A DNA stretch of 64,000 nucleotides from NCBI GenBank assembly GCA_945896675.1, contig CAMDEM010000005.1, positions 1 to 64,000 on the forward strand. The letters are read 5' to 3'. Positions 1 through 64,000 of this stretch are shown in pieces. The DNA is from Cyanobium sp. NIES-981 (GTDB taxonomy: Bacteria > Cyanobacteriota > Cyanobacteriia > PCC-6307 > Cyanobiaceae). The translations under genes and the position numbers were made by a program. The notes beneath the pieces are model-generated. The model had not been told where the DNA came from. It saw only the letters and a list, made by a program, of their open reading frames with translations, and did no database searches. Numbering within the stretch: the first letter of the stretch is position 1; every line of letters starts with the position of its first letter.

Positions 1-145
1 CCTTTGGAGATATGGCCATGTAAGACCCCACAGTTCCCTGGGGGGCAAAACTCCCCATGAGGTCTACAGTTGTATTGAAACCTGTTCCTCCCGCCCTGGG
101 TTAACGATGTCAGGGGCCAAGACTGTCCAGAAAAACCAGACCACC

Positions 146-241
146 TCACTTGAAGGCTTCAACGGTGGGCACCTGAGCCTGTGCCTTAAGCGCCGCCAAT
201 CTGGCGTCCTGCATCTGGCAGGCGTATTCGATCACGTTCAT
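146..241 (-). CDS. Small unknown ORF, 31 aa, last of an overlapping chain
   Basis: A 31-residue ORF beginning MNVIEYACQMQDARLAALK. Its ATG overlaps the stop of the preceding ORF (238-543) in an ATGA arrangement, which suggests translational coupling. No domain is recognisable; the middle is Ala/Gln rich and could be helical. It is supported only by its place at the end of four consecutively overlapping minus-strand ORFs. The sequence to its left (1-145) shows no clear gene apart from a possible ATG near base 17 running off the window. It could be spurious. Confidence 0.35.
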   Translation of the reverse strand: MNVIEYACQMQDARLAALKAQAQVPTVEAFK

Positions 242-543
242 GGCAAAACCTGATTCAGTAGGGCAAGTTCCAGATCGCACTCGCTTTGCTGGTCGATGAG
301 GCCACCAGCAATTTGCCGAAGGTCGTCACCTAGTTGTTGCAACTTTTGCTGCAATTCAATGCGACGATCTTCGATCTGCTTTTGGCATCCAGGATCAGCC
401 ACCAAGCGAGGCAGTTCTGTGGACCAGAAGTGATCGGTATCAGGCTTGCCTAGTTCGATGTTGCGGTCCAGTGCCTGTCGGTAGATGTGGTCCGGCACCC
501 GTAGCCAGTTTGCTGTTGGGTGCATTTTGGCGATGTGTGCCAT
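238..543 (-). CDS. Hypothetical protein, 101 aa, island ORF
   Basis: The protein starts MAHIAKMHPTANWLRVPDH. The ATG at 543 is preferred over a TTG two codons upstream because it overlaps the previous stop as TAATG. The central part (roughly residues 40-75) is rich in Glu, Gln, Arg and Leu and looks helical or coiled-coil. No signal peptide, membrane segment or known motif is visible. It sits between two other overlapping unknown ORFs, so the set is probably one transcript. Such short tightly overlapping genes are common in phages and integrated islands, but no phage hallmark protein is present here. Function unknown. Confidence 0.5.
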   Translation of the reverse strand: MAHIAKMHPTANWLRVPDHIYRQALDRNIELGKPDTDHFWSTELPRLVADPGCQKQIEDRRIELQQKLQQLGDDLRQIAGGLIDQQSECDLELALLNQVLP

Positions 544-959
544 TACCAACGCCTCCCTGTTGTGGTTGAAACACCAACGATGAAGGCGCGGTCCAGGTGC
601 TGCCTGTGGGCAGCGTTGGTGGCTTGCAATTCAGCGGTGGCAGCCTTCATCCGTTCGATCTGCTGTTGACGTTCTGCCTCGGCTTCCTGACGGGCGTAAT
701 CGGGTGCTGATGTGCCCTTACCGGCCGCAGCGGCCAAATAGCTAGCCAACGCCGGATCGTGGCGCTCAAGCAGTCCGATTGCGGTCAGATTCCCGACGCG
801 GTATGGATTCGGCACCTGGCCATGTTCACGGCGTCCAGAAGCCAGAAACCTGTCCATACCTTCAATCTTGGCCATCCTGGAAACAATGGCTCGAGCATCA
901 TCTTCGGCTGCGGCCGCTTTGCGATGGTCGGCATCAATCCGTGCATCAAGGTTAGACAT
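543..959 (-). CDS. Hypothetical protein, 138 aa, helical, island ORF
   Basis: Begins MSNLDARIDADHRKAAAAED. This ATG overlaps the stop of the upstream 55-codon ORF as TGATG, which decides the start over a longer in-frame version beginning at 1010. Two charged, Ala/Gln/Glu-rich stretches (about residues 8-35 and 88-125) look like long helices; a Gly-containing segment with NPYRVGNLTAIGLL lies between. No catalytic motif is recognised. It is the longest member of the overlapping ORF chain at 146-1126. The composition would fit a structural or scaffold-type small protein, but that is only an impression. Confidence 0.5.
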   Translation of the reverse strand: MSNLDARIDADHRKAAAAEDDARAIVSRMAKIEGMDRFLASGRREHGQVPNPYRVGNLTAIGLLERHDPALASYLAAAAGKGTSAPDYARQEAEAERQQQIERMKAATAELQATNAAHRQHLDRAFIVGVSTTTGRRW

Positions 960-1126
960 CAGTGGATCTCGACAGGAAAAGGACGTCGTGATTGTGGGGA
1001 TGCAAGGCAATCCGTTTCCGGCACCCGAGGCAGATCATCATCAGCAAGCCGTGCGAGCGTTGCCTCTGCTTGTAGCGCCGCCAATACAGCAGAGCCGGCT
1101 ACAAATATTGGATGCGGTGTTGGCAT
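959..1126 (-). CDS. Small unknown ORF, 55 aa, first of the overlapping chain
   Basis: Encodes MPTPHPIFVAGSAVLAALQ followed by an acidic middle and an Arg/Pro-rich tail ending EIH. The TGA stop shares one base with the ATG of the 138-aa ORF. An AAAGG lies about 11 bases before the ATG and a TATAAA-like element sits just upstream, so this may be the first gene of the short operon. A hydrophobic patch near residues 8-18 is too short and Ala/Gln-rich for a confident membrane helix. Unknown function. Confidence 0.4.
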   Translation of the reverse strand: MPTPHPIFVAGSAVLAALQAEATLARLADDDLPRVPETDCLASPQSRRPFPVEIH

Positions 1127-1196
1127 GATTCCAAAACCTTTATAACCATCACATTCTAAAGGCTTTGGACAAACTAGATCTTGCTAAGCCAATGAC

Positions 1197-1430
1197 CTAC
1201 TTCTTCCAGATGCGAACAATAGCCAGAACAAGGAAAGTGATGGCAAGAGATACCGCAGCAACGAGAAACAACCACGCCACCGGACCGACCATTCCATAAG
1301 GAAGCACCGTACTCATCTGCCATGCCAGGGTGTTAAAAAACTGAGAACCACCAAAGGATAGGAATGGTGCTGCCATGACAGCAGCAGTGGAGATGATGGC
1401 GGTTAAGGCGACGCGTAATGTCGTGTTCAT
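1197..1430 (-). CDS. Small membrane protein, 77 aa, unknown
   Basis: Two hydrophobic segments are visible, about residues 5-25 (ALTAIISTAAVMAAPFLSF) and 48-72 (GPVAWLFLVAAVSLAITFL), ending in a basic RIWKK tail. It therefore looks like a two-pass inner-membrane protein, or a signal-anchored one. No family is recognised. It lies alone between the overlapping ORF chain and a bidirectional hairpin at 1468-1497, within the accessory island next to tRNA-Pro. Confidence 0.5.
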   Translation of the reverse strand: MNTTLRVALTAIISTAAVMAAPFLSFGGSQFFNTLAWQMSTVLPYGMVGPVAWLFLVAAVSLAITFLVLAIVRIWKK

Positions 1431-1467
1431 TTAAAGTGTTAGAGGAAGTACCCACCGGCAAACAGCA

Positions 1468-1497
1468 AGCCTTCGGAGTTGTGCCCGAAGGCTTTTT
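1468..1497. terminator. Intrinsic terminator hairpin, probably two-way
   Basis: A perfect 9-bp stem (AGCCTTCGG with CCGAAGGCT) closes an 8-base loop. On the plus strand it is followed by TTTTT; on the minus strand the tail is the weaker TGCTGTTTG. The most likely client is the minus-strand pair ending at 1527, whose transcripts would meet it 34 bases after the stop codon. Confidence 0.6.
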
Positions 1498-1526
1498 ACC
1501 GAAAAGCCGCGACAGGACGAATCCGG

Positions 1527-1787
1527 TTATCTATTCAATATGTACACTCTATTGCAATAGTCGATGGATGTGGCAATAGGCTTCCCTTGGTCAATTATCT
1601 TCGAAAGTGCACAGTTGCAGTATTTGTTGACATCAGAAAGCGTCGACCTGAGTTGCTTATCGATAACGCCTTTCATACCATTGGCAACACATGAGTTCAT
1701 TTCTGACTGGGGATATGCCTCGGAAGGCAGTATTTGCATCCCTGCCAGCAGAGACAAACCCACCAAAATACTTAACTTAAGTGTCAT
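1527..1787 (-). CDS. Small secreted Cys-containing protein, 86 aa, unknown
   Basis: A typical Sec signal peptide is visible: MTLKLSILVGLSLLAGM, then a probable cleavage near SEA-YPQ. The mature part of about 60 residues carries four cysteines (NSCVANG, YCNCALSK, DYCNRV), which could form disulfides in the periplasm. The ATG at 1787 follows the stop of the upstream interrupted lipoprotein gene by only two bases, so the two were probably co-translated; a TTG at 1793 is a less likely start. Codon use and AT content differ from the core genome nearby, which fits recent acquisition. Function unknown. Confidence 0.5.
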   Translation of the reverse strand: MTLKLSILVGLSLLAGMQILPSEAYPQSEMNSCVANGMKGVIDKQLRSTLSDVNKYCNCALSKIIDQGKPIATSIDYCNRVYILNR

Positions 1788-1789
1788 CG

Positions 1790-2158
1790 TCAAAGGGCCG
1801 AAACAGGCTTAGCGTCTTCGTCGCGCCATCTACCGGGTCCTTCGCCTGGCGCAAAAATATCCACTCCCCTCCACACAATATTTTCGCCATCTAGCTTGCA
1901 TTCGTACTTGAAGAGCTTCTGGTCATCCGACCTGATATAGCTTATTGCGACAAGGGATCCATCGTCGTCTACACGGTCAACATTCATTGAAGACACTGGA
2001 CGCCCCATAAGCTCTCCAATATATTTTTTACATGCTGAACTGAGGTCAACTTTAGGAACAGTCTATACCTCTGGCTGTCCGCATGCTTGCAGCAAAATAC
2101 CCACAAGAGCCAACGCGGATATGGTTTTAATGCCAATCAGACGTAAGGACTTCTTCAC
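1790..2158 (-). pseudogene. Lipoprotein gene interrupted by an in-frame TAG
   Basis: Reading from a GTG at 2158 gives a lipoprotein signal peptide (VKKSLRLIGIKTISALALVG) with a lipobox ILLQAC at residues 22-26, then GQPEV and a TAG at 2065-2063. The same frame continues without another stop as TVPKVDLSSACKKYIGELMG and on to ...DEDAKPVSAL at 1790. The unbroken downstream frame and the complete secretion signal upstream indicate one ~122-residue lipoprotein split by a single nonsense codon. An ATG at 2008 with GGAGAG upstream could restart translation of the last 72 residues, but without export. It could instead be a sequencing error. Mature-domain family not recognised. Confidence 0.6.
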
Positions 2159-2262
2159 GATGCTCAGCAGATAGTCGTTAGAACGATAGGGCAAAGATTG
2201 CCAGCAAGAGCTAGCCGCAAGACAGCGAAGTCAGCTGGATGCACCCCTATCGCTCTGCAGGG

Positions 2263-2358
2263 TCAATCCAGCATCTGAATCCAGACCCACCAGAGCACCG
2301 CCACCGGCACCATCGCCAGGGCCAGCACAGCAAGGCTCTGAAGCTGTTCTGGGTTCAT
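2263..2358 (-). CDS. Tiny single-pass membrane peptide, 31 aa
   Basis: Encodes MNPEQLQSLAVLALAMVPVA, then VLWWVWIQMLD. A short polar N-terminus leads into one hydrophobic helix of about 20 residues rich in Trp, and the C-terminus is Asp. It starts four bases after the stop of the 43-aa membrane ORF, so the two may be a coupled pair. Its length prevents family assignment. Membrane-peptide pairs of this shape occur among small photosystem subunits, holins and toxin peptides, and the sequence does not discriminate between them. Confidence 0.35.
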   Translation of the reverse strand: MNPEQLQSLAVLALAMVPVAVLWWVWIQMLD

Positions 2359-2362
2359 CGGC

Positions 2363-2494
2363 TCAGCTGAGCCGCAGCCTGACCAGAACCAACACCAGAG
2401 CGGCAGCTAGCAGCCAGTAAAGCCATGTGAGCTTGAACGCAATGGCAGCCACCAAGCCCAAGGCAAACAGGATTGCGAAGCGGCCAAGTGTCAT
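2363..2494 (-). CDS. Tiny membrane peptide, 43 aa
   Basis: Encodes MTLGRFAILFALGLVAAIAF, then KLTWLYWLLAAALVLVLVRL and RLS. Two adjacent hydrophobic stretches separated by one Lys could be a hairpin or one bent helix; the basic C-terminus predicts a cytoplasmic tail. No Shine-Dalgarno is obvious. It is followed after four bases by another membrane peptide. Supported by the clean hydrophobic pattern and pairing, not by recognised homology. Confidence 0.4.
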   Translation of the reverse strand: MTLGRFAILFALGLVAAIAFKLTWLYWLLAAALVLVLVRLRLS

Positions 2495-2588
2495 GGATCA
2501 GGGGCCAGATTCACCGCAGCTTGGACGAAAAAACAGCACAAAACCCAGTGCTTGCGGCACTTCTGTCATACCAATGGATCTCGGCTAT

Positions 2589-2639
2589 TGCCGTCAGATT
2601 GCCGTCAGAATCTTGACGGCAGAATCAGCCTTGCCGTCA
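2589..2639. repeat. Cluster of four TGCCGTCA octamers next to tRNA-Pro
   Basis: TGCCGTCA occurs at 2589-2596 and 2600-2607 (as a direct repeat of ATTGCCGTCAGA with 11-base spacing) and at 2632-2639, and in inverted orientation at 2614-2621. All four lie within 51 bases and end 40 bases from the tRNA 3' end. Short direct and inverted repeats beside a tRNA 3' end are the usual form of arm-type binding sites of tyrosine recombinases (established for phage and island att sites). The inverted pair can also fold as an 8-bp hairpin, but no T-run follows on the minus strand. Confidence 0.5.
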
Positions 2640-2678
2640 TCAACGGCCAAAACCGCTGCTGTTACTGGCTTTTGAAAA

Positions 2679-2752
2679 TCGGGGCGACAGGATTCGAACC
2701 TGCGACCTAGTGCTCCCAAAGCACCCGCGCTACCAAGCTGCGCCACGCCCCG
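2679..2752 (-). tRNA. tRNA-Pro (anticodon UGG)
   Basis: On the minus strand a full cloverleaf can be read: a 7-bp acceptor stem CGGGGCG/CGCCCCG with discriminator A, D-loop AGCTTGGTAGC, anticodon loop CTTTGGGAG with anticodon TGG, and T arm GGTTCGAATCC. The 3' CCA is not encoded. The 3' end points left, toward the accessory island at 1-2670, which is the usual orientation when a tRNA serves as an integration site. Confidence 0.95.
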
Positions 2753-2767
2753 CTTTAGGCAACTTAA

Positions 2768-2804
2768 CCCTTTACCCCCCTCTTGATGACAGTGGGATAA
2801 AGGG
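2768..2804. promoter_or_regulatory. Inverted repeat upstream of tRNA-Pro and the 59-aa ORF
   Basis: CCCTTTA (2768-2774) pairs with TAAAGGG (2798-2804), with three further C-G pairs possible after one mismatch. It lies in the 90-base gap between two divergent transcription units (tRNA-Pro leftward, small ORF rightward). No T-run follows on either strand, so it is more likely an operator or mRNA leader structure than a terminator. Could be chance. Confidence 0.3.
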
Positions 2805-2841
2805 CAGCTAGTCTTGAAACCAACACAGAGAGGGATATGCG

Positions 2842-3021
2842 ATGTCGTTTGAAACCCGCTCCAGTTTCGAATCCGCCCAAACCCTCGGCAACTCCTGCAT
2901 GAAGTGGGGGGCCGACGGCGAGCTGTCGGCCATTGATTTGCAATCAATCCTGCAGCGACTCAGCGCCGTCGACGAACAGGCCTCCACCCTGATGGACTGT
3001 CCGATCAACCGCGGGGCCTAG
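2842..3021 (+). CDS. Small conserved-looking protein, 59 aa, unknown
   Basis: Encodes MSFETRSSFESAQTLGNSCM, a central GADGELSAIDLQSILQRLSAV and a C-terminal MDCPINRGA. The start is supported by AGGG seven bases before the ATG. The middle could form one amphipathic helix pair; two Cys residues are present. The stop overlaps the stop of ridA on the other strand by four bases (tail to tail). It sits on the core-genome side of tRNA-Pro. No family recognised. Confidence 0.5.
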   Translation: MSFETRSSFESAQTLGNSCMKWGADGELSAIDLQSILQRLSAVDEQASTLMDCPINRGA

Positions 3022-3416
3022 CCCACAAGGGCGATGCAATCAATTTCGACCCGGGCCCCCTTGGGCAGGGCAGCCACTTCCACGCAGGCCCGGGCAGGGG
3101 CCACGCCCGAGCTGAACAGTTCGGCATACAGGGCGTTCACCTTGGCAAAGTCGGCCAAATCAGCCAGAAATACCGTGGTGCGCACCACCTGCTGGGGGCT
3201 TGAACCGCCGGCGGTCAAAACCGCCGCCAGGTTGCTTAGCACCTGGCGGGTTTCCGCTTCCACATCGCCCCCGCCAACCATCGCGCCCGTTTGGGGATCC
3301 AGGGCAATCTGGCCGGAGCAGAAGAGCAGCTCGCCGGCTCTTACCGCTTGGTTGTAGGGGCCCACGGGGGCCGGAGCTGACGCGGTGATCACCGCTTCGG
3401 CTTGGATGGTACTCAT
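3018..3416 (-). CDS. ridA: RidA family enamine/imine deaminase
   Basis: RidA hydrolyses reactive 2-aminoacrylate and other enamines released by PLP enzymes, protecting them from damage; it acts in the cytosol as a trimer. The 132-residue length fits the family (~130). Visible family features are APAPVGPYNQAVRAG near the N-terminus, FCSGQIALDP, the segment QVLSNLAAVLTAGGSS, VVRTTVFLADLADF, and the C-terminal P.ARACVEVAALPKGARVEID, whose Arg (in PARAC) is the substrate-carboxylate ligand. The start MSTIQAEA at 3416 is preferred over the in-frame extension to 3470 because it matches usual length. It follows the ion-channel gene by 41 bases in the same direction. Confidence 0.93.
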   Translation of the reverse strand: MSTIQAEAVITASAPAPVGPYNQAVRAGELLFCSGQIALDPQTGAMVGGGDVEAETRQVLSNLAAVLTAGGSSPQQVVRTTVFLADLADFAKVNALYAELFSSGVAPARACVEVAALPKGARVEIDCIALVG

Positions 3417-3457
3417 GTTGCTAGGCCTGGACCTGAAAGGGACATTCGATGGGCCAT

Positions 3458-4606
3458 TTAAGCCATCCAAGCCATAAAGGCGGCTACTACGGTGCCAACA
3501 ACGGCCGAAACCTGAAAAATGGTGTCGGCCCGATTAATGGTGGCGAGGGCTTGTTCTTTCCCCTTTTTGGGTGTCCTTTGGTAGAAGTTGGTACCCCAAA
3601 CAAACAGCAAAAATGTTCCGATCGAAATGACATAACCGCAGGCATAGATCCAGTCAAGGAAGGTTAAATAGTCGAGCTCAGGAAGCTCAGCTTGGTAAGC
3701 CTGTTGCAGAAAGATCATGGTAAGAAGACCTGTCGATGGTATGGCCAATCGAATATCGCCAAGTTCTCCTTCGAGGGAGGGAGCCAAAATGACAATCCCC
3801 ACCACAATCATCAGCGGTAAAAAGTATTTGAGGATACTGGGCAAAGGCGTGCTCTTCAGGGTCGCCTGGAGGGCCACCCCCGAGTAGGACAAATCTCCAC
3901 TGTTCAACCCCATTTTGGTACCAAAGGCGTGAACAGTGGGTTCCAAAATTGAAGAAGTAATCTTATAACCGTTGATTTCCGCAAATGACCCCACAAGGGC
4001 ATTTCTGCCTGACTCAGGCACCAAAATTACATTGCCTCTTTGGATGGCCAGACTGTCGTCACTCACTTCAAAAATGACGGGCAATTGCACCGATTCAAAC
4101 GGAAAACGTTTGAGGTTGATATCGGGGATGTAAAAATTTGCTGAGAATTGAAACTGCTGATAATAGTTTCCATTGGCCAGGCGTACGGGTTCTTCGCTAG
4201 CGCTAGTGATCTGGCCGTCCCAGGTGTCGACCTGATTAGCCAAAACGATGATCGCTTTAGGTTCGATCTTCTCGCTATCGAGCTTGTTTTGAAAACCCTG
4301 GGGCCATTCGAGCCAGTAGGAGCCCTCAGCCACAAAGCGGCGATTGTGCAGAGAAAGGTCATGGAAATTCTCTACATAGGCACCCACTTTTACCTCAATC
4401 GCGTTGGGCTTACTGAGCAGCTCTTTAATGTTGGCAGGCGCAAAACTGGCCACATCGCGATTCGATCGCGGGCTGGCTGGGCCCGCTCCACTGGGGCTCT
4501 GGAGGGCCAGGATCACTCCCACGCACAGCGCGCTCAGCAGGAATTTTGAGGCGATGCCGGAGGCCAGTCGCAACCGGCGCCAGATGGGGGTTGTCAAAAA
4601 CGCCAT
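3458..4606 (-). CDS. Pentameric ligand-gated ion channel homologue (GLIC/ELIC type)
   Basis: The 382-residue protein has a signal-like segment (about residues 22-43), a beta-rich extracellular domain (60-255) and four membrane helices at about 260-277, 284-304, 312-340 and 363-381, the pLGIC plan. Family features include VKVGAYVENFHDLSLH and SYWLEWPQGF in the first half, the LKRFPFESVQLPV stretch corresponding to the FPFDxQ loop of Cys-loop receptors, a Pro in M1 (FLPLM), and ELPELDYLTFLDW before M3, close to the NLPKTPYMTY region of GLIC. As in other prokaryotic members the Cys pair of the eukaryotic Cys-loop is missing. ATG 4606 avoids overlap with gloB. Likely a plasma-membrane cation or proton-gated channel; ligand and selectivity are not readable. 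It lies between gloB and ridA, all in one direction with gaps of 41-50 bases. Confidence 0.75.
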   Translation of the reverse strand: MAFLTTPIWRRLRLASGIASKFLLSALCVGVILALQSPSGAGPASPRSNRDVASFAPANIKELLSKPNAIEVKVGAYVENFHDLSLHNRRFVAEGSYWLEWPQGFQNKLDSEKIEPKAIIVLANQVDTWDGQITSASEEPVRLANGNYYQQFQFSANFYIPDINLKRFPFESVQLPVIFEVSDDSLAIQRGNVILVPESGRNALVGSFAEINGYKITSSILEPTVHAFGTKMGLNSGDLSYSGVALQATLKSTPLPSILKYFLPLMIVVGIVILAPSLEGELGDIRLAIPSTGLLTMIFLQQAYQAELPELDYLTFLDWIYACGYVISIGTFLLFVWGTNFYQRTPKKGKEQALATINRADTIFQVSAVVGTVVAAFMAWMA

Positions 4607-4656
4607 TGGCCTCAATGGGGTTGATAGCTGGATGGATGGCCGGGATGAAGGGCCTT

Positions 4657-5394
4657 TCACCAATGATCTTTGCTCTGGCGCAACTCGGCTAGGGCCCCGG
4701 GATTGGGGGCCCTGACAAACAGATTGGTGGCCCTTTCCAGCCCGATGCTGCTGGGGATCGTGGGCAGTCCCTGGTGTCTGCGATCCAGCACCTCAGCCAG
4801 GCGGGCTGCGATGGCCTGGTCTTCGGGCTGTTGCTCCGCCGCCCAAGTCAGGTTGGAAGCGGTGTACTCGTGGGCACACCACATCTGGGTTTCAGCCGGC
4901 AAGGCCGCCAGCGCCTGGAGTGAGCCGTGCATCTGCTCGGCCGTGCCCTCAAATAACCGACCGCAGCCGCCGGCAAACAAAGTGTCGCCGCAAAAGAGGT
5001 GGCCGCTTCTAGGGAGCACAAAAGCGATGTGGGCCCTGGTGTGGCCAGGTACATCGAGCACCTGAACCTCCTCGCCCAAGAGGGCGAAATGGTCGCCCCC
5101 CCCGACGCCCACGGTCTGCAGGGGTATTCGCAGACGATCGGCGGCACTGGCGATCACCCGGGCCTGGGGCCAGCGCTTGAGCAGGCCTGGGGTTCCGCCG
5201 ATGTGATCGCTGTGGTGGTGGGTCTGGAGAATCGCCGTGAGCTCCAGGCCCTTGGCATCCAGGGCGGCAATCACGGGCTCTGCCACCGCCGGATCCACCA
5301 CCGCCGCTTGTTGGCCGCGCTCGATCACAAACACATAGTTGTCGTTGAGCACTGGGATCAGGCTCACCTGCAAGGCTTTTGGCAGCTCGCCCAT
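4657..5394 (-). CDS. gloB: Hydroxyacylglutathione hydrolase (glyoxalase II)
   Basis: A metallo-beta-lactamase-fold hydrolase that converts S-lactoylglutathione to lactate and glutathione in methylglyoxal detoxification. The binuclear metal motif [10 protein letters not shown] lies near residue 55, with further ligands in [29 protein letters not shown] and CAHEYT; the C-terminal glyoxalase II helical domain follows ([17 protein letters not shown], and ATNLFVRA). Length 245 aa is normal. MGELPKAL at 5394 is the start; the longer frame to 5604 runs antisense into hisG. Divergent from hisG, with the ion-channel gene 50 bases downstream. Confidence 0.94.
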
Positions 5395-5446
5395 CGTTAA
5401 AGTCCCATCGGCGGCGTCTCTCCATATTGACCGTCCCACCCAAGGC

Positions 5447-6103
5447 ATGATCACCGTCGCCCTGGCTAAGGGAGCCCTCCTCAAGGACACCGTTCGGCGT
5501 TTTGCAGCAGCCGGCCTGGATTTTTCAGCGGTGTTAGAGCCCAGCAACCGCCAATTGATGGTGCCAAGCACCTGCGGCACGGCCCGGGCCCTGTTGGTGC
5601 GCAACGCCGATGTGCCGGTGTACGTGGCCTACGGCCAGGCCCAACTGGGGGTGGTCGGCTACGACGTTCTCCAGGAGCACCAATTGCCCGTGGCCCACCT
5701 GGTGGATTTGGGCTTTGGCGGCTGCCGCATGAGCGTGGCCGTGAAGGCCTCCAGTGGCTACCGCCGCGCCGCCGACCTGCCTGCCCACTGCCGGATCGCC
5801 AGCAAATTCACCCGCTGCGCCGAGGCCTATTTCGAAGCCCTTGATTTGCCTGTCGAACTGATCCACCTGGCTGGATCGGTGGAACTGGGCCCCATCACCG
5901 GCATGAGTGAAGCCATCGTGGACCTGGTGGCCACCGGTCGCACCCTGAAGGAGAACGGCCTCGTGGCCATCGAAGATCTGTTCCACTCCACAGCCCGCCT
6001 GGTGGGCCACCCCCTGGCCCTGCGCCTGGATGCCGGTCCACTCCAGACCCTGGTGGACAGGCTCGCCGTGCTCTCAGCCGTTGTTCCCCAAGCGGTGGCC
6101 TAA
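5447..6103 (+). CDS. hisG: ATP phosphoribosyltransferase, short form
   Basis: First enzyme of histidine biosynthesis, joining ATP and PRPP. At 218 residues it is the short HisG type, which needs HisZ as regulatory subunit (family knowledge; hisZ is not in the window). Visible motifs are the N-terminal [47 protein letters not shown], and the PRPP loop ending [15 protein letters not shown]. The ATG at 5447 starts right at the conserved N-terminus; frames upstream are antisense to gloB. The TAA stop overlaps the ATG of the ABC transporter as TAATG, so the two are translationally coupled. Confidence 0.95.
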
Positions 6104-7902
6104 TGGCAAAACTGGATCGTCAGCGGCTACTTGGCCTCTTGCCCTACCTCGGACGGGACCGCAAACGTCTATGGGCCACCCTCGTGCTGCTGATCCCGGT
6201 GGCCGGGGCAGCCGCCATTCAACCGCTGCTGGTGGGCCAAGCGATCTCGGCCCTGCGCCACGAACCCGTGATGCCCTGGCTCGCGGGCAAGGCGGTGTCT
6301 GAACAGCTCCGCACCCTGGTGTTGCTGCTGTTGGCAGCTGTGTTGGTGCGCCTGGGCCTGCAGGGATTCCAAACCTTCAATGTGCAAGCCGTGGGGCAGC
6401 GGCTCACCGCCCGCATCCGCAACGACCTGTTCTCCCATGCCATGGCGTTGTCGTTGCGGTTCCACGACCGCACGCCGGTGGGCAAGTTGCTCACCCGCCT
6501 CACCAGTGATGTGGATGCCCTCGCCGAGGTTTTTGGCAGCGGCGCTGTGGGGGTGCTGGCGGATCTGGTGACCTTGATCGTGATCGCCGTCACGATGATT
6601 TCGATCGAGTGGCGCCTGGGCTTGCTGTTGATGCTCAGCCAGATTCCGGTGGTATTCGGAATCCTCTGGCTGCAGAGCCGGTACCGCAAGGCCAACTACC
6701 GGGTGCGCGAAGAATTGGGGCAACTCAATGCCGACCTCCAGGAGAACCTCCAGGGCCTCGAAGTGGTTCAGATGTTCCGTAGGGAAGGGGTCAATAGCGC
6801 CCGCTTCTCCCGCACCACCGATTCCTATCGGCAAGCCATCACCGGAACGATCCTCTACGACAGCTCCATCTCTGCCTTCATTGAGTGGGTAGCCCTCACT
6901 GCAGTGGCTGTGGTGTTAGGGCTGGGGGGCTCCATGGTGACCGAGGGCTTGATGGGCCTGGGCACCCTCACCACCTTCATCCTCTATTCCCAGCGCCTGT
7001 TTGATCCCTTGCGGCAGCTGGCCGAGCGTTTCACCCAGATCCAAGGGGGCTTAACGGCGGTCGAGCGGATCGGCGAACTGCTGGAGCAACCGATTGAGAT
7101 TGCGGAACTGCCGGAGAACCAAAAAACAGCCGCCGCCGTGCGCAGCGGCATCGAACGCAACAGTGCCGGGGAGGTGATCTTTGAGAACGTTTCCTTTGCC
7201 TACCGGGCCGACGATCCGATCCTGCAGGATCTCTCCTTCCGGATCAATCCAGGTGAACACGTGGCCCTGGTGGGCCCGACGGGTTCCGGTAAAACCACGA
7301 TCATTCGGCTCCTCTGCCGCCTCTACGAGCCCCAGCAGGGCCGGATCCTGCTGGATGGCATCGACATCCGCCAATTGCCCATCCCCACCCTGAGGCAACG
7401 GCTTGGCGTGGTCCTGCAGGACACCTTCCTGTTTAGCGGCAACGTGGCCGACAACCTCAGGCTCGATGCCCCCATCAGCACCGATGAGCTGCGCCAGACC
7501 TGTAGGGACCTGGGCCTGGGCCCCTTGCTGCAGCGCCTCCCAGATGGATTGGCCACCGAACTGCGGGAACGGGGCGGCAACCTCTCCTCGGGAGAGCGCC
7601 AGCTTCTTTCTGTGGCCCGGGTGGCCATCCGCGACCCCTCAGTGTTGGTGATGGATGAGGCCACGGCCTTCATGGATCCCTCCACCGAAGCCACCCTGCA
7701 ACGCGACCTCGACCGACTTCTCAATCAGCGGACCGCCATCGTGATTGCCCATCGCCTGGCCACCGTGGAGGCTGCCGATCGGATCCTCGTACTGAAAAAG
7801 GGCCGCGTGGTGGAGCAGGGCAATCACCTCCAACTAAGGGCTGCCGGGGGCCTCTATGCCCAGCTGGCAGAACTCCAGGAGCGGGGCCTCGCCGCCCTCT
7901 AG
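6103..7902 (+). CDS. ABC transporter, fused membrane and ATPase domains (MsbA/MDR type)
   Basis: A 599-residue half-transporter. The N-terminal exporter membrane domain (about 1-330) includes RFHDRTPVGKLLTRLTSDVDA, the usual coupling-helix region. The ATPase domain has Walker A GPTGSGKTT at about 391-399, a Q-loop VLQDTFLFSGN, signature LSSGERQ near 492-498, Walker B VLVMDEAT near 515 and the H-loop AHRLAT. The D-loop reads AFMD where most members have SSLD or SALD. It would form a homodimer in the plasma membrane and export lipids or drugs; the substrate cannot be read. It starts one base inside the hisG stop. Its 3' end overlaps the hydrolase gene on the other strand by 69 bases. Confidence 0.88.
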   Translation: MAKLDRQRLLGLLPYLGRDRKRLWATLVLLIPVAGAAAIQPLLVGQAISALRHEPVMPWLAGKAVSEQLRTLVLLLLAAVLVRLGLQGFQTFNVQAVGQRLTARIRNDLFSHAMALSLRFHDRTPVGKLLTRLTSDVDALAEVFGSGAVGVLADLVTLIVIAVTMISIEWRLGLLLMLSQIPVVFGILWLQSRYRKANYRVREELGQLNADLQENLQGLEVVQMFRREGVNSARFSRTTDSYRQAITGTILYDSSISAFIEWVALTAVAVVLGLGGSMVTEGLMGLGTLTTFILYSQRLFDPLRQLAERFTQIQGGLTAVERIGELLEQPIEIAELPENQKTAAAVRSGIERNSAGEVIFENVSFAYRADDPILQDLSFRINPGEHVALVGPTGSGKTTIIRLLCRLYEPQQGRILLDGIDIRQLPIPTLRQRLGVVLQDTFLFSGNVADNLRLDAPISTDELRQTCRDLGLGPLLQRLPDGLATELRERGGNLSSGERQLLSVARVAIRDPSVLVMDEATAFMDPSTEATLQRDLDRLLNQRTAIVIAHRLATVEAADRILVLKKGRVVEQGNHLQLRAAGGLYAQLAELQERGLAAL

Positions 7903-8622
7903 CCAGCTGACCAAGGTGCTGGCCAGGAGCTCGGGGGTCTCCCGCATGGCCAGGTGGCCTACTCCTTCAAGCAGCACGAACCGGTGGTCAGGGGCATAGC
8001 CCGCCAGGTGGCGCACATAGCCCGGCTGCATCACCTGGTCGCGGCTGCCCGCAATCCAAAGGCTGGGCACCTGCAAAGCCGCGGTGATCTGGGGCAATTG
8101 CCGCACGGCCCCCCGGTTGGTGCTGCAGGCCAACAAGCCCCGGGCAGCGCGCAGGTCAGCCCGCAGGGGGCTGCGAATCGAATCAGTGAAGGGAAGGGCC
8201 TGCAACCAGCCAGGCCGCCATTGCAAAAAGGTGGATCCCGCCCAGCGCACTTGGGCAAAGGCCTTCGGTTGGTACACGCCACCACCGGAGGCAACCTGCA
8301 CAATCCCTTTGAGCTGGGGTCCCAAATGGGCTGCGGCATGCAACACCACACTGCCGCCCAGGGAATGGCCCATCAGCACCACGGGCCGGTTGGGGGCGCG
8401 CTCAACAATCGCCTCCGCCAACCAGCGGCCGTAGGTAGCCAGACTCGGTTGCAACCCCCGAGGGCGGCTTGTGGTGCCAAACCCGGGTAGGTCGGGGGAC
8501 CAGAGCTGCCATTCCGGCTCCAACACCCGGGCCAGGGGATTCCAAAGCCTGCCAGCCAGCAGCCAGCCATGGACCGCCACCAGCAGGGGACGTTCAGGGA
8601 AATCTCGAAGGGATGGCGTCAT
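7834..8622 (-). CDS. Alpha/beta-fold hydrolase (BioH-like)
   Basis: An alpha/beta hydrolase of about 262 residues. The oxyanion HGW is in VAVHGWLLAG near residue 16, the nucleophile elbow GHSLGGS in the first half, the acid probably in SRDQV (after LWIAG) and the His in EGVGHLAMRETPEL. The arrangement resembles BioH, the pimeloyl-ACP methyl ester esterase of biotin synthesis, but related esterases look the same and no biotin gene is adjacent. Starts at 8640 or 8643 are possible; 8622 (MTPSLRDF) is chosen because conserved sequence begins soon after. The 5' end overlaps the divergent acetyltransferase by about 10 bases. Confidence 0.8.
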   Translation of the reverse strand: MTPSLRDFPERPLLVAVHGWLLAGRLWNPLARVLEPEWQLWSPDLPGFGTTSRPRGLQPSLATYGRWLAEAIVERAPNRPVVLMGHSLGGSVVLHAAAHLGPQLKGIVQVASGGGVYQPKAFAQVRWAGSTFLQWRPGWLQALPFTDSIRSPLRADLRAARGLLACSTNRGAVRQLPQITAALQVPSLWIAGSRDQVMQPGYVRHLAGYAPDHRFVLLEGVGHLAMRETPELLASTLVSWLEGGEAPLLEFCQLGIEAPGSP

Positions 8623-9146
8623 CGGGCAAGATCGTCCCATCACGTTGGCCTGGGGCTGTGAGTGCTACTGAGCTCCTAACCAGTCTCTACGGGGAGCAGC
8701 ACCGAATTTGCACCACTCCCAACCCCCAAATCGGCCTGGTGCTGAGCACCGAGCGACCCATCGATCTGATGGAGCTGGAGAGGTTGTGTGATGCGGTGGG
8801 CTGGAGCCGGCGGCCGATGCGCCGCGTGCGCAAGGCCCTGGAATTCAGCCTGTTGCAGGTGGGCCTCTGGCGCCACGACCAGCGCATGCCCAAACTTGTG
8901 GGCTTTGCCCGCTGCACCGGAGATGGGGTGGTAGAGGCCACGGTGTGGGATGTGGCCGTTCACCCGCTCTATCAACGGGTGGGACTGGGAAAACAGCTGA
9001 TGGTCTACATACTCGACCAACTGAAAGAGCTGGAACTCGATCGGGTCACCCTGTTTGCCGATCCAGAGGTGGTGGGCTTCTACGAAGACCAAGGCTGGGA
9101 GCTGGAACCCCTGCAGCGACGCTGCGCGTTTTGGTATTCGCCCTAA
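8613..9146 (+). CDS. GNAT family N-acetyltransferase, Ycf52/NSI type
   Basis: A 177-residue Gcn5-related acetyltransferase. The acetyl-CoA site is visible as VWDVAVHPLYQRVGLGKQLM (residues 111-130, Q/RxxGxG loop) and the C-terminal VTLFADPEVVGFYEDQGW followed by a terminal FWYSP. That combination of LFADPEVVGFY and a terminal FWY is typical of the cyanobacterial and plastid Ycf52/NSI group, whose plant members acetylate proteins and serotonin. Substrate here is unknown. The ATG at 8613 lies inside the start of the divergent hydrolase gene, so the two may share control sequence. Confidence 0.85.
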   Translation: MASSGKIVPSRWPGAVSATELLTSLYGEQHRICTTPNPQIGLVLSTERPIDLMELERLCDAVGWSRRPMRRVRKALEFSLLQVGLWRHDQRMPKLVGFARCTGDGVVEATVWDVAVHPLYQRVGLGKQLMVYILDQLKELELDRVTLFADPEVVGFYEDQGWELEPLQRRCAFWYSP

Positions 9147-9161
9147 TCCGTAATGAGTGAC

Positions 9162-10100
9162 TTAGCTCCAGCGGCTGGGATCGCTGGAACTCGGCAACTG
9201 GGAGAGGGGATGGCCCTGGCCGAGCAGATCCCGGCTGATGTTGATACAGATCCAATCCATCGGCAGACAGAAACTACTGCCATCGTTATCGAAGGGGCCC
9301 TCCACATAGGAGCCCAATCGTTCTGCAGTGAGAAAGCCTAGGAAGACCAACATCCCTGAGAGAGGATTGCCAGATGCCAGAAAATCGAGATAGACGGCCA
9401 GTCCAAAAAGCCAGCAAATGAGTCGAATAAACACGTCATAGGCCGGAGGCAAAGGGGTATTGCGGATCCTCTGAATACCCCCAAGGGCGTTTGTCATCGT
9501 TTCGGTGCAACGCAGCAGGGCATCGCGCCCCCACTCGCTGATGGCATGGTTTCGGTGCAGCTCGCCAATCCCTGAGGCGCGGAGCTTCATGGAGTCTTGA
9601 AGCGTGATCGAAGCAGGCACCTTCAGCCCATGGCACAGACCATCAACGGCATCCCTTGCATCCGACCTCCAATAGTTACGCAGTTCAAAATTCAACAACC
9701 ATACCTGCAACACCTGCAATTCCAAGAGGCGTTGCTTGGCCTGGGCCAGCCCCGATCCCTCAAGCTCAGCTTCAGGGCCTAACAGGGCTTGGAGACTATC
9801 GCGCCAGTGGCGCGCTTCATTGGTGATAGCACCCCACAGAACCCGCCCCTCCCACCAACGGTTAATCGCCTGGGTGTTACGGAAGGCCACAAAGATTGAA
9901 ACGGCAATCCCGAGCATCGACAAGCCTGTGCCATGTAAAAGCGAGAGGGTTTTTGGTTGAAAAAAATTGTTGTATTCAAAAATCAGGATGCAAGCAATGG
10001 CATAGGCAAGGATGTCACCGCGCATTCGCCAGCAAAGCTGAATCAACACCGGTAGATAATTTCGCCGCTTCACCCGGGGGGCGAGATTGTGGACTACCAA
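9162..10100 (-). CDS. Bestrophin family anion channel
   Basis: About 312 residues with the bestrophin/UPF0187 plan. Visible features are RRNYLPVLIQLCWRMRGDI before the first helix, SIFVAFRNTQAINRWWEGR (the conserved RxxxxxxRWWE region), EWGRDALLRCTETM and IRNTPLPPAYDVFIRL, then two helices and LGSYVEGPFDNDGS...LPMD. In cyanobacteria and plastids related channels carry Cl- or HCO3- across membranes (family knowledge). No ATG fits: the longest frame to 10235 overlaps the upstream glycosyltransferase by 91 bases in a shadow frame. A TTG at 10100 with AGG seven bases upstream is therefore proposed; the start is uncertain. Confidence 0.85.
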   Translation of the reverse strand: MVVHNLAPRVKRRNYLPVLIQLCWRMRGDILAYAIACILIFEYNNFFQPKTLSLLHGTGLSMLGIAVSIFVAFRNTQAINRWWEGRVLWGAITNEARHWRDSLQALLGPEAELEGSGLAQAKQRLLELQVLQVWLLNFELRNYWRSDARDAVDGLCHGLKVPASITLQDSMKLRASGIGELHRNHAISEWGRDALLRCTETMTNALGGIQRIRNTPLPPAYDVFIRLICWLFGLAVYLDFLASGNPLSGMLVFLGFLTAERLGSYVEGPFDNDGSSFCLPMDWICINISRDLLGQGHPLSQLPSSSDPSRWS

Positions 10101-10144
10101 GATCAGACCTGCGTTCTTCTGGGCTTGATTCTGCCTGAAGGAAA

Positions 10145-10891
10145 TCAGGCCTGGCGTCCCTCGGCCTGGCCGTAATAGCGGGATGCCAGCTCCTGACTGC
10201 CCACACCTCGGCGCCAGGCCCGCCTGAGCAGCCAATTGCTCCAGCCCACCGCCCAGACGCCCCGCTCAATCCAGCGGCGGCCATCGACCCGCAACGGCAC
10301 CCCCAGGCACCGCAGCCGGCAGTGGGGCTTGAGCCGCAGGACCAGATCCAAATCCTCCATCAAGGGCAGGCTGGCAAAACCACCCACCTGCAGGTATATC
10401 CGACGGCTTACCAGGAGGCCCTGGTCGCCGTAGGGCAATTGACGCCACTGGCTGCGCAGGGCTACGGCCCATTCCACCAACCGCAGGGCCGGTAGGGCTG
10501 CATCAATGGCCAACCGGAAATACCAGGCGCTGGGCTGGTACTTGCGTTTGGGGTCCTGGGGGATAGCAATAGCCCGAGCTAACTCCCTAGCAACGGCCCG
10601 ATCCCAGCCCGCTGGTAGGCGCCCATCCCCGTGCAGAAAGAGCAGCCACTCGGCTTGGGTCACTGATGCACCCAGGGCAAGTTGCCCCCCCCGCGATGGG
10701 GCGCCGCGAACGACGCGGGCCCCGGCCAACCGGGCCACCGCCGCCGTGGCGTCAGTGCTGGATCCATCCACCACCACCAGCTCAGCCAGGGGCAGCTCCC
10801 CCTGGTGGAGATCCGCCAACAACAGGGGCAGCCTTTCAGCCTCGTTGCGGACCGCAATCACCACGGCGATCGCTCCAACGGTCTCGATCAT
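10145..10891 (-). CDS. TIGR04283-type family 2 glycosyltransferase
   Basis: A 248-residue GT2-fold enzyme. The N-terminal nucleotide-sugar part reads IAVVIAVRNEAERLPLLL, then LVVVDGSSTDAT and the metal region LLFLHGDGRLP, where relatives usually have HADTRLP. The acceptor half has YGDQGLLVSRRIYLQVGGF and PLMEDLDLVLRL, typical of this group. ATG 10891 follows the TIGR04282 stop by four bases. Paired TIGR04282/TIGR04283 genes are annotated as arsenosugar-type glycosyltransferases in many bacteria, but direct proof for this protein is lacking. Confidence 0.85.
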   Translation of the reverse strand: MIETVGAIAVVIAVRNEAERLPLLLADLHQGELPLAELVVVDGSSTDATAAVARLAGARVVRGAPSRGGQLALGASVTQAEWLLFLHGDGRLPAGWDRAVARELARAIAIPQDPKRKYQPSAWYFRLAIDAALPALRLVEWAVALRSQWRQLPYGDQGLLVSRRIYLQVGGFASLPLMEDLDLVLRLKPHCRLRCLGVPLRVDGRRWIERGVWAVGWSNWLLRRAWRRGVGSQELASRYYGQAEGRQA

Positions 10892-10895
10892 GGCG

Positions 10896-11522
10896 CTACC
10901 GCCATGGGAGCAAATCCCTCGGCCAATCCAAATCCCTGCGGGTGGCGAGCAAACCCACCTCCAAACCAAGCCCTGCGGCCCGCTCCAAAGTGCAGCCCAT
11001 TACCCGGTCGCTGCCCCAAGGGATGCCTGCAAGCAGGCCTGGCTGTGCCTGGTGCAGACCGATCAGCCAATAGCCGCCGTCAGCGGCTGGCCCCAGCACC
11101 AGATCACAGCCATCGCCAGCCGCGCCCAAAAAGGCAAAGCCCGCGGCCAGATCGGCCCGTTCCAGCTGGGGCAGGTCGCTGCCGATCAGCACCACCGCCT
11201 GGGCACCCTCCCGCTTGGCTCGGTTGATTTGCCGCTGCATGCGCACGCCCAAGCTGCCGCTCCCCTGGGCAACCCAGCGCGGGCCACCGCGGGCCCCAAA
11301 GCAGCGACGGGCGGCCCTCGGGCCCAATCCATCCATGGCCACCACCACCTCCACCCCTTGCAGCTGGCTGGCCACGGCCAGGGTGTGGGCGGTGAGCACC
11401 TGCTGAATTCGGGCCGCTCTCAAGGGGCCCAGACCGCGGGAAAGCCGTTGTTTGCAACGGCCCGGAGCTGGCCAACGGGCCATCACAACCAGCTGCGGCT
11501 TTCGGGCCAAATGGGGCTTCAC
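10896..11522 (-). CDS. TIGR04282-type glycosyltransferase (DUF2064)
   Basis: A 208-residue nucleotidyl/glycosyl-transferase-like protein. Family motifs seen are LVVMARWPAPGRCKQRLSRG at the N-terminus, AVVLIGSDLPQLERADL, LVLGPAADGGYWLIGL and GIPWGSDRVM. The start is a GTG at 11522 that overlaps the HtrA stop as GTGA; no upstream ATG gives a plausible N-terminus, and the internal ATG would remove the first conserved strand. It is followed by the TIGR04283 gene after four bases, so the pair is probably co-expressed with the protease gene. Confidence 0.85.
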   Translation of the reverse strand: MKPHLARKPQLVVMARWPAPGRCKQRLSRGLGPLRAARIQQVLTAHTLAVASQLQGVEVVVAMDGLGPRAARRCFGARGGPRWVAQGSGSLGVRMQRQINRAKREGAQAVVLIGSDLPQLERADLAAGFAFLGAAGDGCDLVLGPAADGGYWLIGLHQAQPGLLAGIPWGSDRVMGCTLERAAGLGLEVGLLATRRDLDWPRDLLPWR

Positions 11523-12652
11523 CCTTGTTGCGGCAATTCGGCAGGCCTCACCACCAGTTTGGTCTTTTGATTTTGGCGGCGGATGCTGATCGTGAGCGGG
11601 GCGCCCACCCGACCACCATCGACGGCGAGCTGAACCTGGGATGGATTCTTCACATCGTTGCCTCCCACCTGGTCGATCAGGTCGCAGGGCTTCAGGCCGC
11701 TTTGGGCAGCTGGGCTGCCAGCCATGACCTCCACCACCAGCACCCCGTTCACCTCCGGAACTCGGCACTCATCGGTGCTGGCGTTGATCTCCCGGGCCAG
11801 CTGGGGGGTGAGGGCCTGCAGGCGCACTCCGATATAGGGATGGCTTGCCGTACCCCGCTCCAGGATTTGGGCCGCAATTTGACGGGCCACATTGATGGGG
11901 ATCGCGAAGCTCAAACCAGCCCCCGGGGCCTTGCGAATGGCCGTGTTGATACCGATCACCTGACCGTGGTCGTTGATCAAGGGTCCGCCACTGTTGCCGG
12001 GATTAATGGCGGCATCGGTTTGCAGGTAGGGCACCCGTTGGCCCTCACCGAGGGCATTGGTCCTCTGGATGGCACTGATGATTCCAGCGGTCACGGTGTT
12101 GTCGAGTCCCAAGGGATTGCCGATGGCAATGGCCCATTCGCCCGGCTTCACCTTGGAGGAATCCCCAAGGGGGGCCACGGGCAGGCCCGTGGCCGCAACC
12201 CGCACCACCGCCACATCGGTCACCGGATCGCTGCCCAAAACCTTGCCGCTAAAACTGCGGCCATCGGGCAGGGTGACACTGACCTCGGAGACACCCTCCA
12301 CCACGTGGGCGTTGGTCAACACAATCCCATCGGAGCGGGTGATGAAGCCGGATCCTTGGCCCTGCTGCTGCTGAATGGTGCCCCCGCCGCCGAACAGCCC
12401 CCCCAAGGGATTCACCAAACGCTTCAGGGTGTCGATCCGCACCACCGCAGGGCCAACCTTGGCCACGGCATCGGCGATCACGTTGCTCCCGCCAGGAAGC
12501 ACCGGGGTAATGGGGGCATCACTGATGCGGCCATCACGCTGGGCGCGGCCAGGGAACCCGGACAAACCGGTGCTGCAGCCAGCCAACAACAGCAGGGGCA
12601 GCACCAGGGGGGCCAGCAAGCTGGCGCGCCGGCCCTGGGGAAAAGGGGACAT
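11519..12652 (-). CDS. HtrA/Deg-type serine protease, predicted lipoprotein
   Basis: A 377-residue periplasmic or membrane-attached protease of the HtrA family. An export signal with lipobox LLAGC (Cys26) suggests a lipoprotein, which is less usual for this family. The catalytic triad is visible as His116 (VLTNAHVVEG), Asp146 (DPVTDVAVV) and Ser221 (NPGNSGGP). A Q-rich loop (IQQQQGQGSGF) precedes the protease core, and one PDZ domain follows (about 265-360, YIGVRLQALTPQL and GLKPCDLIDQVGG). It is divergent from dnaA with an 83-base gap, and its stop overlaps the TIGR04282 start. Its role is probably protein quality control; it is one of several Deg paralogues usual in cyanobacteria. Confidence 0.92.
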   Translation of the reverse strand: MSPFPQGRRASLLAPLVLPLLLLAGCSTGLSGFPGRAQRDGRISDAPITPVLPGGSNVIADAVAKVGPAVVRIDTLKRLVNPLGGLFGGGGTIQQQQGQGSGFITRSDGIVLTNAHVVEGVSEVSVTLPDGRSFSGKVLGSDPVTDVAVVRVAATGLPVAPLGDSSKVKPGEWAIAIGNPLGLDNTVTAGIISAIQRTNALGEGQRVPYLQTDAAINPGNSGGPLINDHGQVIGINTAIRKAPGAGLSFAIPINVARQIAAQILERGTASHPYIGVRLQALTPQLAREINASTDECRVPEVNGVLVVEVMAGSPAAQSGLKPCDLIDQVGGNDVKNPSQVQLAVDGGRVGAPLTISIRRQNQKTKLVVRPAELPQQG

Positions 12653-12735
12653 GGGGATTCGGGTGGCCAGGTCTGCTTTCGACTCATTAAAGGCCGAGCG
12701 GCCCCAGGGCGCTGCGTATATTCAGCACCCGCGAC

Positions 12736-14172
12736 GTGGCCCCTTCGGTGCAGCAGGCAACCCAGCTGTGGCACCAGGTTCAACAGGGCCTTCAAGCCAA
12801 TCTCAGCAAGCCCACCTTCGAAACCTGGATTCGGCCAGCGCGCTGCACAGGCTTCGACAACGGCCAGCTGACGCTGCAGGCACCCAACAGCTTTGCCTGC
12901 GGGTGGCTCCGCAAAAATTACCTGGGCACCATCGAAGCCGTTGCCTCAGAGATTGCTGGCCGCACGGTCGAAGTGCTGGTCTCCGCCGCCACGGACGACG
13001 ATCCCAACAACGCCCCCACCAACGACCCAGCCAACGGTGCCTCCACCAGCACTGCCCCGAATACCAATGACCGGGTGGCTCGTCCCCAGGCCGCTCTCCT
13101 GCCAACGGCCAAGGCCACCGGCGAAGCGCCCCGCAAGCTCAAAGCCGGGCTCAATCCGCGCTACGTCTTCAACCGGTTTGTGGTGGGCCCCAACAGCCGC
13201 ATGGCCCATGCGGCCTCCTTGGCCGTGGCTGAAGCCCCTGGACGGGAATTCAATCCCCTGTTCCTCTGTGGCGGCGTGGGCCTCGGCAAAACCCACCTGA
13301 TGCAGGCCATCGGCCACTACCGGCTCGAGATCAATCCTGATGCCAAGGTGTTTTACGTTTCCACCGAAACCTTCACCAACGACCTGATCCAGGCCATCCG
13401 CAGGGACGGAATGCAGGCCTTCCGTGATCGCTACCGGGCCGCTGATTTAATCCTGATCGACGACATTCAGTTCATCGAAGGCAAGGAATACACCCAGGAA
13501 GAGTTCTTTCACACCTTTAATGCCCTGCATGAGGCGGGCCGGCAAATTGTGATCGCCTCCGATCGCCCCCCCAGTCAAATTCCCAGGCTGCAGGAGCGCT
13601 TGATCTCGCGCTTTTCGATGGGATTGATCGCCGATATCCAGGTTCCTGACTTGGAAACACGCATGGCCATTCTGCAGAAGAAGGCCGAGCAGGAGCAGAT
13701 GGTCCTGCCCCGGAAGTTGATCCAATTTATTGCGGGTCGCTTCACCTCCAACATTCGGGAATTGGAGGGTGCCCTCACAAGGGCCGTTGCGTTCGCCTCA
13801 ATTACGGGCCTCCCTATGACCGTGGAATCGGTGGCCCCAATGCTGGATCCAGGTGGTGTCGATTTGGAGGTCAAACCTGAGCAACTCATTGAGAAAATTG
13901 CCGAGGTTTTTGGCGTTGGCGCCGAGGAAATGCGCAGTGCCAGCCGCAAGCGGGCCGTGAGTCAGGCCCGCCAAGCGGGGATGTTTTTGATGCGTCAAAC
14001 CACCAACCTCTCGCTAACTCGCATTGGAGAAGCTTTTGGTGGCAAAGACCATTCCACCGTGATGTACGCCGTGGAGCAGGTTGAGAAAAAGCTGAAAACC
14101 GATCCCCAGCTCTCCAGACAGGTGCAACAGGTCAAGGACCTGTTGCAAATGGATTCACGCCGGCGCAAGTAG
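12736..14172 (+). CDS. dnaA: Chromosomal replication initiator DnaA
   Basis: A 478-residue DnaA with the four usual domains. Domain I has [22 protein letters not shown] low-complexity Asn/Pro/Ala linker spans about residues 88-135, and the AAA+ core has [19 protein letters not shown], Walker [11 protein letters not shown] (about 177-186) and Walker [10 protein letters not shown] (about 237-245). The C-terminal DNA-binding helix-turn-helix includes [11 protein letters not shown]. The frame opens with GTG at 12736; a TATATT lies only 14 bases upstream, so a very short leader or another start is possible. No dnaN and no DnaA-box cluster is adjacent, consistent with cyanobacteria in which dnaA is not tied to oriC. 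Confidence 0.96.
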
Positions 14173-14194
14173 CGCTCTCGAATCCCCCCCTTAC

Positions 14195-14464
14195 CTAGCC
14201 CAGGTCCGGAACCACGAGGGCATCGATGGCCGCCGCAAAGCCATGGTCTGCCTCCCCAATGGGAGCCTCCTCGGCTTCGGGGCGAATCGTCAGATTCACG
14301 TAGGTGCGACCAAAGCTGATATCGGGGAAGCGCTGTTGGTCTTCTGACAGGCCATTGAGCTGCTCGAGAAACAGCCGGGTGGCCTCGTAATCAGCAAACT
14401 CAATGCGGCGCTCCAAGCGCTCGGCCTGCTCGGGCTTGGGGCGAGGGGTCCAGGGCTGATCCAT
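14195..14464 (-). CDS. Pterin-dehydratase-like RuBisCO assembly factor (acRAF type)
   Basis: An 89-residue PCD-fold protein: RIEFADYEATRLFLEQLNGL, then FPDISFGRTYVNLTIRP and a terminal GFAAAIDALV, the order seen in pterin-4a-carbinolamine dehydratases. The catalytic HHP-type motif of true dehydratases is not present (QQRFPDISF stands there). The degenerate PCD-like protein encoded in alpha-carboxysome loci has been described as a RuBisCO assembly factor, acRAF. Context supports that call: it is the last gene of the carboxysome/CO2-uptake run, ten bases after chpX. It is convergent with dnaA, 22 bases apart. An ordinary dehydratase is the alternative. Confidence 0.8.
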   Translation of the reverse strand: MDQPWTPRPKPEQAERLERRIEFADYEATRLFLEQLNGLSEDQQRFPDISFGRTYVNLTIRPEAEEAPIGEADHGFAAAIDALVVPDLG

Positions 14465-14474
14465 GGGGCCAACC

Positions 14475-15635
14475 CTAGGCCAGGGCTGCACTCTCAGCCG
14501 TGAGGCAATCGGTGCGGGCCGCAGCCAGCCTGGTGGCCCAGCTGGCGGCATAGGCCTGGTTCGCCGCCTGGGCTGCGGGGTCCTCCGTGCCTAAAGGATG
14601 GGGCATGGTGCCATTGATTGCCCCATTGGTGACACAGAACATGGCTTTCTGGAAGCTGGCGCAAATTTTGACCCGCACATCCCCCTCGCCGCGGGTGCGC
14701 TGCTGGTACCACTGGTGGAGGCCATCGGGCAGGTGGCGATACATGTCCTGCATCAGCAGGCTCGGCGGGATGCCCGCCCCCATGCTGGGCAGGGGATCGG
14801 CGTACAGGGCTCCATAGGCAAATTGGCCCTGGTCGGGGGAGATTTGCTGCGCCTGGGCGTTGAAGCTCACCGTGCCCAGAAAGGGCATGCCCCGAAGGAA
14901 CACCGCCTCCACATAGGGGACCGCCACATCCACCAGGAAGGTCAAACCGGCTTCTGGGGGGAGCACCCAAAAGGTGTCAGCTCCGATCACCACCGCGTAG
15001 GTGATCGGAGCTGCGGCGGCCGCCACGAGTCCCTGCTTCACAAACTCCACCACCGCAGAAATCGAGGCGACCCGTCCGTCCCGCCAAGCGGCAGCAAGAT
15101 CGATAAACAGATCACTCATGACCCGCCAGAACTGGCCCAGGGCATGGGTGGTTGCCGCGGTGCGGATGAGCTCAGGCAGGAAGGCCGGAAACAGCGGATG
15201 CAACAGGGCAAGCAACGGGTCAGCCCGGCGCTTGCGCTGGATGATGGCCTCACAGCGCTCCATGAAGGGGGCTGAATCGAGGTAGGCATCCATGCCGCCC
15301 GTGCCATGCCAAAGCATGGCTTTCATGCAGTACTCGGCGTATTCGAAATTGATCCGGTCGTGGAGGAGATGGCGCCAGATCTTGGCCGGACTCAAATCCC
15401 CATCGAGGTACTTAAAAATCGGCAGGGGATTGAGGAACTGCTGCTCTGCCTGATAAATCAGGTTGATGCTGTAGGCATCCAGCACCTCGCCGTAGCTCTC
15501 GAGCACTCCCACCACTTCCAGCAGGTGGTCGGCGGTGTCGGCAAGCAGGGTTTCTCCCGCCAACAGCCGCCGTTGCAGTTCTTCTGCGGGGGGCATCCCC
15601 CCCTGGCGCGTCAGGGCAGCAGAAATAACGGGCAT
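14475..15635 (-). CDS. chpX: CO2 hydration protein ChpX (CupB type)
   Basis: A 386-residue soluble subunit of the NDH-1 CO2-uptake complex, which converts CO2 to bicarbonate at the thylakoid using electron transport energy. Family sequence is visible in DAYSINLIYQAEQQFLNP, KYLDGDLSPAKIWRHL, DRINFEYAEYCMKAMLWHG, and the C-terminal ICASFQKAMFCVTNGAI. The two Cys and several His/Glu residues of this part may bind Zn. ATG 15635 shares a base with the ndhD4 stop (TAATG). Assignment to ChpX/CupB rather than ChpY/CupA rests on the ndhF4-ndhD4-chpX order beside the carboxysome genes typical of marine and freshwater alpha-cyanobacteria. Confidence 0.9.
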   Translation of the reverse strand: MPVISAALTRQGGMPPAEELQRRLLAGETLLADTADHLLEVVGVLESYGEVLDAYSINLIYQAEQQFLNPLPIFKYLDGDLSPAKIWRHLLHDRINFEYAEYCMKAMLWHGTGGMDAYLDSAPFMERCEAIIQRKRRADPLLALLHPLFPAFLPELIRTAATTHALGQFWRVMSDLFIDLAAAWRDGRVASISAVVEFVKQGLVAAAAAPITYAVVIGADTFWVLPPEAGLTFLVDVAVPYVEAVFLRGMPFLGTVSFNAQAQQISPDQGQFAYGALYADPLPSMGAGIPPSLLMQDMYRHLPDGLHQWYQQRTRGEGDVRVKICASFQKAMFCVTNGAINGTMPHPLGTEDPAAQAANQAYAASWATRLAAARTDCLTAESAALA

Positions 15636-17194
15636 TAGCCGATCCCTCCTGTTGGGGCCATGGCCAAGAGGTTGGCCAATGGGGCCATCGCCGTGGTGGT
15701 GGCTTCACTCAGGTGCCCCAACACGGCGGGGAACAGGCCCAACACCACAACCCCTAGGGCGAGGGCCAGGGCCGGCACAGTTTCCCGAGGCGCCACGGGC
15801 GCCAGCTGCACATCGAGCCGGGAATCTTGAACCGGTTCGGCAGTGGCGGGGGTCACCGCAAGACGTCCAAAGAAGGTTCGGTTGACCAGCAGCAAAAAAT
15901 AGACCGCGGTTAGGCCCGAACCAACCATGCAAAGCAAGGTGGCCAGGGGATAGGCCTGAATGCTGCCGCGGAACACCAGAAATTCCGAGATGAACCCTGC
16001 CATGCCGGGCAGGCCCGCACTGGCCATCACCCCCAGGATCATCAAGGTGCCCGTAAAGGGCAGGCCCCGCTCCGGATTGAGCAATCCCCGAAGTACATCC
16101 AAGTCCCTGGTCCCGGTTTTCCGGTACACCGTGCCCACCAGCAAGAACAGCAAGGCGGAAATCAAGCCATGGCTGACCATCTGGAATTCGGCTCCAAGCA
16201 GGGCCACGGGGGTTCCGGCAGCGCCGGCGAGAAGCACATAGCCCATGTGGCCCACGGAGCTGTAGGCCACCATCCGCTTCATGTCGGTTTGGGCAATGGC
16301 CGCCAGGGATGCATAAACCACGGAAATGGCGGCCCAAATGGCTAATCCTGGCGAGAGCAAGGCCCAGGCCTCGGGGAACAGCCCCATGCCGAAGCGCAGG
16401 ATGCCGTAGGTGCCCAGCTTGAGCAGCACCCCCGCCAACAACACCGACACCGGGGTTGAGGCCTGGGTGTGGGCATCGGGCAACCAGGTATGGAAGGGAA
16501 CCAGGGGCAACTTGATGCCAAAACCCACCAGCAGCACAACCAACAACACCACCTGGCTGCCCATGGCAAGCCGTTCACTGGTCACGGCGGTGGGGCTGAA
16601 ATCCACCGAGCCCGTGAACAGGGCCAGGCCGAGGAAGGCCCCCAGGATCAACATTCCCGAGACAGCCGTGAAGATCAGAAACTTCGTGGCCGCATAGGCC
16701 CGTTCGCTCCCCCCCCATATGGAGATCAACAGCCAGAGGGGGATGAGTTCGAGCTCATAGAACAGGAAGAAAAGCAGCAGGTTATCGGCCAAAAAAGCGC
16801 CATTAACGGCACCGCTAATGAGCAGCAGCATCGAGAAATAAATCCTCGGGCGCTTGCTGAAATCCCTGCTGCAAACTGCAGAAACCAGGGTCAATCCCGC
16901 ATTGATCAACACCAGGGGTAGCGATAGACCATCAACACCGAGCTGATAGTTCAAACCAAGGCCCGGTAGCCAGGGATGGACCTCCTGGAGTTGGAGCCCC
17001 GGGATGGCCGGATCAAACACCAGCAGCAGGGCCAAGCTGGCGGCCAATTGGGCACTGAGCAGCGCAATCGTGATGGTGCGCAGCCTGCCAGGGCTGGGCT
17101 CTCCAGGCCAAAGCAGCAGGGCCAAGGTTCCCAAGAAAGGAATCAGCAAGAGCAGGGACAACCAGGGGATGGTCATCAAGCCAGGGATGGTCAT
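15635..17194 (-). CDS. ndhD4: NDH-1 subunit D4 (CO2-uptake complex)
   Basis: A 519-residue antiporter-like membrane subunit of NDH-1, NuoM/NdhD family, with about 14 hydrophobic helices. Family signs are YQLGVDGLSLPLVLINAGL, FFLFYELELIPLWLLI with the key Glu, IKLPLVPFHTWLPDAHTQA with the conserved Lys and His, TDMKRMVAYSSVGHMGYV, and the NRTFFG segment near the C-terminus. It sits in the distal arm of the CO2-uptake form of NDH-1. The N-terminus has a short tandem duplication (MTIPGLMTIP), so the second ATG at 17176 could also be used; the first overlaps the ndhF4 stop as ATGA. D4 rather than D3 is inferred from neighbours. Confidence 0.9.
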   Translation of the reverse strand: MTIPGLMTIPWLSLLLLIPFLGTLALLLWPGEPSPGRLRTITIALLSAQLAASLALLLVFDPAIPGLQLQEVHPWLPGLGLNYQLGVDGLSLPLVLINAGLTLVSAVCSRDFSKRPRIYFSMLLLISGAVNGAFLADNLLLFFLFYELELIPLWLLISIWGGSERAYAATKFLIFTAVSGMLILGAFLGLALFTGSVDFSPTAVTSERLAMGSQVVLLVVLLVGFGIKLPLVPFHTWLPDAHTQASTPVSVLLAGVLLKLGTYGILRFGMGLFPEAWALLSPGLAIWAAISVVYASLAAIAQTDMKRMVAYSSVGHMGYVLLAGAAGTPVALLGAEFQMVSHGLISALLFLLVGTVYRKTGTRDLDVLRGLLNPERGLPFTGTLMILGVMASAGLPGMAGFISEFLVFRGSIQAYPLATLLCMVGSGLTAVYFLLLVNRTFFGRLAVTPATAEPVQDSRLDVQLAPVAPRETVPALALALGVVVLGLFPAVLGHLSEATTTAMAPLANLLAMAPTGGIG

Positions 17195-19062
17195 CCTTGT
17201 GCCCCTGCCCCAAGCAGCCAGTTCAAGGAGGTGAGCAGCAGCACCAGGGAGATCACCACGGTGAGCAGGTAACTCTGCAACTGGCCACTCACATTGAGTT
17301 TGAGATTTTCAGAACTCTGCAGCGACAACCTGCCGATGCCGTTCACCAGACCATTCACCCCCTGGCGATCCAAGCCATTGGTGAAACGGGCCAATCCAGC
17401 CACAAAAGCCACGATCGTGGCCTTGTAGATCCTTTCGGTATAGAAATCAAAGGCCAGCAAATCCTGGAGCCCGCGCAGGGGCTGCTGGATCGAGCGTGAC
17501 CAAAACTGATCGAAACCAACTTGGCTGCCAATCACCACCCCTGTCAGTCCGGAGAGGGCCACAGCGATGGCAACGGGCAGGGGAAACGCACCAATGCCAG
17601 GGACTGGGTCGATCTTGGCCATCAGCAGCGGTGTCAACAGCACCAAGACCGTGAGGCTGACCATAGGGAGGGCCATCAGCCAATTGACCTCAGGTGCTCG
17701 CTTGGTTTTGGGCTTGGCCGATCCCAAGAAAACAGCTCGATACACCCGGGTGAGGTTGATCGCCGTCAGCAGGTTGGTGAGAAGAATCACCCCAGCGAAG
17801 AAGGGGGATTGGGCCCAAAGAGCCTGCACCCCGAGTCCAAAACACCAATAACAGCCCAAGGGCAGCAAACCCACCAGCCCAGCTGCGGCCACCAGGTAAG
17901 CCACCGTTGTCGCCGGCATCCTGGTGCCCAGGCCGCCAAGCTCGGTGAGGTCTTGGCAGTTTGTGGTGGCAATCACGCTGCCCACAGACATAAACAACAA
18001 CGCCTTAGCGAAACCGTGGGAGAGCAGGAGCAGCAGGGCTATCCCGGGCTGGCCAAGGGCAAGGGCAATGAAAACCAGGCCCAAATAGGAGGTGGTGGAA
18101 TAGGAAAAGGCCCGCTTGAGATCCACCTGGGCAAGGGCCACCAGGGCACCCGCAATGGCACTAATGGTGCCCACCACCAGCAACACCGTGATCGCCAGGG
18201 GTGCCAGACGCAGCAGGGGCATCACCTTGAACAGCACCAGGGCGCCGGCGGTCACCACCACGGAATTACGCAGGATGGACGCCGGGTTGGGCCCCTCCAT
18301 CGCCTCATCGAGCCAGAGGTGCATGGGGAACTGGGCACATTTGCCCATGGGTCCCGCAATCAAGCCCAAGCCCAGCAAGGTGCCTGCCAAAGGGCTGAGC
18401 AGGCCACTGGCTTCGGCATCGGCAGACCAGCGATAGAGGTCGGTGAACTCCATCGACCCGGCCCAAGCTGAGAGGGCCACGACCCCCATCAAGAGCAAAA
18501 TGTCCCCCACCCGTTTGGTGAGGAAGGCATCGCGGGCTGCCGTCACCACCAAGGGCTGGGCATACCAAAAGCCCACCAGCAGATAGGTGGACAGGGTGAG
18601 CATCTCCAGCAGGAAATAGCTCATCAAGAGGTTGCTACTCAGCACAAGCCCGGAGAGGGCGCCTTCAAAAAAGCCCACCAGGGCATAGAAGCGCGCAAGG
18701 GACCATTCCTTGTCGAGATAGCCCAGCGCAAAAAACTGCGCGAACAAACTCATCAAGGTCACCAATTCGAGGGCGGCCAGGTTGGTGAGGGAAAGGTCGA
18801 AGCCGATCTGAAGGTGCAGGTCGGCAGCTGAGAACCAATCAAAGCTGAGGTGTTGGGCCCCCCGCCGCCAGACCTCCAGGCTCACCCAGCTGCCATGGAG
18901 AACCGCAACCAAGGTGAGCAGAAGATTCAGATAGGCAGCTGGGCGCTGGCCATTGCGCTTCAAGCTGCCGCTGGCCCATGGCAAGGCAACCACCATGCCG
19001 CCGAAGCCATAGAGGGGGATCAGCCAAACAAGCTGAATCGGCAGGGGAAGGGGGGGGCTCAA
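17191..19062 (-). CDS. ndhF4: NDH-1 subunit F4 (CO2-uptake complex)
   Basis: A 623-residue NuoL/NdhF-type subunit. Visible features include IGFDLSLTNLAALELVTLMS, SYFLLEMLTLSTYLLVGFWY, GKCAQFPMHLWLDEAMEGP with the conserved proton-pathway residues, QVDLKRAFSYSTTSYLGLV, and a long C-terminal amphipathic and membrane tail. It pairs with NdhD4 and ChpX to form the constitutive type of CO2-uptake NDH-1 complex in thylakoids. The frame starts with a TTG (MSPPLPLPIQLVWLIPLYG), and no ATG gives a complete first helix. The ferritin-like gene ends 15 bases upstream. Confidence 0.9.
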   Translation of the reverse strand: MSPPLPLPIQLVWLIPLYGFGGMVVALPWASGSLKRNGQRPAAYLNLLLTLVAVLHGSWVSLEVWRRGAQHLSFDWFSAADLHLQIGFDLSLTNLAALELVTLMSLFAQFFALGYLDKEWSLARFYALVGFFEGALSGLVLSSNLLMSYFLLEMLTLSTYLLVGFWYAQPLVVTAARDAFLTKRVGDILLLMGVVALSAWAGSMEFTDLYRWSADAEASGLLSPLAGTLLGLGLIAGPMGKCAQFPMHLWLDEAMEGPNPASILRNSVVVTAGALVLFKVMPLLRLAPLAITVLLVVGTISAIAGALVALAQVDLKRAFSYSTTSYLGLVFIALALGQPGIALLLLLSHGFAKALLFMSVGSVIATTNCQDLTELGGLGTRMPATTVAYLVAAAGLVGLLPLGCYWCFGLGVQALWAQSPFFAGVILLTNLLTAINLTRVYRAVFLGSAKPKTKRAPEVNWLMALPMVSLTVLVLLTPLLMAKIDPVPGIGAFPLPVAIAVALSGLTGVVIGSQVGFDQFWSRSIQQPLRGLQDLLAFDFYTERIYKATIVAFVAGLARFTNGLDRQGVNGLVNGIGRLSLQSSENLKLNVSGQLQSYLLTVVISLVLLLTSLNWLLGAGAQG

Positions 19063-19077
19063 GGGGGCGGGCAGCGG

Positions 19078-19545
19078 TTAGAAGGTAGCCCGATCGTGAT
19101 GGCGGTTCACCTGCCCTCCAAGGCTTTGTAGCCAAGCGGAAAGTTCAGCACCATGGTGCTGTTCGTCGTTCAGCAAGTCGCGGAAAAAGGCCTCGCTGCT
19201 GACATCCCCAACCAAGACACAGAAACGGCTGGCTTCTGCGTAGAGGCTGATCAAATCGTTTTCCAACTGGGTGTTGTGACGCAACAGCCCAATCAGGTCG
19301 GGGGCATGGGTCACGGCCCTGAGCTGGGAAGCGGCAGGGGCAACCCCAACAGCCAACATGCGCTGCACAATTTTTTCTGCGTGCTGCATTTCCTCCACCG
19401 TTTCGCGGCGGAAGCGTCCTGCAGCGTCAGTATCACCCCAGAGCCCCACAAGGGAGGCCTGGGTCATGTACTGCTGAACCGCAGAAAGCTCAAGGCTTAG
19501 GGCGCGACCGAGGTAACCCAGGACGCGCGGATGAACGGCGCCCAT
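19078..19545 (-). CDS. Ferritin-like (bacterioferritin-type) protein of the carboxysome locus
   Basis: A 155-residue four-helix-bundle protein. Di-iron ligand motifs are in order: LSLELSAVQQYMTQ (Glu in helix 1), EEMQHAEKI (ExxH in helix 2), NTQLENDLISLYAEA (Glu in helix 3) and NDEQHHGAEL (ExxH-like in helix 4). A small bacterioferritin-like gene is a recurrent member of cyanobacterial alpha-carboxysome loci; iron storage, ferroxidase or redox protection have been suggested and none can be chosen from sequence. It starts five bases after csoS1E and precedes ndhF4. Confidence 0.85.
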   Translation of the reverse strand: MGAVHPRVLGYLGRALSLELSAVQQYMTQASLVGLWGDTDAAGRFRRETVEEMQHAEKIVQRMLAVGVAPAASQLRAVTHAPDLIGLLRHNTQLENDLISLYAEASRFCVLVGDVSSEAFFRDLLNDEQHHGAELSAWLQSLGGQVNRHHDRATF

Positions 19546-19550
19546 GGGGA

Positions 19551-20219
19551 TCAGAGACGACGGGTGGTGGCAGTGGCGATGAGGGCAGGCTCAACTTCAC
19601 TGTGGGGACGGGCAATGATGTGGGCAGCCACAAGGCCATCACCCACGCGCTCGCAGGCATCAGCGCCGGCGCGAACGGCCGCGTTGACAGCACCGGTTTC
19701 ACCACGAACCATCACGGTGACGTAGCCGCCGCCAACGAATTCCCGGGCGATCAAGGTGACTTCAGCCGCCTTGGTCATGGCGTCGGCGGCCTCAATGGCG
19801 GGAACCAGGCCGCGGGTTTCGATCATGCCGAGGGCGATGCCCTGAATGGAAGGAGCCATGGCGTTGCTGCGGGATGGGGTGGAAGGACGGGAGGTGCCGG
19901 CGCCGCCGCCGGAGGCTTGGGCCGAACCAGAACGGTTCGTGGCAGCCCGGGGGGCTGCCTTGGCTGGGGATTTGGCGGCGGGTTGGGCCGCACTGGAGCG
20001 CGAAGCTGCAGGGCGAGCCGAGGCTGCTGCTTTGGCTGGGGTGGCCTTAGCAGCTGGGGCAGCGGGCAAGGCCTTGGGAGCCGATGCCGCAACCGATGGC
20101 ACTGAGCTGGCAGGCCGCGTGCCGGCCGAGGTACTTGCAGAAGCTGCCGAGCTCGCCGCAGGGGCGGGCTTGGCAGCTGCCGAAGCACTGGAGGTGGAAC
20201 GCGGGGTGGGTGTAGCCAT
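19551..20219 (-). CDS. csoS1E: Carboxysome shell protein CsoS1E, BMC domain with long N-terminal extension
   Basis: 222 residues. The first ~120 are a low-complexity Ala/Ser/Pro/Thr/Lys segment, probably disordered. The last ~95 are one bacterial microcompartment (BMC, Pfam00936-type) domain: GIALGMIETRGLVPAIEAAD, KAAEVTLIAREFVGGGY, MVRGETGAVNAAVRAGA and DGLVAAHIIARPHSEVEP. It would form hexamers in the shell facet, with the extension protruding or contacting cargo. The BMC part differs from CsoS1 at 26927-27238 at only about three of 87 positions, and the DNA is likewise very similar, implying recent duplication or gene conversion. The extended CsoS1E form is known in picocyanobacteria. Confidence 0.93.
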   Translation of the reverse strand: MATPTPRSTSSASAAAKPAPAASSAASASTSAGTRPASSVPSVAASAPKALPAAPAAKATPAKAAASARPAASRSSAAQPAAKSPAKAAPRAATNRSGSAQASGGGAGTSRPSTPSRSNAMAPSIQGIALGMIETRGLVPAIEAADAMTKAAEVTLIAREFVGGGYVTVMVRGETGAVNAAVRAGADACERVGDGLVAAHIIARPHSEVEPALIATATTRRL

Positions 20220-20282
20220 GACTCAGTAGGAATTGGGGCTAGGGAATGGCCAGGAGAGAGGGGCGGGGAACGCCCAAATCAG

Positions 20283-20534
20283 CTAGCCATCGGGCTCCCA
20301 AAAATCGATGATTCCGCCGATCGTGAGATCAGTTTGAACCTCCGGGTTGCCGCAGGCAAAGCGAGCTGCCGAACCACTGGCGGTGAAGACCCAGTTACCT
20401 GGAGCTGCACCGACAGGATCAACGGCAACGCTGAGCTTGCCCCTCGACGTGCGAAGCACGCGCAGGTTGGAGTGTTCCAAGCCAGGCACGCGCTGGGTGC
20501 AAACCAGGGATCCCGTCACCTGCATGATTTCCAT
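20283..20534 (-). CDS. csoS4B: Carboxysome vertex protein CsoS4B
   Basis: An 83-residue bacterial microcompartment vertex (EutN/CcmL) protein. Pentamers cap the twelve vertices of the icosahedral shell. Family sequence includes VTGSLVCTQRVPGL, LRVLRTSRGKLSVAVDPVGA, GNWVFTASGSAAR and LTIGGIIDFW. The start ATG shares one base with the csoS4A stop, so the vertex proteins are made from coupled genes. The 63-base gap to csoS1E downstream has no gene. Confidence 0.94.
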   Translation of the reverse strand: MEIMQVTGSLVCTQRVPGLEHSNLRVLRTSRGKLSVAVDPVGAAPGNWVFTASGSAARFACGNPEVQTDLTIGGIIDFWEPDG

Positions 20535-20863
20535 TACTTGGCACCCCCGGAAAGTGGGGCATCACTCGAAATTGGGGCCTCAGTTGAAGCAGGAGAAGCC
20601 GCAGGGGGAGTTTTGCCAGCCTCAGGATCCCAGTGGTCAATGATGCCAACGATGGTGAGATCGCTGGGATAGGACTTACTTCCGGCAGCCTCCCGGGCGG
20701 CGGAACTACCCACACAGATCACCCAATCACCGGGAATACAGCCCACGGCATCCACAGCAACTTTTTGGGTGCTGCCGTCCAGCACCACCTGCAGGTGTTT
20801 GTGCTCGAAATCAGGAATGCGGTTGGTGGAGACCAACGGCTTAACCACTTTGCAGATCAACAT
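20534..20863 (-). CDS. csoS4A: Carboxysome vertex protein CsoS4A with extended C-terminus
   Basis: A 109-residue CcmL/EutN-fold vertex protein: MLICKVVKPLVSTNRIPDFE, then LQVVLDGSTQKVAVDAVGCI, GDWVICVGSSAAREAAGSK and DLTIVGIIDHWDP. After the fold ends (about residue 82) there is a tail of ~27 residues rich in Pro, Ala and Ser, absent from CsoS4B and from the ~83-residue chemoautotroph homologue. It starts one base after the csoSCA stop region. Works with CsoS4B to close the shell. Confidence 0.94.
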   Translation of the reverse strand: MLICKVVKPLVSTNRIPDFEHKHLQVVLDGSTQKVAVDAVGCIPGDWVICVGSSAAREAAGSKSYPSDLTIVGIIDHWDPEAGKTPPAASPASTEAPISSDAPLSGGAK

Positions 20864-20864
20864 G

Positions 20865-22409
20865 TCAGTGCCCTCCTCCGCTCGCGAACGTGATCGTGGA
20901 ACCTACCGCTTCGGCAGGGGTGTGGCGGTCCTGGTCCCGCACCGTCAACAGGGCATGGAGCAATCCCTGGCGAAAGAGGTCGGCGTAGCGGTTCTCCAGG
21001 GCGGCTTGAATCCGCTCGCAGTTGCGAATTGCCCGTTCCCGGGCTCCAGGGACCTGGCTGTTGTAATCAAAGCGGACGACCACCGGCACCGGCAAGCCCC
21101 GGGACACATTCAAGCCGGTGAAAATCTTGATGCCGACGTCCAGGTCAGCGGCCCCTTCTTCGACCGTATCCATATAGGCGAAATAGGTGAGGTTGCGCAG
21201 GTGGATCTCTTTGAAACCAATGCCCACCCCAATGAACCGTTCGGCATGGCCCGCATCGCCGTAACTGCCGCCATGGTGTTGGCGCACATAATCGATCTGG
21301 GACAGGTTGTTCTCCAGCAGGCGGGCAACCAGCCTCACCATGCTTGGGTCGGGGCTGGAGGCGGCAGCCTGTTCAACCATCGCCTGAATGCGGGCTTTTG
21401 CTTCCTGCTCACCAAGGTGGACAGTGGCTGCGTAGACATCCTGAGCATCCACCCAGCGCTCGAGGTTGGTGCTGCCATCCAGCCCGGGAACGTGCACCCG
21501 GATGGCGTCGGTGTCGGTGTCGATGCCCATCAAGAGCAAATCCACGGAGGCCCCGCAGCAAAAACTGTTCTCCACAGCCTGCTGAAAATCCTTCAGCCGC
21601 TCAAACCCACAGGAGGCCGCAAGGGAATCGTTACTGCCATGGGCCGCACAACCCTCGTGGCTGGGATCCTTGGAGCTGAAGTGGTATAAGACCACCTTCA
21701 AATAGCGGGTGTCCTCGTGGGCAGGATTGGGGATGGCCTCGCGGTAACGGCGGTGCTCGGTCTTCACCCAGCGGTTCACCGTGTTTTGCACATCAAACAG
21801 GGCCCCGGCATGGGAGCGACGCCGAACCGAACTAAACGGCAGGCGCAGGGCATAGGCAATGGCATGGGCCAGGCGGCCATCCGAGCAGGGCGTGATGTCC
21901 AGGAGATGGAAGCCACAGGAGAGCAGGAAGCCATCAAATGCCTCGGCTGCGGGGCTACCGGGTTTGCCGGCTAGGGGATCGGCTTGGAAGAAGGCATGAC
22001 TGGTCTGCTCGTAGGTCTCGAAGAGGCACCAGGCAAACAGGGTGCGCATGTCGAGCTGGGTTACCCAGGCCTTCTCGAGGATGGGCAGGGGAAGCTCAAA
22101 GCCAAGCTCGGTGCGGGCTAAACGCTGGGCTGCTCCAACGAAGTCGTCTTCGTGTTGGAGGGTTGAGAGCCGCTTGAGCACCGGCACGATGCGATCAAAG
22201 CTGCCCTTCACCTGGTTGTCGTAAGCATGCAACACCCCATTCGCCTGGCGATCGGTGAGGGGATGGAGGCTGCCGCGGAATGGGGTGCGGGTTGATGCCG
22301 GGGTGGGCTGGGTAGGCACGGCTCCGGGCTCAGCCGCCATGGCTCCCGGGCGACGACGGGGGGCCGTCGGAGCCATGGGGCGATAGGGAGTGGCCGAGCG
22401 TCGGGGCAT
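20865..22409 (-). CDS. csoSCA: Carboxysomal beta-type carbonic anhydrase CsoSCA (CsoS3)
   Basis: 514 residues. This shell-associated enzyme converts bicarbonate to CO2 inside the carboxysome. An N-terminal Arg/Pro/Ala-rich segment of ~45 residues precedes the helical domain. The catalytic domain carries the zinc ligands Cys175 (DITPCSDGR), His243 (VVLYHFSS) and Cys254 (HEGCAAHGSND); the His-Cys spacing of 11 matches the characterised homologue, and the Asp-Arg dyad follows Cys175. The C-terminal pseudo-duplicated domain lacks these ligands, as usual. Four to seven bases separate it from csoS2 and csoS4A. Confidence 0.95.
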   Translation of the reverse strand: MPRRSATPYRPMAPTAPRRRPGAMAAEPGAVPTQPTPASTRTPFRGSLHPLTDRQANGVLHAYDNQVKGSFDRIVPVLKRLSTLQHEDDFVGAAQRLARTELGFELPLPILEKAWVTQLDMRTLFAWCLFETYEQTSHAFFQADPLAGKPGSPAAEAFDGFLLSCGFHLLDITPCSDGRLAHAIAYALRLPFSSVRRRSHAGALFDVQNTVNRWVKTEHRRYREAIPNPAHEDTRYLKVVLYHFSSKDPSHEGCAAHGSNDSLAASCGFERLKDFQQAVENSFCCGASVDLLLMGIDTDTDAIRVHVPGLDGSTNLERWVDAQDVYAATVHLGEQEAKARIQAMVEQAAASSPDPSMVRLVARLLENNLSQIDYVRQHHGGSYGDAGHAERFIGVGIGFKEIHLRNLTYFAYMDTVEEGAADLDVGIKIFTGLNVSRGLPVPVVVRFDYNSQVPGARERAIRNCERIQAALENRYADLFRQGLLHALLTVRDQDRHTPAEAVGSTITFASGGGH

Positions 22410-22415
22410 CAGGGA

Positions 22416-24815
22416 TTAACCGCGGGCCCCACCGGACACGGTGATCAACGAACCGGCGGAGGTGTTGCCGCTGGAACCCGTCACCCGGCTCACGGGCTCA
22501 GGAACTTCCTCATTGCGCTTGGGTTGTTGGGCTGCCATCGCCGACATCGGACCCGTGCGGGTGGGATTACGGCGGCGGGCCGAGACCCCTTCAGTACCCG
22601 TGACCCGGTCACCCCGGTCCCAGTCATCGCCGGTGATCTTCAGGCCGGCGGAAATGCCTTCACCGGTCACCCGGGAGATGGGACGGGCGTCCTCGTCGAC
22701 GGAAACAGGAGCTGCCGCGACCGCTATGGGGCCACGGGAGAGCTGGGCGCCACGACGGTCGAAGCGGAACTGTTCGGTGCCGGTGACCTTGTCACCGGCC
22801 AGGTCAAAAGGGCCGGTAACCCGGTTGCCTTGCTCATAACTGGTTCCGGTTACGGCGCCAGCGCGGTCGTGGGCCGTGTGGGCTGCCCGGGCAGGGGACT
22901 GAATGCTGAACTGCTGCCAGGGTTGGCTACCCGCCAACGGATTAGGGAAATCGGCATCGGTTGCGCTGGCCGCACCGCAGGCCTGGGCCATCTGGTCGGC
23001 GCCCAGGTAGGGGGTTCCAGTGATGGGTTCACAGGCCCCCCGGTCGGCGCCGGTGAGGCTGCCGCCAATGCCGGGTTGGATCCCGCTCATGCGGTTGGCA
23101 CCGCGAACTGGAGTGCGCTGACGGATCGCCGCAACTTGGTTGTTGGAGCAATACTCACCGGCCTGTTCAAAGCCGGTGTAGGGGGTGCCGGTCACCACCT
23201 TGCAGGTGCCGGGTTCATCGCCGGTGACATTGCCGGAACGGCCCGTGTGGGTGCCGCTCACCACGATGGCCCGGTTGGTGACGCTGAAGCCAACCTTGGC
23301 TGCCTCAGGGGCGGGCTTGGTGCCACAAAAGCGATCGTATTGCTGGCTGCCGACGTATTCATCGCCGGTGACCAAGCGGCAACTGCCGGGTTCATCACCG
23401 GTGACGTGCTCACTGCGGCCCACATGGGTACCGGTAATGCCCGTACCGCGGAGGGTATTGAGGGTGGAGACCTTGGTGGGGGCCCGACCTGCCAGTTGAC
23501 TTTGGTCACCCACGTATTGGGTGCCCGTGAGCTGCTTACCGGAGCCGGGTTCATCGCCGGTCACCTTTTCCGAGCGACCCACCATCACGCCTGATACGGC
23601 AAGGCCAGAGCGGGTTTCGCTGCGGCCCACCTTGCGGGGGGAGGGGTTGCTGGTGCCGCAGTAGGCGGCGGATTGGTTGGCCGACACATATTCCGTGCCG
23701 GTCACGTTCTTGCAGGTACCGGGCTCATCGCCGGTGACCTTGTCGGAGCGGCCAACTTCATTGCCGGTCACCTGGTTGCCGTGGCTGGTGGCCGTGACCC
23801 GCACCTTGGCGGGTTGGCTAGCCACGGGCTCGCTTTGGCAGAAGGTGCGGAAGATGTCGGCTCCCATGTACTCGGTGCCAGTGATGGAGCGGCAGGTGCT
23901 GGCTTCGTTGCCGGTGGTTTTGGTGGAACGGTTGGCTTGGGTACCGGTCACCACTTGACCACTGGTGGTTTCGCTGACGCCCACCTTCCAGGAGGCATCG
24001 GCTGCAGCCGCCTGCTTGGAGCCATGGCGGTTGGGGCCGGAAGGACGGGTTCCGCCACTGCGGGAGGTGCCGGCACTGCCCACTTTGTTCTTGAGTTCAC
24101 GTAGTTTCTGGGACAGCTCGCGGCTGGTCAGATCGGCATTGCCATGGCGGGCAACGGCTGCGGCACCAGTACTGCTGGACGTCGTCGCAGACTTACCGCG
24201 CTTGGAGAGGGCGTCTCGGCGGGCCAGAACAAGGGCGCGGCTGGGGTTGTGCTGGGCTGCACGCTTGGCTGTCACCTTGCGGCTAGTGGCAGCTGAATCG
24301 CTGCGGCCACTGGCGAAGGTATCGCTACGGGTGGGGGCGGACAGGCTGGCCAACTTGGCCGAACCCTTGCAATCGCAATCGTGCTTGACAGGTGCGGGGC
24401 TGTTGACAGCGGCAACTGGCGCGGCTGAAGCAGGAGCGACAACATCTGTGGCCGTGCGGGTTCGATCCTTGGAGGTATCGGCACGCTTGCCCCGTCTGGA
24501 GAGGGCATCGCGGCGGGCCAGAACCAGATCACGGCTGGGGTTAGCGATCGGCCGGGCTGGGCTGTGGGAACGGCCACTGGACGGAGCACTCAAGCTGCGG
24601 CTGGCTGGGGACTGCGTCGCGGGTGCAGCAGGGGCCTGGGTCACCGAGGAGGTAGCTGACGCTGCAGGAGCCGCCCCCGTGCGGGTGGGACGGGCGTCAA
24701 CGACCGTGCGCACACGGCTCTGACCTGAGGTAAAGCGGCTGGAGGCTTGTTTGCCCCCGGTCGTGAGGGCCCTACGGCGCTCAAGCGCTGCTTCCCGGCT
24801 GGATGTGCTGGCCAT
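22416..24815 (-). CDS. csoS2: Carboxysome scaffold protein CsoS2
   Basis: A 799-residue, basic, intrinsically disordered scaffold that binds RuBisCO and the shell. The N-terminal region has four short RuBisCO-binding repeats, seen as EAALERRRALTTGGK, VLARRDALSRRGK, VLARRDALSKRGK and a divergent ELSQKLRELKNK. The middle region has six repeats of ~50 residues with paired VTGT/VTGDE motifs (for example VGRSDKVTGDEPGTC). The C-terminal domain ends SAGSLITVSGGARG, the usual shell anchor. ATG 24815 (MASTSSRE) is chosen; an upstream in-frame ATG at 24860 lacks conservation. No slippery site was recognised, consistent with a single full-length form in cyanobacteria, unlike the two-product csoS2 of chemoautotrophs. 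Confidence 0.96.
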   Translation of the reverse strand: MASTSSREAALERRRALTTGGKQASSRFTSGQSRVRTVVDARPTRTGAAPAASATSSVTQAPAAPATQSPASRSLSAPSSGRSHSPARPIANPSRDLVLARRDALSRRGKRADTSKDRTRTATDVVAPASAAPVAAVNSPAPVKHDCDCKGSAKLASLSAPTRSDTFASGRSDSAATSRKVTAKRAAQHNPSRALVLARRDALSKRGKSATTSSSTGAAAVARHGNADLTSRELSQKLRELKNKVGSAGTSRSGGTRPSGPNRHGSKQAAAADASWKVGVSETTSGQVVTGTQANRSTKTTGNEASTCRSITGTEYMGADIFRTFCQSEPVASQPAKVRVTATSHGNQVTGNEVGRSDKVTGDEPGTCKNVTGTEYVSANQSAAYCGTSNPSPRKVGRSETRSGLAVSGVMVGRSEKVTGDEPGSGKQLTGTQYVGDQSQLAGRAPTKVSTLNTLRGTGITGTHVGRSEHVTGDEPGSCRLVTGDEYVGSQQYDRFCGTKPAPEAAKVGFSVTNRAIVVSGTHTGRSGNVTGDEPGTCKVVTGTPYTGFEQAGEYCSNNQVAAIRQRTPVRGANRMSGIQPGIGGSLTGADRGACEPITGTPYLGADQMAQACGAASATDADFPNPLAGSQPWQQFSIQSPARAAHTAHDRAGAVTGTSYEQGNRVTGPFDLAGDKVTGTEQFRFDRRGAQLSRGPIAVAAAPVSVDEDARPISRVTGEGISAGLKITGDDWDRGDRVTGTEGVSARRRNPTRTGPMSAMAAQQPKRNEEVPEPVSRVTGSSGNTSAGSLITVSGGARG
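22974..23987 (-). repeat. Six ~50-residue CsoS2 middle-region repeats at DNA level
   Basis: The CsoS2 middle region (residues about 277-614) is six imperfect repeats of 150-170 bases. Each encodes a K-V-(T/S)-x6-x-(V/I)-(T/S)-G block, a GRSxxVTGDEPG block and an (I/V)TGTxY block. At DNA level the recurring word is the complement of ACCGGCGATGAACC. The fourth block of most repeats has Cys, but repeat 3 (SGKQLTGTQY) lacks it. This is coding repetition, not a CRISPR. Confidence 0.85.
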
Positions 24816-24947
24816 GTCCGCCCGTCGAATGGAATGCTGAAAATTGGTCTGCTCTCCCAAGCAACAGGCCTACGGCCGCTGCCCAAGAACAACAGAAAAG
24901 GGGGTGGGCCCAAGCCAAGGCAAGGGCCCGTTGTTAGACGCTGAAGA

Positions 24948-25289
24948 TCAGCGGCCTTCGAATACCACGAAGCAAGAACCCTGGCTTTGGGTATAGGCGT
25001 CGTAGCCCACCAGGCGAACGTGGTGGTCGGGGTAGGCGCGGTGGCAAGCCTCGAGCTCGCTCACGATGACGCCCAGATCCTTCTCGCCGAAGAAGGGAAG
25101 CTTCCAGAACGACCAGTAGGTCGCCATGGAGTTGCTGGGGTGGACATGCTCAACGAGCGGGCTCCAACCCTGGGCAATGATGTAAGCAATTTGGTCGTAG
25201 ATCTCGTCCTGAGTCATCGGCGGGAGGAAGCCGAATGTCTCCAGGGTGGCGACTGTTTGGTAGTCACCCACGGTGCTCTTGAAAGGCAT
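24948..25289 (-). CDS. cbbS: RuBisCO small subunit, Form IA
   Basis: 113 residues: TVATLETFGFLPPMTQDEIY, then AYIIAQGWSPLVEHV, TYWSFWKLPFFGEKD and a C-terminal DAYTQSQGSCFVVFEGR, typical of Form IA small subunits without the betaA-betaB loop insertion of plants. AAAGGA lies seven bases before the ATG. The 161-base gap from cbbL contains a weak AT-rich hairpin (25394-25415, AAAAAC with GTTTTT) followed by T on both sides. It could modulate the cbbL to cbbS message but is not convincing as a terminator. Confidence 0.97.
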   Translation of the reverse strand: MPFKSTVGDYQTVATLETFGFLPPMTQDEIYDQIAYIIAQGWSPLVEHVHPSNSMATYWSFWKLPFFGEKDLGVIVSELEACHRAYPDHHVRLVGYDAYTQSQGSCFVVFEGR

Positions 25290-25450
25290 GGGGATCCTTT
25301 GGGTGGATGGAGTGAAGTAACCCTTGAAAGGGTTGTTGTCGCGTTCGAAACGTCTTAGAAGGGTGGGGAAAAGAGTGGGGGTGATTGGGGTTTAAAAACT
25401 GCCGAAACGGTTTTTTTATCCAACCACACCCGTCATCGTCCCGAATCCGA

Positions 25451-26863
25451 TCAGTTGACGTCGAGCTTGTCGACGGTGTCGAACTCGAACTTGATTTCCT
25501 TCCAGGTCTCAAGTGCGATAGCCAGCTCAGGGCTGTGCTTGGCGGCTTCCGTGAGGATGTCGCGACCTTCACGCTCGATTTCGCGACCGGCATTGCGGGC
25601 CTTGACGCAGGCCTCGAGGGCCACGCGGTTGGCAGCAGCACCTGCAGCAGAACCCCAGGGGTGACCGTGGGTACCACCACCGAACTGGAGCACGGAGTCG
25701 TCGCCAAAGATGGCAACCAGCGCGGGCATGTGCCACACGTGGATACCGCCGGAGGCCACGGCGAACACGCCGCCCATGGAGCCCCAGTCTTGGTCGAAGA
25801 AGTTACCGCGGCTGCGATCTTCGGGTACGAAGGATTCGCGCAGTTGGTCGATATAACCCAGGGTCGACTGGCGGTCGCCCTCGAGCTTGCCGACCACGGT
25901 GCCGGTGTGCAGTTGGTCACCGCCGGAGAGGCGGAGGCACTTGGCCAGCACCCGGAAGTGGATGCCGTGCTTGGGATGGCGGTCGATCACAGCGTGCATG
26001 GCACGGTGAATGTGCAGCAGCATCCCGTTCTTGCGGCACCACTTGGCAAGACCGGTGTTGGCGGTAAAGCCACCGGTGATGTAGTCGTGCATGATGATCG
26101 GCTGACCCAGTTCCTTGGCGAACTCGGCCCGCTCGTACATCTCTTCAGGAGTTGCGGCGGTGCAGTTGAGGTAGTGCCCCTTCTTCTCACCGGTTTCCTG
26201 CTGGGCCAAGTTGGTAGCTTCGGCTACGAACTCGAAACGGTTCTGCCAGCGCTGGAAAGGCTGGGAGTTGATGTTTTCGTCGTCCTTGGTGAAGTCGAGA
26301 CCACCGCGGAGGCATTCGTAGACAACCCGGCCGTAGTTCTTACCGCTCAGGCCGAGTTTCGGCTTGATGGTGCAACCCAGCAGGGGGCGGCCGTACTTGT
26401 TCATCCGGTCGCGCTCAACCACGATGCCGTTCGGGGGACCCATGCAGGTCTTGATGAACGCCATCGGGAAGCGGATGTCTTCCAGACGCAGGTGGCGCAG
26501 GGCCTTGAAACCAAACACGTTGCCGACCAAGGAGGTCAGAACGTTGGTGATGGAGCCTTCCTCGAACAGGTCCAGGGGATAGGCGATGAAGGCGTAGAAG
26601 GCTTCCTTGTCTCCAGGGACGTCTTCGATGCGGTAGCAACGGCCTTTGTAGAAGTCGAGGTCGGTGAGGAGCTCGGACCACACGGTGGACCAGGTGCCGG
26701 TAGAGGATTCAGCGGCCACAGCTGCGGCCACTTCTTCGCGGGGAACGCCGTCCTGGCCGGTGCACTTGAAGCACGCCAGCAGGTCGGTATCGAGGGGGAC
26801 GTAATCAGGAGTCCAATACGTGTCGCGGTACTCCTTAACCCCGGCGTCGTACTTCTTGCTCAT
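25451..26863 (-). CDS. cbbL: RuBisCO large subunit, Form IA
   Basis: 470 residues, the CO2-fixing subunit of the L8S8 enzyme packaged in the alpha-carboxysome. Active-site sequences are clear: [19 protein letters not shown] (motif KPKxG), [17 protein letters not shown] with the carbamylated Lys, [15 protein letters not shown] and loop 6 VVGKLEGD. The start ([20 protein letters not shown]) matches Form IA proteins and is preceded by GGAGA. It lies between csoS1 and cbbS as in all cyanobacterial alpha-carboxysome operons. Confidence 0.98.
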
Positions 26864-26926
26864 GGAGTTTCTCCGGTTGGGTCGGTAAGGGAAATGGGTT
26901 GGTTAACGCCGTTGGCGCTGGTCAAC

Positions 26927-27238
26927 TCAGTCCTTCTGACCGGCGTAGTTGCCGTTGTTCAAAGCAGGCTCCACCTCTTTGTGGGGGCGCGCAATGATGT
27001 GGGCCGCAACGAGGCCGTCGCCGACGCGCTCGCAGGCGTCAGCGCCAGCGCGAACGGCTGCGTTCACAGCGCCGGTTTCGCCACGCACCATCACGGTGAC
27101 GTAGCCGCCGCCTACGAATTCACGACCGATCAGGCGCACTTCTGCGGCCTTAGTCATGGCGTCAGCCGCTTCGATCGCGGGGACCAGGCCCCGGGTTTCG
27201 ATCATGCCGAGGGCGATGCCCATGGTTTCGTTAGCCAT
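26927..27238 (-). CDS. csoS1: Major carboxysome shell protein CsoS1 (BMC-H)
   Basis: 103 residues, one BMC domain that assembles as hexamers tiling the shell facets: MANETMGIALGMIETRGLVP, REFVGGGYVTVMVRG and DGLVAAHIIARPHKEVEP, ending GNYAGQKD. The start MANETMG at 27238 has AGGAG six bases upstream, so the frame's extension to 27274 is not used. First gene of the carboxysome run; the upstream 212 bases presumably hold the operon promoter. Nearly identical to the C-terminal domain of CsoS1E. Confidence 0.97.
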   Translation of the reverse strand: MANETMGIALGMIETRGLVPAIEAADAMTKAAEVRLIGREFVGGGYVTVMVRGETGAVNAAVRAGADACERVGDGLVAAHIIARPHKEVEPALNNGNYAGQKD

Positions 27239-27303
27239 TACCTGCTCCTGGAGGAGGGGGTGGAATGTTCGCAAGCAACCTTGCTCGGCCGGTCAGCCCC
27301 CCG

Positions 27304-27369
27304 TCAACCCATTTGGGCCGCCAGGGCCATCACCGTCTGCGCTGCGATTGATAAGCCAGGCTCATCCAT
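27304..27369 (-). CDS. Possible leader ORF, 21 aa, upstream of csoS1
   Basis: In the 212-base gap between sbtB and csoS1 an ATG at 27369 opens a short frame, MDEPGLSIAAQTVMALAAQM plus Gly, ending TGA. The frame is open further upstream and is in phase with the sbtB stop. It has no clear Shine-Dalgarno. It may be a chance ORF in a promoter region. It is listed because the gap otherwise shows no recognisable promoter boxes and because its codons look ordinary for this genome. Confidence 0.2.
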   Translation of the reverse strand: MDEPGLSIAAQTVMALAAQMG

Positions 27370-27450
27370 TGCACACAAAACGTTGGAGATCCTGCTGGGC
27401 CCAGTGGTGCCAGGGCTTTTCAAGGGGCCTTGCCGGGGACAGCTAGCGCA

Positions 27451-27732
27451 TTAGAGGGGGTTGGCTTCGGCCACAAAAGCCACTCCGCCGTAGTAATCGA
27501 GGAGGGGCTGGATGCCTTCCCGCAGTTTGGGAAGGATTTCAGGCTCACAAAACAGGATCACGTGGGCATTGGCTCCCAAGCCGCTGAAGTCCATGGCATC
27601 GGAGACCTCGCCATGGGGGCCCTTCCCCGTGACGTGCTTCATCACCGAATAGCCCGGGGCACCGGAGGCCTCGATCGCCTTAATCACCTTGTCCAGCTCC
27701 CGCTCGCTAAGGATCAGATCAACACGTTTCAT
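27451..27732 (-). CDS. sbtB: PII-like bicarbonate transporter regulator SbtB
   Basis: 93 residues with the ferredoxin-like PII fold: MKRVDLILSERELDKVIKAI, a T-loop region GYSVMKHVTGKGPHGEVSDA, then VILFCEPEILPKLREGIQPL and GGVAFVAEANPL at the C-terminus. SbtB trimers bind adenine nucleotides, including cAMP, and block SbtA. The C-terminal CGPxGC redox loop present in some SbtB proteins is absent here. It starts four bases after sbtA ends, so the channel and its regulator are made together. Confidence 0.93.
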   Translation of the reverse strand: MKRVDLILSERELDKVIKAIEASGAPGYSVMKHVTGKGPHGEVSDAMDFSGLGANAHVILFCEPEILPKLREGIQPLLDYYGGVAFVAEANPL

Positions 27733-27736
27733 CGAA

Positions 27737-28732
27737 TCAGCTGGCAGCAGGGATAAGTTTGTTGACCAGCGCCATGTAGGCCGGAATGCCCACAATGATG
27801 TTGAAGGGGAAGGTCACCCCAAGCGCTGTGGAGATGTAGAGGCTGGGATTGGCCTCTGGCACGGTCATGCGCATGGCTGCGGGCACGGCGATGTACGACG
27901 CGCTGGCGCAGAGCACCACGAACAACAGTGCATTGCCATGGTCCAGGCCAAGGCCTTTGGCAATCAGGACCCCAAGGAAGGCATTCAGCAACGGCATCAG
28001 CACCGCGAAGCCAATCAGAAAGGGGCCGGCTTTGCGCAGGTCGGAGAGGCGCTGGGCCGCCACGATGCCCATGTCCAAAAGGAAAAAGCTCAAGGCTCCA
28101 TAGAAGAGCTTGTCGGTGAACGGCAGCATCTTCTCGACGCCATGGGGGCTGTTGGAGGCCACCAAGACACCAATGATCAAGCTGCCCATCAGCAGAAACA
28201 CCGAGCTGTTCAAGAAGGCTTCATGCAGCACGGCACCCCAGCGCATGCCCTTGGCGTCAGGGCGCTTTTGGGGGGCGGCCAACTTCACCAGCAGCAGACC
28301 CACAATGATCGCGGGGGACTCCATCAGGGCCAAGGCGGCCACCATGAAACCATCGAAGCTGATTTTTTGGCTTTCGAGGAAGCTCTGGGCCGTAATGAAG
28401 GTGACCGCACTGATCGAGCCATAGGTGGCGGCGATGGCGGCGGCGTTGAAGTTGTCGAGCTTGGTTTTGAGGGTGAAAAAGCTATAGATCGGAACAACCA
28501 GCGACATCAACACCGCCGCCAAAATCGTGGGCAGCACCTGGCCCCCCAAACCGCTGTGGGCCAGTTCGAGGCCGCCTCGAAAACCAATGGCCAGGAGCAA
28601 ATAAAGGGAAAAGAGCTTGGGAAGGGGGGCGGGGATCTCGAGGTCGGATCCCACCAGAACCGCCACCACCCCCAAGAAGAAAAACAGAACCGGCGGGCTG
28701 AGCAGGTTCTGAAGAACCAGGCTGGTGTCCAT
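27737..28732 (-). CDS. sbtA: Sodium-dependent bicarbonate transporter SbtA
   Basis: 331 residues, about ten membrane helices in two halves. Family sequence includes FFLGVVAVLVGSDLEIPAPL, LLLAIGFRGGLELAHSGL, GSISAVTFITAQSFLES and, in the second half, LCASASYIAVPAAMRMTVPE and GVTFPFNIIVGIPAYM. It imports HCO3- with Na+ across the plasma membrane to feed the carboxysome. The start MDTSLVLQNLL at 28732 gives the family N-terminus; the frame further upstream is not conserved. SbtA placed next to the alpha-carboxysome genes points to a freshwater or euryhaline lineage, since open-ocean Prochlorococcus lacks this gene arrangement. Confidence 0.95.
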   Translation of the reverse strand: MDTSLVLQNLLSPPVLFFFLGVVAVLVGSDLEIPAPLPKLFSLYLLLAIGFRGGLELAHSGLGGQVLPTILAAVLMSLVVPIYSFFTLKTKLDNFNAAAIAATYGSISAVTFITAQSFLESQKISFDGFMVAALALMESPAIIVGLLLVKLAAPQKRPDAKGMRWGAVLHEAFLNSSVFLLMGSLIIGVLVASNSPHGVEKMLPFTDKLFYGALSFFLLDMGIVAAQRLSDLRKAGPFLIGFAVLMPLLNAFLGVLIAKGLGLDHGNALLFVVLCASASYIAVPAAMRMTVPEANPSLYISTALGVTFPFNIIVGIPAYMALVNKLIPAAS

Positions 28733-28821
28733 CGTGGCCCGGTAAGGGAAAAGTCGGGGAACCCTAGGCCGCCTGGGCGTTGCGAAGATGGGGCTCTGAT
28801 CAATCGCGACAGACACCGGTG

Positions 28822-28849
28822 GTTCAAGGCGCCGATCGTTCAAGGCACC
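28822..28849. repeat. 12-bp direct repeat in the sbtA-rdgB divergent promoter region
   Basis: GTTCAAGGCGCC (28822-28833) and GTTCAAGGCACC (28838-28849) are separated by GATC, a period of 16 bases. They lie in the 165-base gap between the divergent sbtA and rdgB starts, 90-117 bases before the sbtA ATG. Tandem half-sites of this kind are often regulator operators. No known CcmR/NdhR motif is claimed. Confidence 0.35.
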
Positions 28850-28897
28850 TGTGATTCAGCCCATTGGTCACAATGGCCCGATCGAGCTGGGTACCCC

Positions 28898-29482
28898 GTG
28901 CAAAGACCTGTGTTGGTGATTGCCAGTGGCAACCCCCACAAGGTGGCCGAGATCGGGGCCATGCTCGATGCGGTGGATCTGGACTTGCGCCAGCAGCCAA
29001 AGGGGCTGGACATTGAAGAAACCGGCAGCACCTACCTGGCCAATGCCTGCCTCAAAGCCGAGGCCGTGGCCCAGCTCACGGGTCAGTGGGCCCTGGCCGA
29101 CGATTCGGGCCTGGAAGTGGACGCCCTCGCTGGGGCCCCGGGGGTGTTCTCAGCCCGCTACGCCCCCACGGACCACGAGCGGATTCACCGGCTGCTCCAT
29201 GAGCTCGGCACCACCCCCTACCGCAGTGCCAGCTTCAACAGCGCCATGGCCCTAGCCGATCCCTCCGGCCTGGTGGTGTTGCAAGCCCAAGGCATCTGCA
29301 GGGGCGAGATCCTGCACCAAGCCGAAGGCTCCGGTGGGGGCTACGACCCCATTTTCTGGGTGCGGGAAGCGGGCATGACCTACGGGGCCATGCCCCAACA
29401 CCTCAAGCTCAAGCTGGGAAGCCGGGGCAAGGCAGCCCGGCAAATGGCTCCGGGATTGAAGGCTGCTCTTGGCTTGGGCTGA
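28898..29482 (+). CDS. rdgB: dITP/XTP pyrophosphatase (HAM1/RdgB)
   Basis: 194 residues. It removes non-canonical purine triphosphates (dITP, XTP) from the nucleotide pool. Motifs seen are VIASGNPHKVAEIGAML at the N-terminus (substrate-binding SGNxxK), ALADDSGLEVDAL, GVFSARY and GGYDPIFW. The start is a GTG at 28898, since no ATG is in frame before the conserved strand. Its presence between csoS1D and the rest of the carboxysome genes, on the opposite strand, is a known synteny in cyanobacteria with alpha-carboxysomes. The last codons are part of a 23-bp tandem repeat. Confidence 0.93.
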   Translation: MQRPVLVIASGNPHKVAEIGAMLDAVDLDLRQQPKGLDIEETGSTYLANACLKAEAVAQLTGQWALADDSGLEVDALAGAPGVFSARYAPTDHERIHRLLHELGTTPYRSASFNSAMALADPSGLVVLQAQGICRGEILHQAEGSGGGYDPIFWVREAGMTYGAMPQHLKLKLGSRGKAARQMAPGLKAALGLG

Positions 29483-29549
29483 AGGCTCTTCTCGGTTTGG
29501 GCTGAAGGCTCTGCTCGGTTTGGGGTTAAGGCTCCGCTGGGTTTGGCCT
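29458..29549 (+). repeat. 23-bp tandem repeat, four copies, across the rdgB stop
   Basis: Four consecutive 23-base copies with the consensus GAAGGCTCTGCTCGGTTTGG plus GCT run from 29458 to 29549. Copy 1 encodes the RdgB C-terminus up to the TGA at 29480-29482; copies 2-4 fill the gap to csoS1D. The unit is not a multiple of three, so a change in copy number upstream of the stop would alter the C-terminus. Copies diverge by a few bases, copy 4 the most. Confidence 0.9.
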
Positions 29550-29553
29550 GAAG

Positions 29554-30360
29554 TCAGCGAGCTTTTTGGTTAATGCTGTGAATCGCCCGCATGGCAGCAG
29601 CGGCGGCTTCTTCCACATCGCCTTCCTTGCCTGCCAGGGTGAGTCGACCAAAGGCACCCACCGCCTTGACATCGACAACGGTGATGTTCGATGCCTTCTC
29701 GGCCTCATTGGCGGCGATGAGCACGTAGCCCGCTGGTTCGGTTTCCAGGATGAACATGCTCATCCCGGCTTGGATCATTGAGCCCCGCCTGTTTTGGCGG
29801 TTGATCAACACCGCATGGTCGGGGGTGATGGCCCGAATGATTTCCGTCCAACTCACCTCACAGCGGCTGCGCTGCTCAATCCTGTTGCCGATGGCCTCAA
29901 GCACCACGTCACCGGAATGGAGCACGTTGCTCTGGTCGCGGTGATACAAGGCAAGGGAGCCAAAGGCCCGCTCCACAATCATTTGGCCCAGTCGCACCGT
30001 GCTTGCCTTCAGGGCAATGTCGGTGACCCGATGCACGGCCATGCCAGGGGACACCTCAAGCCAGAGGCAGGCATCGCCAGGGATCGGTAGGAACCCTTGG
30101 GAAACGGTGCCCATGTAGGCCGCCAGCTGGGGCTGGAGCGAATCCAGAAAAACGTAGGTACGCAGCTCAATCGACTGCACATGGCTGGATTGGCGGGCCA
30201 GCCGGGAACCCTCGCTATCGGTGGTGATGACGCAACTCGCCCCGGAGCTATCGCTACCCAGGCTGTTGCCACCAGAACCGCTACCAGCAATCGACAACGT
30301 GCCCGTAATGGAAGGCCCGTTGCCCCTAGAGCGCGATGGTGGCAGCGAACGGGAGGCCAT
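29554..30360 (-). CDS. csoS1D: Tandem-BMC shell protein CsoS1D (BMC-T)
   Basis: 268 residues. A Gly/Ser-rich N-terminal segment (~55 residues, probably disordered) is followed by two divergent BMC domains: the first around [20 protein letters not shown] to [11 protein letters not shown], the second around [20 protein letters not shown] to [13 protein letters not shown]. CsoS1D trimers stack as double layers with a large gated pore through which RuBP and other metabolites are thought to pass. It is separated from the main operon by rdgB and sbtAB, as in other cyanobacteria. Length fits the picocyanobacterial form (~256). Confidence 0.95.
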
Positions 30361-30505
30361 GAAGGATGGCAGGGAGCCCCAGGCGGGCCCGGGGGATAAC
30401 GCTCCCCGCGCGGGCCTGAGTTGGCGGGATCTTACCGCCCGCCTTTCGGGTACTTGCCGTCAAGGCCTGAGCCGGTAGCGTCCGGCCAACGTTGATGGGA
30501 CGTTC

Positions 30506-30994
30506 ATGGCCACCAAGCGCACCACGGGCACCTCCAGCTCGAGCTCCAGTTCCGCCACGGAAACGGAGCCGATGCCAGCCCAAAACCCTGGTTCTGCAAT
30601 GCCTGAGTGGATGGCCCAAGCCACCGCGGAGGGCCTCAAGCCGGAACAGGCCCTGGCCTTCATTGGCCTGGGCCTGATGCAAAAAATGGCGACTTCTGGC
30701 CAGGAGAGGCCGTGGATGTGGAGCGAATCGGAAGACGGCGGCCAGGCCGATCTGAGCGCCCTGCGCCAGCGGCTCGAGCTCACCCAACTCGCCATCCACA
30801 CGGGGGCGCCTTTGACCACCGCTGAAGTGACCCACCTGATGGGAGCCCGTCCCGGCACGGCCGTGGTCGAGCGGGGGGGCCTCACCGCCCGTCGGCTCAG
30901 CCGCAACGTCTGGAAATTAAGCCGCACCAACGACGACGACGATCGGGGTTTTGGATCTGGTTTTGGCGGCGACGGCTTCCGCCGTCGCCTTTAA
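30506..30994 (+). CDS. Conserved-looking cyanobacterial hypothetical protein, 162 aa
   Basis: A Ser/Thr-rich N-terminus (residues 1-30), then a helical middle: PEWMAQATAEGLKPEQALAF, and LRQRLELTQLAIHTGAPL, followed by TTAEVTHLMGARPGTAVVER and LSRNVWKLSR, and an acidic/Gly/Arg tail. The TAEVTHLMGARPG segment with the following basic helix resembles a small winged or helix-turn-helix fold, so a DNA- or RNA-related role is possible, but no family is recognised. It is divergent from csoS1D (145-base gap). An intrinsic terminator is encoded inside its last codons. Confidence 0.75.
   Translation: MATKRTTGTSSSSSSSATETEPMPAQNPGSAMPEWMAQATAEGLKPEQALAFIGLGLMQKMATSGQERPWMWSESEDGGQADLSALRQRLELTQLAIHTGAPLTTAEVTHLMGARPGTAVVERGGLTARRLSRNVWKLSRTNDDDDRGFGSGFGGDGFRRRL
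30968..30992 (+). terminator. Intrinsic terminator overlapping the end of the 30506-30994 gene
   Basis: GGCGACGGC and GCCGTCGCC form a perfect 9-bp GC-rich stem with the four-base loop TTCC, followed by TTT. The stem is part of the last sense codons (GDGFRRRL) and the T-run contains the first base of the TAA stop. It acts on plus-strand transcripts; the minus strand lacks a T-run, so it should not stop por transcription. Confidence 0.7.
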
Positions 30995-31023
30995 GATTCC
31001 GTCTGGTCGGGGCCTGTCCGGTT

Positions 31024-32031
<1,008 letters not shown>

Positions 32032-32048
32032 TTACGGGGTAAGACCGT

Positions 32049-32456
32049 TTAACGCTGGGGCTGCCAAACAACCCTCAATCGATTCGGCGCGATCCACTGA
32101 TTTTGTTCACGGATCAAACCCTGTTCCCCACCAACGGCAAACAGCTGATCAAACCGATCGCGCGCCTTGGTGAGCTTGCCGGTTTCCAGATCCAGCACAG
32201 CTTTGAGCTCCCCTTGGCGCTCCATCCGTTCTTGATACGCCACGGCCAAACGCATCAAGCTCACCCCAGTTACCACAACCAGGCTGAGTTTGAGGGTCAG
32301 ACCGAGCACACTGCAGACCAGCTTCTGGCTTTCGGAGGAAAGGCTGAGAAGCTGGCCATCGGAGCCAAACACAGCGTGCCGGGGAGGCACGATCGTCGGC
32401 TGGAAATGGGCAGGTGTCTGGGCCCTAGGAGCGGATCGCCGGGAGGTCTGGGGCAC
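32049..32456 (-). CDS. Single-pass membrane protein with coiled coil, 135 aa, unknown
   Basis: A Pro/Arg-rich cytoplasmic N-terminus of about 45 residues, one membrane helix (about 46-70, VLGLTLKLSLVVVTGVSLMR) and a heptad-like segment (about 71-105, YQERMERQGELKAVLDLETG) in the periplasm, then a short QWIAPNRLRVVW end. This layout resembles FtsL/DivIC-type division proteins, and the position near por and psaM fits a conserved cyanobacterial gene. That comparison rests on architecture only. Fifty bases separate it from por. Confidence 0.65.
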   Translation of the reverse strand: MPQTSRRSAPRAQTPAHFQPTIVPPRHAVFGSDGQLLSLSSESQKLVCSVLGLTLKLSLVVVTGVSLMRLAVAYQERMERQGELKAVLDLETGKLTKARDRFDQLFAVGGEQGLIREQNQWIAPNRLRVVWQPQR

Positions 32457-32544
32457 GCAGACTAGGAACGGACATTTTCAAGGCTTTTAGCGGACATTGG
32501 CCCCTCCGCCAAGGGATAGGGGCGCAATGTGTTCAGCCAAAGGC

Positions 32545-32561
32545 AGGGGGCTTAACCCCCT
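32545..32561 (-). terminator. Short GC hairpin after psaM, likely terminator
   Basis: AGGGGG and CCCCCT (minus strand) form a 6-bp stem with a five-base loop, located 5 to 21 bases after the psaM stop. The following sequence GCCTTTGG has only three T, so termination would be weak. Confidence 0.4.
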
Positions 32562-32565
32562 TCCA

Positions 32566-32670
32566 TCAAGCCTTGTAGAGGCTGAAGCAGAGGCGAACGG
32601 CCAAAACACCGGCGTGGGCGGCCACCACCAGGGCAATCAGCACTTCGGCTTGGCTGAGGGAGGAAACCAT
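32566..32670 (-). CDS. psaM: Photosystem I subunit PsaM
   Basis: A 34-residue single-pass thylakoid peptide: MVSSLSQAEVLIALVVAAHA, then GVLAVRLCFSLYKA. The pattern (polar start with AQ/AE, hydrophobic helix, RLxxxLYK end) matches PsaM, which in Synechocystis reads ...LVVALLPAFLAFRLSTELYK. PsaM binds at the trimer interface of photosystem I. It is divergent from the CRR6-type gene and upstream of por, both consistent with a photosynthetic neighbourhood. Too short for standard ORF thresholds, so it is easily missed. Confidence 0.8.
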   Translation of the reverse strand: MVSSLSQAEVLIALVVAAHAGVLAVRLCFSLYKA

Positions 32671-32758
32671 GGGGCTGCGGTAAGAAGCAACGTCGATCCA
32701 TTGTTCGTCCTTTGGGGGCTACGGTCCAGGCTCCCGCGCCCTGCTGTCACAGCTCTTG

Positions 32759-33250
32759 ATGGCCGACGTCCCCATGCCCGCAGCTGCTGGTTCTTTGCTG
32801 ATTGGCCCCAATGCCATTCGGCAACTTGATCTGGCCCCCCTCGATCCCTGGGCATCCCTCGAGCCAGCCAGCTTGGTGAAGGGCGGAGCCGAGCTAACCC
32901 TGCAATTCGACTGGCCCCGGGAGGCCGAAGATCCCCGCGAACTCTCGGAAATCCCCGAAATCCGCCTGTGGTCGTTGCGGGCTGACGCTGCCTACCCCTG
33001 GCTGCCCCTGGTGTTGGAGCGCTCGAGCGGCCAACTCACCCGCCATGTGGCGATGCTGCTGCCCCATAGCTTTAACCGCACCGAAGGGATTCGCTTCGCT
33101 GGTGAATCCCTGGAGCTCTGGATCACCCATCGACTTTTTGTTCTGGATAGCTGGGCCCAGGTTCATGGATTGAGCTGCCGCCAAGGGTTGGGCCAAATGG
33201 CAGCGGTGCTGGGCTTTGAGCTCGATGCCAACTTCTGGGACCACGCCTGA
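32759..33250 (+). CDS. CRR6-like NdhI maturation factor (DUF1817)
   Basis: 163 residues. Family sequence is visible as LQFDWPREAEDPRELSEIPE, IRLWSLRADAAYPWLPL, RHVAMLLPHSFNRTEGI, ITHRLFVLDSWAQ and MAAVLGFELDANFWD. The plant homologue CRR6 is needed for assembly of NdhI into the NDH-1 hydrophilic arm, and cyanobacterial homologues act on the same subunit; function here is by family. The ATG at 32759 is used (a TTG one codon upstream opens the frame). Useful context: the window also encodes two NDH-1 subunits of the CO2-uptake form. Confidence 0.82.
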   Translation: MADVPMPAAAGSLLIGPNAIRQLDLAPLDPWASLEPASLVKGGAELTLQFDWPREAEDPRELSEIPEIRLWSLRADAAYPWLPLVLERSSGQLTRHVAMLLPHSFNRTEGIRFAGESLELWITHRLFVLDSWAQVHGLSCRQGLGQMAAVLGFELDANFWDHA

Positions 33251-33271
33251 GCTGGCGCCTCTCACCTGGAT

Positions 33272-34057
33272 TCAGGCCAGGGCGGTGGCTCCTTGCAGCA
33301 CCTCGAGGAGTAGCCCCAAGGCCCGCCGGCCACTATCGAGGGCCAGCAGCAGGGTGATCAACCGCAGCATCCACACCAGCCAATGCTCGGGAACGCGATT
33401 CAAGCGGGAGGCCGACCAATGGGCTGCCACCGCCGCACTGCATCCCAAGGTGAGTCCCATCGGAAGGAGGGCTCGGCCATCCTGCAAAAACGTGACGGTG
33501 GCGGCAGAGGCTGCGGTGAGCACGCCAAGCATGCTCAGCCGGATGGCGAGGCGCACCGGTAAACCCAGGAGCCGCACCATCAAGGGGACCATGACCAACC
33601 CACCACCCACACCAAGCAATCCACCGAGCATGCCGGCCGCCGATCCCACCCCCACCAGGCCGACCAAAGGCAGGGATGGGCTGGGGTCAGGGGCCTCGAC
33701 AGGCTTGGGGCAAATCGTGATCGCCAGAGCCCCGTACATCGCGGCTTGAAGACTGAGCAGTTGCCAGCCGGCCAAACCGAAGCCCACATGGCTAAACACC
33801 AGGGCCCCAAACCCTGCACCCAAGGCAATGGCCAACCCTGCCCGCCAGGGAATCGAGCGGGACTGCAGGTGGGCCACGTTGCCTCCGAGCCCCGTGGGCA
33901 CAATCGCCAAGGTGCTGGTGGCCAGGGCATGGTGGGGGTCCAGGCCCACCAGCAGTAGCAAGGGGGAAAAAACCAGTCCGCCGCCGATGCCCAGGACCCC
34001 GGAAAGCAAGCCCGTCAGAAGCCCCAGGGGCACAAGCGACAGCAAGCTCCAGGTCAT
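33272..34057 (-). CDS. TauE/SafE family anion exporter
   Basis: 261 residues with about eight membrane helices in two repeats. Each repeat starts with the family glycine motif: SGVLGIGGGLVFSPLLLLV near residue 20 and GGLLGVGGGLVMVPLMV in the second half. TauE/SafE proteins export sulfite, sulfoacetate and similar anions, and several are of unknown substrate. ATG 34057 (MTWSLLSLV) is chosen over the in-frame extension. Divergent from the lipoate ligase gene, with only 17 bases between starts. Confidence 0.85.
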   Translation of the reverse strand: MTWSLLSLVPLGLLTGLLSGVLGIGGGLVFSPLLLLVGLDPHHALATSTLAIVPTGLGGNVAHLQSRSIPWRAGLAIALGAGFGALVFSHVGFGLAGWQLLSLQAAMYGALAITICPKPVEAPDPSPSLPLVGLVGVGSAAGMLGGLLGVGGGLVMVPLMVRLLGLPVRLAIRLSMLGVLTAASAATVTFLQDGRALLPMGLTLGCSAAVAAHWSASRLNRVPEHWLVWMLRLITLLLALDSGRRALGLLLEVLQGATALA

Positions 34058-34074
34058 CGGGGCAATCTGGGGCA

Positions 34075-34890
34075 ATGGCTGAGACCACAGCATCTCCCAC
34101 CCAGGAACCGCGCTGGGTGGCCACCACCGAGCTCGATGGGTCTTGGCAGATGGCCATCGATAGCTGGCTGCTCGACCAGGGCCGACCGGCCTTTCGCCTC
34201 TATCGCTGGCGGCGCCCCACCCTGTCGCTGGGGTTTCACCAGCGCCATCTCGACCCCCACTGGCCCGATTTGGTGAACCAGGGGGTGATCGATCTGGTGC
34301 GGCGGCCCAGTGGGGGTCGCGCCGTTTTGCACGCCGGAGAACTCACCTACGCCCTGGTCTGGCCCAGCCCCCCTCGATCGCGGCGGGAGGCCTACCGGCT
34401 CAGCTGCACTTGGCTGCGGCTGGCCTTTGAAACCCTTGGCCTACCCCTGGTCTTTGGCGTTCAAGCGGCAAACCTGCAGCAGAGCAACTGCTTTGCCCTC
34501 AGCACAGCCGCTGACTTGGTGCATCCGGGAGGGGGCAAGCGGATCGGCAGTGCCCAACTCTGGCGCCGGGGCCAGCTGTTGCAGCACGGCTCAATCCTGC
34601 TGGATCCACCAAAGGCGCTTTGGCAACAGGTTTTTGGCAAGGAACCGCCCCCCCTGCCAGAACTGCCCGTGGGCCCAGCTGACCTGGAGCAGTGCCTCCT
34701 TGATGCTGCTGGCCAAGCCCTGCCTGAAGCCTTGCGGGGGGGCTTGATTGCCGCGAGCCCTCTCCAGGCCCACGAACTAGGGCAGATTGCTGGCCGAATC
34801 CCAGACCATCAGCTGGGATCGATCCCGGCAACGTCCCCCGTGGCCACCATCGTGCGCACCACCTGGGGCAAACCCAGGCCCAGGGGATAG
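34075..34890 (+). CDS. Lipoate-protein ligase / octanoyltransferase family (LplA/LipM)
   Basis: 271 residues of the BPL_LplA_LipB fold. Motifs seen are AIDSWLLDQGRPAFRLYRW, PTLSLGFHQRHL, VDLVRRPSGGRAVLHAGELT (the RRxxGGxAVxH lipoyl-binding region), GGGKRIGSAQLWRRGQLLQHG with the catalytic Lys, and ILLDPP. It attaches lipoyl or octanoyl groups to pyruvate dehydrogenase E2 and GcvH. LipM and LplA cannot be separated by eye. Its last 82 bases overlap the site-2 protease gene on the other strand (tail to tail). Confidence 0.85.
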   Translation: MAETTASPTQEPRWVATTELDGSWQMAIDSWLLDQGRPAFRLYRWRRPTLSLGFHQRHLDPHWPDLVNQGVIDLVRRPSGGRAVLHAGELTYALVWPSPPRSRREAYRLSCTWLRLAFETLGLPLVFGVQAANLQQSNCFALSTAADLVHPGGGKRIGSAQLWRRGQLLQHGSILLDPPKALWQQVFGKEPPPLPELPVGPADLEQCLLDAAGQALPEALRGGLIAASPLQAHELGQIAGRIPDHQLGSIPATSPVATIVRTTWGKPRPRG

Positions 34891-36059
34891 GTGTTCTGGC
34901 GTCTGGCCATCTCCATCAAGGGCGTTGGCAGCTTCAGGCCCAACTTCGCCAAAACCACGGCTCCGAGCTCGGGGCGCTCCAGGGTGCCGCAGGGCAGACC
35001 GGCGGCACTAAGCACGAGGAGCCGGGTGGCCTTGCTCTCTTCGAGTTGCTGCACGGCCTGCCAGAGGGGTGCGTTCTCAGAGATCGAAGCCAGGCTGGAC
35101 AGCGGCTTGAGATGGTCACCGATGCGATCGGTGTCCCAGCGCTGGACGGGAAGTTGTTGCAGGGGTTCATCGTCGATGACCCCCTTCCAGCGGCCTTGGT
35201 CACAGACCAAAAGCCAGTCACCCTGGCCCAGTTCCTTCGCCTCGCCGATGCGCAACTGGCTGAGTTGGCGCAGGGAGTCTTTGACATCGAGCACCCGATA
35301 GCGGCGGCCAGCGGCCTCCCGCACCCGCAACTGCTTGAGGATGGTTTGCAGGGTGAGTAATTGGTACTGGTTGCGGGCGGCCCCAAGCCCAAACCAGCCC
35401 AGCAAAATCAACCAGGCCCCACTGAGTCCGGCACCGCGCACCAATAGGAGGGTGCCGAGCCCCATGGCCAAGAGGGCCAGCACCCGGCCACAGGCATTGG
35501 CCACTTCAATGCCACGGCGCTGGCTACCACTCACTTGCCAGACAAGGGCTTTAACAATCAGGCCGCCATCGAGGGGCAGACCTGGCAACAAATTGAACAA
35601 ACCCAACACCAGGTTCAAGCTGCCCAGCTGGGCGACCATGTCGCCGAGCACCGGGGCGATGTGGGCGGCATTGTGAACATTGGCCATCAAGGCGAAGCCA
35701 AGCACCAGGCTCACCGCCGGGCCCGCCGCCGCGACCCTCAAGGCTCCCATGGCCGTGCTGGATTCCCGCTCAACGCTGGCCACGCCACCCAAGAGAAACA
35801 GGGTGATGCTGCGCACCTTGACCCCCTGGGCCATGGCCACAAAGGAATGGCCAAGCTCATGCAAGAGAACGGAAACAAACAACAACAGCGCCGTGACAAA
35901 TCCCAGGCCCCACTGCCAGACCACGGGGACTGCAATCTTGGTGTTGAGGCCGTAGTGCTGGGCAAAAGCACTGGTGGCCAGCAACAAAATCACGAACCAG
36001 CTGGGATGGACCTTGAGGGGGATCCCGCCAATCTTGAGGATTTGCCAGCCGTCATTCAC
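34809..36059 (-). CDS. Site-2 protease family M50 metallopeptidase with CBS domains
   Basis: 416 residues. The zinc motif HELGH is in VSVLLHELGHSFVA in the second membrane helix, and the third ligand lies in NLLPGLPLDGG; about six membrane helices span residues 15-245. Two CBS-like domains follow (about 255-375, RVLDVKDSLRQLSQLRI and HLKPLSSLASISENAPLW), which bind adenosine nucleotides in relatives. This is the S2P/Rip1 type that cleaves membrane-embedded anti-sigma factors or signal remnants. The start codon is GTG at 36059. Confidence 0.88.
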   Translation of the reverse strand: MNDGWQILKIGGIPLKVHPSWFVILLLATSAFAQHYGLNTKIAVPVVWQWGLGFVTALLLFVSVLLHELGHSFVAMAQGVKVRSITLFLLGGVASVERESSTAMGALRVAAAGPAVSLVLGFALMANVHNAAHIAPVLGDMVAQLGSLNLVLGLFNLLPGLPLDGGLIVKALVWQVSGSQRRGIEVANACGRVLALLAMGLGTLLLVRGAGLSGAWLILLGWFGLGAARNQYQLLTLQTILKQLRVREAAGRRYRVLDVKDSLRQLSQLRIGEAKELGQGDWLLVCDQGRWKGVIDDEPLQQLPVQRWDTDRIGDHLKPLSSLASISENAPLWQAVQQLEESKATRLLVLSAAGLPCGTLERPELGAVVLAKLGLKLPTPLMEMARRQNTYPLGLGLPQVVRTMVATGDVAGIDPS

Positions 36060-36146
36060 GCGTGATCTGCCCGAAAAGCCCGGGCCTGCGCCCAGACAAC
36101 AAATCCAATCCTAGAAAGGGTTCGCCCCACCTTCGCTTGCCTACCG

Positions 36147-36821
36147 GTGGCCGATAGCCAACCCCTGCTGAAAATTTGTGGCTTTACCCAAGCCGACCAG
36201 GCTGCCGCTGGGGCTGCCATGGGCGTGGACGCCATTGGGGTCATTGGGGTGGAAGGCTCGCCCCGGTTCGTGCCGGTGGAGCAACGCAAGGCGTTATTTC
36301 AGGCGGCCATCTGCGCATCGCCCCCCTGTGCCGGCGTGCTGGTGGTCGCCGACCCCACCGATGGAGAGCTGGCGGACCTGGATCCCCGCTGGGGCCACCA
36401 GGTGGTGCAACTCCATGGCGGGGAGAGTCCCGAACGTTGCCATGACCTCCGCCAGCGCCTCGGCTGTGGGATCTGGAAAGCCCTACGAATTCGCGGCCCA
36501 GGCGACCTGGCGTCGGCGGCCTCCTATGGGGGGGCCGTGGATGCCCTGTTGCTGGATGCCTGGGTGCCCGACCAACTCGGGGGGACGGGGCACCGCATCC
36601 CGATCGAGTGGCTGGAGGGGTGGCACTGCCCCATGCCCTGGTGGCTAGCGGGGGGCATCCGCGCCGATCGGGTGGGAGCTGTGCTGGCAAGGCTGAGCCC
36701 CCATGGACTCGATGCCTCCAGTGGGGTTGAACGTGCTCCAGGCGACAAAGATCTTGCGCTGGTGGCCCAATTGGTCGCGGCCGTTCGCTCAAGCAGCGAG
36801 GATCAGAATCCCGTGAGTTGA
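36147..36821 (+). CDS. trpF: Phosphoribosylanthranilate isomerase
   Basis: 224 residues, (beta/alpha)8 barrel. It converts phosphoribosylanthranilate to CdRP in tryptophan synthesis. Motifs: LLKICGFTQ with the catalytic Cys, VDAIGVIG, VVQLHGGESPE, LLLDAWVPDQLGGTG with the catalytic Asp and WWLAGGIRADRVG, then LDASSGVERAPGDKD. Start is GTG at 36147. It is followed after 16 bases by a small secreted-protein gene. The divergent site-2 protease gene begins 87 bases upstream. Confidence 0.94.
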   Translation: MADSQPLLKICGFTQADQAAAGAAMGVDAIGVIGVEGSPRFVPVEQRKALFQAAICASPPCAGVLVVADPTDGELADLDPRWGHQVVQLHGGESPERCHDLRQRLGCGIWKALRIRGPGDLASAASYGGAVDALLLDAWVPDQLGGTGHRIPIEWLEGWHCPMPWWLAGGIRADRVGAVLARLSPHGLDASSGVERAPGDKDLALVAQLVAAVRSSSEDQNPVS

Positions 36822-36837
36822 TCGGAGCACCGACTTG

Positions 36838-37359
36838 ATGGCCATCCTGCGTCGTTTCCAACCCCTTGCCCTAAGCCTTGCGGCAGCGCTCACGACTGGG
36901 GCCATCACTGCTGCCAGCGCCCAGGACATGGTGGGCTGCCAATTGGTGGATGGATTGCTCTCCTGCGTGCCTGGGGTGAGTCCCCAGCCCCAGGCCCAGA
37001 TCAATGCCCTCCGCTCCCAAATCGCAACCGATATCCAGTTGGAAGGAACGGTTCAACAGCAGATCAACGGCCTGCAGCAGATGGTGTTAGCGGGCCAAGC
37101 CAGCGAAGGTCAATTGCTGCAAGCCACCCTGACGGCTGATGTGCTCGCCTCGCTGCCGCCCGGCGCCTTCCACTGGTACAAACTTCAGCCCGGATCCAAG
37201 CAGTGGATCCTGATCCAAGGCGCCTCAGGCTCCACCTACCTACTCAAAGCCAACGATGTTTCCAGCCAGGTGATGCTGGTGGTGGCCCAGCCCACAGCAA
37301 CAGGCAGCCAGAGGCAGGCCACCCCTGCTGTGGGGCCGATTCAACCGGCCAACCGCTAG
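36838..37359 (+). CDS. Secreted hypothetical protein, 173 aa
   Basis: A Sec signal peptide is visible (RFQPLALSLAAALTTGAITA, cleavage near ASA-QD). The mature part contains CQLVDGLLSC (two Cys, perhaps a disulfide), a Gln-rich helix (INALRSQIATDIQLEGTVQQ) and a beta-rich segment with FHWYKLQPGSKQWILIQGAS. No family recognised. ATG 36838 is used; the frame itself opens with a TTG one codon before. Its stop overlaps the stop of folE on the other strand by four bases. Confidence 0.7.
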   Translation: MAILRRFQPLALSLAAALTTGAITAASAQDMVGCQLVDGLLSCVPGVSPQPQAQINALRSQIATDIQLEGTVQQQINGLQQMVLAGQASEGQLLQATLTADVLASLPPGAFHWYKLQPGSKQWILIQGASGSTYLLKANDVSSQVMLVVAQPTATGSQRQATPAVGPIQPANR

Positions 37360-38093
37360 TACAGGCTTTCCTGCTGCTTCACCAGTTCAAAGAATTCCGC
37401 CTTCAGACTGGGGTCGTGGCGGAAGTCACCGCGAACAACGGAATTCACCATGGTGGTTTGGGGTTCCTTAACCCCACGCCACTTCATGCAGTAGTGCTGG
37501 GCTTTCACCAGGATGGCCAGACCCTGGGGCTCGCAAAGCCGCTCAATTTCATCGGCCAGGATCATCACCGCCTCTTCCTGAATGTGGGGACGGGAGAACA
37601 CCCAGTCAGCCACGCGGGAAAACTTGGACAGGCCAATCACCCGATCACCGGGCTTAATGCCAATCCAGCAGTTGCCCAGGATTGGTACGAGGTGGTGGGA
37701 GCAAGCTGAGCGGACCGAAATCGGACCAACCGTGTAGATCTCATCCAGCTTTTTGACGTTCGGAAAGCTGGCGATCTTGGGTTGTTGGTGATAGCGGCCC
37801 TTGAACACTTCATGCAGATACATCCGAGCCACCCGCTCGGCGGTTTCCTCGGTGTTGTGGTCGTTGTCGATATCGATCACCAAGCTGCGCAGCAGCTCAC
37901 GCACCTTGCCGGCCACCTCGATCTCCAGCTGCTCCATCTCCCCGGGGGCGAGATGGTCAGAAATGTTGTCGTTAGCCAGATAGGCAACCCCGGCGGCATC
38001 CAGCCGTTCACGGATTCGCAAGCTCACCGGAGAAGGGCCTGCTTCAGGCGCGGTGGCGCGGGAGGGAAGGCTGGAAGGCAGGGTCGATGTCAT
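37356..38093 (-). CDS. folE: GTP cyclohydrolase I
   Basis: 245 residues. First enzyme of folate and pterin synthesis, GTP to 7,8-dihydroneopterin triphosphate. Visible motifs are ARMYLHEVFKGRY, RSACSHHLVPI (zinc Cys and His), GDRVIGLSKFSRVADWVFSR, and CMKWRGVKEPQTTMVNSVVR with the third ligand Cys. The N-terminal ~45 residues are variable. It follows the SDR gene by eight bases and is last of the ado-aar-accA-SDR-folE run. Any role for pterins in the acRAF-type protein elsewhere in the window is unsupported. Confidence 0.95.
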   Translation of the reverse strand: MTSTLPSSLPSRATAPEAGPSPVSLRIRERLDAAGVAYLANDNISDHLAPGEMEQLEIEVAGKVRELLRSLVIDIDNDHNTEETAERVARMYLHEVFKGRYHQQPKIASFPNVKKLDEIYTVGPISVRSACSHHLVPILGNCWIGIKPGDRVIGLSKFSRVADWVFSRPHIQEEAVMILADEIERLCEPQGLAILVKAQHYCMKWRGVKEPQTTMVNSVVRGDFRHDPSLKAEFFELVKQQESLY

Positions 38094-38101
38094 AGGAAAG
38101 C

Positions 38102-38830
38102 TCAGAGAGCACCGGCGGCCGGCATGAGGGTGAGGTCTTCGACCACCTGGTTGGCGGGCTGTTGGGCCAAAACCAGCAGGGCATCAGCCACTTGACCCAC
38201 TTCAAGCATGGCACGCCGATCGAAGTCGCTGTGGACCGTTTCGGTATCCCAAAGAGGTGTATTTACCGCACCCAGGGTGAGGGTCGAGACCCGAATCCCA
38301 TGGGCCCGCTCTTCGGCAGCCAGATGGCGGCTGAGACACACCTTGGCCGCCTTGGTGGTGGCGTAGGCCCCCCAGTCGGGGAAGGTCTTGTGGGCGGCAT
38401 GGCTACTGACATTGATGATCAGCCCTTCGCCAGCAGAGCGGAGCAAGGGCAGAACCGCTTGGCAGACCTGGAAGACCGCCGTCACGTTGAGCTGGAGCAG
38501 CCATTGCCACTGGTCCAGGGGCATCTCGGCCAGGGCCCCGGTATAAGCCGCACCGGCATTGTTGATCACAACGCTGGGGAGCAGGCCCCGACCCAGCAAC
38601 TCAGCAAGGCCCGGAGCAATGGCAGCGGAATCAGCCAGATCAATGCCTGCGATCTCTACCCGCCGATCCCCCTGCCGCAGGCTGGCGGCCAGGGCTTCCA
38701 ATTCGGGACCGGGCTTTCCCTCAGCGGTCGGGCGGGAGAGCAGCAGCAGGTCGTAGCCGGCGGCGGCGAAGGCTTTGGCAGCGGCCGCCCCAATACCGCG
38801 GGATGCGCCCGTAATCAAAACAGCAGCCAA
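38102..38830 (-). CDS. Short-chain dehydrogenase/reductase
   Basis: 242 residues, Rossmann fold with TGASRGIGAAAAKAF (NADP-binding, residues 7-21), NNAGAAYTG, NVSSHAAH (catalytic Ser) and YATTKAAK (catalytic Tyr and Lys). The start is a TTG at 38830, since no ATG exists between the accA stop and the conserved N-terminus. Located between accA and folE; an oxoacyl-reductase-like or pteridine-reductase-like function is possible but the substrate cannot be read. Confidence 0.85.
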   Translation of the reverse strand: MAAVLITGASRGIGAAAAKAFAAAGYDLLLLSRPTAEGKPGPELEALAASLRQGDRRVEIAGIDLADSAAIAPGLAELLGRGLLPSVVINNAGAAYTGALAEMPLDQWQWLLQLNVTAVFQVCQAVLPLLRSAGEGLIINVSSHAAHKTFPDWGAYATTKAAKVCLSRHLAAEERAHGIRVSTLTLGAVNTPLWDTETVHSDFDRRAMLEVGQVADALLVLAQQPANQVVEDLTLMPAAGAL

Positions 38831-38857
38831 GGCTTCAGAGCTGAAATCGACGCGACC

Positions 38858-39847
38858 CTAGGCGCTGGGTGAAGGATCAGGGGTGCCACCCTCCAGGAAG
38901 CGGCCCATGCGGCGGAACTTGGCGTAGCGCTGCTCCAGCAGATCTGCTTCGCCCAATTGCTGGAGCTCGGCAAGGTGCTCGAGCAGGGCTGCCTTGAGGG
39001 TTTCGGCGGCCTGCAGGGGAGCCCAGTGATTGCCGCCAGAGGGTTCGGGCAACACCTGGTCAACGATGCCCAGCTTGAGCAGGTCGGGGCCAGTGATTTT
39101 GAGGGCCTCAGCGGCAACAGGAGCCTTGCCGGCATCCCGCCACAGGATCGAGGCACAGGCCTCGGGACTCGCAACGGTGTAGACGCTGTGTTCAAACATC
39201 AAGAGACGGTCGGCAACCCCAATCCCCAGGGCACCACCGGAACCACCTTCACCGATCACCGTGGCAAGAACCGGCACCCGCAGGCGGAACATCTCGCGCA
39301 GGTTGAAAGCGATCGCTTCGCCTTGGCCCTGCTCTTCCGCCAGCACACCGGCGTAGGCACCAGGGGTGTCGATAAAGCTGAGGATCGGCAAGCCGAAGCG
39401 ATCGGCGTGATCCATCAGCCGCATGGCCTTGCGGTAGCCCCCTGGGGAGGCCATGCCGAAATTGCGGGCCACGTTTTCCTTGGTATCGCGACCCTTCTGA
39501 TGGCCCAACAGCACCACCCCCTGGTCACCGATGCGGCCAACCCCGCCGACCAGGGCCTGGTCATCGCTGCCGCGACGGTCGCCATGGAGCTCCACCCATT
39601 CATCACTGATCACCTGGATGTAATCCAGGGTGCTCGGGCGCTGGGGATGGCGCGCCACCTGAATCTTTTGGGACGGGCTCAGCGATTCAAAAATTTCGGT
39701 GCGCCTGCGGGTGGCCAGGGTTTCCAGCTGGAGCAACTGCTGGCTCACATCCACCTCCGAATCGCGCGCAAGCTGGCGGATCTGCTCGATCTGCTGCTCG
39801 AGCTCAACAATCGGCTTTTCAAACTCGAGCAGGGCGCGACGGGCCAT
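38858..39847 (-). CDS. accA: Acetyl-CoA carboxylase carboxyltransferase subunit alpha
   Basis: 329 residues. With AccD it transfers the carboxyl group from biotin to acetyl-CoA, making malonyl-CoA for fatty acid synthesis. Motifs: [20 protein letters not shown] at the N-terminus, the crotonase-fold [57 protein letters not shown] and [19 protein letters not shown]. Placed 37 bases after aar, the usual cyanobacterial arrangement linking alkane and fatty acid synthesis. Confidence 0.96.
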
Positions 39848-39884
39848 GGCGATCGACAGGGCGGGGTGGGGAAGGAAACCGGGC

Positions 39885-40919
39885 TTAGGCGGAAGCCATG
39901 GCAGCTGCCAGGCCTAGGGCCTGAAATCCATGCCGAAGCGAGGCCGAACCAATCAGATCCATCTTCTCGAGAGTGATGTTGTTGCGCCCCCAGCTGAAGT
40001 TCGTGTGGATGCCTTCAAATTCCAACAGGATCGCTTCAGCAAAGCAAGCAAACATCTGGCGCTGGGGTTTCTCCATTTCAGCCACCTCCATCATTTGCCA
40101 GCCGATATCGCTGCCAAATTCCACAATTCCACCCTTCAAGACGTGGATGCCTTCTCCGCTGGCCTTGCTGTTGAGGTTCTTGGGGTAACCCCCATCAATC
40201 ATCAAACAGGGCGAGCGCAGGTTCGCCGCATCAATCGTGAGGGTTTGGGGCAGGCTGGCCACCCAAACCACCACATCGGCTTGGGGCAGGGCTTCATCGA
40301 GGCTGAGGATCCGCCCGCCCCCGAGTTCGGCTTGCAGGTCAATCAGCGGCTGCTGCTGCCTGGCCACCAGCAAGAGCTCCTTCACCCCCGTGCGCTGGCT
40401 TAACCAGCGGCAGACCGCACTGCCGATGTCACCGGTGGCGCCAACGACGGCCACGGTGGCCTGGCTCAGGTCGATCCCAAGGGCAGGAGCGTTGGTTTCC
40501 ACCTGCCTACAGATGACCCAGGCGGTGTGGGTATTGCCCGTGGTGAACCGCTGCCAATCCAGGGTGGTGGCGCGAATTTGCTGCTCCTTTAGCAAGTTGA
40601 AATTTTCAAAAATAATCGAAGTAAATCCACCCAAGGCCGTGATATCAACGCCCGATTTTTGGGCCAGCTCCATGGCGTTAAGCACCTTGCGCCTGGCCGT
40701 TTTGAAACGGCTCAGCATCTCCGGCACGAAGCAGGAATCGATGTAGGCCCCCTCAATCGTTTGACCCGTGGGGCTTGTCAGCGCGATGCGCTCGACAAGC
40801 ACCGGGGGCGCACTGCACCACATGTCGAGGTCGCCTTCGGCGTACTCAGGGAAGCCCAGGGAGAGGGCCTTGCTCCGGGCTTCCTCAAAACTGGTGGAGT
40901 GACCGATTAGGCCAAACAT
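39885..40919 (-). CDS. aar: Long-chain acyl-ACP reductase (alkane pathway)
   Basis: 344 residues. Reduces acyl-ACP to fatty aldehyde with NADPH. Visible: [38 protein letters not shown]-like region, NADP-binding [28 protein letters not shown] and [19 protein letters not shown] with the likely catalytic Cys. Next to ado, 64 bases downstream of it, the standard two-gene alkane module of cyanobacteria, and followed by accA. The C-terminus ends in a small Ala/Ser tail. Confidence 0.95.
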
Positions 40920-40983
40920 GGGATCACCCCAACGATGTCGCGGACGCTACATCGTCCCGTGGTGAAACGGACCAGAACGGCCC

Positions 40984-41706
40984 TCAAACCAAAGCAGCCG
41001 CAGCCATTTTGGCGATTTCCCGGGTCGTGAAGCCGATCTCGGTGAGCGCCTCCTGATAGGCGATCAAGAAGTCTTCAATCAGGTCTTCCTTGTCCATGTG
41101 CAGCACGGCGGCATCGCCAGCCACCTGGTCGAGCATCTTGCGCACCAGGGGCAAGTTGTCACGGTTGGCCTGCTCCAGCTCCCCACGGCTGGTCTCCAGA
41201 TTGGCCTTGAGCCACTCCTGGCCGTAGTTGAGGTGGGTGTACTCATCCTTGACCACACCCTCGGTGATCTTGCGGGCGAAGGGATCGGCCACAGGGATAT
41301 AGATGTGATATGCGGCGATGGCAAACGCTTCAATCAACAGCGCTTGAATCAGCAGGCAGGTCACCACCTTGCCTTCAGAAAGGGCCGTTTGGAAGTTGCC
41401 ATGGAGGGGGGAGAAAAACTCCTTGGCAAAGCCCATATCAGCGGTGACACCGAGATTGTTGGCGCAGGCCGTAAAACCTTTCATGTGCTTGAGCTCCATC
41501 CGAGCGAGGCGGGTGAGCTCTTCTGCTTGGTCGGGAAGCAGGGTGCCAATCGAGATGTAATTGTCGTGGGCTTCCTGCTCGCCTTCGATCACGATGGCGT
41601 TGATACGGCTATAGGCGTCTTTGTAGGTCTCGGTACTGAAATCGGGCAGCGCATCCCCAACGATTGAATCGGTCTGGGGAGCAGCGGGAGAGGCAAGGGT
41701 CGCCAT
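40984..41706 (-). CDS. ado: Aldehyde-deformylating oxygenase (alkane pathway)
   Basis: 240 residues, ferritin-like di-iron enzyme that converts fatty aldehydes to alkanes and formate. Metal ligands: [10 protein letters not shown] (Glu), [10 protein letters not shown] (ExxH), [13 protein letters not shown] (Glu) and [10 protein letters not shown] (ExxH). The start [13 protein letters not shown] at 41706 fits the family; the longer frame to 41883 is antisense to the creatininase-family gene's end. It is divergent in function but co-directional with aar downstream. Membrane-associated in vivo by family knowledge. Confidence 0.96.
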
Positions 41707-41749
41707 GACGTCCGCACAAGGTGAACAAGTCATTCGACTGTAACCACCC

Positions 41750-42553
41750 TCAGCCTGGCCCTGATCGGTCCGCCAGAAGCCAGTCACTGGCCAGTAGGGA
41801 TTGGAAGCGCTGGCACCAGCCCTGCAGCAAACAGGCCCAGAGCTCGGCCCCGAGGGCTGCACTCGCCCCAGCACTGTCTCCAATGACCCCGGTGCTGCTC
41901 AGATCGCCGGTTAACCAAGCGGTGGGGGCCGCCCCTTCCAGGCTCCAGCCCACGGGGGGGGATCCGCCCTGGTGGCCATCGCAGGGGCGCTCGGGCCCCA
42001 CCAGTTCGGGGGCCAGGTGCAACATCAAGCTGGTTTCAGCCAGGGCTGCATGGAGCCCTTGGCTGCGCTCCGGCTCAGGGATCAGGGCACTGAGCCCTTC
42101 CGGGCCGCTCCAGAGAAAACAGGGCAACACGGCCAAGCTGGGAACGGTGCTGCGCAGGTGGCGGGCGGCGGTTTGGAGTAAGGCGATTTGGCCGCCATGG
42201 CCGTTAAACAAGATGAGACGCTGGAATCCGGCGCCAGCCAACTGCTGGCCTACGGCCACGACCTGGGAGATGAATTGGTCCGGCGGTAGGGAGAGGGTGC
42301 CAGCAAAACCGAGGTGCTCGGGGGAAAAGCCGAGGTTTTGCAAAGGCAGCCGCCAAATCGGCAGCTCCTGGGGCAGGCGCTCGAGCACCGCATCCACCAG
42401 CCTGTCGGCAAACAACCCATCGGTGCCCAGCGGCAAATGGGGGCCGTGCTGCTCCACCGCACCAAAAGGCCACACCACGGTGCTTCCCCCTTGGATCGCA
42501 GCCTGTTCCACCTTGGGCCAAGGCATCTCGGCGAGGCGATGCTGACGCGCCAT
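41750..42553 (-). CDS. Creatininase family amidohydrolase
   Basis: 267 residues. Metal-binding motifs of the creatininase/MftE family: [28 protein letters not shown] and [16 protein letters not shown] (Glu). Members open or cleave amide rings (creatininase, formylamino-pyrimidine deformylase for riboflavin or F420, mycofactocin peptidase). Substrate is unknown here. It starts eight bases after a divergent gene's region and lies upstream of ado on the same strand, 43 bases apart. Confidence 0.85.
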
Positions 42554-42603
42554 GACCTTTAGAACTGATCCCTACAGTGTGGGGCTCCCAGAGCGATGTG
42601 GAA

Positions 42604-43896
42604 ATGGCCGGAACCGGCAACCAGCAGCCTGCCCCTTCAGCTCGGCCCGTTCCCCCAAGCGCGCCGCGTCCGCTTCCGGCTACGGGACCGAGGAAGCCGC
42701 CCCAAGTGCTGATGCTCAAAAAAGATGAGCCCCTGCCGGCGGCACCTGAACCCACCTCAGTCCTGCAGGCCCCTGGGGCTGCGCCAGCTCCGGCCCCCGT
42801 TCCTATTGCCGCCCCCGGTCGTCCTGTCCCTGCCAGCAGCCCCAAGCGGAGCGACGAGGAGCTCTTCGACATGGGGGGCCTCGAGGGGCTCACCATGGCC
42901 GATTTGCTGGGTCCCGATTCCGGTCGCCAGGGCCGAAGCCAAGCCGCCCCCAAAGCAACGGCTGCCACGCCTGCTGCTGCCACCCCGGTGGTGGCCCGCA
43001 GCGTCGACGACTTCGACTTCGACGCCGATGCCTTCCTGGCAGCCCTCGACGAACAGGATTTCGTCGGCACCACCGGTGAGGTGGTCACCGGGGTCGTGAT
43101 CGCCCTCGAGAGCGACGGCGTTTACGTGGATATCGGCGGCAAAGCCCCCGGATTCATGCCCAAAAAGGAATGCGGACTCGGTGCCATAACCAACCTCAAA
43201 GAGCGCTTTCCCAAGGGCCTTCAGGTGGAAGTGCTAGTCACCCGCGAGCAAAACGCCGATGGGATGGTCACCATCAGTGCCCGGGCCTTGGCGCTCCGCC
43301 AGAGCTGGGAGCGGGTTAAGGCCATGGAGAAGGACGGCAAGGTTGTTCAGGTGAAAGTGACCGGCTTCAACCGCGGTGGTGTGACCTGCGATCTCGAAGG
43401 GCTGCGGGGCTTTATTCCCCGTTCCCAGTTACAGGAAGGCGAAAACCACGAAGCCCTGGTGGGCAAAACCCTGGGCGTCACCTTCTTGGAGGTGAACGCC
43501 GAAACCCTCAAATTGGTGCTCTCGGAGAAGAAAGCGGCCAAGGCCGCCAAATTTGCCGAGTTGGAAGTGGGCCAGCTGGTGGAAGGCCAGATCGTTGCCG
43601 TGAAGCCCTATGGCTTTTTTGTGGACTTGGGGGGAATCAGCGGCCTGCTGCACCAGTCCTCCATCACGGGCGGGCAACTCCGCGACATCCGGGAGGTGTT
43701 CACCCAAGGAGATCGGGTCAAGGCCCTGATCACCGACATGGACCCGGGCCGGGGGCGCATCGCTCTCAACACGGCCCTGCTGGAGGGCCAGGCCGGTGAG
43801 TTGTTGATCGACAAAGACAAGGTGATGGCCGAGGCCACCGACCGGGCCAACCGCGCTCGCTCGGTACTGCGTCAGCAGGAACAGGCTGCCGGATGA
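42604..43896 (+). CDS. S1-domain RNA-binding protein, ribosomal S1 homologue B type
   Basis: 430 residues. A Pro/Ala-rich, low-complexity N-terminus (about 1-145) is followed by three S1 OB-fold domains: GEVVTGVVIALESDGVYVDI (about 150-215), VVQVKVTGFNRGGVTCDLEG (about 235-300) and GQLVEGQIVAVKPYGFFVDL (about 318-390). Cyanobacteria carry two S1-like proteins; the shorter one, called Rps1b or Nbp1, binds mRNA leaders. The long extension here is unusual. The ATG at 42604 is chosen, with GTG starts at 42577 and 42595 possible. Its stop overlaps the tab2 start as ATGA. Confidence 0.85.
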   Translation: MAGTGNQQPAPSARPVPPSAPRPLPATGPRKPPQVLMLKKDEPLPAAPEPTSVLQAPGAAPAPAPVPIAAPGRPVPASSPKRSDEELFDMGGLEGLTMADLLGPDSGRQGRSQAAPKATAATPAAATPVVARSVDDFDFDADAFLAALDEQDFVGTTGEVVTGVVIALESDGVYVDIGGKAPGFMPKKECGLGAITNLKERFPKGLQVEVLVTREQNADGMVTISARALALRQSWERVKAMEKDGKVVQVKVTGFNRGGVTCDLEGLRGFIPRSQLQEGENHEALVGKTLGVTFLEVNAETLKLVLSEKKAAKAAKFAELEVGQLVEGQIVAVKPYGFFVDLGGISGLLHQSSITGGQLRDIREVFTQGDRVKALITDMDPGRGRIALNTALLEGQAGELLIDKDKVMAEATDRANRARSVLRQQEQAAG

Positions 43897-44813
43897 ATGA
43901 GGCCTTTGCACCCGATTGGGAGCTGGATTATTACTCCAGGCCGATCCTGGAGAGCGATGGCAAAAAGCGCTGGGAACTGCTGATTTGTTCCACGCCAGAG
44001 CCTGGTCAGGCTGACCAGGCGTCCGGCAGCCCTGAAGGCACCCCAAAAAACAGCGCTTCCAAAAGCTTCCGCTGGGTGTTGCAGTGCCCCGCATCGAGCG
44101 TGAACTCGATCTGGCTCAAGGAGGCCCTGCAGCAGGCCCTGGGGGCCGCTGCCGACGAGGGCTTTGGACCACCCCGGCGCTTGCGCTGCTGGCGGGGTTC
44201 CATGCGCACCATGGTGCAACGGGCTGCCGAAGGATTGGGGCTCGAGCTCGTGGCCAGCCGCCGCTGCTACGCGCTAGTGAGCTGGCTTCAAGAGCGGGAA
44301 CGGGATGTCTACCCCCTGGAAGAGGGCTACATGCAAGGGCCGCTGGCACCTCCTCCGGTTGCCCTTCGTCCCGTGGCTGTTCCCTTACCGGAAGCGGCCA
44401 GGGGTGAGAGCTGGGCATGGGCCACCCTTCCCCTGGCTGCCCTAGGCGAGGCCAACGACTGGGAGATGGGGTTTTGCGGATTGGTGCCCCTGCCGGAAGG
44501 GCTCGATCCGGAAGCGACCGTGCCTGGCATTCGCCTATTTAGTTCGAGCCGCTCCCTGGCGATGGCGGGGTGGATTGCCGGTCTTGAACCTGTGCGCCTC
44601 GATATCGCCGATCAGCAACTCGTGCTCGAGGCTGGCTTAGACGATCGCTGGTTGCTCACCAACCTGCCGGAATCGGAAGCAGACACCGCAGCCGAAACCT
44701 TTCGCACGGCCCGGGAGCGGGCGGGCGGCCTGCAGTTCCTAGCGGTCCAGGCGAGCGAAGAGGAACCCCGCTTTGAGGGGTTTTGGTTGCTGCGCGACCT
44801 CCCAGATGCCTAG
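43893..44813 (+). CDS. Tab2/Atab2-like RNA-binding protein
   Basis: 306 residues of the DUF1092/Tab2 family: WELDYYSRPILESDGKKRWE at the N-terminus, then SIWLKEALQQAL, PRRLRCWRGSMRTMV, RCYALVSWLQERERDVYP and the C-terminal WLLTNLPESEADTAAETF, and the FWLLRDL end. In algae and plants Tab2/ATAB2 activates translation of photosystem I psaB mRNA. Coupling with an S1-domain RNA-binding protein suggests a shared role in translation control of photosynthetic messages, which is inference. Confidence 0.88.
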   Translation: MNEAFAPDWELDYYSRPILESDGKKRWELLICSTPEPGQADQASGSPEGTPKNSASKSFRWVLQCPASSVNSIWLKEALQQALGAAADEGFGPPRRLRCWRGSMRTMVQRAAEGLGLELVASRRCYALVSWLQERERDVYPLEEGYMQGPLAPPPVALRPVAVPLPEAARGESWAWATLPLAALGEANDWEMGFCGLVPLPEGLDPEATVPGIRLFSSSRSLAMAGWIAGLEPVRLDIADQQLVLEAGLDDRWLLTNLPESEADTAAETFRTARERAGGLQFLAVQASEEEPRFEGFWLLRDLPDA

Positions 44814-44833
44814 ATTTTGTCTGGAGCAGACGG

Positions 44834-45658
44834 GTGGCTGAAGCCCTTGCCCCCCCTTTTGACCGACCCGACGTGGGCTTCAACAGCCTGCCGGGATGGA
44901 CCTGGATTGGCTGTTACGGGGGCTATTACCTCCAGGCCGATCTTTTGGCGGAGTTTGAGCATGGTTTTTTTACGCGGCAATGGAATGGCCGCGGGCCTGG
45001 GGAGCTGGCCGGCTATCTGAGTGCGGGTGTGAGTGTCCACCGCCCCAAGCAGGTCCACGGCAATCTCGTTTTAGGGGCCGATCAGGCCCTTGGCGAACCC
45101 TGGCCTGAGGCCGACGGCCTCATCAGCAATGAAGGCGGCCAAAGTCTTTGGGTCTGCGGTGCCGATTGCACGCCAGTGCTGATTGCAGATCCCCATTCCG
45201 GGAGAGTTGCCGCCTGCCATACCGGATGGCGGGGGGTTGCAGGGCAGATTGTGGAGCGGGCCATTGGGTTGCTCGAAAACGCCGGATCGAAGCGCGCCGA
45301 TTTACTAGTCGCCCTAGGGCCCGCCATTGGTGGCCAGGCCTATCAAGTGGCACGCTCCGTCAGTGAGCAGGTGGCGGAGGCCCTCACCCCCAAAGAAGCC
45401 AGCCCTAAACCTGGATCTTCAGCCGGGGCAATCCAGGAACTTGAAGCCAGTGGTGGCTTGGCTGGCGATGCCAAACCAGGCCACGATCGCCTGGACATCC
45501 GCTTGGCAACCCGACGCCAACTCGAAAATCTGGGGCTTACTCGTGCCCAGATTGCGGTGTGTCCCCTCTGCACAGCATCGGAGCCCCTGCTATTCCATTC
45601 CTGGCGGCGAGATCAGGTCAAAGCCGTGCAATGGAGCGGCATCGTCTCTCAAGCCTAA
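44834..45658 (+). CDS. pgeF: Peptidoglycan editing factor PgeF (YfiH, laccase-domain)
   Basis: 274 residues. Motifs are KQVHGN, WVCGADCTPVLIAD (Cys and Asp), ACHTGWRGVAGQIVERAI (metal His) and VALGPAIGG, then VCPLCTAS near the end. YfiH-type proteins were annotated as polyphenol oxidases; the Escherichia coli protein removes wrong amino acids from muropeptide precursors. A Pro/Ser/Gly/Asp-rich insertion of ~30 residues (PKEASPKPGSSAGAIQE) interrupts the C-terminal half. The GTG at 44834 has GGAG seven bases upstream; the frame opens earlier inside tab2. Confidence 0.85.
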   Translation: MAEALAPPFDRPDVGFNSLPGWTWIGCYGGYYLQADLLAEFEHGFFTRQWNGRGPGELAGYLSAGVSVHRPKQVHGNLVLGADQALGEPWPEADGLISNEGGQSLWVCGADCTPVLIADPHSGRVAACHTGWRGVAGQIVERAIGLLENAGSKRADLLVALGPAIGGQAYQVARSVSEQVAEALTPKEASPKPGSSAGAIQELEASGGLAGDAKPGHDRLDIRLATRRQLENLGLTRAQIAVCPLCTASEPLLFHSWRRDQVKAVQWSGIVSQA

Positions 45659-46053
45659 AGAGGGGATCTCGTTACATTTTTACAAGCTTCTGTACTGCTG
45701 CTCATGCAGAAAAACCAAGCCCGTGGATGAAGGGCCCAACCCCTGCCAGACCCACTCCTAAATGTTCCGAATACGCAGAACAGTTTCGAAGCCAAGGATT
45801 AGAAGACCTAACTCTCTATGGCGAGAACACCCATGGGGATTGAATTCAGAACAGCCCAGTACACCGAGACAGCCCTCTAGCGCCATAGGCCTCAATGGCT
45901 ACAGCTTGAAATCACGGCCAACCTTGCCGCCGATGAGCTGCACAATGCCTGCACAGCGAAGCAAAAGCGCAAAGCATCCCCTGGCTATGCTTCAGACCCT
46001 TGCATGGGCGCACCTCAATGTGTAACCATGCAAAAGTTGCATAATTAATTTTC
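45659..46053. other. 395-bp intergenic region before the cyAbrB gene
   Basis: No gene is supported. A frame at 45762-46025 exists but its protein is Arg/Pro-rich with no family features. No tRNA or known small RNA was recognised. Toward the right end there is an extended -10-like TGGCTATGCT (45983-45991) about 60 bases before the cyAbrB start, and a palindrome at 46028-46042. The region is relatively AT-rich for this genome, as expected of a promoter or a small RNA locus. Confidence 0.5.
46028..46042. promoter_or_regulatory. Palindrome ATGCAA-3-TTGCAT before cyAbrB
   Basis: A perfect 6-3-6 inverted repeat ending 11 bases before the cyAbrB start codon. It could be an operator or, in the message, a small hairpin near the ribosome binding site; no Shine-Dalgarno is visible there. 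cyAbrB proteins regulate themselves in other cyanobacteria, so autoregulation is a fair inference. Confidence 0.5.
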
Positions 46054-46416
46054 ATGCTTACGGGAGCCGATCTACTCGCCAAAGTCAAAGAGCTGGGCGA
46101 TATCAGCAAATCCGACCTTGTTCGCTCCTGCGGATACGTCTCGACCAAGAAGGATGGAACGGAACGCCTCAACTTCACCGCGTTCTACGAAGCCCTTCTG
46201 ACAGCCAAGGGGGTTGATTTCGGTGGGGCGTCCCAAACGGGCAAAGGTGGCCGCAAACTCAGCTTCAGCACCAAAATTCAGTTCAACGGCAACTTGATGG
46301 TTGGCAAGGCCTACACGGGCATGCTCGAACTCAAGCCTGGCGATGAGTTTGAAATCAAACTGGGTCGCAAGCAAATCCGCCTGGTTCCCATTGGCTCGGA
46401 AGACGACGACGAATGA
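46054..46416 (+). CDS. cyAbrB transcription regulator
   Basis: 120 residues. Begins MLTGADLLAKVKELGDISKS; has LVRSCGYVSTKKDGTERLNF and a C-terminal SpoVT/AbrB-like swapped-hairpin domain with GGRKLSFSTKIQFNGNLMVG and FEIKLGRKQIRLV. This is the cyanobacterial AbrB clade, global regulators of carbon and nitrogen metabolism including, in Synechocystis, low-CO2 inducible sbtA and ndh genes. Targets here are inference; the carboxysome and sbtA genes in the same window are candidates. Its stop abuts the end of the oxidoreductase gene on the other strand. Confidence 0.9.
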   Translation: MLTGADLLAKVKELGDISKSDLVRSCGYVSTKKDGTERLNFTAFYEALLTAKGVDFGGASQTGKGGRKLSFSTKIQFNGNLMVGKAYTGMLELKPGDEFEIKLGRKQIRLVPIGSEDDDE

Positions 46417-48138
46417 TTAACCCCTGATTGGGGTCTGGAGACGAGCCAACGCCAGTTGTTCCGCCACCTTGATTCCATCAATCGCTGCGGAAAGGATGCC
46501 GCCGGCATAGCCGGCCCCTTCTCCAGCGGGATACAACCCTGGGGTATTGAGACACTCCAGGGTTGTGCTGTCTCTGGGGATGCGCACGGGCGAGGAGGTG
46601 CGGGTTTCAACCCCGGTGAGCAGGGCCCCATCCATCGCAAAGCCCGGCAGTCGCTTGGCGAACTCCGGCAGTGCTTCACGGATCGCTGCTATCACGAAGG
46701 GGGGCAGACAGCCTTCCAGGCTTCCGTAGTGCACCCCTGGCAGATAGGAAGGGGCCACGGCCAAGCCAGGTTCGCCCGTGCTGCGGCTTTCACTGGGGCG
46801 GCCGGCGAGGAAATCACCCACCCACTGGCCCGGCGCCCGATAGGTACCACCGCCTGCGGTGAAGGCGTGTTGCTCCCAATGGCGCTGAAAGGCCACGCCT
46901 GAAAGGGGATCCGCAGGCCCATCGCCATAGGGAAGTAGGTCTTCCACTCCCACGGTCACCACCAGGCCACTGTTGGCATTGCGCTCGTTGCGCGAGTGCT
47001 GGCTCATGCCGTTGGTGACCACCCGGCCCAACTCAGAGGTGGCACCAACCACCAGGCCGCCGGGGCACATGCAGAAGCTATAGACACTGCGGCCAGAAGC
47101 CCCTTGGCCACTGCAGTGGTGCACAAGTTTGTATTCGGCGGCCCCAAGTTTGGGGTGCCCCGCCGCGGGCCCCCATCGGGCCCGATCGATCAACGGCTGG
47201 GGGTGCTCAATGCGCAGCCCCACGGCGAAGGCCTTGGGCTCGAGGCTCACCCCCACCTCGTGCAGCATCGCGAAGCTATCCCGGGCGCTGTGGCCCACGG
47301 CGAGCACCACGTGCACAGCTTCAATCCGTTCCCCACCCGCCAGCACCAGGGCCTGCACGGCATGGGTCTTGGGGCAACGCTCTAGTCGGTCAACCCGGGC
47401 TTCAAAGCGCACCTCACCACCCAGCTCTTCGATGCGCCGCCGCAGCCCCCGAACCACGGTGGCCAACTTGAACGTGCCGATGTGGGGGCGATGCAAGGTG
47501 AGAATGTCGGAGTTGGCACCGGCTGCCACCAACTCCTCCAGCACTTTGCGCACGTAGGCCTTCGACTCGCTCACCTGGCTGTAGAGCTTTCCATCGGAGA
47601 ACGTGCCAGCCCCGCCCTCGCCAAATTGGGCATTGGATTCGGGGTTCAAGGGTGCCTTGCCTTTCCAGAAGCCAAAGGTGTCGGCACTGCGTTCCTTCAC
47701 GGCTTTGCCCCGTTCAAGGAGCAGCGGCCTGAAGCCCATTTGGGCCAACACCAGGGCGGCGAAATAGCCACAGGGCCCCGCCCCAATCACGACTGGTCGG
47801 GCTTGGGTGGGTCTTGATAGGGCGGGTGGGGGTTCGGAAGCCCCCCCCTGGGGAACCGCGGCCACAAAGCGGTATTGGGTATCGGGGCTGCGCTTGAGGT
47901 GGGGATCACCGGCAAAGCGGGACAGCAACTTGGCCTCGGCCTTGGCATCCAGGTGTAGGTCCAGATCCAGGCTGTAAACCAGGGCAATGGCTTGGCGTTT
48001 GCGGGCATCCACACTGCGCTTCACCAGCCGATGGCCCTTGAGCTGGGCGGGAGAGAGCCGCAGCCTTTGGCACACCGCAAGCACCAAATCGGCCTCGCTG
48101 TGATCGAGGGGCAATTTCAGCTCACTTAGCCGCAGCAC
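46417..48138 (-). CDS. FAD/NAD(P)-dependent oxidoreductase (COG2509-like)
   Basis: 573 residues. An N-terminal ~95-residue domain (KGHRLVKRSVDARKRQAIAL) precedes the dinucleotide-binding motif VVIGAGPCGYFAALVLAQMG (about residue 115), then NAQFGEGGAGTFSDGKL, HRPHIGTFKL and, at the C-terminus, PGLYPAGEGAGYAGGILSAA, which closes the FAD site. This family of FAD-dependent dehydrogenases is widespread and poorly characterised. The start is GTG at 48138 with AGGAG eight bases upstream. Confidence 0.85.
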   Translation of the reverse strand: MLRLSELKLPLDHSEADLVLAVCQRLRLSPAQLKGHRLVKRSVDARKRQAIALVYSLDLDLHLDAKAEAKLLSRFAGDPHLKRSPDTQYRFVAAVPQGGASEPPPALSRPTQARPVVIGAGPCGYFAALVLAQMGFRPLLLERGKAVKERSADTFGFWKGKAPLNPESNAQFGEGGAGTFSDGKLYSQVSESKAYVRKVLEELVAAGANSDILTLHRPHIGTFKLATVVRGLRRRIEELGGEVRFEARVDRLERCPKTHAVQALVLAGGERIEAVHVVLAVGHSARDSFAMLHEVGVSLEPKAFAVGLRIEHPQPLIDRARWGPAAGHPKLGAAEYKLVHHCSGQGASGRSVYSFCMCPGGLVVGATSELGRVVTNGMSQHSRNERNANSGLVVTVGVEDLLPYGDGPADPLSGVAFQRHWEQHAFTAGGGTYRAPGQWVGDFLAGRPSESRSTGEPGLAVAPSYLPGVHYGSLEGCLPPFVIAAIREALPEFAKRLPGFAMDGALLTGVETRTSSPVRIPRDSTTLECLNTPGLYPAGEGAGYAGGILSAAIDGIKVAEQLALARLQTPIRG

Positions 48139-48279
48139 CTGCGAATCTCCTGATAGTTGGGCGCCGCGTTTTATTTCAGCAGCCCGCAGCCCCCACGATG
48201 GCCTGTCAGGGTGGCGGCACCATTACGGGGCTTTGCATGTCGATCACCCATTGCCCCCTCTGCATTGGCTTGGCGGTGC

Positions 48280-50748
48280 TCAGCGCCGTGCGCTCCATGG
48301 GCCATGCCGTGATGGTCTGGCAGTTTCGATCGCAGCCACAGCCAGCCGGGTGGCCAGCAGTGAATCTGGGTTGAGGCTGATCGAATCAATGCCCTCCTCG
48401 ACCAGAAAGGTCACGAAGGTTGGATCATCACTGGGGGCCTGTCCGCAGATGCCGATCTTGCGGCCGCAGCGTTTGGCCGTACGAATCGCCATCTGAACCA
48501 GGGCCATCACGCTGGGATCGGATTCATCAAACAGGGGGGCCACCAAAGCCGAATCGCGGTCGACCCCCAAGGTCAGCTGGGTGAGGTCGTTGGAGCCAAT
48601 CGAAAATCCGTCGAAGCGTTTGGCAAAGGCCTCGACCGCTAAGACGTTGCTTGGCAGCTCCGCCATGACGTAAACCTGCAAACCATTCTCACCCCGCACC
48701 AAACCCTGCTCCGCCATTGCCGCGAGCACCTGATCACCCTCCTGGGGCGTTCGGCAAAAGGGCACCATCGGGATCGCATTCACCAAGCCCATCACCTCCC
48801 GCACCCGCTTGAGGGCCTGGCACTCAAGGCCAAAAGCCGGGCGAAAAGCCTCTGAGCAGTAGCGGGAGGCCCCCCGCCAACCCAGCATGGGATTGGCTTC
48901 CACCGGTTCGAAGCTGGCTCCGCCCAGCAACTGGGCGTATTCATTGCTCTTGAAATCGGAAAATCGCAGGATCACCGGTTTTGGATAAAAAGCCGCAGCG
49001 ATGCGGGCCATGCCCTGGCTCAAGCGATCGACGTAGTACTCACTGGGCGGCTCGTAGCCCCGGGTGAGCGCGGCGATCTGCTGGCGATGGCCTTGATCCC
49101 GGACCCGGTCAGGCTCCAGCAGGGCCAGGGGGTGGATGCGGATCTGGTTGGCAATGATGAATTCAAGGCGCGCCAATCCCACCCCATCGCAGGGGATCGC
49201 GGCCAGCTTGAAGGCCTCGTCGGGGTTGCCCAGGTTGATCAGGATCTGGGTGCGGGTTGCAGGCAGATCCTCGATGGCCTGCTCCTCCATCCGGTAGGGC
49301 ACATGGCCCGGATACACCCGGCCCTCCTCGCCTTCGCAGCAGCTCAGCGTGATGGTTTGGCCGTCCTGAATGCGGCTGGTGCCATCGCCCGTCCCCACCA
49401 CCGCGGTGATGCCCATTTCGCGGGCAATGATCGCCGCATGGCAGGTCCTGCCGCCCTGGTCGGTGATCACCCCACGGGCCTTTTTGAGGATGGGCTCCCA
49501 ATCGGGGTCCGTGCGACTTGTCACCAGCACATCCCCCTGCTCGAAGCGCTGGATTTCGGAGGGATCGCCGATCACCCGGGCCCGGCCATGGCTTGCAGAG
49601 GTGCCAACCGCACTGCCGCAGACCAACGGTGGCACCTGGTGGGGATCCAGCCGCCACGTTTGCAATAGGGCTTGGCCGCGCTGGGATTGCACCGTTTCAG
49701 GCCTGGCCTGAAGGATGAACAGCTCGCCACTGATGCCATCTTTGGCCCATTCCAGGTCCATTGGCGTTTGGGTGCCCCGCTTGGCGCTGTAGTGCCGCTC
49801 CACCAGCACCGCCCAACGGGCGAGCTGGAGCGCCTCCTGATCGCTGAGCGCATAGCGCTCCTGATCGGCTATGGGCACCACCTCATTGCGCACCGGATGG
49901 CCCGCCTCGGCCTCCGCGCTGCCTGATGGGGTGAGCACCATGCGCAGGTTTTTACTGCCAAGCCGTTTGCCCACGATTGGGGCAAAGCCGAGCTCCAAGG
50001 TGGGTTTATGAATCAGGACTTCGTCGGGATTCACAACCCCCTGCACCACGTTTTCCCCCAACCCATAGGCGGCCGTTAGCAAGACAGCGTCGTGAAATCC
50101 GGTTTCGGTATCGATGCTGAACATCACCCCGGAGCAGGCCAAATCCGAACGCACCATCCGTTGCACGCCGATCGAAAGGGCCACCTCGAGATGGTCGTAA
50201 CCGTGCTGCTGCCGGTAGACGATCGCCCGGTCGGTGAAGAGGGAGGCGTAGCAGCGGCGACAGGCCTCCAACAGGGCCCGATCACCCTGGATATTCAGGA
50301 AGGATTCTTGCTGCCCGGCAAAACTGGCCTCCGGCAAATCCTCGGCGGTGGCACTGGAGCGCACCGCCACCGCCGGGGCCCCCAACGCTGCGTAGGCAGC
50401 CAGGATCACCTGCTCCAACTCTGGCGGCAAGGCCGCCTGGAGCACCAGGCGGCGGGCCTCAAGGCCAGCGGCCTGCAGGGCCTGAAGATCGCGGGTATCC
50501 AGCTGGCCCAACAGCCCCTTGAGGGGCTCCACCAAGTGGTTGGCCTTTAAGAGATTGCGGTAGGCAAGGGCTGTGGTGGCGAAGCCACCCGGTACCTGCA
50601 CCCCCTCCCTGCTGAGTTCCCGGATCATTTCGCCCAGGGAGGCGTTTTTGCCGCCCACCTGGGCCACGGCCCCAATCCCCACCTGGGCCAAGGGCACCAC
50701 CAGGGCAGCATCCCCCTGGCTCTGCTGCGCCATCACCTGCGTGGCCAT
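48280..50748 (-). CDS. ppsA: Phosphoenolpyruvate synthase
   Basis: 822 residues. Converts pyruvate and ATP to PEP, AMP and phosphate. The N-terminal ATP-grasp domain has GGKNASLGEMI and AVRSSATAEDLPEASFAGQQ; the swivelling domain has DQGGRTCHAAIIARE with the phosphorylated His437; the C-terminal TIM barrel has ILRFSDFKSNEYAQLLGG, MLGWRGASRY and FSIGSNDLTQLTLGVDRDS, then IGICGQAPSD. The second ATG at 50733 is also possible. PpsA supports gluconeogenic flux or pyruvate recycling. Confidence 0.95.
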   Translation of the reverse strand: MATQVMAQQSQGDAALVVPLAQVGIGAVAQVGGKNASLGEMIRELSREGVQVPGGFATTALAYRNLLKANHLVEPLKGLLGQLDTRDLQALQAAGLEARRLVLQAALPPELEQVILAAYAALGAPAVAVRSSATAEDLPEASFAGQQESFLNIQGDRALLEACRRCYASLFTDRAIVYRQQHGYDHLEVALSIGVQRMVRSDLACSGVMFSIDTETGFHDAVLLTAAYGLGENVVQGVVNPDEVLIHKPTLELGFAPIVGKRLGSKNLRMVLTPSGSAEAEAGHPVRNEVVPIADQERYALSDQEALQLARWAVLVERHYSAKRGTQTPMDLEWAKDGISGELFILQARPETVQSQRGQALLQTWRLDPHQVPPLVCGSAVGTSASHGRARVIGDPSEIQRFEQGDVLVTSRTDPDWEPILKKARGVITDQGGRTCHAAIIAREMGITAVVGTGDGTSRIQDGQTITLSCCEGEEGRVYPGHVPYRMEEQAIEDLPATRTQILINLGNPDEAFKLAAIPCDGVGLARLEFIIANQIRIHPLALLEPDRVRDQGHRQQIAALTRGYEPPSEYYVDRLSQGMARIAAAFYPKPVILRFSDFKSNEYAQLLGGASFEPVEANPMLGWRGASRYCSEAFRPAFGLECQALKRVREVMGLVNAIPMVPFCRTPQEGDQVLAAMAEQGLVRGENGLQVYVMAELPSNVLAVEAFAKRFDGFSIGSNDLTQLTLGVDRDSALVAPLFDESDPSVMALVQMAIRTAKRCGRKIGICGQAPSDDPTFVTFLVEEGIDSISLNPDSLLATRLAVAAIETARPSRHGPWSARR

Positions 50749-50872
50749 GCCCCTCTAAGCATCTCCATCACTGTGATGGGCAAAGACCGCCTTGACGGCC
50801 TCTGTGCCCGGCTCACTGTTGCTTCTGCTTTTTGGGTGGCACAGTGGGGACTACCGCGTTTGCACACACTTC

Positions 50873-51307
50873 GTGTCTCGCTCCTTTCTAGCCCTATCGG
50901 CTGCTGTTCTCAGCGCGCTCACCCTCCAGGTTGCCCCTGCCCTGGCCCAGCCAGCTCCCAATGCACCCCCGGCCGGCCCGGCAAGCGTGGACACCATGAA
51001 CGACCTGACCCTCGCTGCAGCCGTGAATGTCTGCAACCTGGCGGTCGAGCAAAAAGTGCCCGTTCAGGCCGCCACCATCGCCGGCGCCCAGAGCATTGCC
51101 TATGTGGTGACAGCCAAATACGGAAGTCAGATTGCTGGCAGCGGGAAGCTGGAGGTGGGCCAAATTGTCAACGGTTCGATCGTGCAGATCGTGGCCCGGG
51201 TCAAGGAGGGCTGTTATCCGAAGATCGCTGCTGCAGATCAAAAATTTGTGGATTCAGTGATCGCCGATTTCACCAAGCAGCTCAAGGCCCAAGAAGGCAA
51301 AAAATAG
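50873..51307 (+). CDS. Secreted hypothetical protein, 144 aa
   Basis: From a GTG at 50873 there is a clean signal peptide (VSRSFLALSAAVLSALTLQV, cleavage near ALA-QP), a Pro/Ala linker, then a soluble domain TMNDLTLAAAVNVCNLAVEQ, GSIVQIVARVKEGCYPKIAA and a Lys-rich end. Two Cys residues may pair in the periplasm. The longer frame from 50792 would bury the signal. It resembles a conserved picocyanobacterial secreted protein of unknown function. Divergent from ppsA. Confidence 0.65.
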   Translation: MSRSFLALSAAVLSALTLQVAPALAQPAPNAPPAGPASVDTMNDLTLAAAVNVCNLAVEQKVPVQAATIAGAQSIAYVVTAKYGSQIAGSGKLEVGQIVNGSIVQIVARVKEGCYPKIAAADQKFVDSVIADFTKQLKAQEGKK

Positions 51308-51351
51308 GCCTTCTGCCCAGCTACGACGGGGAGCTTGCAGCCACCTCTGGT

Positions 51352-51636
51352 TCAAGCTCCTTCGCCAGACTCCCTTTGCTTCTCAGCGCTGAGGGTGTCG
51401 TCCTTCAGCTTGTCAACATTCAACTTGTCGCCATCGCGTTGGTTTGGGGAATCGTTTTGTTCAGGCAGCAGTTGGGCCAAGAGCCCCCCTCCAACCAAGA
51501 CCCCTCCGAGAACGAGGGCCAGGCCTTTGTTACTAGCGGCAGCACTATCCCCCCAGGCCGCAGCCGCCAAAAAGGCACCACCCAGAAGCACAGAAGGCAC
51601 GAGCACGATGCCCTTGGCCGTGCGGTTCAAGCTCAT
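51352..51636 (-). CDS. Small membrane protein, 94 aa, unknown
   Basis: Two hydrophobic segments (about 9-30, GIVLVPSVLLGGAFLAAAAW, and 37-57, GLALVLGGVLVGGGLLAQLL) are followed by a polar Asp/Lys-rich tail (GDKLNVDKLKDDTLSAEKQ). Probably two-pass with both ends on the same side. Its start overlaps the stop of the SNase-like gene by four bases, so it is co-translated with it. No family recognised. Confidence 0.6.
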   Translation of the reverse strand: MSLNRTAKGIVLVPSVLLGGAFLAAAAWGDSAAASNKGLALVLGGVLVGGGLLAQLLPEQNDSPNQRDGDKLNVDKLKDDTLSAEKQRESGEGA

Positions 51637-52064
51637 GACACCTTGGGCCCTGGGACTGCTGGAGCTGGGGCTACTTGAGCTGGGACAGCCTGGGGACAGC
51701 TCGACGCAGCAAGCCCCGCCGCCACCAAGCCACTGGCCAAATCCTGGGACTCCCCAAGTTTTTGAACCTTGGCCATCAGCACGCCATTGTCCTGGCCCAT
51801 GGGGCGGAGATTGACCCGACTGCGGCGTGGTAATTCGTGCCTCAACCAGTCGATCGAGGCTTGCTCCTGGGCCTGATCGACGCTGATGCAGGCCAGTTCC
51901 ACGGTGTAGTTGCGATTGCCATCGCCCACCTGGAGCACGGTTGCACTGCGCACCTGGAGCACTTCAGCCGCAGCGGCAGGCGCCGGACTCCATAACAACG
52001 CAGATACCAAGGGAGCTAGCAGCAGCCCCACCATGGTCAACAGGGCCCCAGCCAGCCGACTCAA
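51633..52064 (-). CDS. Secreted SNase-fold-like protein, 143 aa
   Basis: A signal peptide (about 1-33, cleavage near AAA-EVLQ) and one OB-fold-like domain with [56 protein letters not shown] and [14 protein letters not shown]. The order matches staphylococcal-nuclease-like domains, but the catalytic Arg/Asp/Glu set is not clearly kept, so enzymatic activity is doubtful. The TTG at 52064 overlaps the ilvB stop as TTGA; the ATG at 52031 would lose the basic start of the signal. Confidence 0.65.
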
Positions 52065-53926
52065 AGTTTGGCGCCGCAGCTCGGGCAGAAGAGATGGGCG
52101 CTGGCGGTACTACTGCCACAGGCGTTGCACTGGCGGCTGGTGTCGATGGCCAGCTCGGGATGGCTCGGCAAGCCCACCATCTGGGCATTGCTCGCGCCGG
52201 GAGGAACCATCGGATAGCAATTTTCGTTGCGGCGCACCTTCACATCGACGAAGACCGGCCCTGGGTGGTTGAGGGCTTCGGTGAGCTGGTCGTGGAGAGT
52301 GGCGCGATCGGTAATGGCAATCCCTTTGACCCCGAAGGCTTCTGCCAAGGCAGGAAAATTGGGCATGCCACCGGTCATTTCTGAGGCGGAATAGCGCTCT
52401 TCGTAGAAGCTTTCCTGCCACTGGCGCACCATGCCCTGCCAGCCGTTGTTGATCACCACCACCTTCACTGGCAGGTTGTACTGGCTGAGGGTGCCCAGCT
52501 CCTGAATGTTCATCAGGATGCTGGCGTCGCCCGCCACGCAGATCACCTGCTCGTCGGGGAAGGCCGTTTGGGCCCCCATGGCCGCTGGCATGCCAAAGCC
52601 CATGGTGCCCAGGCCTGCACTGCTAATCCAGCGCCGCGGGCCATTGTGCAAGAACTGGGCGGCCCACATTTGATGCTGGCCCACATCGGTTGTGTAGAAG
52701 GCGTTGGGTGCAAGCTCCTGCAAGGCCACAACCACCTCCTGGGGGGCGATGTCCCCTTCAGGGGCCGGCACCACCAGGGGGTAGTGACGCTTCCAGGTGT
52801 CGATCCGCTCGAGCCAAGCTTCCGTGCGACCCTCGGAACCTTGCCCGGTAGAGGCGGCCAGGAGGGCCGAAAGGGCAGCCTTCACATCGGCCACCACCGG
52901 CACATCGGGCAGACGGGTCTTGCCCATTTCCGCCGCATCAATATCGATATGAATCACCTGGGCCCGGGGGGCAAAGCCATCCAGCCGGCCGGTGACGCGG
53001 TCGTCAAAGCGGGCACCCACCGCAATCAACAGATCGCATTCGGTTACGGCGAAGTTGGCATAGGCCGTGCCGTGCATGCCGAGCATTCCCAAGGCGAGGG
53101 GCTGCTTCTCATCGAAGGCACCCTTACCCATCAAGGTGGTGGTGACCGGCAAGCGGAAGCGTTCCGCCAACTGGGCCACTTCCGGGTGGGCTCCACTGCT
53201 GATGGCGCCGCCACCCACATAAAGCAAGGGACGGCGGGCCTGGCCAATCAGCCCGAGGGCCGCCGCAATCGCGCTGGGCTGGGGGGCAGGCGGAAGCTTG
53301 AAGCCGGCGGGAATTGCTGTGCCAGGAGCAACGGGCACATAGGTGAATTCTTCGGCGCCCACGTCCTTGGGTACATCGATCAACACCGGACCCGGCCGGC
53401 CGCTGGCGGCAATCAGAAAGGCTTCAGCCACGATCCGACCGATATCGGCAGGATCACGCACCACCCAGGAGTGCTTCACGATCGGCAGGGTGATGCCAAA
53501 AATATCGGTTTCCTGGAAGGCATCCGTACCAATCGAGGCCCGGGGCACCTGACCGGTGATCACCACCATCGGCACCGAATCCATCTGGGCCGTGGCGATA
53601 CCCGTCACCAAATTGGTGGCTCCAGGGCCGGAGGTTCCAAAACACACCCCCACCTGGCCGGTGGCTCGGGCATAGGCGTCTGCCGCATGGGTCCCGCCCT
53701 GCTCGTGCCGCACCAGGATGTGCTTCAACCAGCCCCGGGATTCCGCCTTGTGGAGCTCGTCGTAGATGGGCAGAATCGCGCCACCGGGATAGCCAAAGAT
53801 GTGCTTCACCCCATGCAGACGCAGGGCATCCATCAGGGCGTAGCCCCCCTTGACCCGCATGGGGGCAGCGCTACGGAAGGTGGCTGGCGCGGACTGGGCC
53901 GCAGGAGTGATGGGCGTAAGCGTCAC
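52061..53926 (-). CDS. ilvB: Acetolactate synthase large subunit
   Basis: 621 residues, ThDP- and FAD-dependent. First shared step of branched-chain amino acid synthesis. Motifs: [17 protein letters not shown] with catalytic Glu ([18 protein letters not shown]), [35 protein letters not shown], and [47 protein letters not shown] (ThDP site). A C-terminal [20 protein letters not shown] looks like a small zinc ribbon of ~25 residues with four Cys, an unusual addition. The GTG at 53926 (MTLTPITPA) is preferred; the frame opens with a TTG at 53971. Confidence 0.94.
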
Positions 53927-53998
53927 GGCTGCTGCGGGCCAAGCAATCTGGCCATTCTCTAACGACAGCAACCCTAGGTGCCAGAGAGGCTTTTGGAG

Positions 53999-54583
53999 CT
54001 AGGGCCTGGCGGCCGCCCCGCGGCTGCGGGCCATGGCCCGCAGGATGAGGGCCGGATCCAGCCACTGGCCGCCATAGCGCATCCCCCAGTGCAGGTGGGG
54101 ACCAGTGGTGCGACCACTCATCCCCACCCGGGCAATCAGCTGGCCCGTCCGCACCCGTTGGCCTGGCTGGAGCTGAAGCCCACCGCTGCGATAAATCCCA
54201 TCGGCCCCGCTGCCTAGCAGATGGCAATAGATGTGCTCATAGGGGCCCGATTGGATGACGAGCCCCACCCCACAGCGCCCGTCGTGGATCACCTCTTTGA
54301 CGGTGCCGCCCCACCAATTGCGGATGGGTGAACCGAGGGGAGCCGCAATATCCAGGCCGTAATGGGGCTCGATGGCCCCCCAGGGGCCCGTGCGACCCCC
54401 AAAGGAGCTTGTGTAACCAGAGAAGACCGTTACCGGGAAAACCCCTAGGTGCCAGGGGTTTTGGACTCGCCTGGCCTGGCCCATGGGCTGGGCGAACCCC
54501 GATGCCGCGATCCCTGAGGCAAACAGGGCCGCCCCAACCGCGACAATTCTCTGGAAGACAGGCCTAGAGCAGCCCGAGGGCAT
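53999..54583 (-). CDS. M23 (LytM-type) murein peptidase
   Basis: 194 residues. A signal peptide ([20 protein letters not shown]) precedes a zinc metalloprotease domain with [13 protein letters not shown] (HxxxD), [30 protein letters not shown] (HxH) and RYGGQWLDP. It cleaves peptide crosslinks of the cell wall or activates amidases. ATG 54583 overlaps the end of hemH by about 20 bases. It follows hemH on the same strand and is 72 bases from the ilvB start, probably unrelated in function. Confidence 0.88.
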
Positions 54584-55739
54584 GGAGCGGACCTCGCCCG
54601 CTGATGAGCTCGAGCAGGAACGCCGAGAAACCCACCATGGCCAAGCGGCCATTCCACACTTCGGAACTGTTGTTCCAACCCCAAGCCCATTTGTCCTGGG
54701 GATAGAGCTTCACCTTGGTGGGCAGCTCGGCCGCTTGGTCGAGGTTGACCTCAGGGCCTGCCATCGCCCGTTGCACCAGATCGGCCAGGCCGGAGATAAA
54801 GGCTGGATTGATATCCAAGGCGGGCACCCGCCGGAAATGGGTGATTCCAGCTTCGTGGGCCAGCTCGCGGTATTCGATATCGATTTCCTCGAGGGTTTCG
54901 ATGTGCTCGCTCACAAAGCTGATCGGTACCACCACCAATTCCTTCACCCCCTCACCGCCCAGTTCCGCCAGGGCCTCTTCGGTGTAGGGCTTGAGCCACT
55001 CAACCGGCCCCACGCGGCTTTGGTAGGCCAAAGTTGAGGGATTGGAGTGGCCCACCAGTTCGCCCAGGCGCTGCATGATCAACTCACTGCAGGCTTGGAT
55101 TTCGCGCTGGTAGGGATCGCCAGCCTCCTCCACATAGCTCTTCGGTACGCCATGGGCACTGAAGAAGATGTGGGCTGATCCGGGATCTTCACAACCGCGA
55201 ATTTGCTCCGCAATCAACCCCGCCATGGCATTGATGTAGCCAGGGTCGTCGTAGTAGCTCCGGATGCAGCGGATGGGGAGCTGGGAAAACTTGGGATCGG
55301 CCTGGCGCAGGCGCTTCAGCTCTCGAAAGCTGGAGCCACTGGTACTGATCGAGAAGTGGGGATAGAGGGGTAAGACCACCACCTCTTCGACATCGTCGGC
55401 CTTGATGTCTGCAACGGCAGATTCCGTGAAGGGATGCCAGTAGCGCATGGCCACATAGCTGGTGGCATCCACGCCCCGACTGCGCAGCTCGCTTTGCAGT
55501 TCGCGGGCCTGTTGTTCCGTAATCCGCCGCAGGGGGGAGCCCCCGCCGATCGAGCGATAGGCCTCCTTAGATTTACCGCTCCGCAGGGTGCTGATCAACC
55601 AGGCCAAGGGTTTCTGCAGGGCCGGGTTGGGTAGCCGAATGATTTCCGGGTCGGAAAACAGGTTGTAGAGGAACGGACCAACGTCCTGGATACGCTCGGG
55701 TCCCCCGAGGTTCAGCAGCAGCACGCCAACTTTGGCCAT
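54564..55739 (-). CDS. hemH: Ferrochelatase with C-terminal Hlip/CAB domain
   Basis: 391 residues. Inserts Fe2+ into protoporphyrin IX. Core motifs: [55 protein letters not shown] with the catalytic His, and [20 protein letters not shown]. The last ~40 residues ([20 protein letters not shown], then ELISGRGPL) are a high-light-inducible-type chlorophyll a/b-binding helix with the ExxNxRxAMxG motif, a fusion found in cyanobacterial and algal ferrochelatases. Start at 55739 (MAKVGVLLL); the upstream frame is not conserved. Confidence 0.95.
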
Positions 55740-55848
55740 GCCAGGTTCCAAACGGCGCAATGGTTGAGAGCGTAACGCTACCGGCCCGGCCCTAGCGCAA
55801 CAGGGGAGCCATCGATAAGGTCTGGACGGGATTGGAGCGGGCCGGAAG

Positions 55849-57084
55849 GTGAGCCAGCTAGTTGCAAACACCCCGCCCGTGGGCACGCAGATCGAGGCTG
55901 CCCTTGCCGAACAAAACGCCCTCCTAAGTGCGGCGGGCATTGGTTTGCGGTTCGAGAAACGGGGCGAACGGCTGGGCCTGCGGGGCCCACTGCCGTGCCG
56001 CCAGGGCAGGGCTGCCCACCCGGTTCAGCGGATCAGCTTGGGATTACCGGCCACACCCGATGGCCTGGAGCAGGCCAAAGCCCAACTCAAGGACGTTCTC
56101 CGCCAGCTCCAACAGCAACGGTTTGATTGGTCGTTCTGGGCCCGCCAGGGCAAGCCTGGAACCCAGCAGTTGCTCGAGACCAACGGCCCCCGCTACCAGG
56201 AACGGGCTGGGTTCGATCTTGTGATTCAAGAGTTCGAGGAGGCCTTTTTCAGGGATCCCCGCCGGCGCCGCAATCCATCAGGAGCGAAAACCACCTGGAC
56301 CAGCGCCTATCGCCCCTACCTGCGCCGCATGGCGGCCCTGGCAGGGGAATCGGGCCCGGCCCTCGATCGCAGACTGTTTGAGCAGGTCCTGGAGAGCTAC
56401 GAGCCCACCAGCCGCAGCCGGCAGCAATGCGGCACCGCCCTCGCTGCCCTGGCCCGCCACCGCGCCATTGCCCTTCCAGAGGATTGGTCGGAACGGGCGG
56501 CTGGTTACGGCTTGCATGCCGCCCAATTCCGTCGCCTGCCCAGCGATAGCCAAATTGTGGACGGCATCGAACGGGTGCCCAACCCCTCTTGGCGCCTGGC
56601 CTATGGGCTGATGGCCACCTATGGACTGCGCAATCACGAGGTCTTCTTCTGCGACCTCTCGGCCCTCGCCCCGGGCGGCGATCGGGTGATTCGCGTGCTT
56701 CCCACCAGCAAAACCGGCGAGCACCAGGTGTGGCCGTTCCAGCCGGATTGGGTGGAGCGCTTTGGCCTCGAGCAATTGGGCGAGGCACCCCAGTTGTTAC
56801 CCCAGGTGAGCACGGATCTGCGGCGCACCACCCTGCAGCAGGTGGGCCGGCGGGTGGCCGAGCAATTCCACCGCTATGGCCTCAGCCACACCCCCTACGA
56901 CCTGCGCCATGCCTGGGCGGTCCGAACCATTCACATCGGCCTGCCCGACACGGTTTCAGCGCGGATGATGGGCCACTCGGTGGCGATTCACACGCGCACC
57001 TACCACCACTGGATTACCCGGCGCGATCAACAGCAGGCCGTCGATACGGCCCTGGCCCGCCTGGCCCAGACAAAAGCCGCCTGA
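55849..57084 (+). CDS. Orphan tyrosine recombinase
   Basis: 411 residues. The N-terminal part (1-190) is a SAM-like core-binding domain. Catalytic residues of the integrase family: Arg261 (YGLRNHEV), Lys288 (TSKTGEHQ), Arg353 in PYDLRHAW, His376 (MMGHSV) and nucleophile Tyr385 (TRTYHHW). The HxxR box is YDLR, with Tyr in place of His, which occurs in some families. Start is GTG at 55849. No repeats, excisionase or cargo genes are adjacent, and it lies in core housekeeping sequence; a chromosome-resident recombinase (as found widely in picocyanobacteria) is more likely than an active mobile element. It is 53 kb from the tRNA-Pro island. Confidence 0.85.
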
Positions 57085-57133
57085 GCCCCTGCCCCGGGCT
57101 GAACCGCCAGAGTGGTCCCCAAGATCCTTCCCC

Positions 57134-57841
57134 ATGCCCCCCTTGCCTGACATCACCTCCCCCGGGATCACCCCGGGCGACCTGTTGGCCGCCGACCAGG
57201 CCGCCCAGGTCCTCGGTCCTGGTGGGGATTTGGCCCCGGAAACCGATCAAGATGGCTACAAGCGACGCATGGCCCGCCGCAAGGAGGTCCAACAACAGCG
57301 CGTCGGCGAGCGGAACCTGGAAAAGGGCCTGGTGATGGTCTTCACCGGTGATGGCAAGGGCAAAACCACCGCCGCCCTGGGCCTGGTGTTGCGCACCCTG
57401 GGCCATGGCGACCAGGTGGCCGTGGTCCAGTTCATCAAGGGGGGCTGGCAGCCCGGGGAGGCCAAGGCCCTGGCCCTCTTCGGCGAAGCCCTGCACTGGC
57501 ATGCCCTCGGCGAAGGCTTCACCTGGGAAACCCAGGACCGGGATCGGGATCGGGAATTGGTCCAGCAGGCCTGGCAGACATCGCTCACCTACTTGGCCGA
57601 TCCAGGGCGCAAGTTGGTGGTGCTCGATGAGGTCAACGTGGCCCTGAAGCTGGGCTATCTCGCCGTGGAGCAGGTGATCGAAGGCCTCTCCCTCAGGCCC
57701 GAGCTAACCCACGTGGCCCTCACGGGCCGGGGGGCACCAGCGGCCTTGGTGGAGCGGGCTGACCTGGTAACGGAGATGAAACTGGTGCGCCATCCCTTCC
57801 GGGAGCAGGGAGTCAAGGCCCAACGGGGCATTGAGTTTTAG
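57134..57841 (+). CDS. cobO: Cob(I)yrinic acid a,c-diamide adenosyltransferase
   Basis: 235 residues. Makes the adenosyl ligand of cobamides. The P-loop GDGKGKTTAA spans residues 72-81, with RKEVQQQRVGERNLEKGLVM before it, VVQFIKGGW, WETQDRDRDRELVQQAW, KLVVLDEVNVALKLGYL, and the C-terminal MKLVRHPFREQGVKAQRGIE typical of CobO/BtuR. The first ~60 residues are an unusual Pro/Gly extension. It follows the recombinase by 49 bases on the same strand. Confidence 0.93.
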   Translation: MPPLPDITSPGITPGDLLAADQAAQVLGPGGDLAPETDQDGYKRRMARRKEVQQQRVGERNLEKGLVMVFTGDGKGKTTAALGLVLRTLGHGDQVAVVQFIKGGWQPGEAKALALFGEALHWHALGEGFTWETQDRDRDRELVQQAWQTSLTYLADPGRKLVVLDEVNVALKLGYLAVEQVIEGLSLRPELTHVALTGRGAPAALVERADLVTEMKLVRHPFREQGVKAQRGIEF

Positions 57842-57911
57842 GGGGCGGTTGTGACTGCGGTAACGGTTTGGCAGGCAGGCCGCAGGGCCGTTGCTACGGT
57901 CAGGCAAATAA

Positions 57912-58631
<720 letters not shown>

Positions 58632-58650
58632 ACGAGAGCCGAGAATCGCC

Positions 58651-59190
58651 ATGGATTTGGACGCCAGTATGAGCAAGTCGCTGGAATCAACCCAGCGCAC
58701 TTTCAACACAATCCGCACCGGCCGGGCAAACCCTTCCCTGCTGGACAAGGTCAGCGTGGAGTACTACGGCGCAGACACCCCCTTGAAGTCGCTCGCGACC
58801 ATCTCCACCCCCGACGCCCAAACGATCCAGATCCAGCCCTTTGATGGCAGCTCCATGGGCTTGATCGAGAAGGCCATCTCCTTGAGTGATTTAGGGCTCA
58901 CCCCCAACAACGACGGCAAGGTGATTCGGATCAATATCCCCCCCCTCACCGAGGAACGCCGAAAAGAATTCTGCAAACTGGCCGCGAAATATGCCGAGGA
59001 GGGCAAGGTGGCCCTGCGTAATGTGCGGCGCGACGCCATCGATCGCATCAAAAAGCAAGAAAAGGATGGCGATCTCTCAGAGGATCAAAGCCGTGATGAA
59101 CAGGAGAAGGTCCAAAAGGTGACCGACAAGTTCATTACCCAGCTCGAAAAACTGTTGGCCGAAAAAGAAAAAGACATCCTCAAGGTTTGA
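58651..59190 (+). CDS. frr: Ribosome recycling factor
   Basis: 179 residues. Releases ribosomes after termination together with EF-G. Visible: [77 protein letters not shown] and the C-terminal [18 protein letters not shown]. Length is normal. Its TGA overlaps the TTG start of the geranylgeranyl reductase-like gene (TTGA). Confidence 0.96.
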
Positions 59191-60353
59191 GCCAGTCCCT
59201 CAAACCGCCCACCCCTCCCTGGGATGTGGTCGTTGTTGGCGGCGGGGCTGCCGGCGCAGCTGCCGCCTTCCACCTCGCCAAGGGCGGACGCTCGGTGGTG
59301 GTGCTCGAACAGCAACGCTTGCCCCGCAGCAAACCCTGTGGTGGCGGCATGGCCGCATCGGTGCAGCGGCTTTTTCCCTTCGATCTGAGTCCTGCCGTTG
59401 ACTCGGTGATCGAACAGGTGCGCTTCAGCTGGTGCCTGGCGGATCCGGTTACGGCGGTCCTGCCGGGGGATGCCCCCTTTTGGATCGTTCGCCGCACCGT
59501 GCTCGATGCCTACCTAATCGAGCACGCCAAGGCTGCGGGTGCCACCGTTGTCGAAGCCACCACGGTGCTATCGGCCGCCCGCGAAGGCGACCATTGGCTC
59601 GTTCGAAGCGAAGCCGGCGACTACCGCAGCCGGGCTGTGGTGATTGCCGATGGATCGGGCTCCCAGTTGGCAGCACAGCTGGGGCTGGGGCCCGCGAAAC
59701 CCCGGTTTGCCTCCACCGTGTCGGTGGATCTGGAGGGCCCGGTGGCCGAAAAACACACGGCCTACTTTGAATTTGGCTTGGTCCGCCATGGCTTTTGCTG
59801 GGCCTTCCCGAGGGAAGGGGGCTACAGCATTGGAGTGGGCACCTTTATTGGCCGCGAGGCCGCCGATAGCGATGCAGTGCTGTCCCAACTGCTCCCCAGC
59901 CTTGGCTTTCCCGCCGATGCTGGCCAGCGGCGCTCCGGCCAGCTGCGGATTTGGGATGGGCACCATGCCCTCCATGGCAGCGGCCCAACGGCAGGGGCCG
60001 TGGCCATTGGCGATGCGGCCTCCCTCTGCGATCCATTCCTAGCCGAAGGGCTGAGGCCCGCCCTGCTCAGCGGCTGCCGGGCCGCCACAGCTCTCGAGCG
60101 TTGGCTGGGCGGGGATGCCAAGGCGCTGGAGGACTACAGCACCCAAATGAAACGCGAATGGGGCGATTCGATGGCCTGGGGCAAGCGCATCGCCCAGGTC
60201 TTCTATCGCCTGCCGAAGGTGGGCTATCAACTGGGGGTCAAGCGCCCTACGGCACCCCAGCGCATTGGCCAAATCCTCTCGGGCGACATGGGCTACGGCG
60301 ACATCGCCCAACGGGTGATCAAGCGACTCCTATTTCAACGGAAGGGGGCCTAG
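59187..60353 (+). CDS. Geranylgeranyl reductase family FAD oxidoreductase
   Basis: 388 residues. N-terminal FAD-binding [31 protein letters not shown], then [18 protein letters not shown] and [20 protein letters not shown] (second FAD motif). Related to ChlP, which saturates the geranylgeranyl tail of chlorophyll, but shorter and divergent; cyanobacteria carry a paralogue. It may act on another isoprenoid. The start TTG overlaps the frr stop; no ATG upstream of the FAD motif. Its end overlaps the cNMP gene by four bases. Confidence 0.82.
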
Positions 60354-60727
60354 CCCTTTGTGCAGTCCTTGAGCTGGCGCAGCCGTTGATCAATCGAGCC
60401 CAGCAGCTCGATGGCAAACATCGGCGATTCCTGCACGGCAAACAGGAATTTCTCCCGGTTCATCCGCAGGATTTTGCAGCGGCTGAGGGCCTTGGCATTG
60501 CCATAGCGGCGGTGTTCGCTGGTCACCAAAGCTCCGGCGCCAAACACGTCGCCGGCATTGATCTGCTCCTGGCCCTGGTCGCCATTCCAGCTGAGTTCCA
60601 CGGACCCCTCAAGCAGGCCGAACATGCAGTTGCCCGACTCCCCGGAGGCAAAGATCAGCTCCCCTTCCTCGACGGTGATCACCTCACCGGTGCTGGCGAG
60701 GGCGCGCATGGTGTCGAGGGCATTCAT
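60350..60727 (-). CDS. Stand-alone cyclic-nucleotide-binding domain protein
   Basis: 125 residues, a single Crp-type cNMP-binding beta barrel: VITVEEGELIFASGESGNCM, LLEGSVELSWNG, INAGDVFGAGALVTSEHRRY and KILRMNREKFLFAVQESPMF. There is no DNA-binding or kinase domain. The phosphate-binding GE-R-A signature is altered (GDVFGAGAL), so nucleotide binding is uncertain. The ATG at 60727 is used; a TTG at 60733 opens the frame. Could act as a small regulatory subunit. Confidence 0.75.
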   Translation of the reverse strand: MNALDTMRALASTGEVITVEEGELIFASGESGNCMFGLLEGSVELSWNGDQGQEQINAGDVFGAGALVTSEHRRYGNAKALSRCKILRMNREKFLFAVQESPMFAIELLGSIDQRLRQLKDCTKG

Positions 60728-60754
60728 CAGCAACGGGGAGTAATGGGGGAATCT

Positions 60755-60763
60755 TTATCCACA
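60755..60763 (+). promoter_or_regulatory. Perfect DnaA box TTATCCACA
   Basis: One exact match to the strong DnaA box lies in the 44-base gap between the cNMP-binding gene and the end of the transaldolase gene. No second box was noticed nearby, so it is not an origin; it could be a DnaA titration or regulatory site. Confidence 0.4.
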
Positions 60764-60777
60764 GAGCCCAACCAAGG

Positions 60778-61950
60778 TCAAGGGGTAGGGAAGCCCAAGG
60801 CGGCGCCGAGGCCTGCTTGCACATCCGTGGGCATCAGCCTGCCATCCTGATCGGTATCGAGGGCATCGAAGACCGCATCGCTACCCAACCATTCCTCGCG
60901 GCTGATGCAGCCATCGCCATCAAGGTCATTGAGCAGAAGTATTTCGTGTACCGCGTGGCCGAAGGCGGCCCCCCCTTCTAGTTGGGCAAGGCGGTGGGCG
61001 AGCTGGGCCTCCAGGGTTTCGATGGCCTTGGTGAACCCTCGGATGCCCTCGTCCAGCTTTTCCGTTGCCATGGTGTCGGCGTGCAGCATCGCCCGGAAGG
61101 CCACCTCATCGAGGTGAATCTGCTCCTGGGTGGGCTTGGGATCAAAGGAGTTGAGCTTGCGATCCAATTCCCCCTCGGTTTGCCGCAGTTGGTCGAGCAA
61201 GCCTGGTGAAATGGTGAGCAAATCGCATCCCGCCAGCTCGATGATTTCGTCGGTGTTGCGGAAACTCGCCCCCATCACCTCGGTTTTGTAGCCATAGGTT
61301 TTGAAATAGTTGAAGATCTGGCTCACGGAAAGCACGCCGGGATCTTCCGGTCCTGGATAACTCGATCGGCCGGTGCTTTTCTTGAACCAGTCCAGAATTC
61401 GCCCCACAAATGGGGAAATCAGGGTCACCCCTGCTTCAGCACAGGCGACAGCCTGGGCAAAGCCAAAGAGCAGGGTGAGGTTGCAATGGATGCCCTCGCG
61501 CTCCAGTTTTTCAGCGGCCTTGATGCCTTCCCAGGTGGAAGCAATTTTGATCAATACCCGATCGGTGCCAATCCCGGCCATCCGATACAAACCAATCAGC
61601 TTGCGAGCCTTTGCGATGGTGGCTTCGGTGTCGTAACTGAGGCGCGCATCCACCTCGGTTGAGACCCGACCCGGCACGATCTTGAGAATCTCCTTACCAA
61701 AGGTGACGCAAATTTCATCCAAGGCCTCCCGCACCACCTGCTCGGCAGAGGCATCGGCTCCCATCACATCGCGACTTTCCTTCAAGGAACGGTCGATCAA
61801 ATCTTGATAGGTTGGAATCTGGGCCGCGGCCAAGATCAGGGATGGATTGGTGGTGGCGTCGCGGGGGGTGAACTGCTTGATCGCGTCGATGTCTCCGGTA
61901 TCGGCCACCACCACGGTCATGGCGGCGAGTTGATCGAGCAGATTGGCCAT
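60778..61950 (-). CDS. tal: Transaldolase with C-terminal EF-hand pair
   Basis: 390 residues. Residues 1-~320 are transaldolase: [45 protein letters not shown] with Schiff-base Lys135, and [31 protein letters not shown]. It links glycolysis and the pentose phosphate pathway. Residues 335-390 add two EF-hand loops, [12 protein letters not shown] (342-353) and [12 protein letters not shown] (365-376), with Asp/Asp/Asp...Glu or Asp ligands, so Ca2+ binding is plausible. The fusion occurs in other picocyanobacteria. Confidence 0.94.
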
Positions 61951-62097
61951 CGGCGTGCAGTTGGGGCATACCCCTTGGTGTTGTCACGCTAGCCAGTGCC
62001 CTGGGCAAAGCCCTCCTGCCTTGGCCAAGCTTGAGGGAACGCCAACAAAAGGGACGTCCACCCAGGGAAGGTCAACAAAACGACCAGCCCAAGCCCC

Positions 62098-63948
62098 CTA
62101 ACCGCGCAAAGCCGCAGGGGGCTTGGCGGAGATGGGCAGTTTTGTGGGCACCGACGGGGCGATGCGCTGGAGCACGAGCAACGCCTCGATGATCTGCTTG
62201 GCCACGGGGACAGCCACCGTGGATCCATAGGCATTGCCGCCCTGGGGTTCATCCACGACGACCAGAACCACATAGCGGGGATCATCAATGGGGAGATGGG
62301 CCACGAAACTGCAGATCCGGGCCCCCGGGATGTAGACGCCCCTTTCGGCCTTTTGGGCGGTACCGGTCTTACCCCCGATGCGATATCCCGGAATGCGGGC
62401 ACCCTTGCCGCTGCCCTTTTCCACCACACTCTCCATCCAGCGCATCACCGTTTGGGTAACCCCTGGATCAAGCAGGGGAACCCCACTGTTGGGGGCCGGG
62501 CTGGCAAGGGCATCTCCGGAGCGCAGCCCCCGGGTGATGTGGGGGCTCACCAAGCGTCCGCCATTGGCGAGCATGGCGTGCAATTGCAGCAGTTTCAACG
62601 GCGTGAGGGAGAAGCCCTGGCCGAAGGAAGCCACCGCCGATTCGATCGGTTGGCCCACGAAATCGGCCTTGGTCTTCAGCTCTCCGGCCACGGCGCCTGG
62701 CAGGTCGGTGTCGGGCGTGGCATCGATGCCAAAGGTGCGCATCCATTGCCAAAAGCGATCCCGCTTGACGTGCTTCATGGCCTGGACCATGCCGATGTTG
62801 CTCGAAACCTGAAGCAAGGTGGGGAAATCAATCACCCCATTGCCCTTACGGTCGTGGTTGAAGATCGGCCAACCGCCAATCGAGAGGCGGCCGTTATCGA
62901 TCACCTTGCCGTTGGGATCAATGGCCCGCTCCTGCAGGGCAATCGCCAAATTGATCGGCTTGAAGGTGGAGCCTGGTTCGTAGAGGTCTTGCACCGACCA
63001 CTCGCGGAACAGCCCCGGCTTGAACTTCCAGAAGGTGTTGGGGTTGTAGGTGGGGGTGGAGGCGAGGGCGAGGATTTCGCCGTTGCGCACATCCATCACC
63101 AGGGCAGCCCCGCGCTTGGCATGCCATTGCTTCACCTGTTGGATGAGGGCCTGTTGGGCCACCTGTTGCAGCCGGGCATCCAGGGTGAGCTGCAGGCGCA
63201 GGTCATCGCCATAGAGGGAGCCCGCTGACAGGCCTGCCGGCAGGGGGGTGCCATCGGCGCCCCGCAACATGCGCAGCGGGGTCTCATGGCGCTTGAGATC
63301 CCTGTTTCGGCTTTGCTCGAGCCCGGCCTGGGGAACTCTCTCGAGGTTCAAGAAGCCGACCACATTGGCGAACAGACTCCCCTGGGGATAGATCCGATGG
63401 GGGTAGGCCTCCAAATCCAGGCCGCTAATCCCCAAGGCCCTCACCCGACCGGCGGTTTCCGGATCAAGGTCGGTGGCCAACTTGACACCGCTGCGCTTGC
63501 TCGCCATGGCCGAGAGCAGGGTGGTCTTGGGCACCGCCAAGACGCCCGCCAGCTTGGTGGCCACGTCCTGGGCTGGACGAACCTTCAGGGGGGCATCGCC
63601 TGGGAAGTTGAAATAGCGGGGATGGGCCCAAAGGGTGAAGCGCTCCTCATCGAGGGCCACGAGGCTGCCGGTGCGGTCAACGATCGTGCGGCGCTCACCG
63701 ATGGGATTAATCGACTTGGTTTGGATCGAGCGGGCCCGGGCTTCGAGGTTGCCCCCCTCCACCAATTGGAGCCAAGCGAGCCTGATGCCAAGCCCGCCCA
63801 ACCCGGCGCACAGCAACAAATAAACGGCGATGAGCCGTCTGGCTGGCACTGGCTGCAGCGCCAAAACCCGATGGTCCTGGCGAGGCCCCTTTGGCGCCCT
63901 AGGGCGGCGGCTGGCTCGAACGGGAGGTGCGGGAGGTCGGGGCGCCAT
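62098..63948 (-). CDS. ftsI: Penicillin-binding protein 2 (FtsI type)
   Basis: 616 residues. N-terminal basic cytoplasmic part (rich in Pro/Arg, 1-35), one membrane helix (about 38-58), dimerisation domain with RRTIVDRTGSLVALDEERFT, then the transpeptidase domain: DLYEPGSTFKPINLAIA (active-site Ser, STFK), SSNIGMVQAMKH (SxN), and GGKTGTAQKAE (KTG). It crosslinks septal peptidoglycan. It is convergent in direction with nothing; 147 bases separate its stop from the transaldolase start. Beyond its start the window holds 52 bases with no gene. Confidence 0.93.
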   Translation of the reverse strand: MAPRPPAPPVRASRRPRAPKGPRQDHRVLALQPVPARRLIAVYLLLCAGLGGLGIRLAWLQLVEGGNLEARARSIQTKSINPIGERRTIVDRTGSLVALDEERFTLWAHPRYFNFPGDAPLKVRPAQDVATKLAGVLAVPKTTLLSAMASKRSGVKLATDLDPETAGRVRALGISGLDLEAYPHRIYPQGSLFANVVGFLNLERVPQAGLEQSRNRDLKRHETPLRMLRGADGTPLPAGLSAGSLYGDDLRLQLTLDARLQQVAQQALIQQVKQWHAKRGAALVMDVRNGEILALASTPTYNPNTFWKFKPGLFREWSVQDLYEPGSTFKPINLAIALQERAIDPNGKVIDNGRLSIGGWPIFNHDRKGNGVIDFPTLLQVSSNIGMVQAMKHVKRDRFWQWMRTFGIDATPDTDLPGAVAGELKTKADFVGQPIESAVASFGQGFSLTPLKLLQLHAMLANGGRLVSPHITRGLRSGDALASPAPNSGVPLLDPGVTQTVMRWMESVVEKGSGKGARIPGYRIGGKTGTAQKAERGVYIPGARICSFVAHLPIDDPRYVVLVVVDEPQGGNAYGSTVAVPVAKQIIEALLVLQRIAPSVPTKLPISAKPPAALRG

Positions 63949-64000
63949 TCAGTGGCCGATCAATAGCCGGAGCGGATCGGAGCCATTTGGATGCTGGTGA

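Follow-up and report, generated by a model that had tools for sequence, protein, structure and literature searches.

What do four small, overlapping reading frames without a recognised family do beside a tRNA gene, and to what do they belong? The question is raised by one end of the stretch of DNA analysed here (the window, 64,000 nucleotides), which covers bases 1-64000 of contig C5 of genome G000, an assembly of 1.97 Mb in 48 contigs that is 88.5% complete; since the window starts at base 1 of C5, its position 1 is a contig end. A preliminary description of this DNA had reported a chain of four ORFs of 55, 138, 101 and 31 codons with helical composition, and had considered a small unknown system of phage-like compactness possible.

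The gene chain and its truncated end

The chain is real. The sizes and the junctions TGATG, TAATG and ATGA, read from the sequence, are as described, with overlaps of 1 base between orfA and orfB, 1 base between orfB and orfC and 4 bases between orfC and orfD; the genes lie on the minus strand, which had been left unstated (Table 1). To count as similar, a chain needed a minimum of 50, 100 and 95 codons, with each frame starting at ATG and overlaps of 1 or 4 bases. None of 300 simulated 3-kb sequences (first-order Markov) contained a chain like orfA-C, and among the 21 tiles of 3 kb laid over window positions 1-63000 a single one did, which was the tile with the orfA-C chain itself. The overlaps are also conserved among relatives: orfA and orfB overlap by 1, 4, 8 or 11 bases in all 14 tabulated A-B-C cassettes, and orfB and orfC overlap by 1 or 4 bases in 13 of them, with a 2-base gap in the remaining one, where the starts in this table were picked by nearness to the profile match. 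Thus the claim that these genes overlap and are probably translationally coupled is upheld, and the frames of orfA-C are kept in relatives, which the preliminary description had set as a test of its claim.

Table 1. Features at the start of the window
Feature	Positions	Strand	Remarks
Probable IS3-like insertion sequence end and contig end	1..149		last one or two junction bases ambiguous
orfD	146..241	minus	truncated, 31 of 67 codons left; stop codon from the insertion sequence end
orfC	238..543	minus	101 aa; confident helical model, without fold match
orfB	543..959	minus	138 aa; long-helix protein (low-confidence model)
orfA	959..1126	minus	55 aa; first cassette gene; conserved DDD-x-P ... Q-x-R-R stretch
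77-aa membrane-like ORF	1197..1430	minus	upstream of orfA, within the element; same ORF in G005
88-aa ORF with signal-peptide-like start	1527..1793	minus	within the element; same ORF in G005
Lipoprotein-like gene	1790..2194	minus	in-frame stop; open, 134 aa in G005
48-bp attachment-site sequence (3' part of tRNA-Pro)	2677..2724	minus	second, directly repeated copy at the far element end in G005
tRNA-Pro(TGG), integration site	2679..2752	minus	tRNA scan

The fourth frame is not a complete gene. DNA homology to an intact copy of the element in a relative, G005, ends at window position 150 (blastn), and the terminal 148 bases recur with 100% identity at C48:3522-3669 of the same genome, beside different DNA. 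The sequence at this end, together with a short match to rve_3, an integrase core domain (6.5e-4, which misses the Pfam cut-off), points to an IS3-like insertion sequence, the family name being assigned by eye. The TGA that closes orfD in the window is the first triplet of the insertion sequence, and orfD of G005 has 67 aa; therefore the 31-codon frame described earlier is an artefact of the interruption. The rest of the element is absent from the assembly of the window, as judged by a DNA search and by a protein search with the G005 integrase, which may reflect loss or incomplete assembly. Given the insertion in orfD, the in-frame stop in the lipoprotein-like gene and the missing remainder, we consider the window copy to be decaying.

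The proteins encoded in the window obtained no assignment in Pfam, PHROGs, NCBIfam or PADLOC (the last without orfA and orfD); weak matches to Adhesin_P1_N (0.036) and Hydro_N_hd (0.093) missed the cut-offs, and we put them down to chance similarity of coiled coils. Among sequence profiles of PDB entries there was nothing for orfB (best 0.17) or for orfE (best 0.01), a later gene of the same operon, and the matches of orfC (best 0.0023) were regarded as chance matches between helical proteins. Hence the profile searches that had been proposed for the 138- and 101-aa proteins yielded no functional family in Pfam, PHROGs, NCBIfam or the PDB profiles, in line with the earlier failure to recognise one for the chain. 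Structure prediction bears out the helical composition: the orfC model (pLDDT 89.8, pTM 0.64) consists of three helices, the last of ~49 residues, and the orfB model has long helices at low confidence (pLDDT 65). In fold searches, neither BFVD nor the PDB had a match for the orfC model at E ≤ 0.001, and none reached Z ≥ 2; an island-repressor PDB entry occupied 2 of 10 weak rows at E of about 7 and was disregarded.

The intact element and its mobility

Window positions 150-2752 are 98% identical to part of an intact element in G005, a single-contig relative (blastn comparison of the window's first 6 kb with 34 kb of G005; the element locus is L061). This element of 8.9 kb is inserted in tRNA-Pro(TGG) at 1334134-1334207 and is bounded by 48-bp direct repeats, 100% identical, at 1334161-1334208 and 1343101-1343148, of which the window copy has the near end only. 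The plus strand encodes orfA-D and orfE (118 aa), between which lies a cargo gene of 202 aa; the minus strand encodes a primase-helicase (973 aa), an HTH protein (85 aa) and an integrase (424 aa). The repeats also enclose small ORFs of membrane- and lipoprotein-like type. The contig end cuts off orfE and the genes for integration and replication, and the operon therefore extends further than the preliminary description could tell.

The 424-aa protein is a tyrosine integrase by its match to phrog_1 (8.7e-10; PF00589 at 4.8e-4 is below cut-off), and the 85-aa protein is Xis-like, that is, excisionase-like (HTH_17, PF12728, 4.1e-6, 27.4 bits against a cut-off of 27). A primase-helicase homologous to that of G005, on contig C7 of a further genome, G013, matches AAA_25 (3.3e-22) and, weakly, Toprim models. 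The cargo gene (L061:14873-15481) matches the NCBIfam model 'metal-independent carbonic anhydrase' NF047901 at 9e-65, with 218 bits, which is below the cut-off of 350, and we therefore treat it as a relative of carbonic anhydrases and not as a confirmed equivalog.

The element appears to have moved recently. A RidA-like gene (named by eye) lies upstream of the tRNA in the window, in G013 and in G005, which identifies the three insertions as occupying the same locus, and at this locus the 98% identity of the element stands against an identity of ~72%, over the best pieces, between G000 and G005 in the flanking chromosome past the tRNA (window 2600-12000), a comparison of one genome pair. Contig C7 of G013 carries tRNA-Pro, A-B-C-D-E, the primase-helicase and the HTH protein. 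Its first 127 bp, with tRNA-Pro among them, recur unchanged in contig C1, where other chromosomal DNA follows without the element. This sharing would fit an element present in part of the cells, or an excised form; alternatively, it may be an assembly artefact. Judged from these sequence comparisons, the element is almost certainly a mobile tRNA island, and the island setting next to a tRNA given in the preliminary description is confirmed.

The window and G005 copies differ at 55 of 2534 aligned columns, with 24 of the 55 differences in one 200-column bin; they cluster around the junction of orfA with orfB (within window 543-1126), and the copies are otherwise near-identical. Upstream of the G005 element, contig C1 has an integrase gene (1332772-1334040) and, further away, a 5' fragment of tRNA-Pro (1308942-1308983; L095, L061), which suggests a second element of ~25 kb in tandem with the 8.9-kb one (1308942-1334208).

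Distribution and composition of the cassette

Profiles of orfA had matches in 49 of 400 genomes of the family at E ≤ 0.1, many of them weak, and most of the low-scoring rows were dropped as chance. The orfC model matched 28 of these 400 genomes, which represent 7 of the 59 genera, and 12 of 388 genomes of the class; only 3 matches, weak ones, lay outside the family (1.2e-4 to 9.5e-4, one with stops), and these were also taken as chance. The resulting set of loci comprises 17 places from the orfA search, 10 from the orfC search, the window, G005 and two G013 contigs. Intact, adjacent orfB and orfC occur at 20 loci in the family, a count that leaves out L163, L164, L165 and L167, with broken or incomplete B-C pairs. 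At 18 of the 20, orfE is within reach; it is missing in the window copy, which runs into the contig end, and in L161, a short contig. A tRNA-Pro, -Ala or -Arg gene or a tmRNA gene was present in the fetched stretch at 15 of the 19 loci scanned (L166 was outside the scan), although, in stretches of up to 19 kb, such presence is no proof of attachment. Both cassette loci from named hosts in a public collection are from Synechococcus, and the other hosts are probably picocyanobacteria as well, to go by their family membership.

One cassette has a different setting. An 8.1-kb contig of G013 (C5, locus L063) carries, besides the A-E cassette, genes for a separate integrase and for ParA-like and DUF3854 proteins, and its ends overlap by 121 bp with one mismatch; the overlapping ends and the ParA-like and DUF3854 genes make it plasmid-like. 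No relatives of orfB were found in plasmid records. Short ORFs of the orfA type (DDD-x-P ... S-x-Q-x-R-R) also occur without orfB or orfC matches at L129-L134, where the stretch is incomplete (degenerate) in L133; integrase, Xis-like, primase or ParA genes are nearby in all six.

The usual gene order is A-B-C-short ORF-(cargo)-E, opposite the HTH protein, primase-helicase and integrase. A-C and E are retained in most elements, and the cargo slot between the short ORF and E varies: besides the carbonic-anhydrase relative of G005, we found an Mrr-type nuclease in L123 (Mrr_cat, 1.5e-25), a methyltransferase-like protein in L125 and proteins without assigned family in L121 and L128. The short ORFs in the orfD position are not clearly one family, since three early members align weakly, at 24-27%. 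L160 has two different orfE-type genes, at 13827-14234 and 9983-10357, the first of which matches phrog_34910 at 9.8e-8.

Within the cassette, the two halves of orfB follow different neighbours. In a comparison of 13 orfB rows, pairwise identities of orfA correlate with those of the N-terminal half of orfB (r 0.70) and identities of orfC with those of its C-terminal part (r 0.69), compared to r 0.54 for orfA with orfC and 0.06 for orfE with orfC; the pairs are not independent, and these values are thus descriptive only. Individual pairs behave similarly: L121 and L126 share 92% of C and 76% of the C-terminal part of B, but 49% of the N-terminal half of B and 27% of E, whereas L121 and L123 share 84% of the N-terminal half of B and 88% of E, but 51% of C. 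This pattern suggests recombination inside orfB. It is possible that A contacts the front and C the back of B, which would be a reason for the mosaic.

A proposed role in transfer and its alternatives

We propose that the four genes begin a translationally coupled operon, orfA-B-C-D-(cargo)-E, which belongs to a small integrative element in tRNA-Pro(TGG), and that A-E is the transfer module of this phage-satellite-like element; we put the probability of this reading, with a role of A-E in phage-borne transfer, at about 0.45. The integrase and Xis would excise the element, the primase-helicase would copy it and A-E would, less surely, serve its transfer. The HTH protein E might bind element DNA, as a small terminase subunit does, A, B and C might redirect packaging or assembly of a helper cyanophage, with B as a long-helix bridge, and the element would thereby travel as a tycheposon- or VEIME-like phage satellite. 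The chain does belong to a mobile element; the link to phages is one that we infer.

The reading is drawn from the occurrence of the cassette in elements with different integrases and on the plasmid-like contig with ParA, from the lack of a recognised relaxase among those element proteins that were scanned and from an operon layout like that of satellite packaging operons. In the packaging operons of PICIs and SaPIs, small genes for capsid remodelling or for blocking helper packaging are co-transcribed with a small terminase gene; the likeness of A-E to these lies in layout only, with neither a sequence relation shown nor E identified as a terminase subunit. We also counted in favour of a transfer role the Mrr-type nuclease carried as cargo by one element and the HTH-like nature of orfE (HTH_23, 3.2e-4, below cut-off), and in the small L121 element no replication gene was recognised beside the cassette.

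Against it, we counted that cargo or other genes can part D from E in an intact copy, that orfC has no fold match and that E has no convincing terminase match. The best terminase-labelled PHROGs for orfE are at 0.12 and 0.32, its best PHROG overall (34910, 9.8e-8) has no function, and phrog_836, 'late transcriptional activator', matches weakly in 5 of 12 members; E as a small terminase subunit was therefore suggested by the layout, was not borne out by the profile searches and stays a lead. The absence of phage or viral-contig relatives was also counted: among 50,697 phage records, tblastn brought up nothing related to B, C or E, and seven short-peptide scans of viral contigs gave no confirmed cassette relative. 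The only tblastn match there, at viral locus L168, was supported by none of the four profiles at E ≤ 10. Nor did we identify a helper phage, a capsid gene or a packaging site for the element.

The occurrence on the plasmid-like contig, with its ParA, replication-type DUF3854 protein and 121-bp end overlap, could also be explained if A-E were an accessory module for replication, copy number or maintenance of plasmids and integrated elements, with E as regulator and the others as small adaptors, and if the elements moved in vesicles or by generalised transduction. That E is recognisable only as an HTH protein agrees with this, but the replication genes of the cassette-bearing elements differ or go unrecognised, and in G005 and L064 they point away from the cassette; we consider such a module unlikely, though with an appreciable chance of being correct. 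We rate it as quite unlikely that A-D serves the island in phage defence or in host takeover. Defence is a common role of small coupled genes in islands, and one neighbouring cargo gene is the Mrr-type nuclease; yet orfB, orfC and orfE of the G000 and G005 copies have no PADLOC match, and the retention of A-C and E beside varying cargo is the opposite of what is usual for defence cargo.

An integrase and a tRNA site would equally fit an integrative and mobilisable (IME-like) element, in which small HTH proteins can serve as relaxosome accessory factors. In the scans, which covered part of the element's ORFs, we recognised no relaxase; conjugative mobilisation is, in our estimate, a very unlikely role. 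Hardly probable at all is the remnant of an ordinary prophage: the integrase, HTH protein and compact overlapping genes recall one, but the element has full boundaries at 8.9 kb, its ORF list contains by eye no capsid, portal, large terminase or tail genes, and B, C and E have no phage relatives.

The satellite-like transfer reading places the element near several known systems. Tycheposons were reportedly defined by Hackl et al. 2023 and the VEIME is said to have been described by Eppley et al. 2022. Three papers (PMC10187409, PMC10803314, PMC11389934) mention tycheposons and VEIMEs between them and describe tRNA-linked picocyanobacterial elements that resemble ours in tRNA-gene sites, tyrosine recombinases and variable cargo; PMC11389934 proposes such elements as satellites and mentions satellites uncovered in Cyanobacteria. 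The VEIME, named in PMC10803314, is similar as a small integrative element proposed to be packaged by helper phages, but differs in that we found no virion-derived copy of the A-E cassette in the viral contigs scanned. PICMI, as described in PMC10803314, is similar in its very small size, its integrase, its AlpA or HTH_17 regulator (PF05930 or PF12728) and its primase, and in an ATGA-overlapping gene without known function beside another gene. However, PICMI uses fis as its site, compared to tRNA-Pro for the G005 and window element, and has a primase with PF13148 or PF19263, neither of which was matched in a Pfam scan by the primase-helicase of G013:C7, a different type; moreover, the overlapping cassette A-D is not beside int in the G005-type element.

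We found no publication on the A-E cassette in literature searches, whose coverage did not extend to most subscription papers, and it may already be listed under cluster numbers in the primary tycheposon and VEIME papers. A bolder proposal, which we hold as tentative and rather doubtful, is that A-E would be a new kind of module with which picocyanobacterial phage satellites hijack packaging. Its small helical proteins, among them B as an exchangeable adaptor that joins A to C, would form a portable set that does not depend on the genes for integration and replication and could mobilise a plasmid as well.

Picocyanobacteria are major primary producers, and satellite-like islands are one proposed route of gene transfer between them. 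The cassette, which has no functional name, marks such elements in several genera of a single family and offers a handle for finding them and for tests of their mode of travel. Since one element has carbonic-anhydrase-like cargo, genes that matter for carbon uptake may be among those they carry.

Follow-up and report, generated by a model that had tools for sequence, protein, structure and literature searches.

The window, by which we mean the whole 64,000-nucleotide stretch of DNA that was analysed, starts at the first base of contig C5 in an assembly of 1.97 Mb, 48 contigs and 88.5% completeness. Close to this contig end lies an intact tRNA-Pro(UGG) gene on the minus strand (2679-2752; anticodon TGG by ARAGORN), the predicted host attachment gene. 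The DNA to its left (150-2676) is the remnant, at the non-integrase end, of an integrated element and is 98% identical by blastn to L038 14209-16738 in the relative G005. Homology to the G005 element ends at base 150, and the contig edge (2-250, plus strand) holds the C-terminal part of what looks like an IS3-type transposase (rve_3, below cut-off). The ORFs on this side of the tRNA are small, as the preliminary description had noted, and ORF 1790-2008 encodes 72 aa compared with 134 aa for its counterpart in the intact element. Positions 2263-2495 match, over all or some of their length, DNA close to tRNA-Pro in G009, G014 and G012 at ~89-93% identity, and the repeats between this segment and the tRNA differ among these genomes despite that similarity; read on the minus strand, the segment could code for two very small hydrophobic peptides (by eye).

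Beyond the 3′ end of the tRNA gene lie four copies of an octamer: TGCCGTCA is found on the plus strand at 2589-2596, 2600-2607 and 2632-2639 and on the minus strand at 2614-2621. Read in the sense of the tRNA, the copies start 40 (direct), 58 (inverted), and 72 and 83 (both direct) bases past its 3′ end, leaving a gap of 39 bases to the nearest. The three direct copies and one inverted copy of the preliminary description, their clustering and the gap of about 39 bases were all reproduced; the octamer as a unit stands as far as its copies go, the true repeat unit being 11 bp and the octamer only the best-conserved part of it. The two distal copies are contained in an exact direct pair of 11-bp repeats, TCTGACGGCAA twice (2588-2609, minus strand), which forms the distal pair of a putative P′ arm and was matched as an exact 11-bp tandem by 0/300 shuffles (p = 0.003). 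The same arm holds the inverted octamer (TGACGGCA on the plus strand, 2614-2621) and a proximal octamer (TGACGGCA in tRNA sense, 2632-2639, minus strand). Single copies are ordinary, with 6 in 64 kb versus 2.81 expected; no 8-mer in the window other than TGACGGCA reaches four non-overlapping copies within 60 bp, counting either strand, and four-copy 8-mer clusters were found in 0/40 dinucleotide-shuffled windows.

We did not find an integrase for the window's own element in the window's assembly. Because the contig begins inside the element, beside the IS fragment, the window holds only the non-integrase end, and the absence of the integrase from the assembly is not counter-evidence. The preliminary description had suggested that the gene lay to the left or had been lost; its absence is confirmed for the assembly, and it should lie leftward, beyond the contig start. 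A PF00589 profile search of the genome gave one match, gene 55849-57084, which we rejected as the element's integrase: it lies ~53 kb to the right of tRNA-Pro with no adjoining tRNA, and shares only 25% identity with the G005 integrase, in the catalytic part only. This gene encodes a divergent, tyrosine-recombinase-like protein of 411 aa, with PF00589 barely above cut-off; it overlaps the beginning of an ORF that, by eye, looks like a ferrochelatase.

An intact copy of the element in G005

Window positions 2587-3470 were used as a query against 60 relatives. The octamers and tRNA-Pro (2587-2752) have a 100% match in G005, a single-contig genome of 2.66 Mb, and blastn extends the similarity over window positions 150-2752 at 98% identity (2606 bp), compared with ~69% for the nearby backbone (the RidA region and beyond). 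In G009, the closest relative by backbone (~91%), the DNA right after the tRNA is quite different and carries a pair of its own, TGTACGGAAGA twice. An element at 98% identity beside a backbone at ~69%, together with the difference in G009, is what transfer into a fixed site leaves behind. The preliminary description held that synteny conserved across the tRNA in all relatives would speak against an attachment site; we found that the RidA side is conserved and that the other side varies between genomes.

Reading from RidA, G005 first has a copy of the tRNA-Pro 5′ half (A). After ~25 kb come an integrase gene and then the full-length tRNA-Pro (B), accompanied by the octamers. Another ~9 kb leads to a second integrase gene (424 aa; L039 2705-3979), beyond which the tRNA 3′ half is repeated over 48 bp (C) and a flank with its own repeats follows. 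The window matches the start of the element between B and C, which has the second integrase at one end. The att core is the 3′ half of the tRNA gene plus 2 bp (window 2677-2724, minus strand); these 48 bp form a direct repeat of the 3′ part of tRNA-Pro at both ends of the G005 element (far copy, L039 4101-4148), and one of these ends is present in the window. At the far end in G005, beside the integrase start, we found TGCCGTCA and two copies of CGACGGCA spaced 11 bp. Allowing at most one mismatch, the 9,016-bp element contains 20 octamer sites, 8 at the termini (4 each) and 12 elsewhere, and 5/6 exact octamers are terminal. The pairing of both ends is shown only in G005, because the window's assembly lacks an integrase for this element. 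In that copy, both the repeat of the tRNA 3′ end and the integrase at the other end that the preliminary description had anticipated are present, and the octamers match as well. The layout that it proposed, a tRNA 3′-end attachment site with arm-type repeats, is thus supported by comparison with G005, and the octamers would be arm-type sites as it had supposed, with the difference that they belong to the element, as its P′ arm, and not to the host.

A mirror-image kind of element occupies the same tRNA, duplicating the 5′ half of tRNA-Pro and including the same anticodon region. In these 5′-half elements the integrase adjoins the 5′ end of the intact tRNA (L037 2945-2984 and L038 12771-14208 in G005; L042 and L040 in G003). 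The overlap of the 3′-half and 5′-half partial copies defines a probable crossover segment in the anticodon region (window 2713-2724, minus strand), common to elements that duplicate either half.

Arm repeats and integrases at other tRNA-Pro sites

A first set of 60 distinct tRNA-Pro flanks, taken from the 60-relative search and enriched for partial copies, showed a direct repeat at p < 0.05 in 44 flanks and a run of at least 7 bp in 46, with lags of 11 (28 flanks), 12 (17) and 10 (1). For a second, less biased set, 60 full-length tRNA-Pro sites were selected among the results of a search through 300 genomes of the family, and two of these sites had flanks that were too short. With a qualifying repeat defined by a lag of 10-13, a length of at least 7 bp and a position within 120 bp, and with the stretch 180-300 bp downstream as control, such repeats were present in 45/58 flanks compared with 3/57 controls, and were missing at 13/58 sampled sites. 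The sequence of the repeat differs widely among elements. Core-to-arm distances cluster at 26-31, 48-53, 63-65 and 72-76, with R of 0.76 at 11-11.5 bp and 0.63 at 10.5; we do not claim helical phasing from these values, as shared ancestry can account for the clusters. At six loci (L058, L060, L064, L065, L102 and L109) the repeats are spaced at 12 bp and the P arm lies ~150 bp away from the core; the integrases of these 12-bp-spacing elements are closer to one another than to those of the 11-bp class. In the P′ flanks of L046, L060 and L067 an inverted part-copy of the core (TTGCGACCTAGG or nearly) precedes the repeats (by eye).

The attP of phage lambda is laid out as P / core / P′. Consecutive tRNA-Pro copies in six-plus genomes gave 18 pairs, listed after the repeats had been seen. 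In each, we matched the P′ flank of the first copy against the upstream DNA of its successor, the true partner, and against 17 other candidates. The true partner matched best, with no tie, in 12/18 pairs, at distances of up to ~69 kb; of the 6 without a unique best partner, two were tied (with 1 and 2 of the 17 others equal) and four failed. Two more cases of matching ends, in G010 and G007, run across contigs. Among viral contigs carrying a 42-bp core, the same repeat lies on both sides in 14/20, as in an unintegrated attP; of the other six, one runs off its contig and five have the look of host junctions. At host junctions, where two different elements abut, the same repeat is present on both sides in 2/35. 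The contrast between viral contigs and host junctions fits the prediction of a P-core-P′ model. We also considered whether co-resident elements avoid shared arms, as a guard against cross-excision, and rejected this, the 2/35 observed comparing with 1.11 expected from shuffled pairing. A sigma-70-like gene (L107 1749-2651, identified by eye) adjoins the tRNA-Pro attP of one viral contig.

Relatives of the G005 integrase were elusive: a degenerate-pattern search yielded none in genome contigs, where 7 candidates failed, or in viral contigs, tblastn detected no relatives among phages, and relatives were recovered only with an alignment of viral integrases. Searching phage records with a 50-bp core gave only phage tRNA-Pro genes among the matches listed. 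Relatives in named genomes come mostly from Synechococcus, Cyanobium, Prochlorococcus and Aphanothece records or cyanobacterial MAGs. A fragment of an integrase of this cyanobacterial family is encoded (L259 6550-7137) on a contig that is titled as a Bifidobacterium breve MAG and is probably misbinned. Of 30 loci scanned we counted 24, leaving out 6 with partial matches, and found the tRNA-Pro core beside the integrase in 23/24, with a P repeat of at least 7 bp in 20 of those 23. All 10 aligned integrases from viral contigs match PF00589 at E ≤ 1 (best, 4e-6), and R243, R352, H375 and Y384, which we take to be the catalytic R, R, H, Y set, are invariant in the 10-member alignment; the G005 integrase aligns through the same boxes. 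The L108 integrase is 44% identical to that of G005, and its AlphaFold model (pLDDT 83) has an N-terminal domain of a helix, three strands and a helix, followed by core-binding and catalytic parts, and aligns to lambda Int (1z1g_A; Z 12.4, rmsd 9.5, 287 residues). Modelled alone, the N-terminal domain gave the same helix and strand elements (pLDDT 82); it had no significant match in the PDB, and the arm-binding domains of lambda and Tn916 were absent among the matches listed.

The sequences themselves show that the element is shared, that its core is repeated over 48 bp, that the repeats at its two ends match and that the wording of such repeats is element-specific across the family. On this basis we propose, with a probability of roughly 0.9, that a tyrosine-recombinase element has integrated in tRNA-Pro(UGG) and that the repeats in the window are its predicted P′ arm-type binding sites. 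Protein binding, activity and the direction of integration we infer as follows. The catalytic part of the integrase would bind at the tRNA core, with crossover taking place in the anticodon region, and the N-terminal domain would grip the 11-bp repeats on both flanks, holding the complex together. Integration would join the 3′ half of the tRNA carried by the element, with its trailing repeats, to the 5′ half of the host gene, restoring the tRNA, and the old host 3′ half would be displaced to the far end of the element.

The repeats could instead be operator or other regulatory sites of a small element protein, either a repressor or an excisionase, that lie near the tRNA by coincidence. The viral contigs matching a double-octamer pattern number 45; octamers were counted in them, and in the one that was read, an unrelated contig in which no tRNA core was seen, seven TGACGGCA octamers within 155 bp (L144 167-321) form an apparent operator array, so that the octamer alone is not diagnostic; the intact element also encodes a small HTH protein adjoining its integrase (L039 2225-2479). 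We nevertheless regard an operator role as improbable, since the repeats recur at both ends of elements, keep set distances from the tRNA core and, in the majority of viral contigs noted above, lie to either side of it. Less probable still is a transcription terminator or processing hairpin of the tRNA, which would draw on the ability of TGCCGTCA and TGACGGCA to pair and on the somewhat better folding of the octamer region than of its shuffles (z −2.02), but is at odds with the direct, not inverted, repeats of nearly all relatives, with separate T-tailed hairpins between tRNA and repeats in several copies (by eye), and with the recurrence of the same repeats tens of kb away, at the integrase end. 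Chance repetition in a decaying intergenic region, which would suit the near-chance frequency of single octamers, has a negligible probability, being contradicted by the partner matching of element ends, by the shuffled windows, in which no such cluster arose, and by the conservation of the cluster in G005.

Integrase N termini and arm repeats

Nineteen pairs of integrases are at least 0.89 identical outside the N terminus. Fourteen of them have the same arms and an N-terminal identity of at least 0.92, whereas the five with different arms, representing three contrasts, have an N-terminal identity of 0.55-0.68. In two of these contrasts the spacer between core and P′ is nearly the same (26/28 for L103/L115 and 25/28 for L100/L113), though both repeat pairs change alike; in the third, L107/L110, the spacer is divergent (17/51). 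Since the P arm adjoins or overlaps the start of the integrase gene, the joint replacement of the P arm and N terminus could be a single event. Such an event accounts less readily for a P′ pair that changes while the core and spacer in front of it are conserved.

A larger set comprised 51 integrases, with pairs 0.72-0.999 identical outside the N terminus, many of them non-independent. N-terminal identity averaged 0.89 for same-arm pairs (n = 36) and 0.57 for different-arm pairs (n = 30), with six intermediate-arm pairs excluded. Across all 1,275 integrase pairs, arm similarity goes more closely with the remainder of the protein (0.57) than with its N terminus (0.44), and the partial correlation between arms and N terminus is 0.18, a value reached by 1/500 label permutations. 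There are exceptions in both directions: the close pair L038/L040 has different arms and an N-terminal identity of 0.86, and L238/L239 have the same arms at 0.75. The apparent coupling of N terminus and arms is therefore clear in the close contrasts and not separated from ancestry overall. Our tentative reading, to which we give slightly less than an even chance, is that tRNA-Pro is one constant target common to many elements and viruses, among which the integrase N-terminal domain and the two pairs of 11-bp arms swap together as an exchangeable module, with the core, spacers and catalytic domain staying nearly constant.

Relation to known systems

Arm repeat pairs at tRNA or tmRNA cores, their variation and their link to the integrase N terminus are already known from Cluster K mycobacteriophages. 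In that cluster, paired 11-bp arm repeats flank a tRNA or tmRNA core, related phages that share a core carry different repeat sequences and different residues at the integrase N terminus, and the different arm specificities at one attP were termed "ill-defined" in the Cluster K paper. The tRNA-Pro elements are alike in having 11-bp repeat pairs around a tRNA core and, in close contrasts, repeat words that vary with the integrase N terminus. They differ in scale, Cluster K involving one or two substitutions in a few phages at tmRNA or tRNA-Lys, and the present family a single tRNA-Pro core with dozens of repeat words in cyanobacterial islands and viral contigs. Lambda integrase and attP (1z1g, 1z1b and 5j0n) are comparable in the fold of the relative's model and in the order of arms and core; identity to lambda is ~10%, however, the core is the anticodon-to-3′ segment of a tRNA, and the arms are direct pairs of 11-12 bp.

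Hackl et al., in 2023, are said to have described Prochlorococcus tycheposons as tRNA-bordered islands with a tyrosine recombinase. As far as the second-hand description in PMC10872708 goes, tycheposons share with the present elements the tRNA-bordered islands, a tyrosine recombinase and the bacterial family. The cyanophages S-TIP37, P-SSP7 and P-SS2 have attP sites at tRNA-Leu or tRNA-Met, and integration of S-TIP37 needs int and attP (PMC8776855, PMC2784084). On these partial accounts they too represent phage integration into cyanobacterial tRNA genes, using other tRNAs, and arm repeats are not mentioned in the portions describing them. An arm-binding domain is given as a mark of mobile-element integrases in the part of PMC8138268 consulted, and for marine cyanobacteria both islands bordered by a tRNA and att sites of phages have, to the extent covered by such excerpts, been published at other tRNAs. 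A literature search whose reach did not include the main tycheposon paper found no account of arm repeats at cyanobacterial tRNA-Pro.

The family is of interest for the wide range of arms that occur at a single core. Little has been mapped of how the N-terminal domains of integrases recognise arm sites, and one tRNA core with dozens of arm words, each with its own integrase, is a natural panel for recognition. In practical terms, arm pairs flag the two ends of islands that span tens of kb, draft genomes included, and can tie an island to its integrase across contigs, as in G010 and G007. In lambda and HK022, the arms are kept and the core specificity changes. If the joint swapping of arms and N termini is true, arm recognition in these elements would be the reverse: a fast-evolving, almost modular code.
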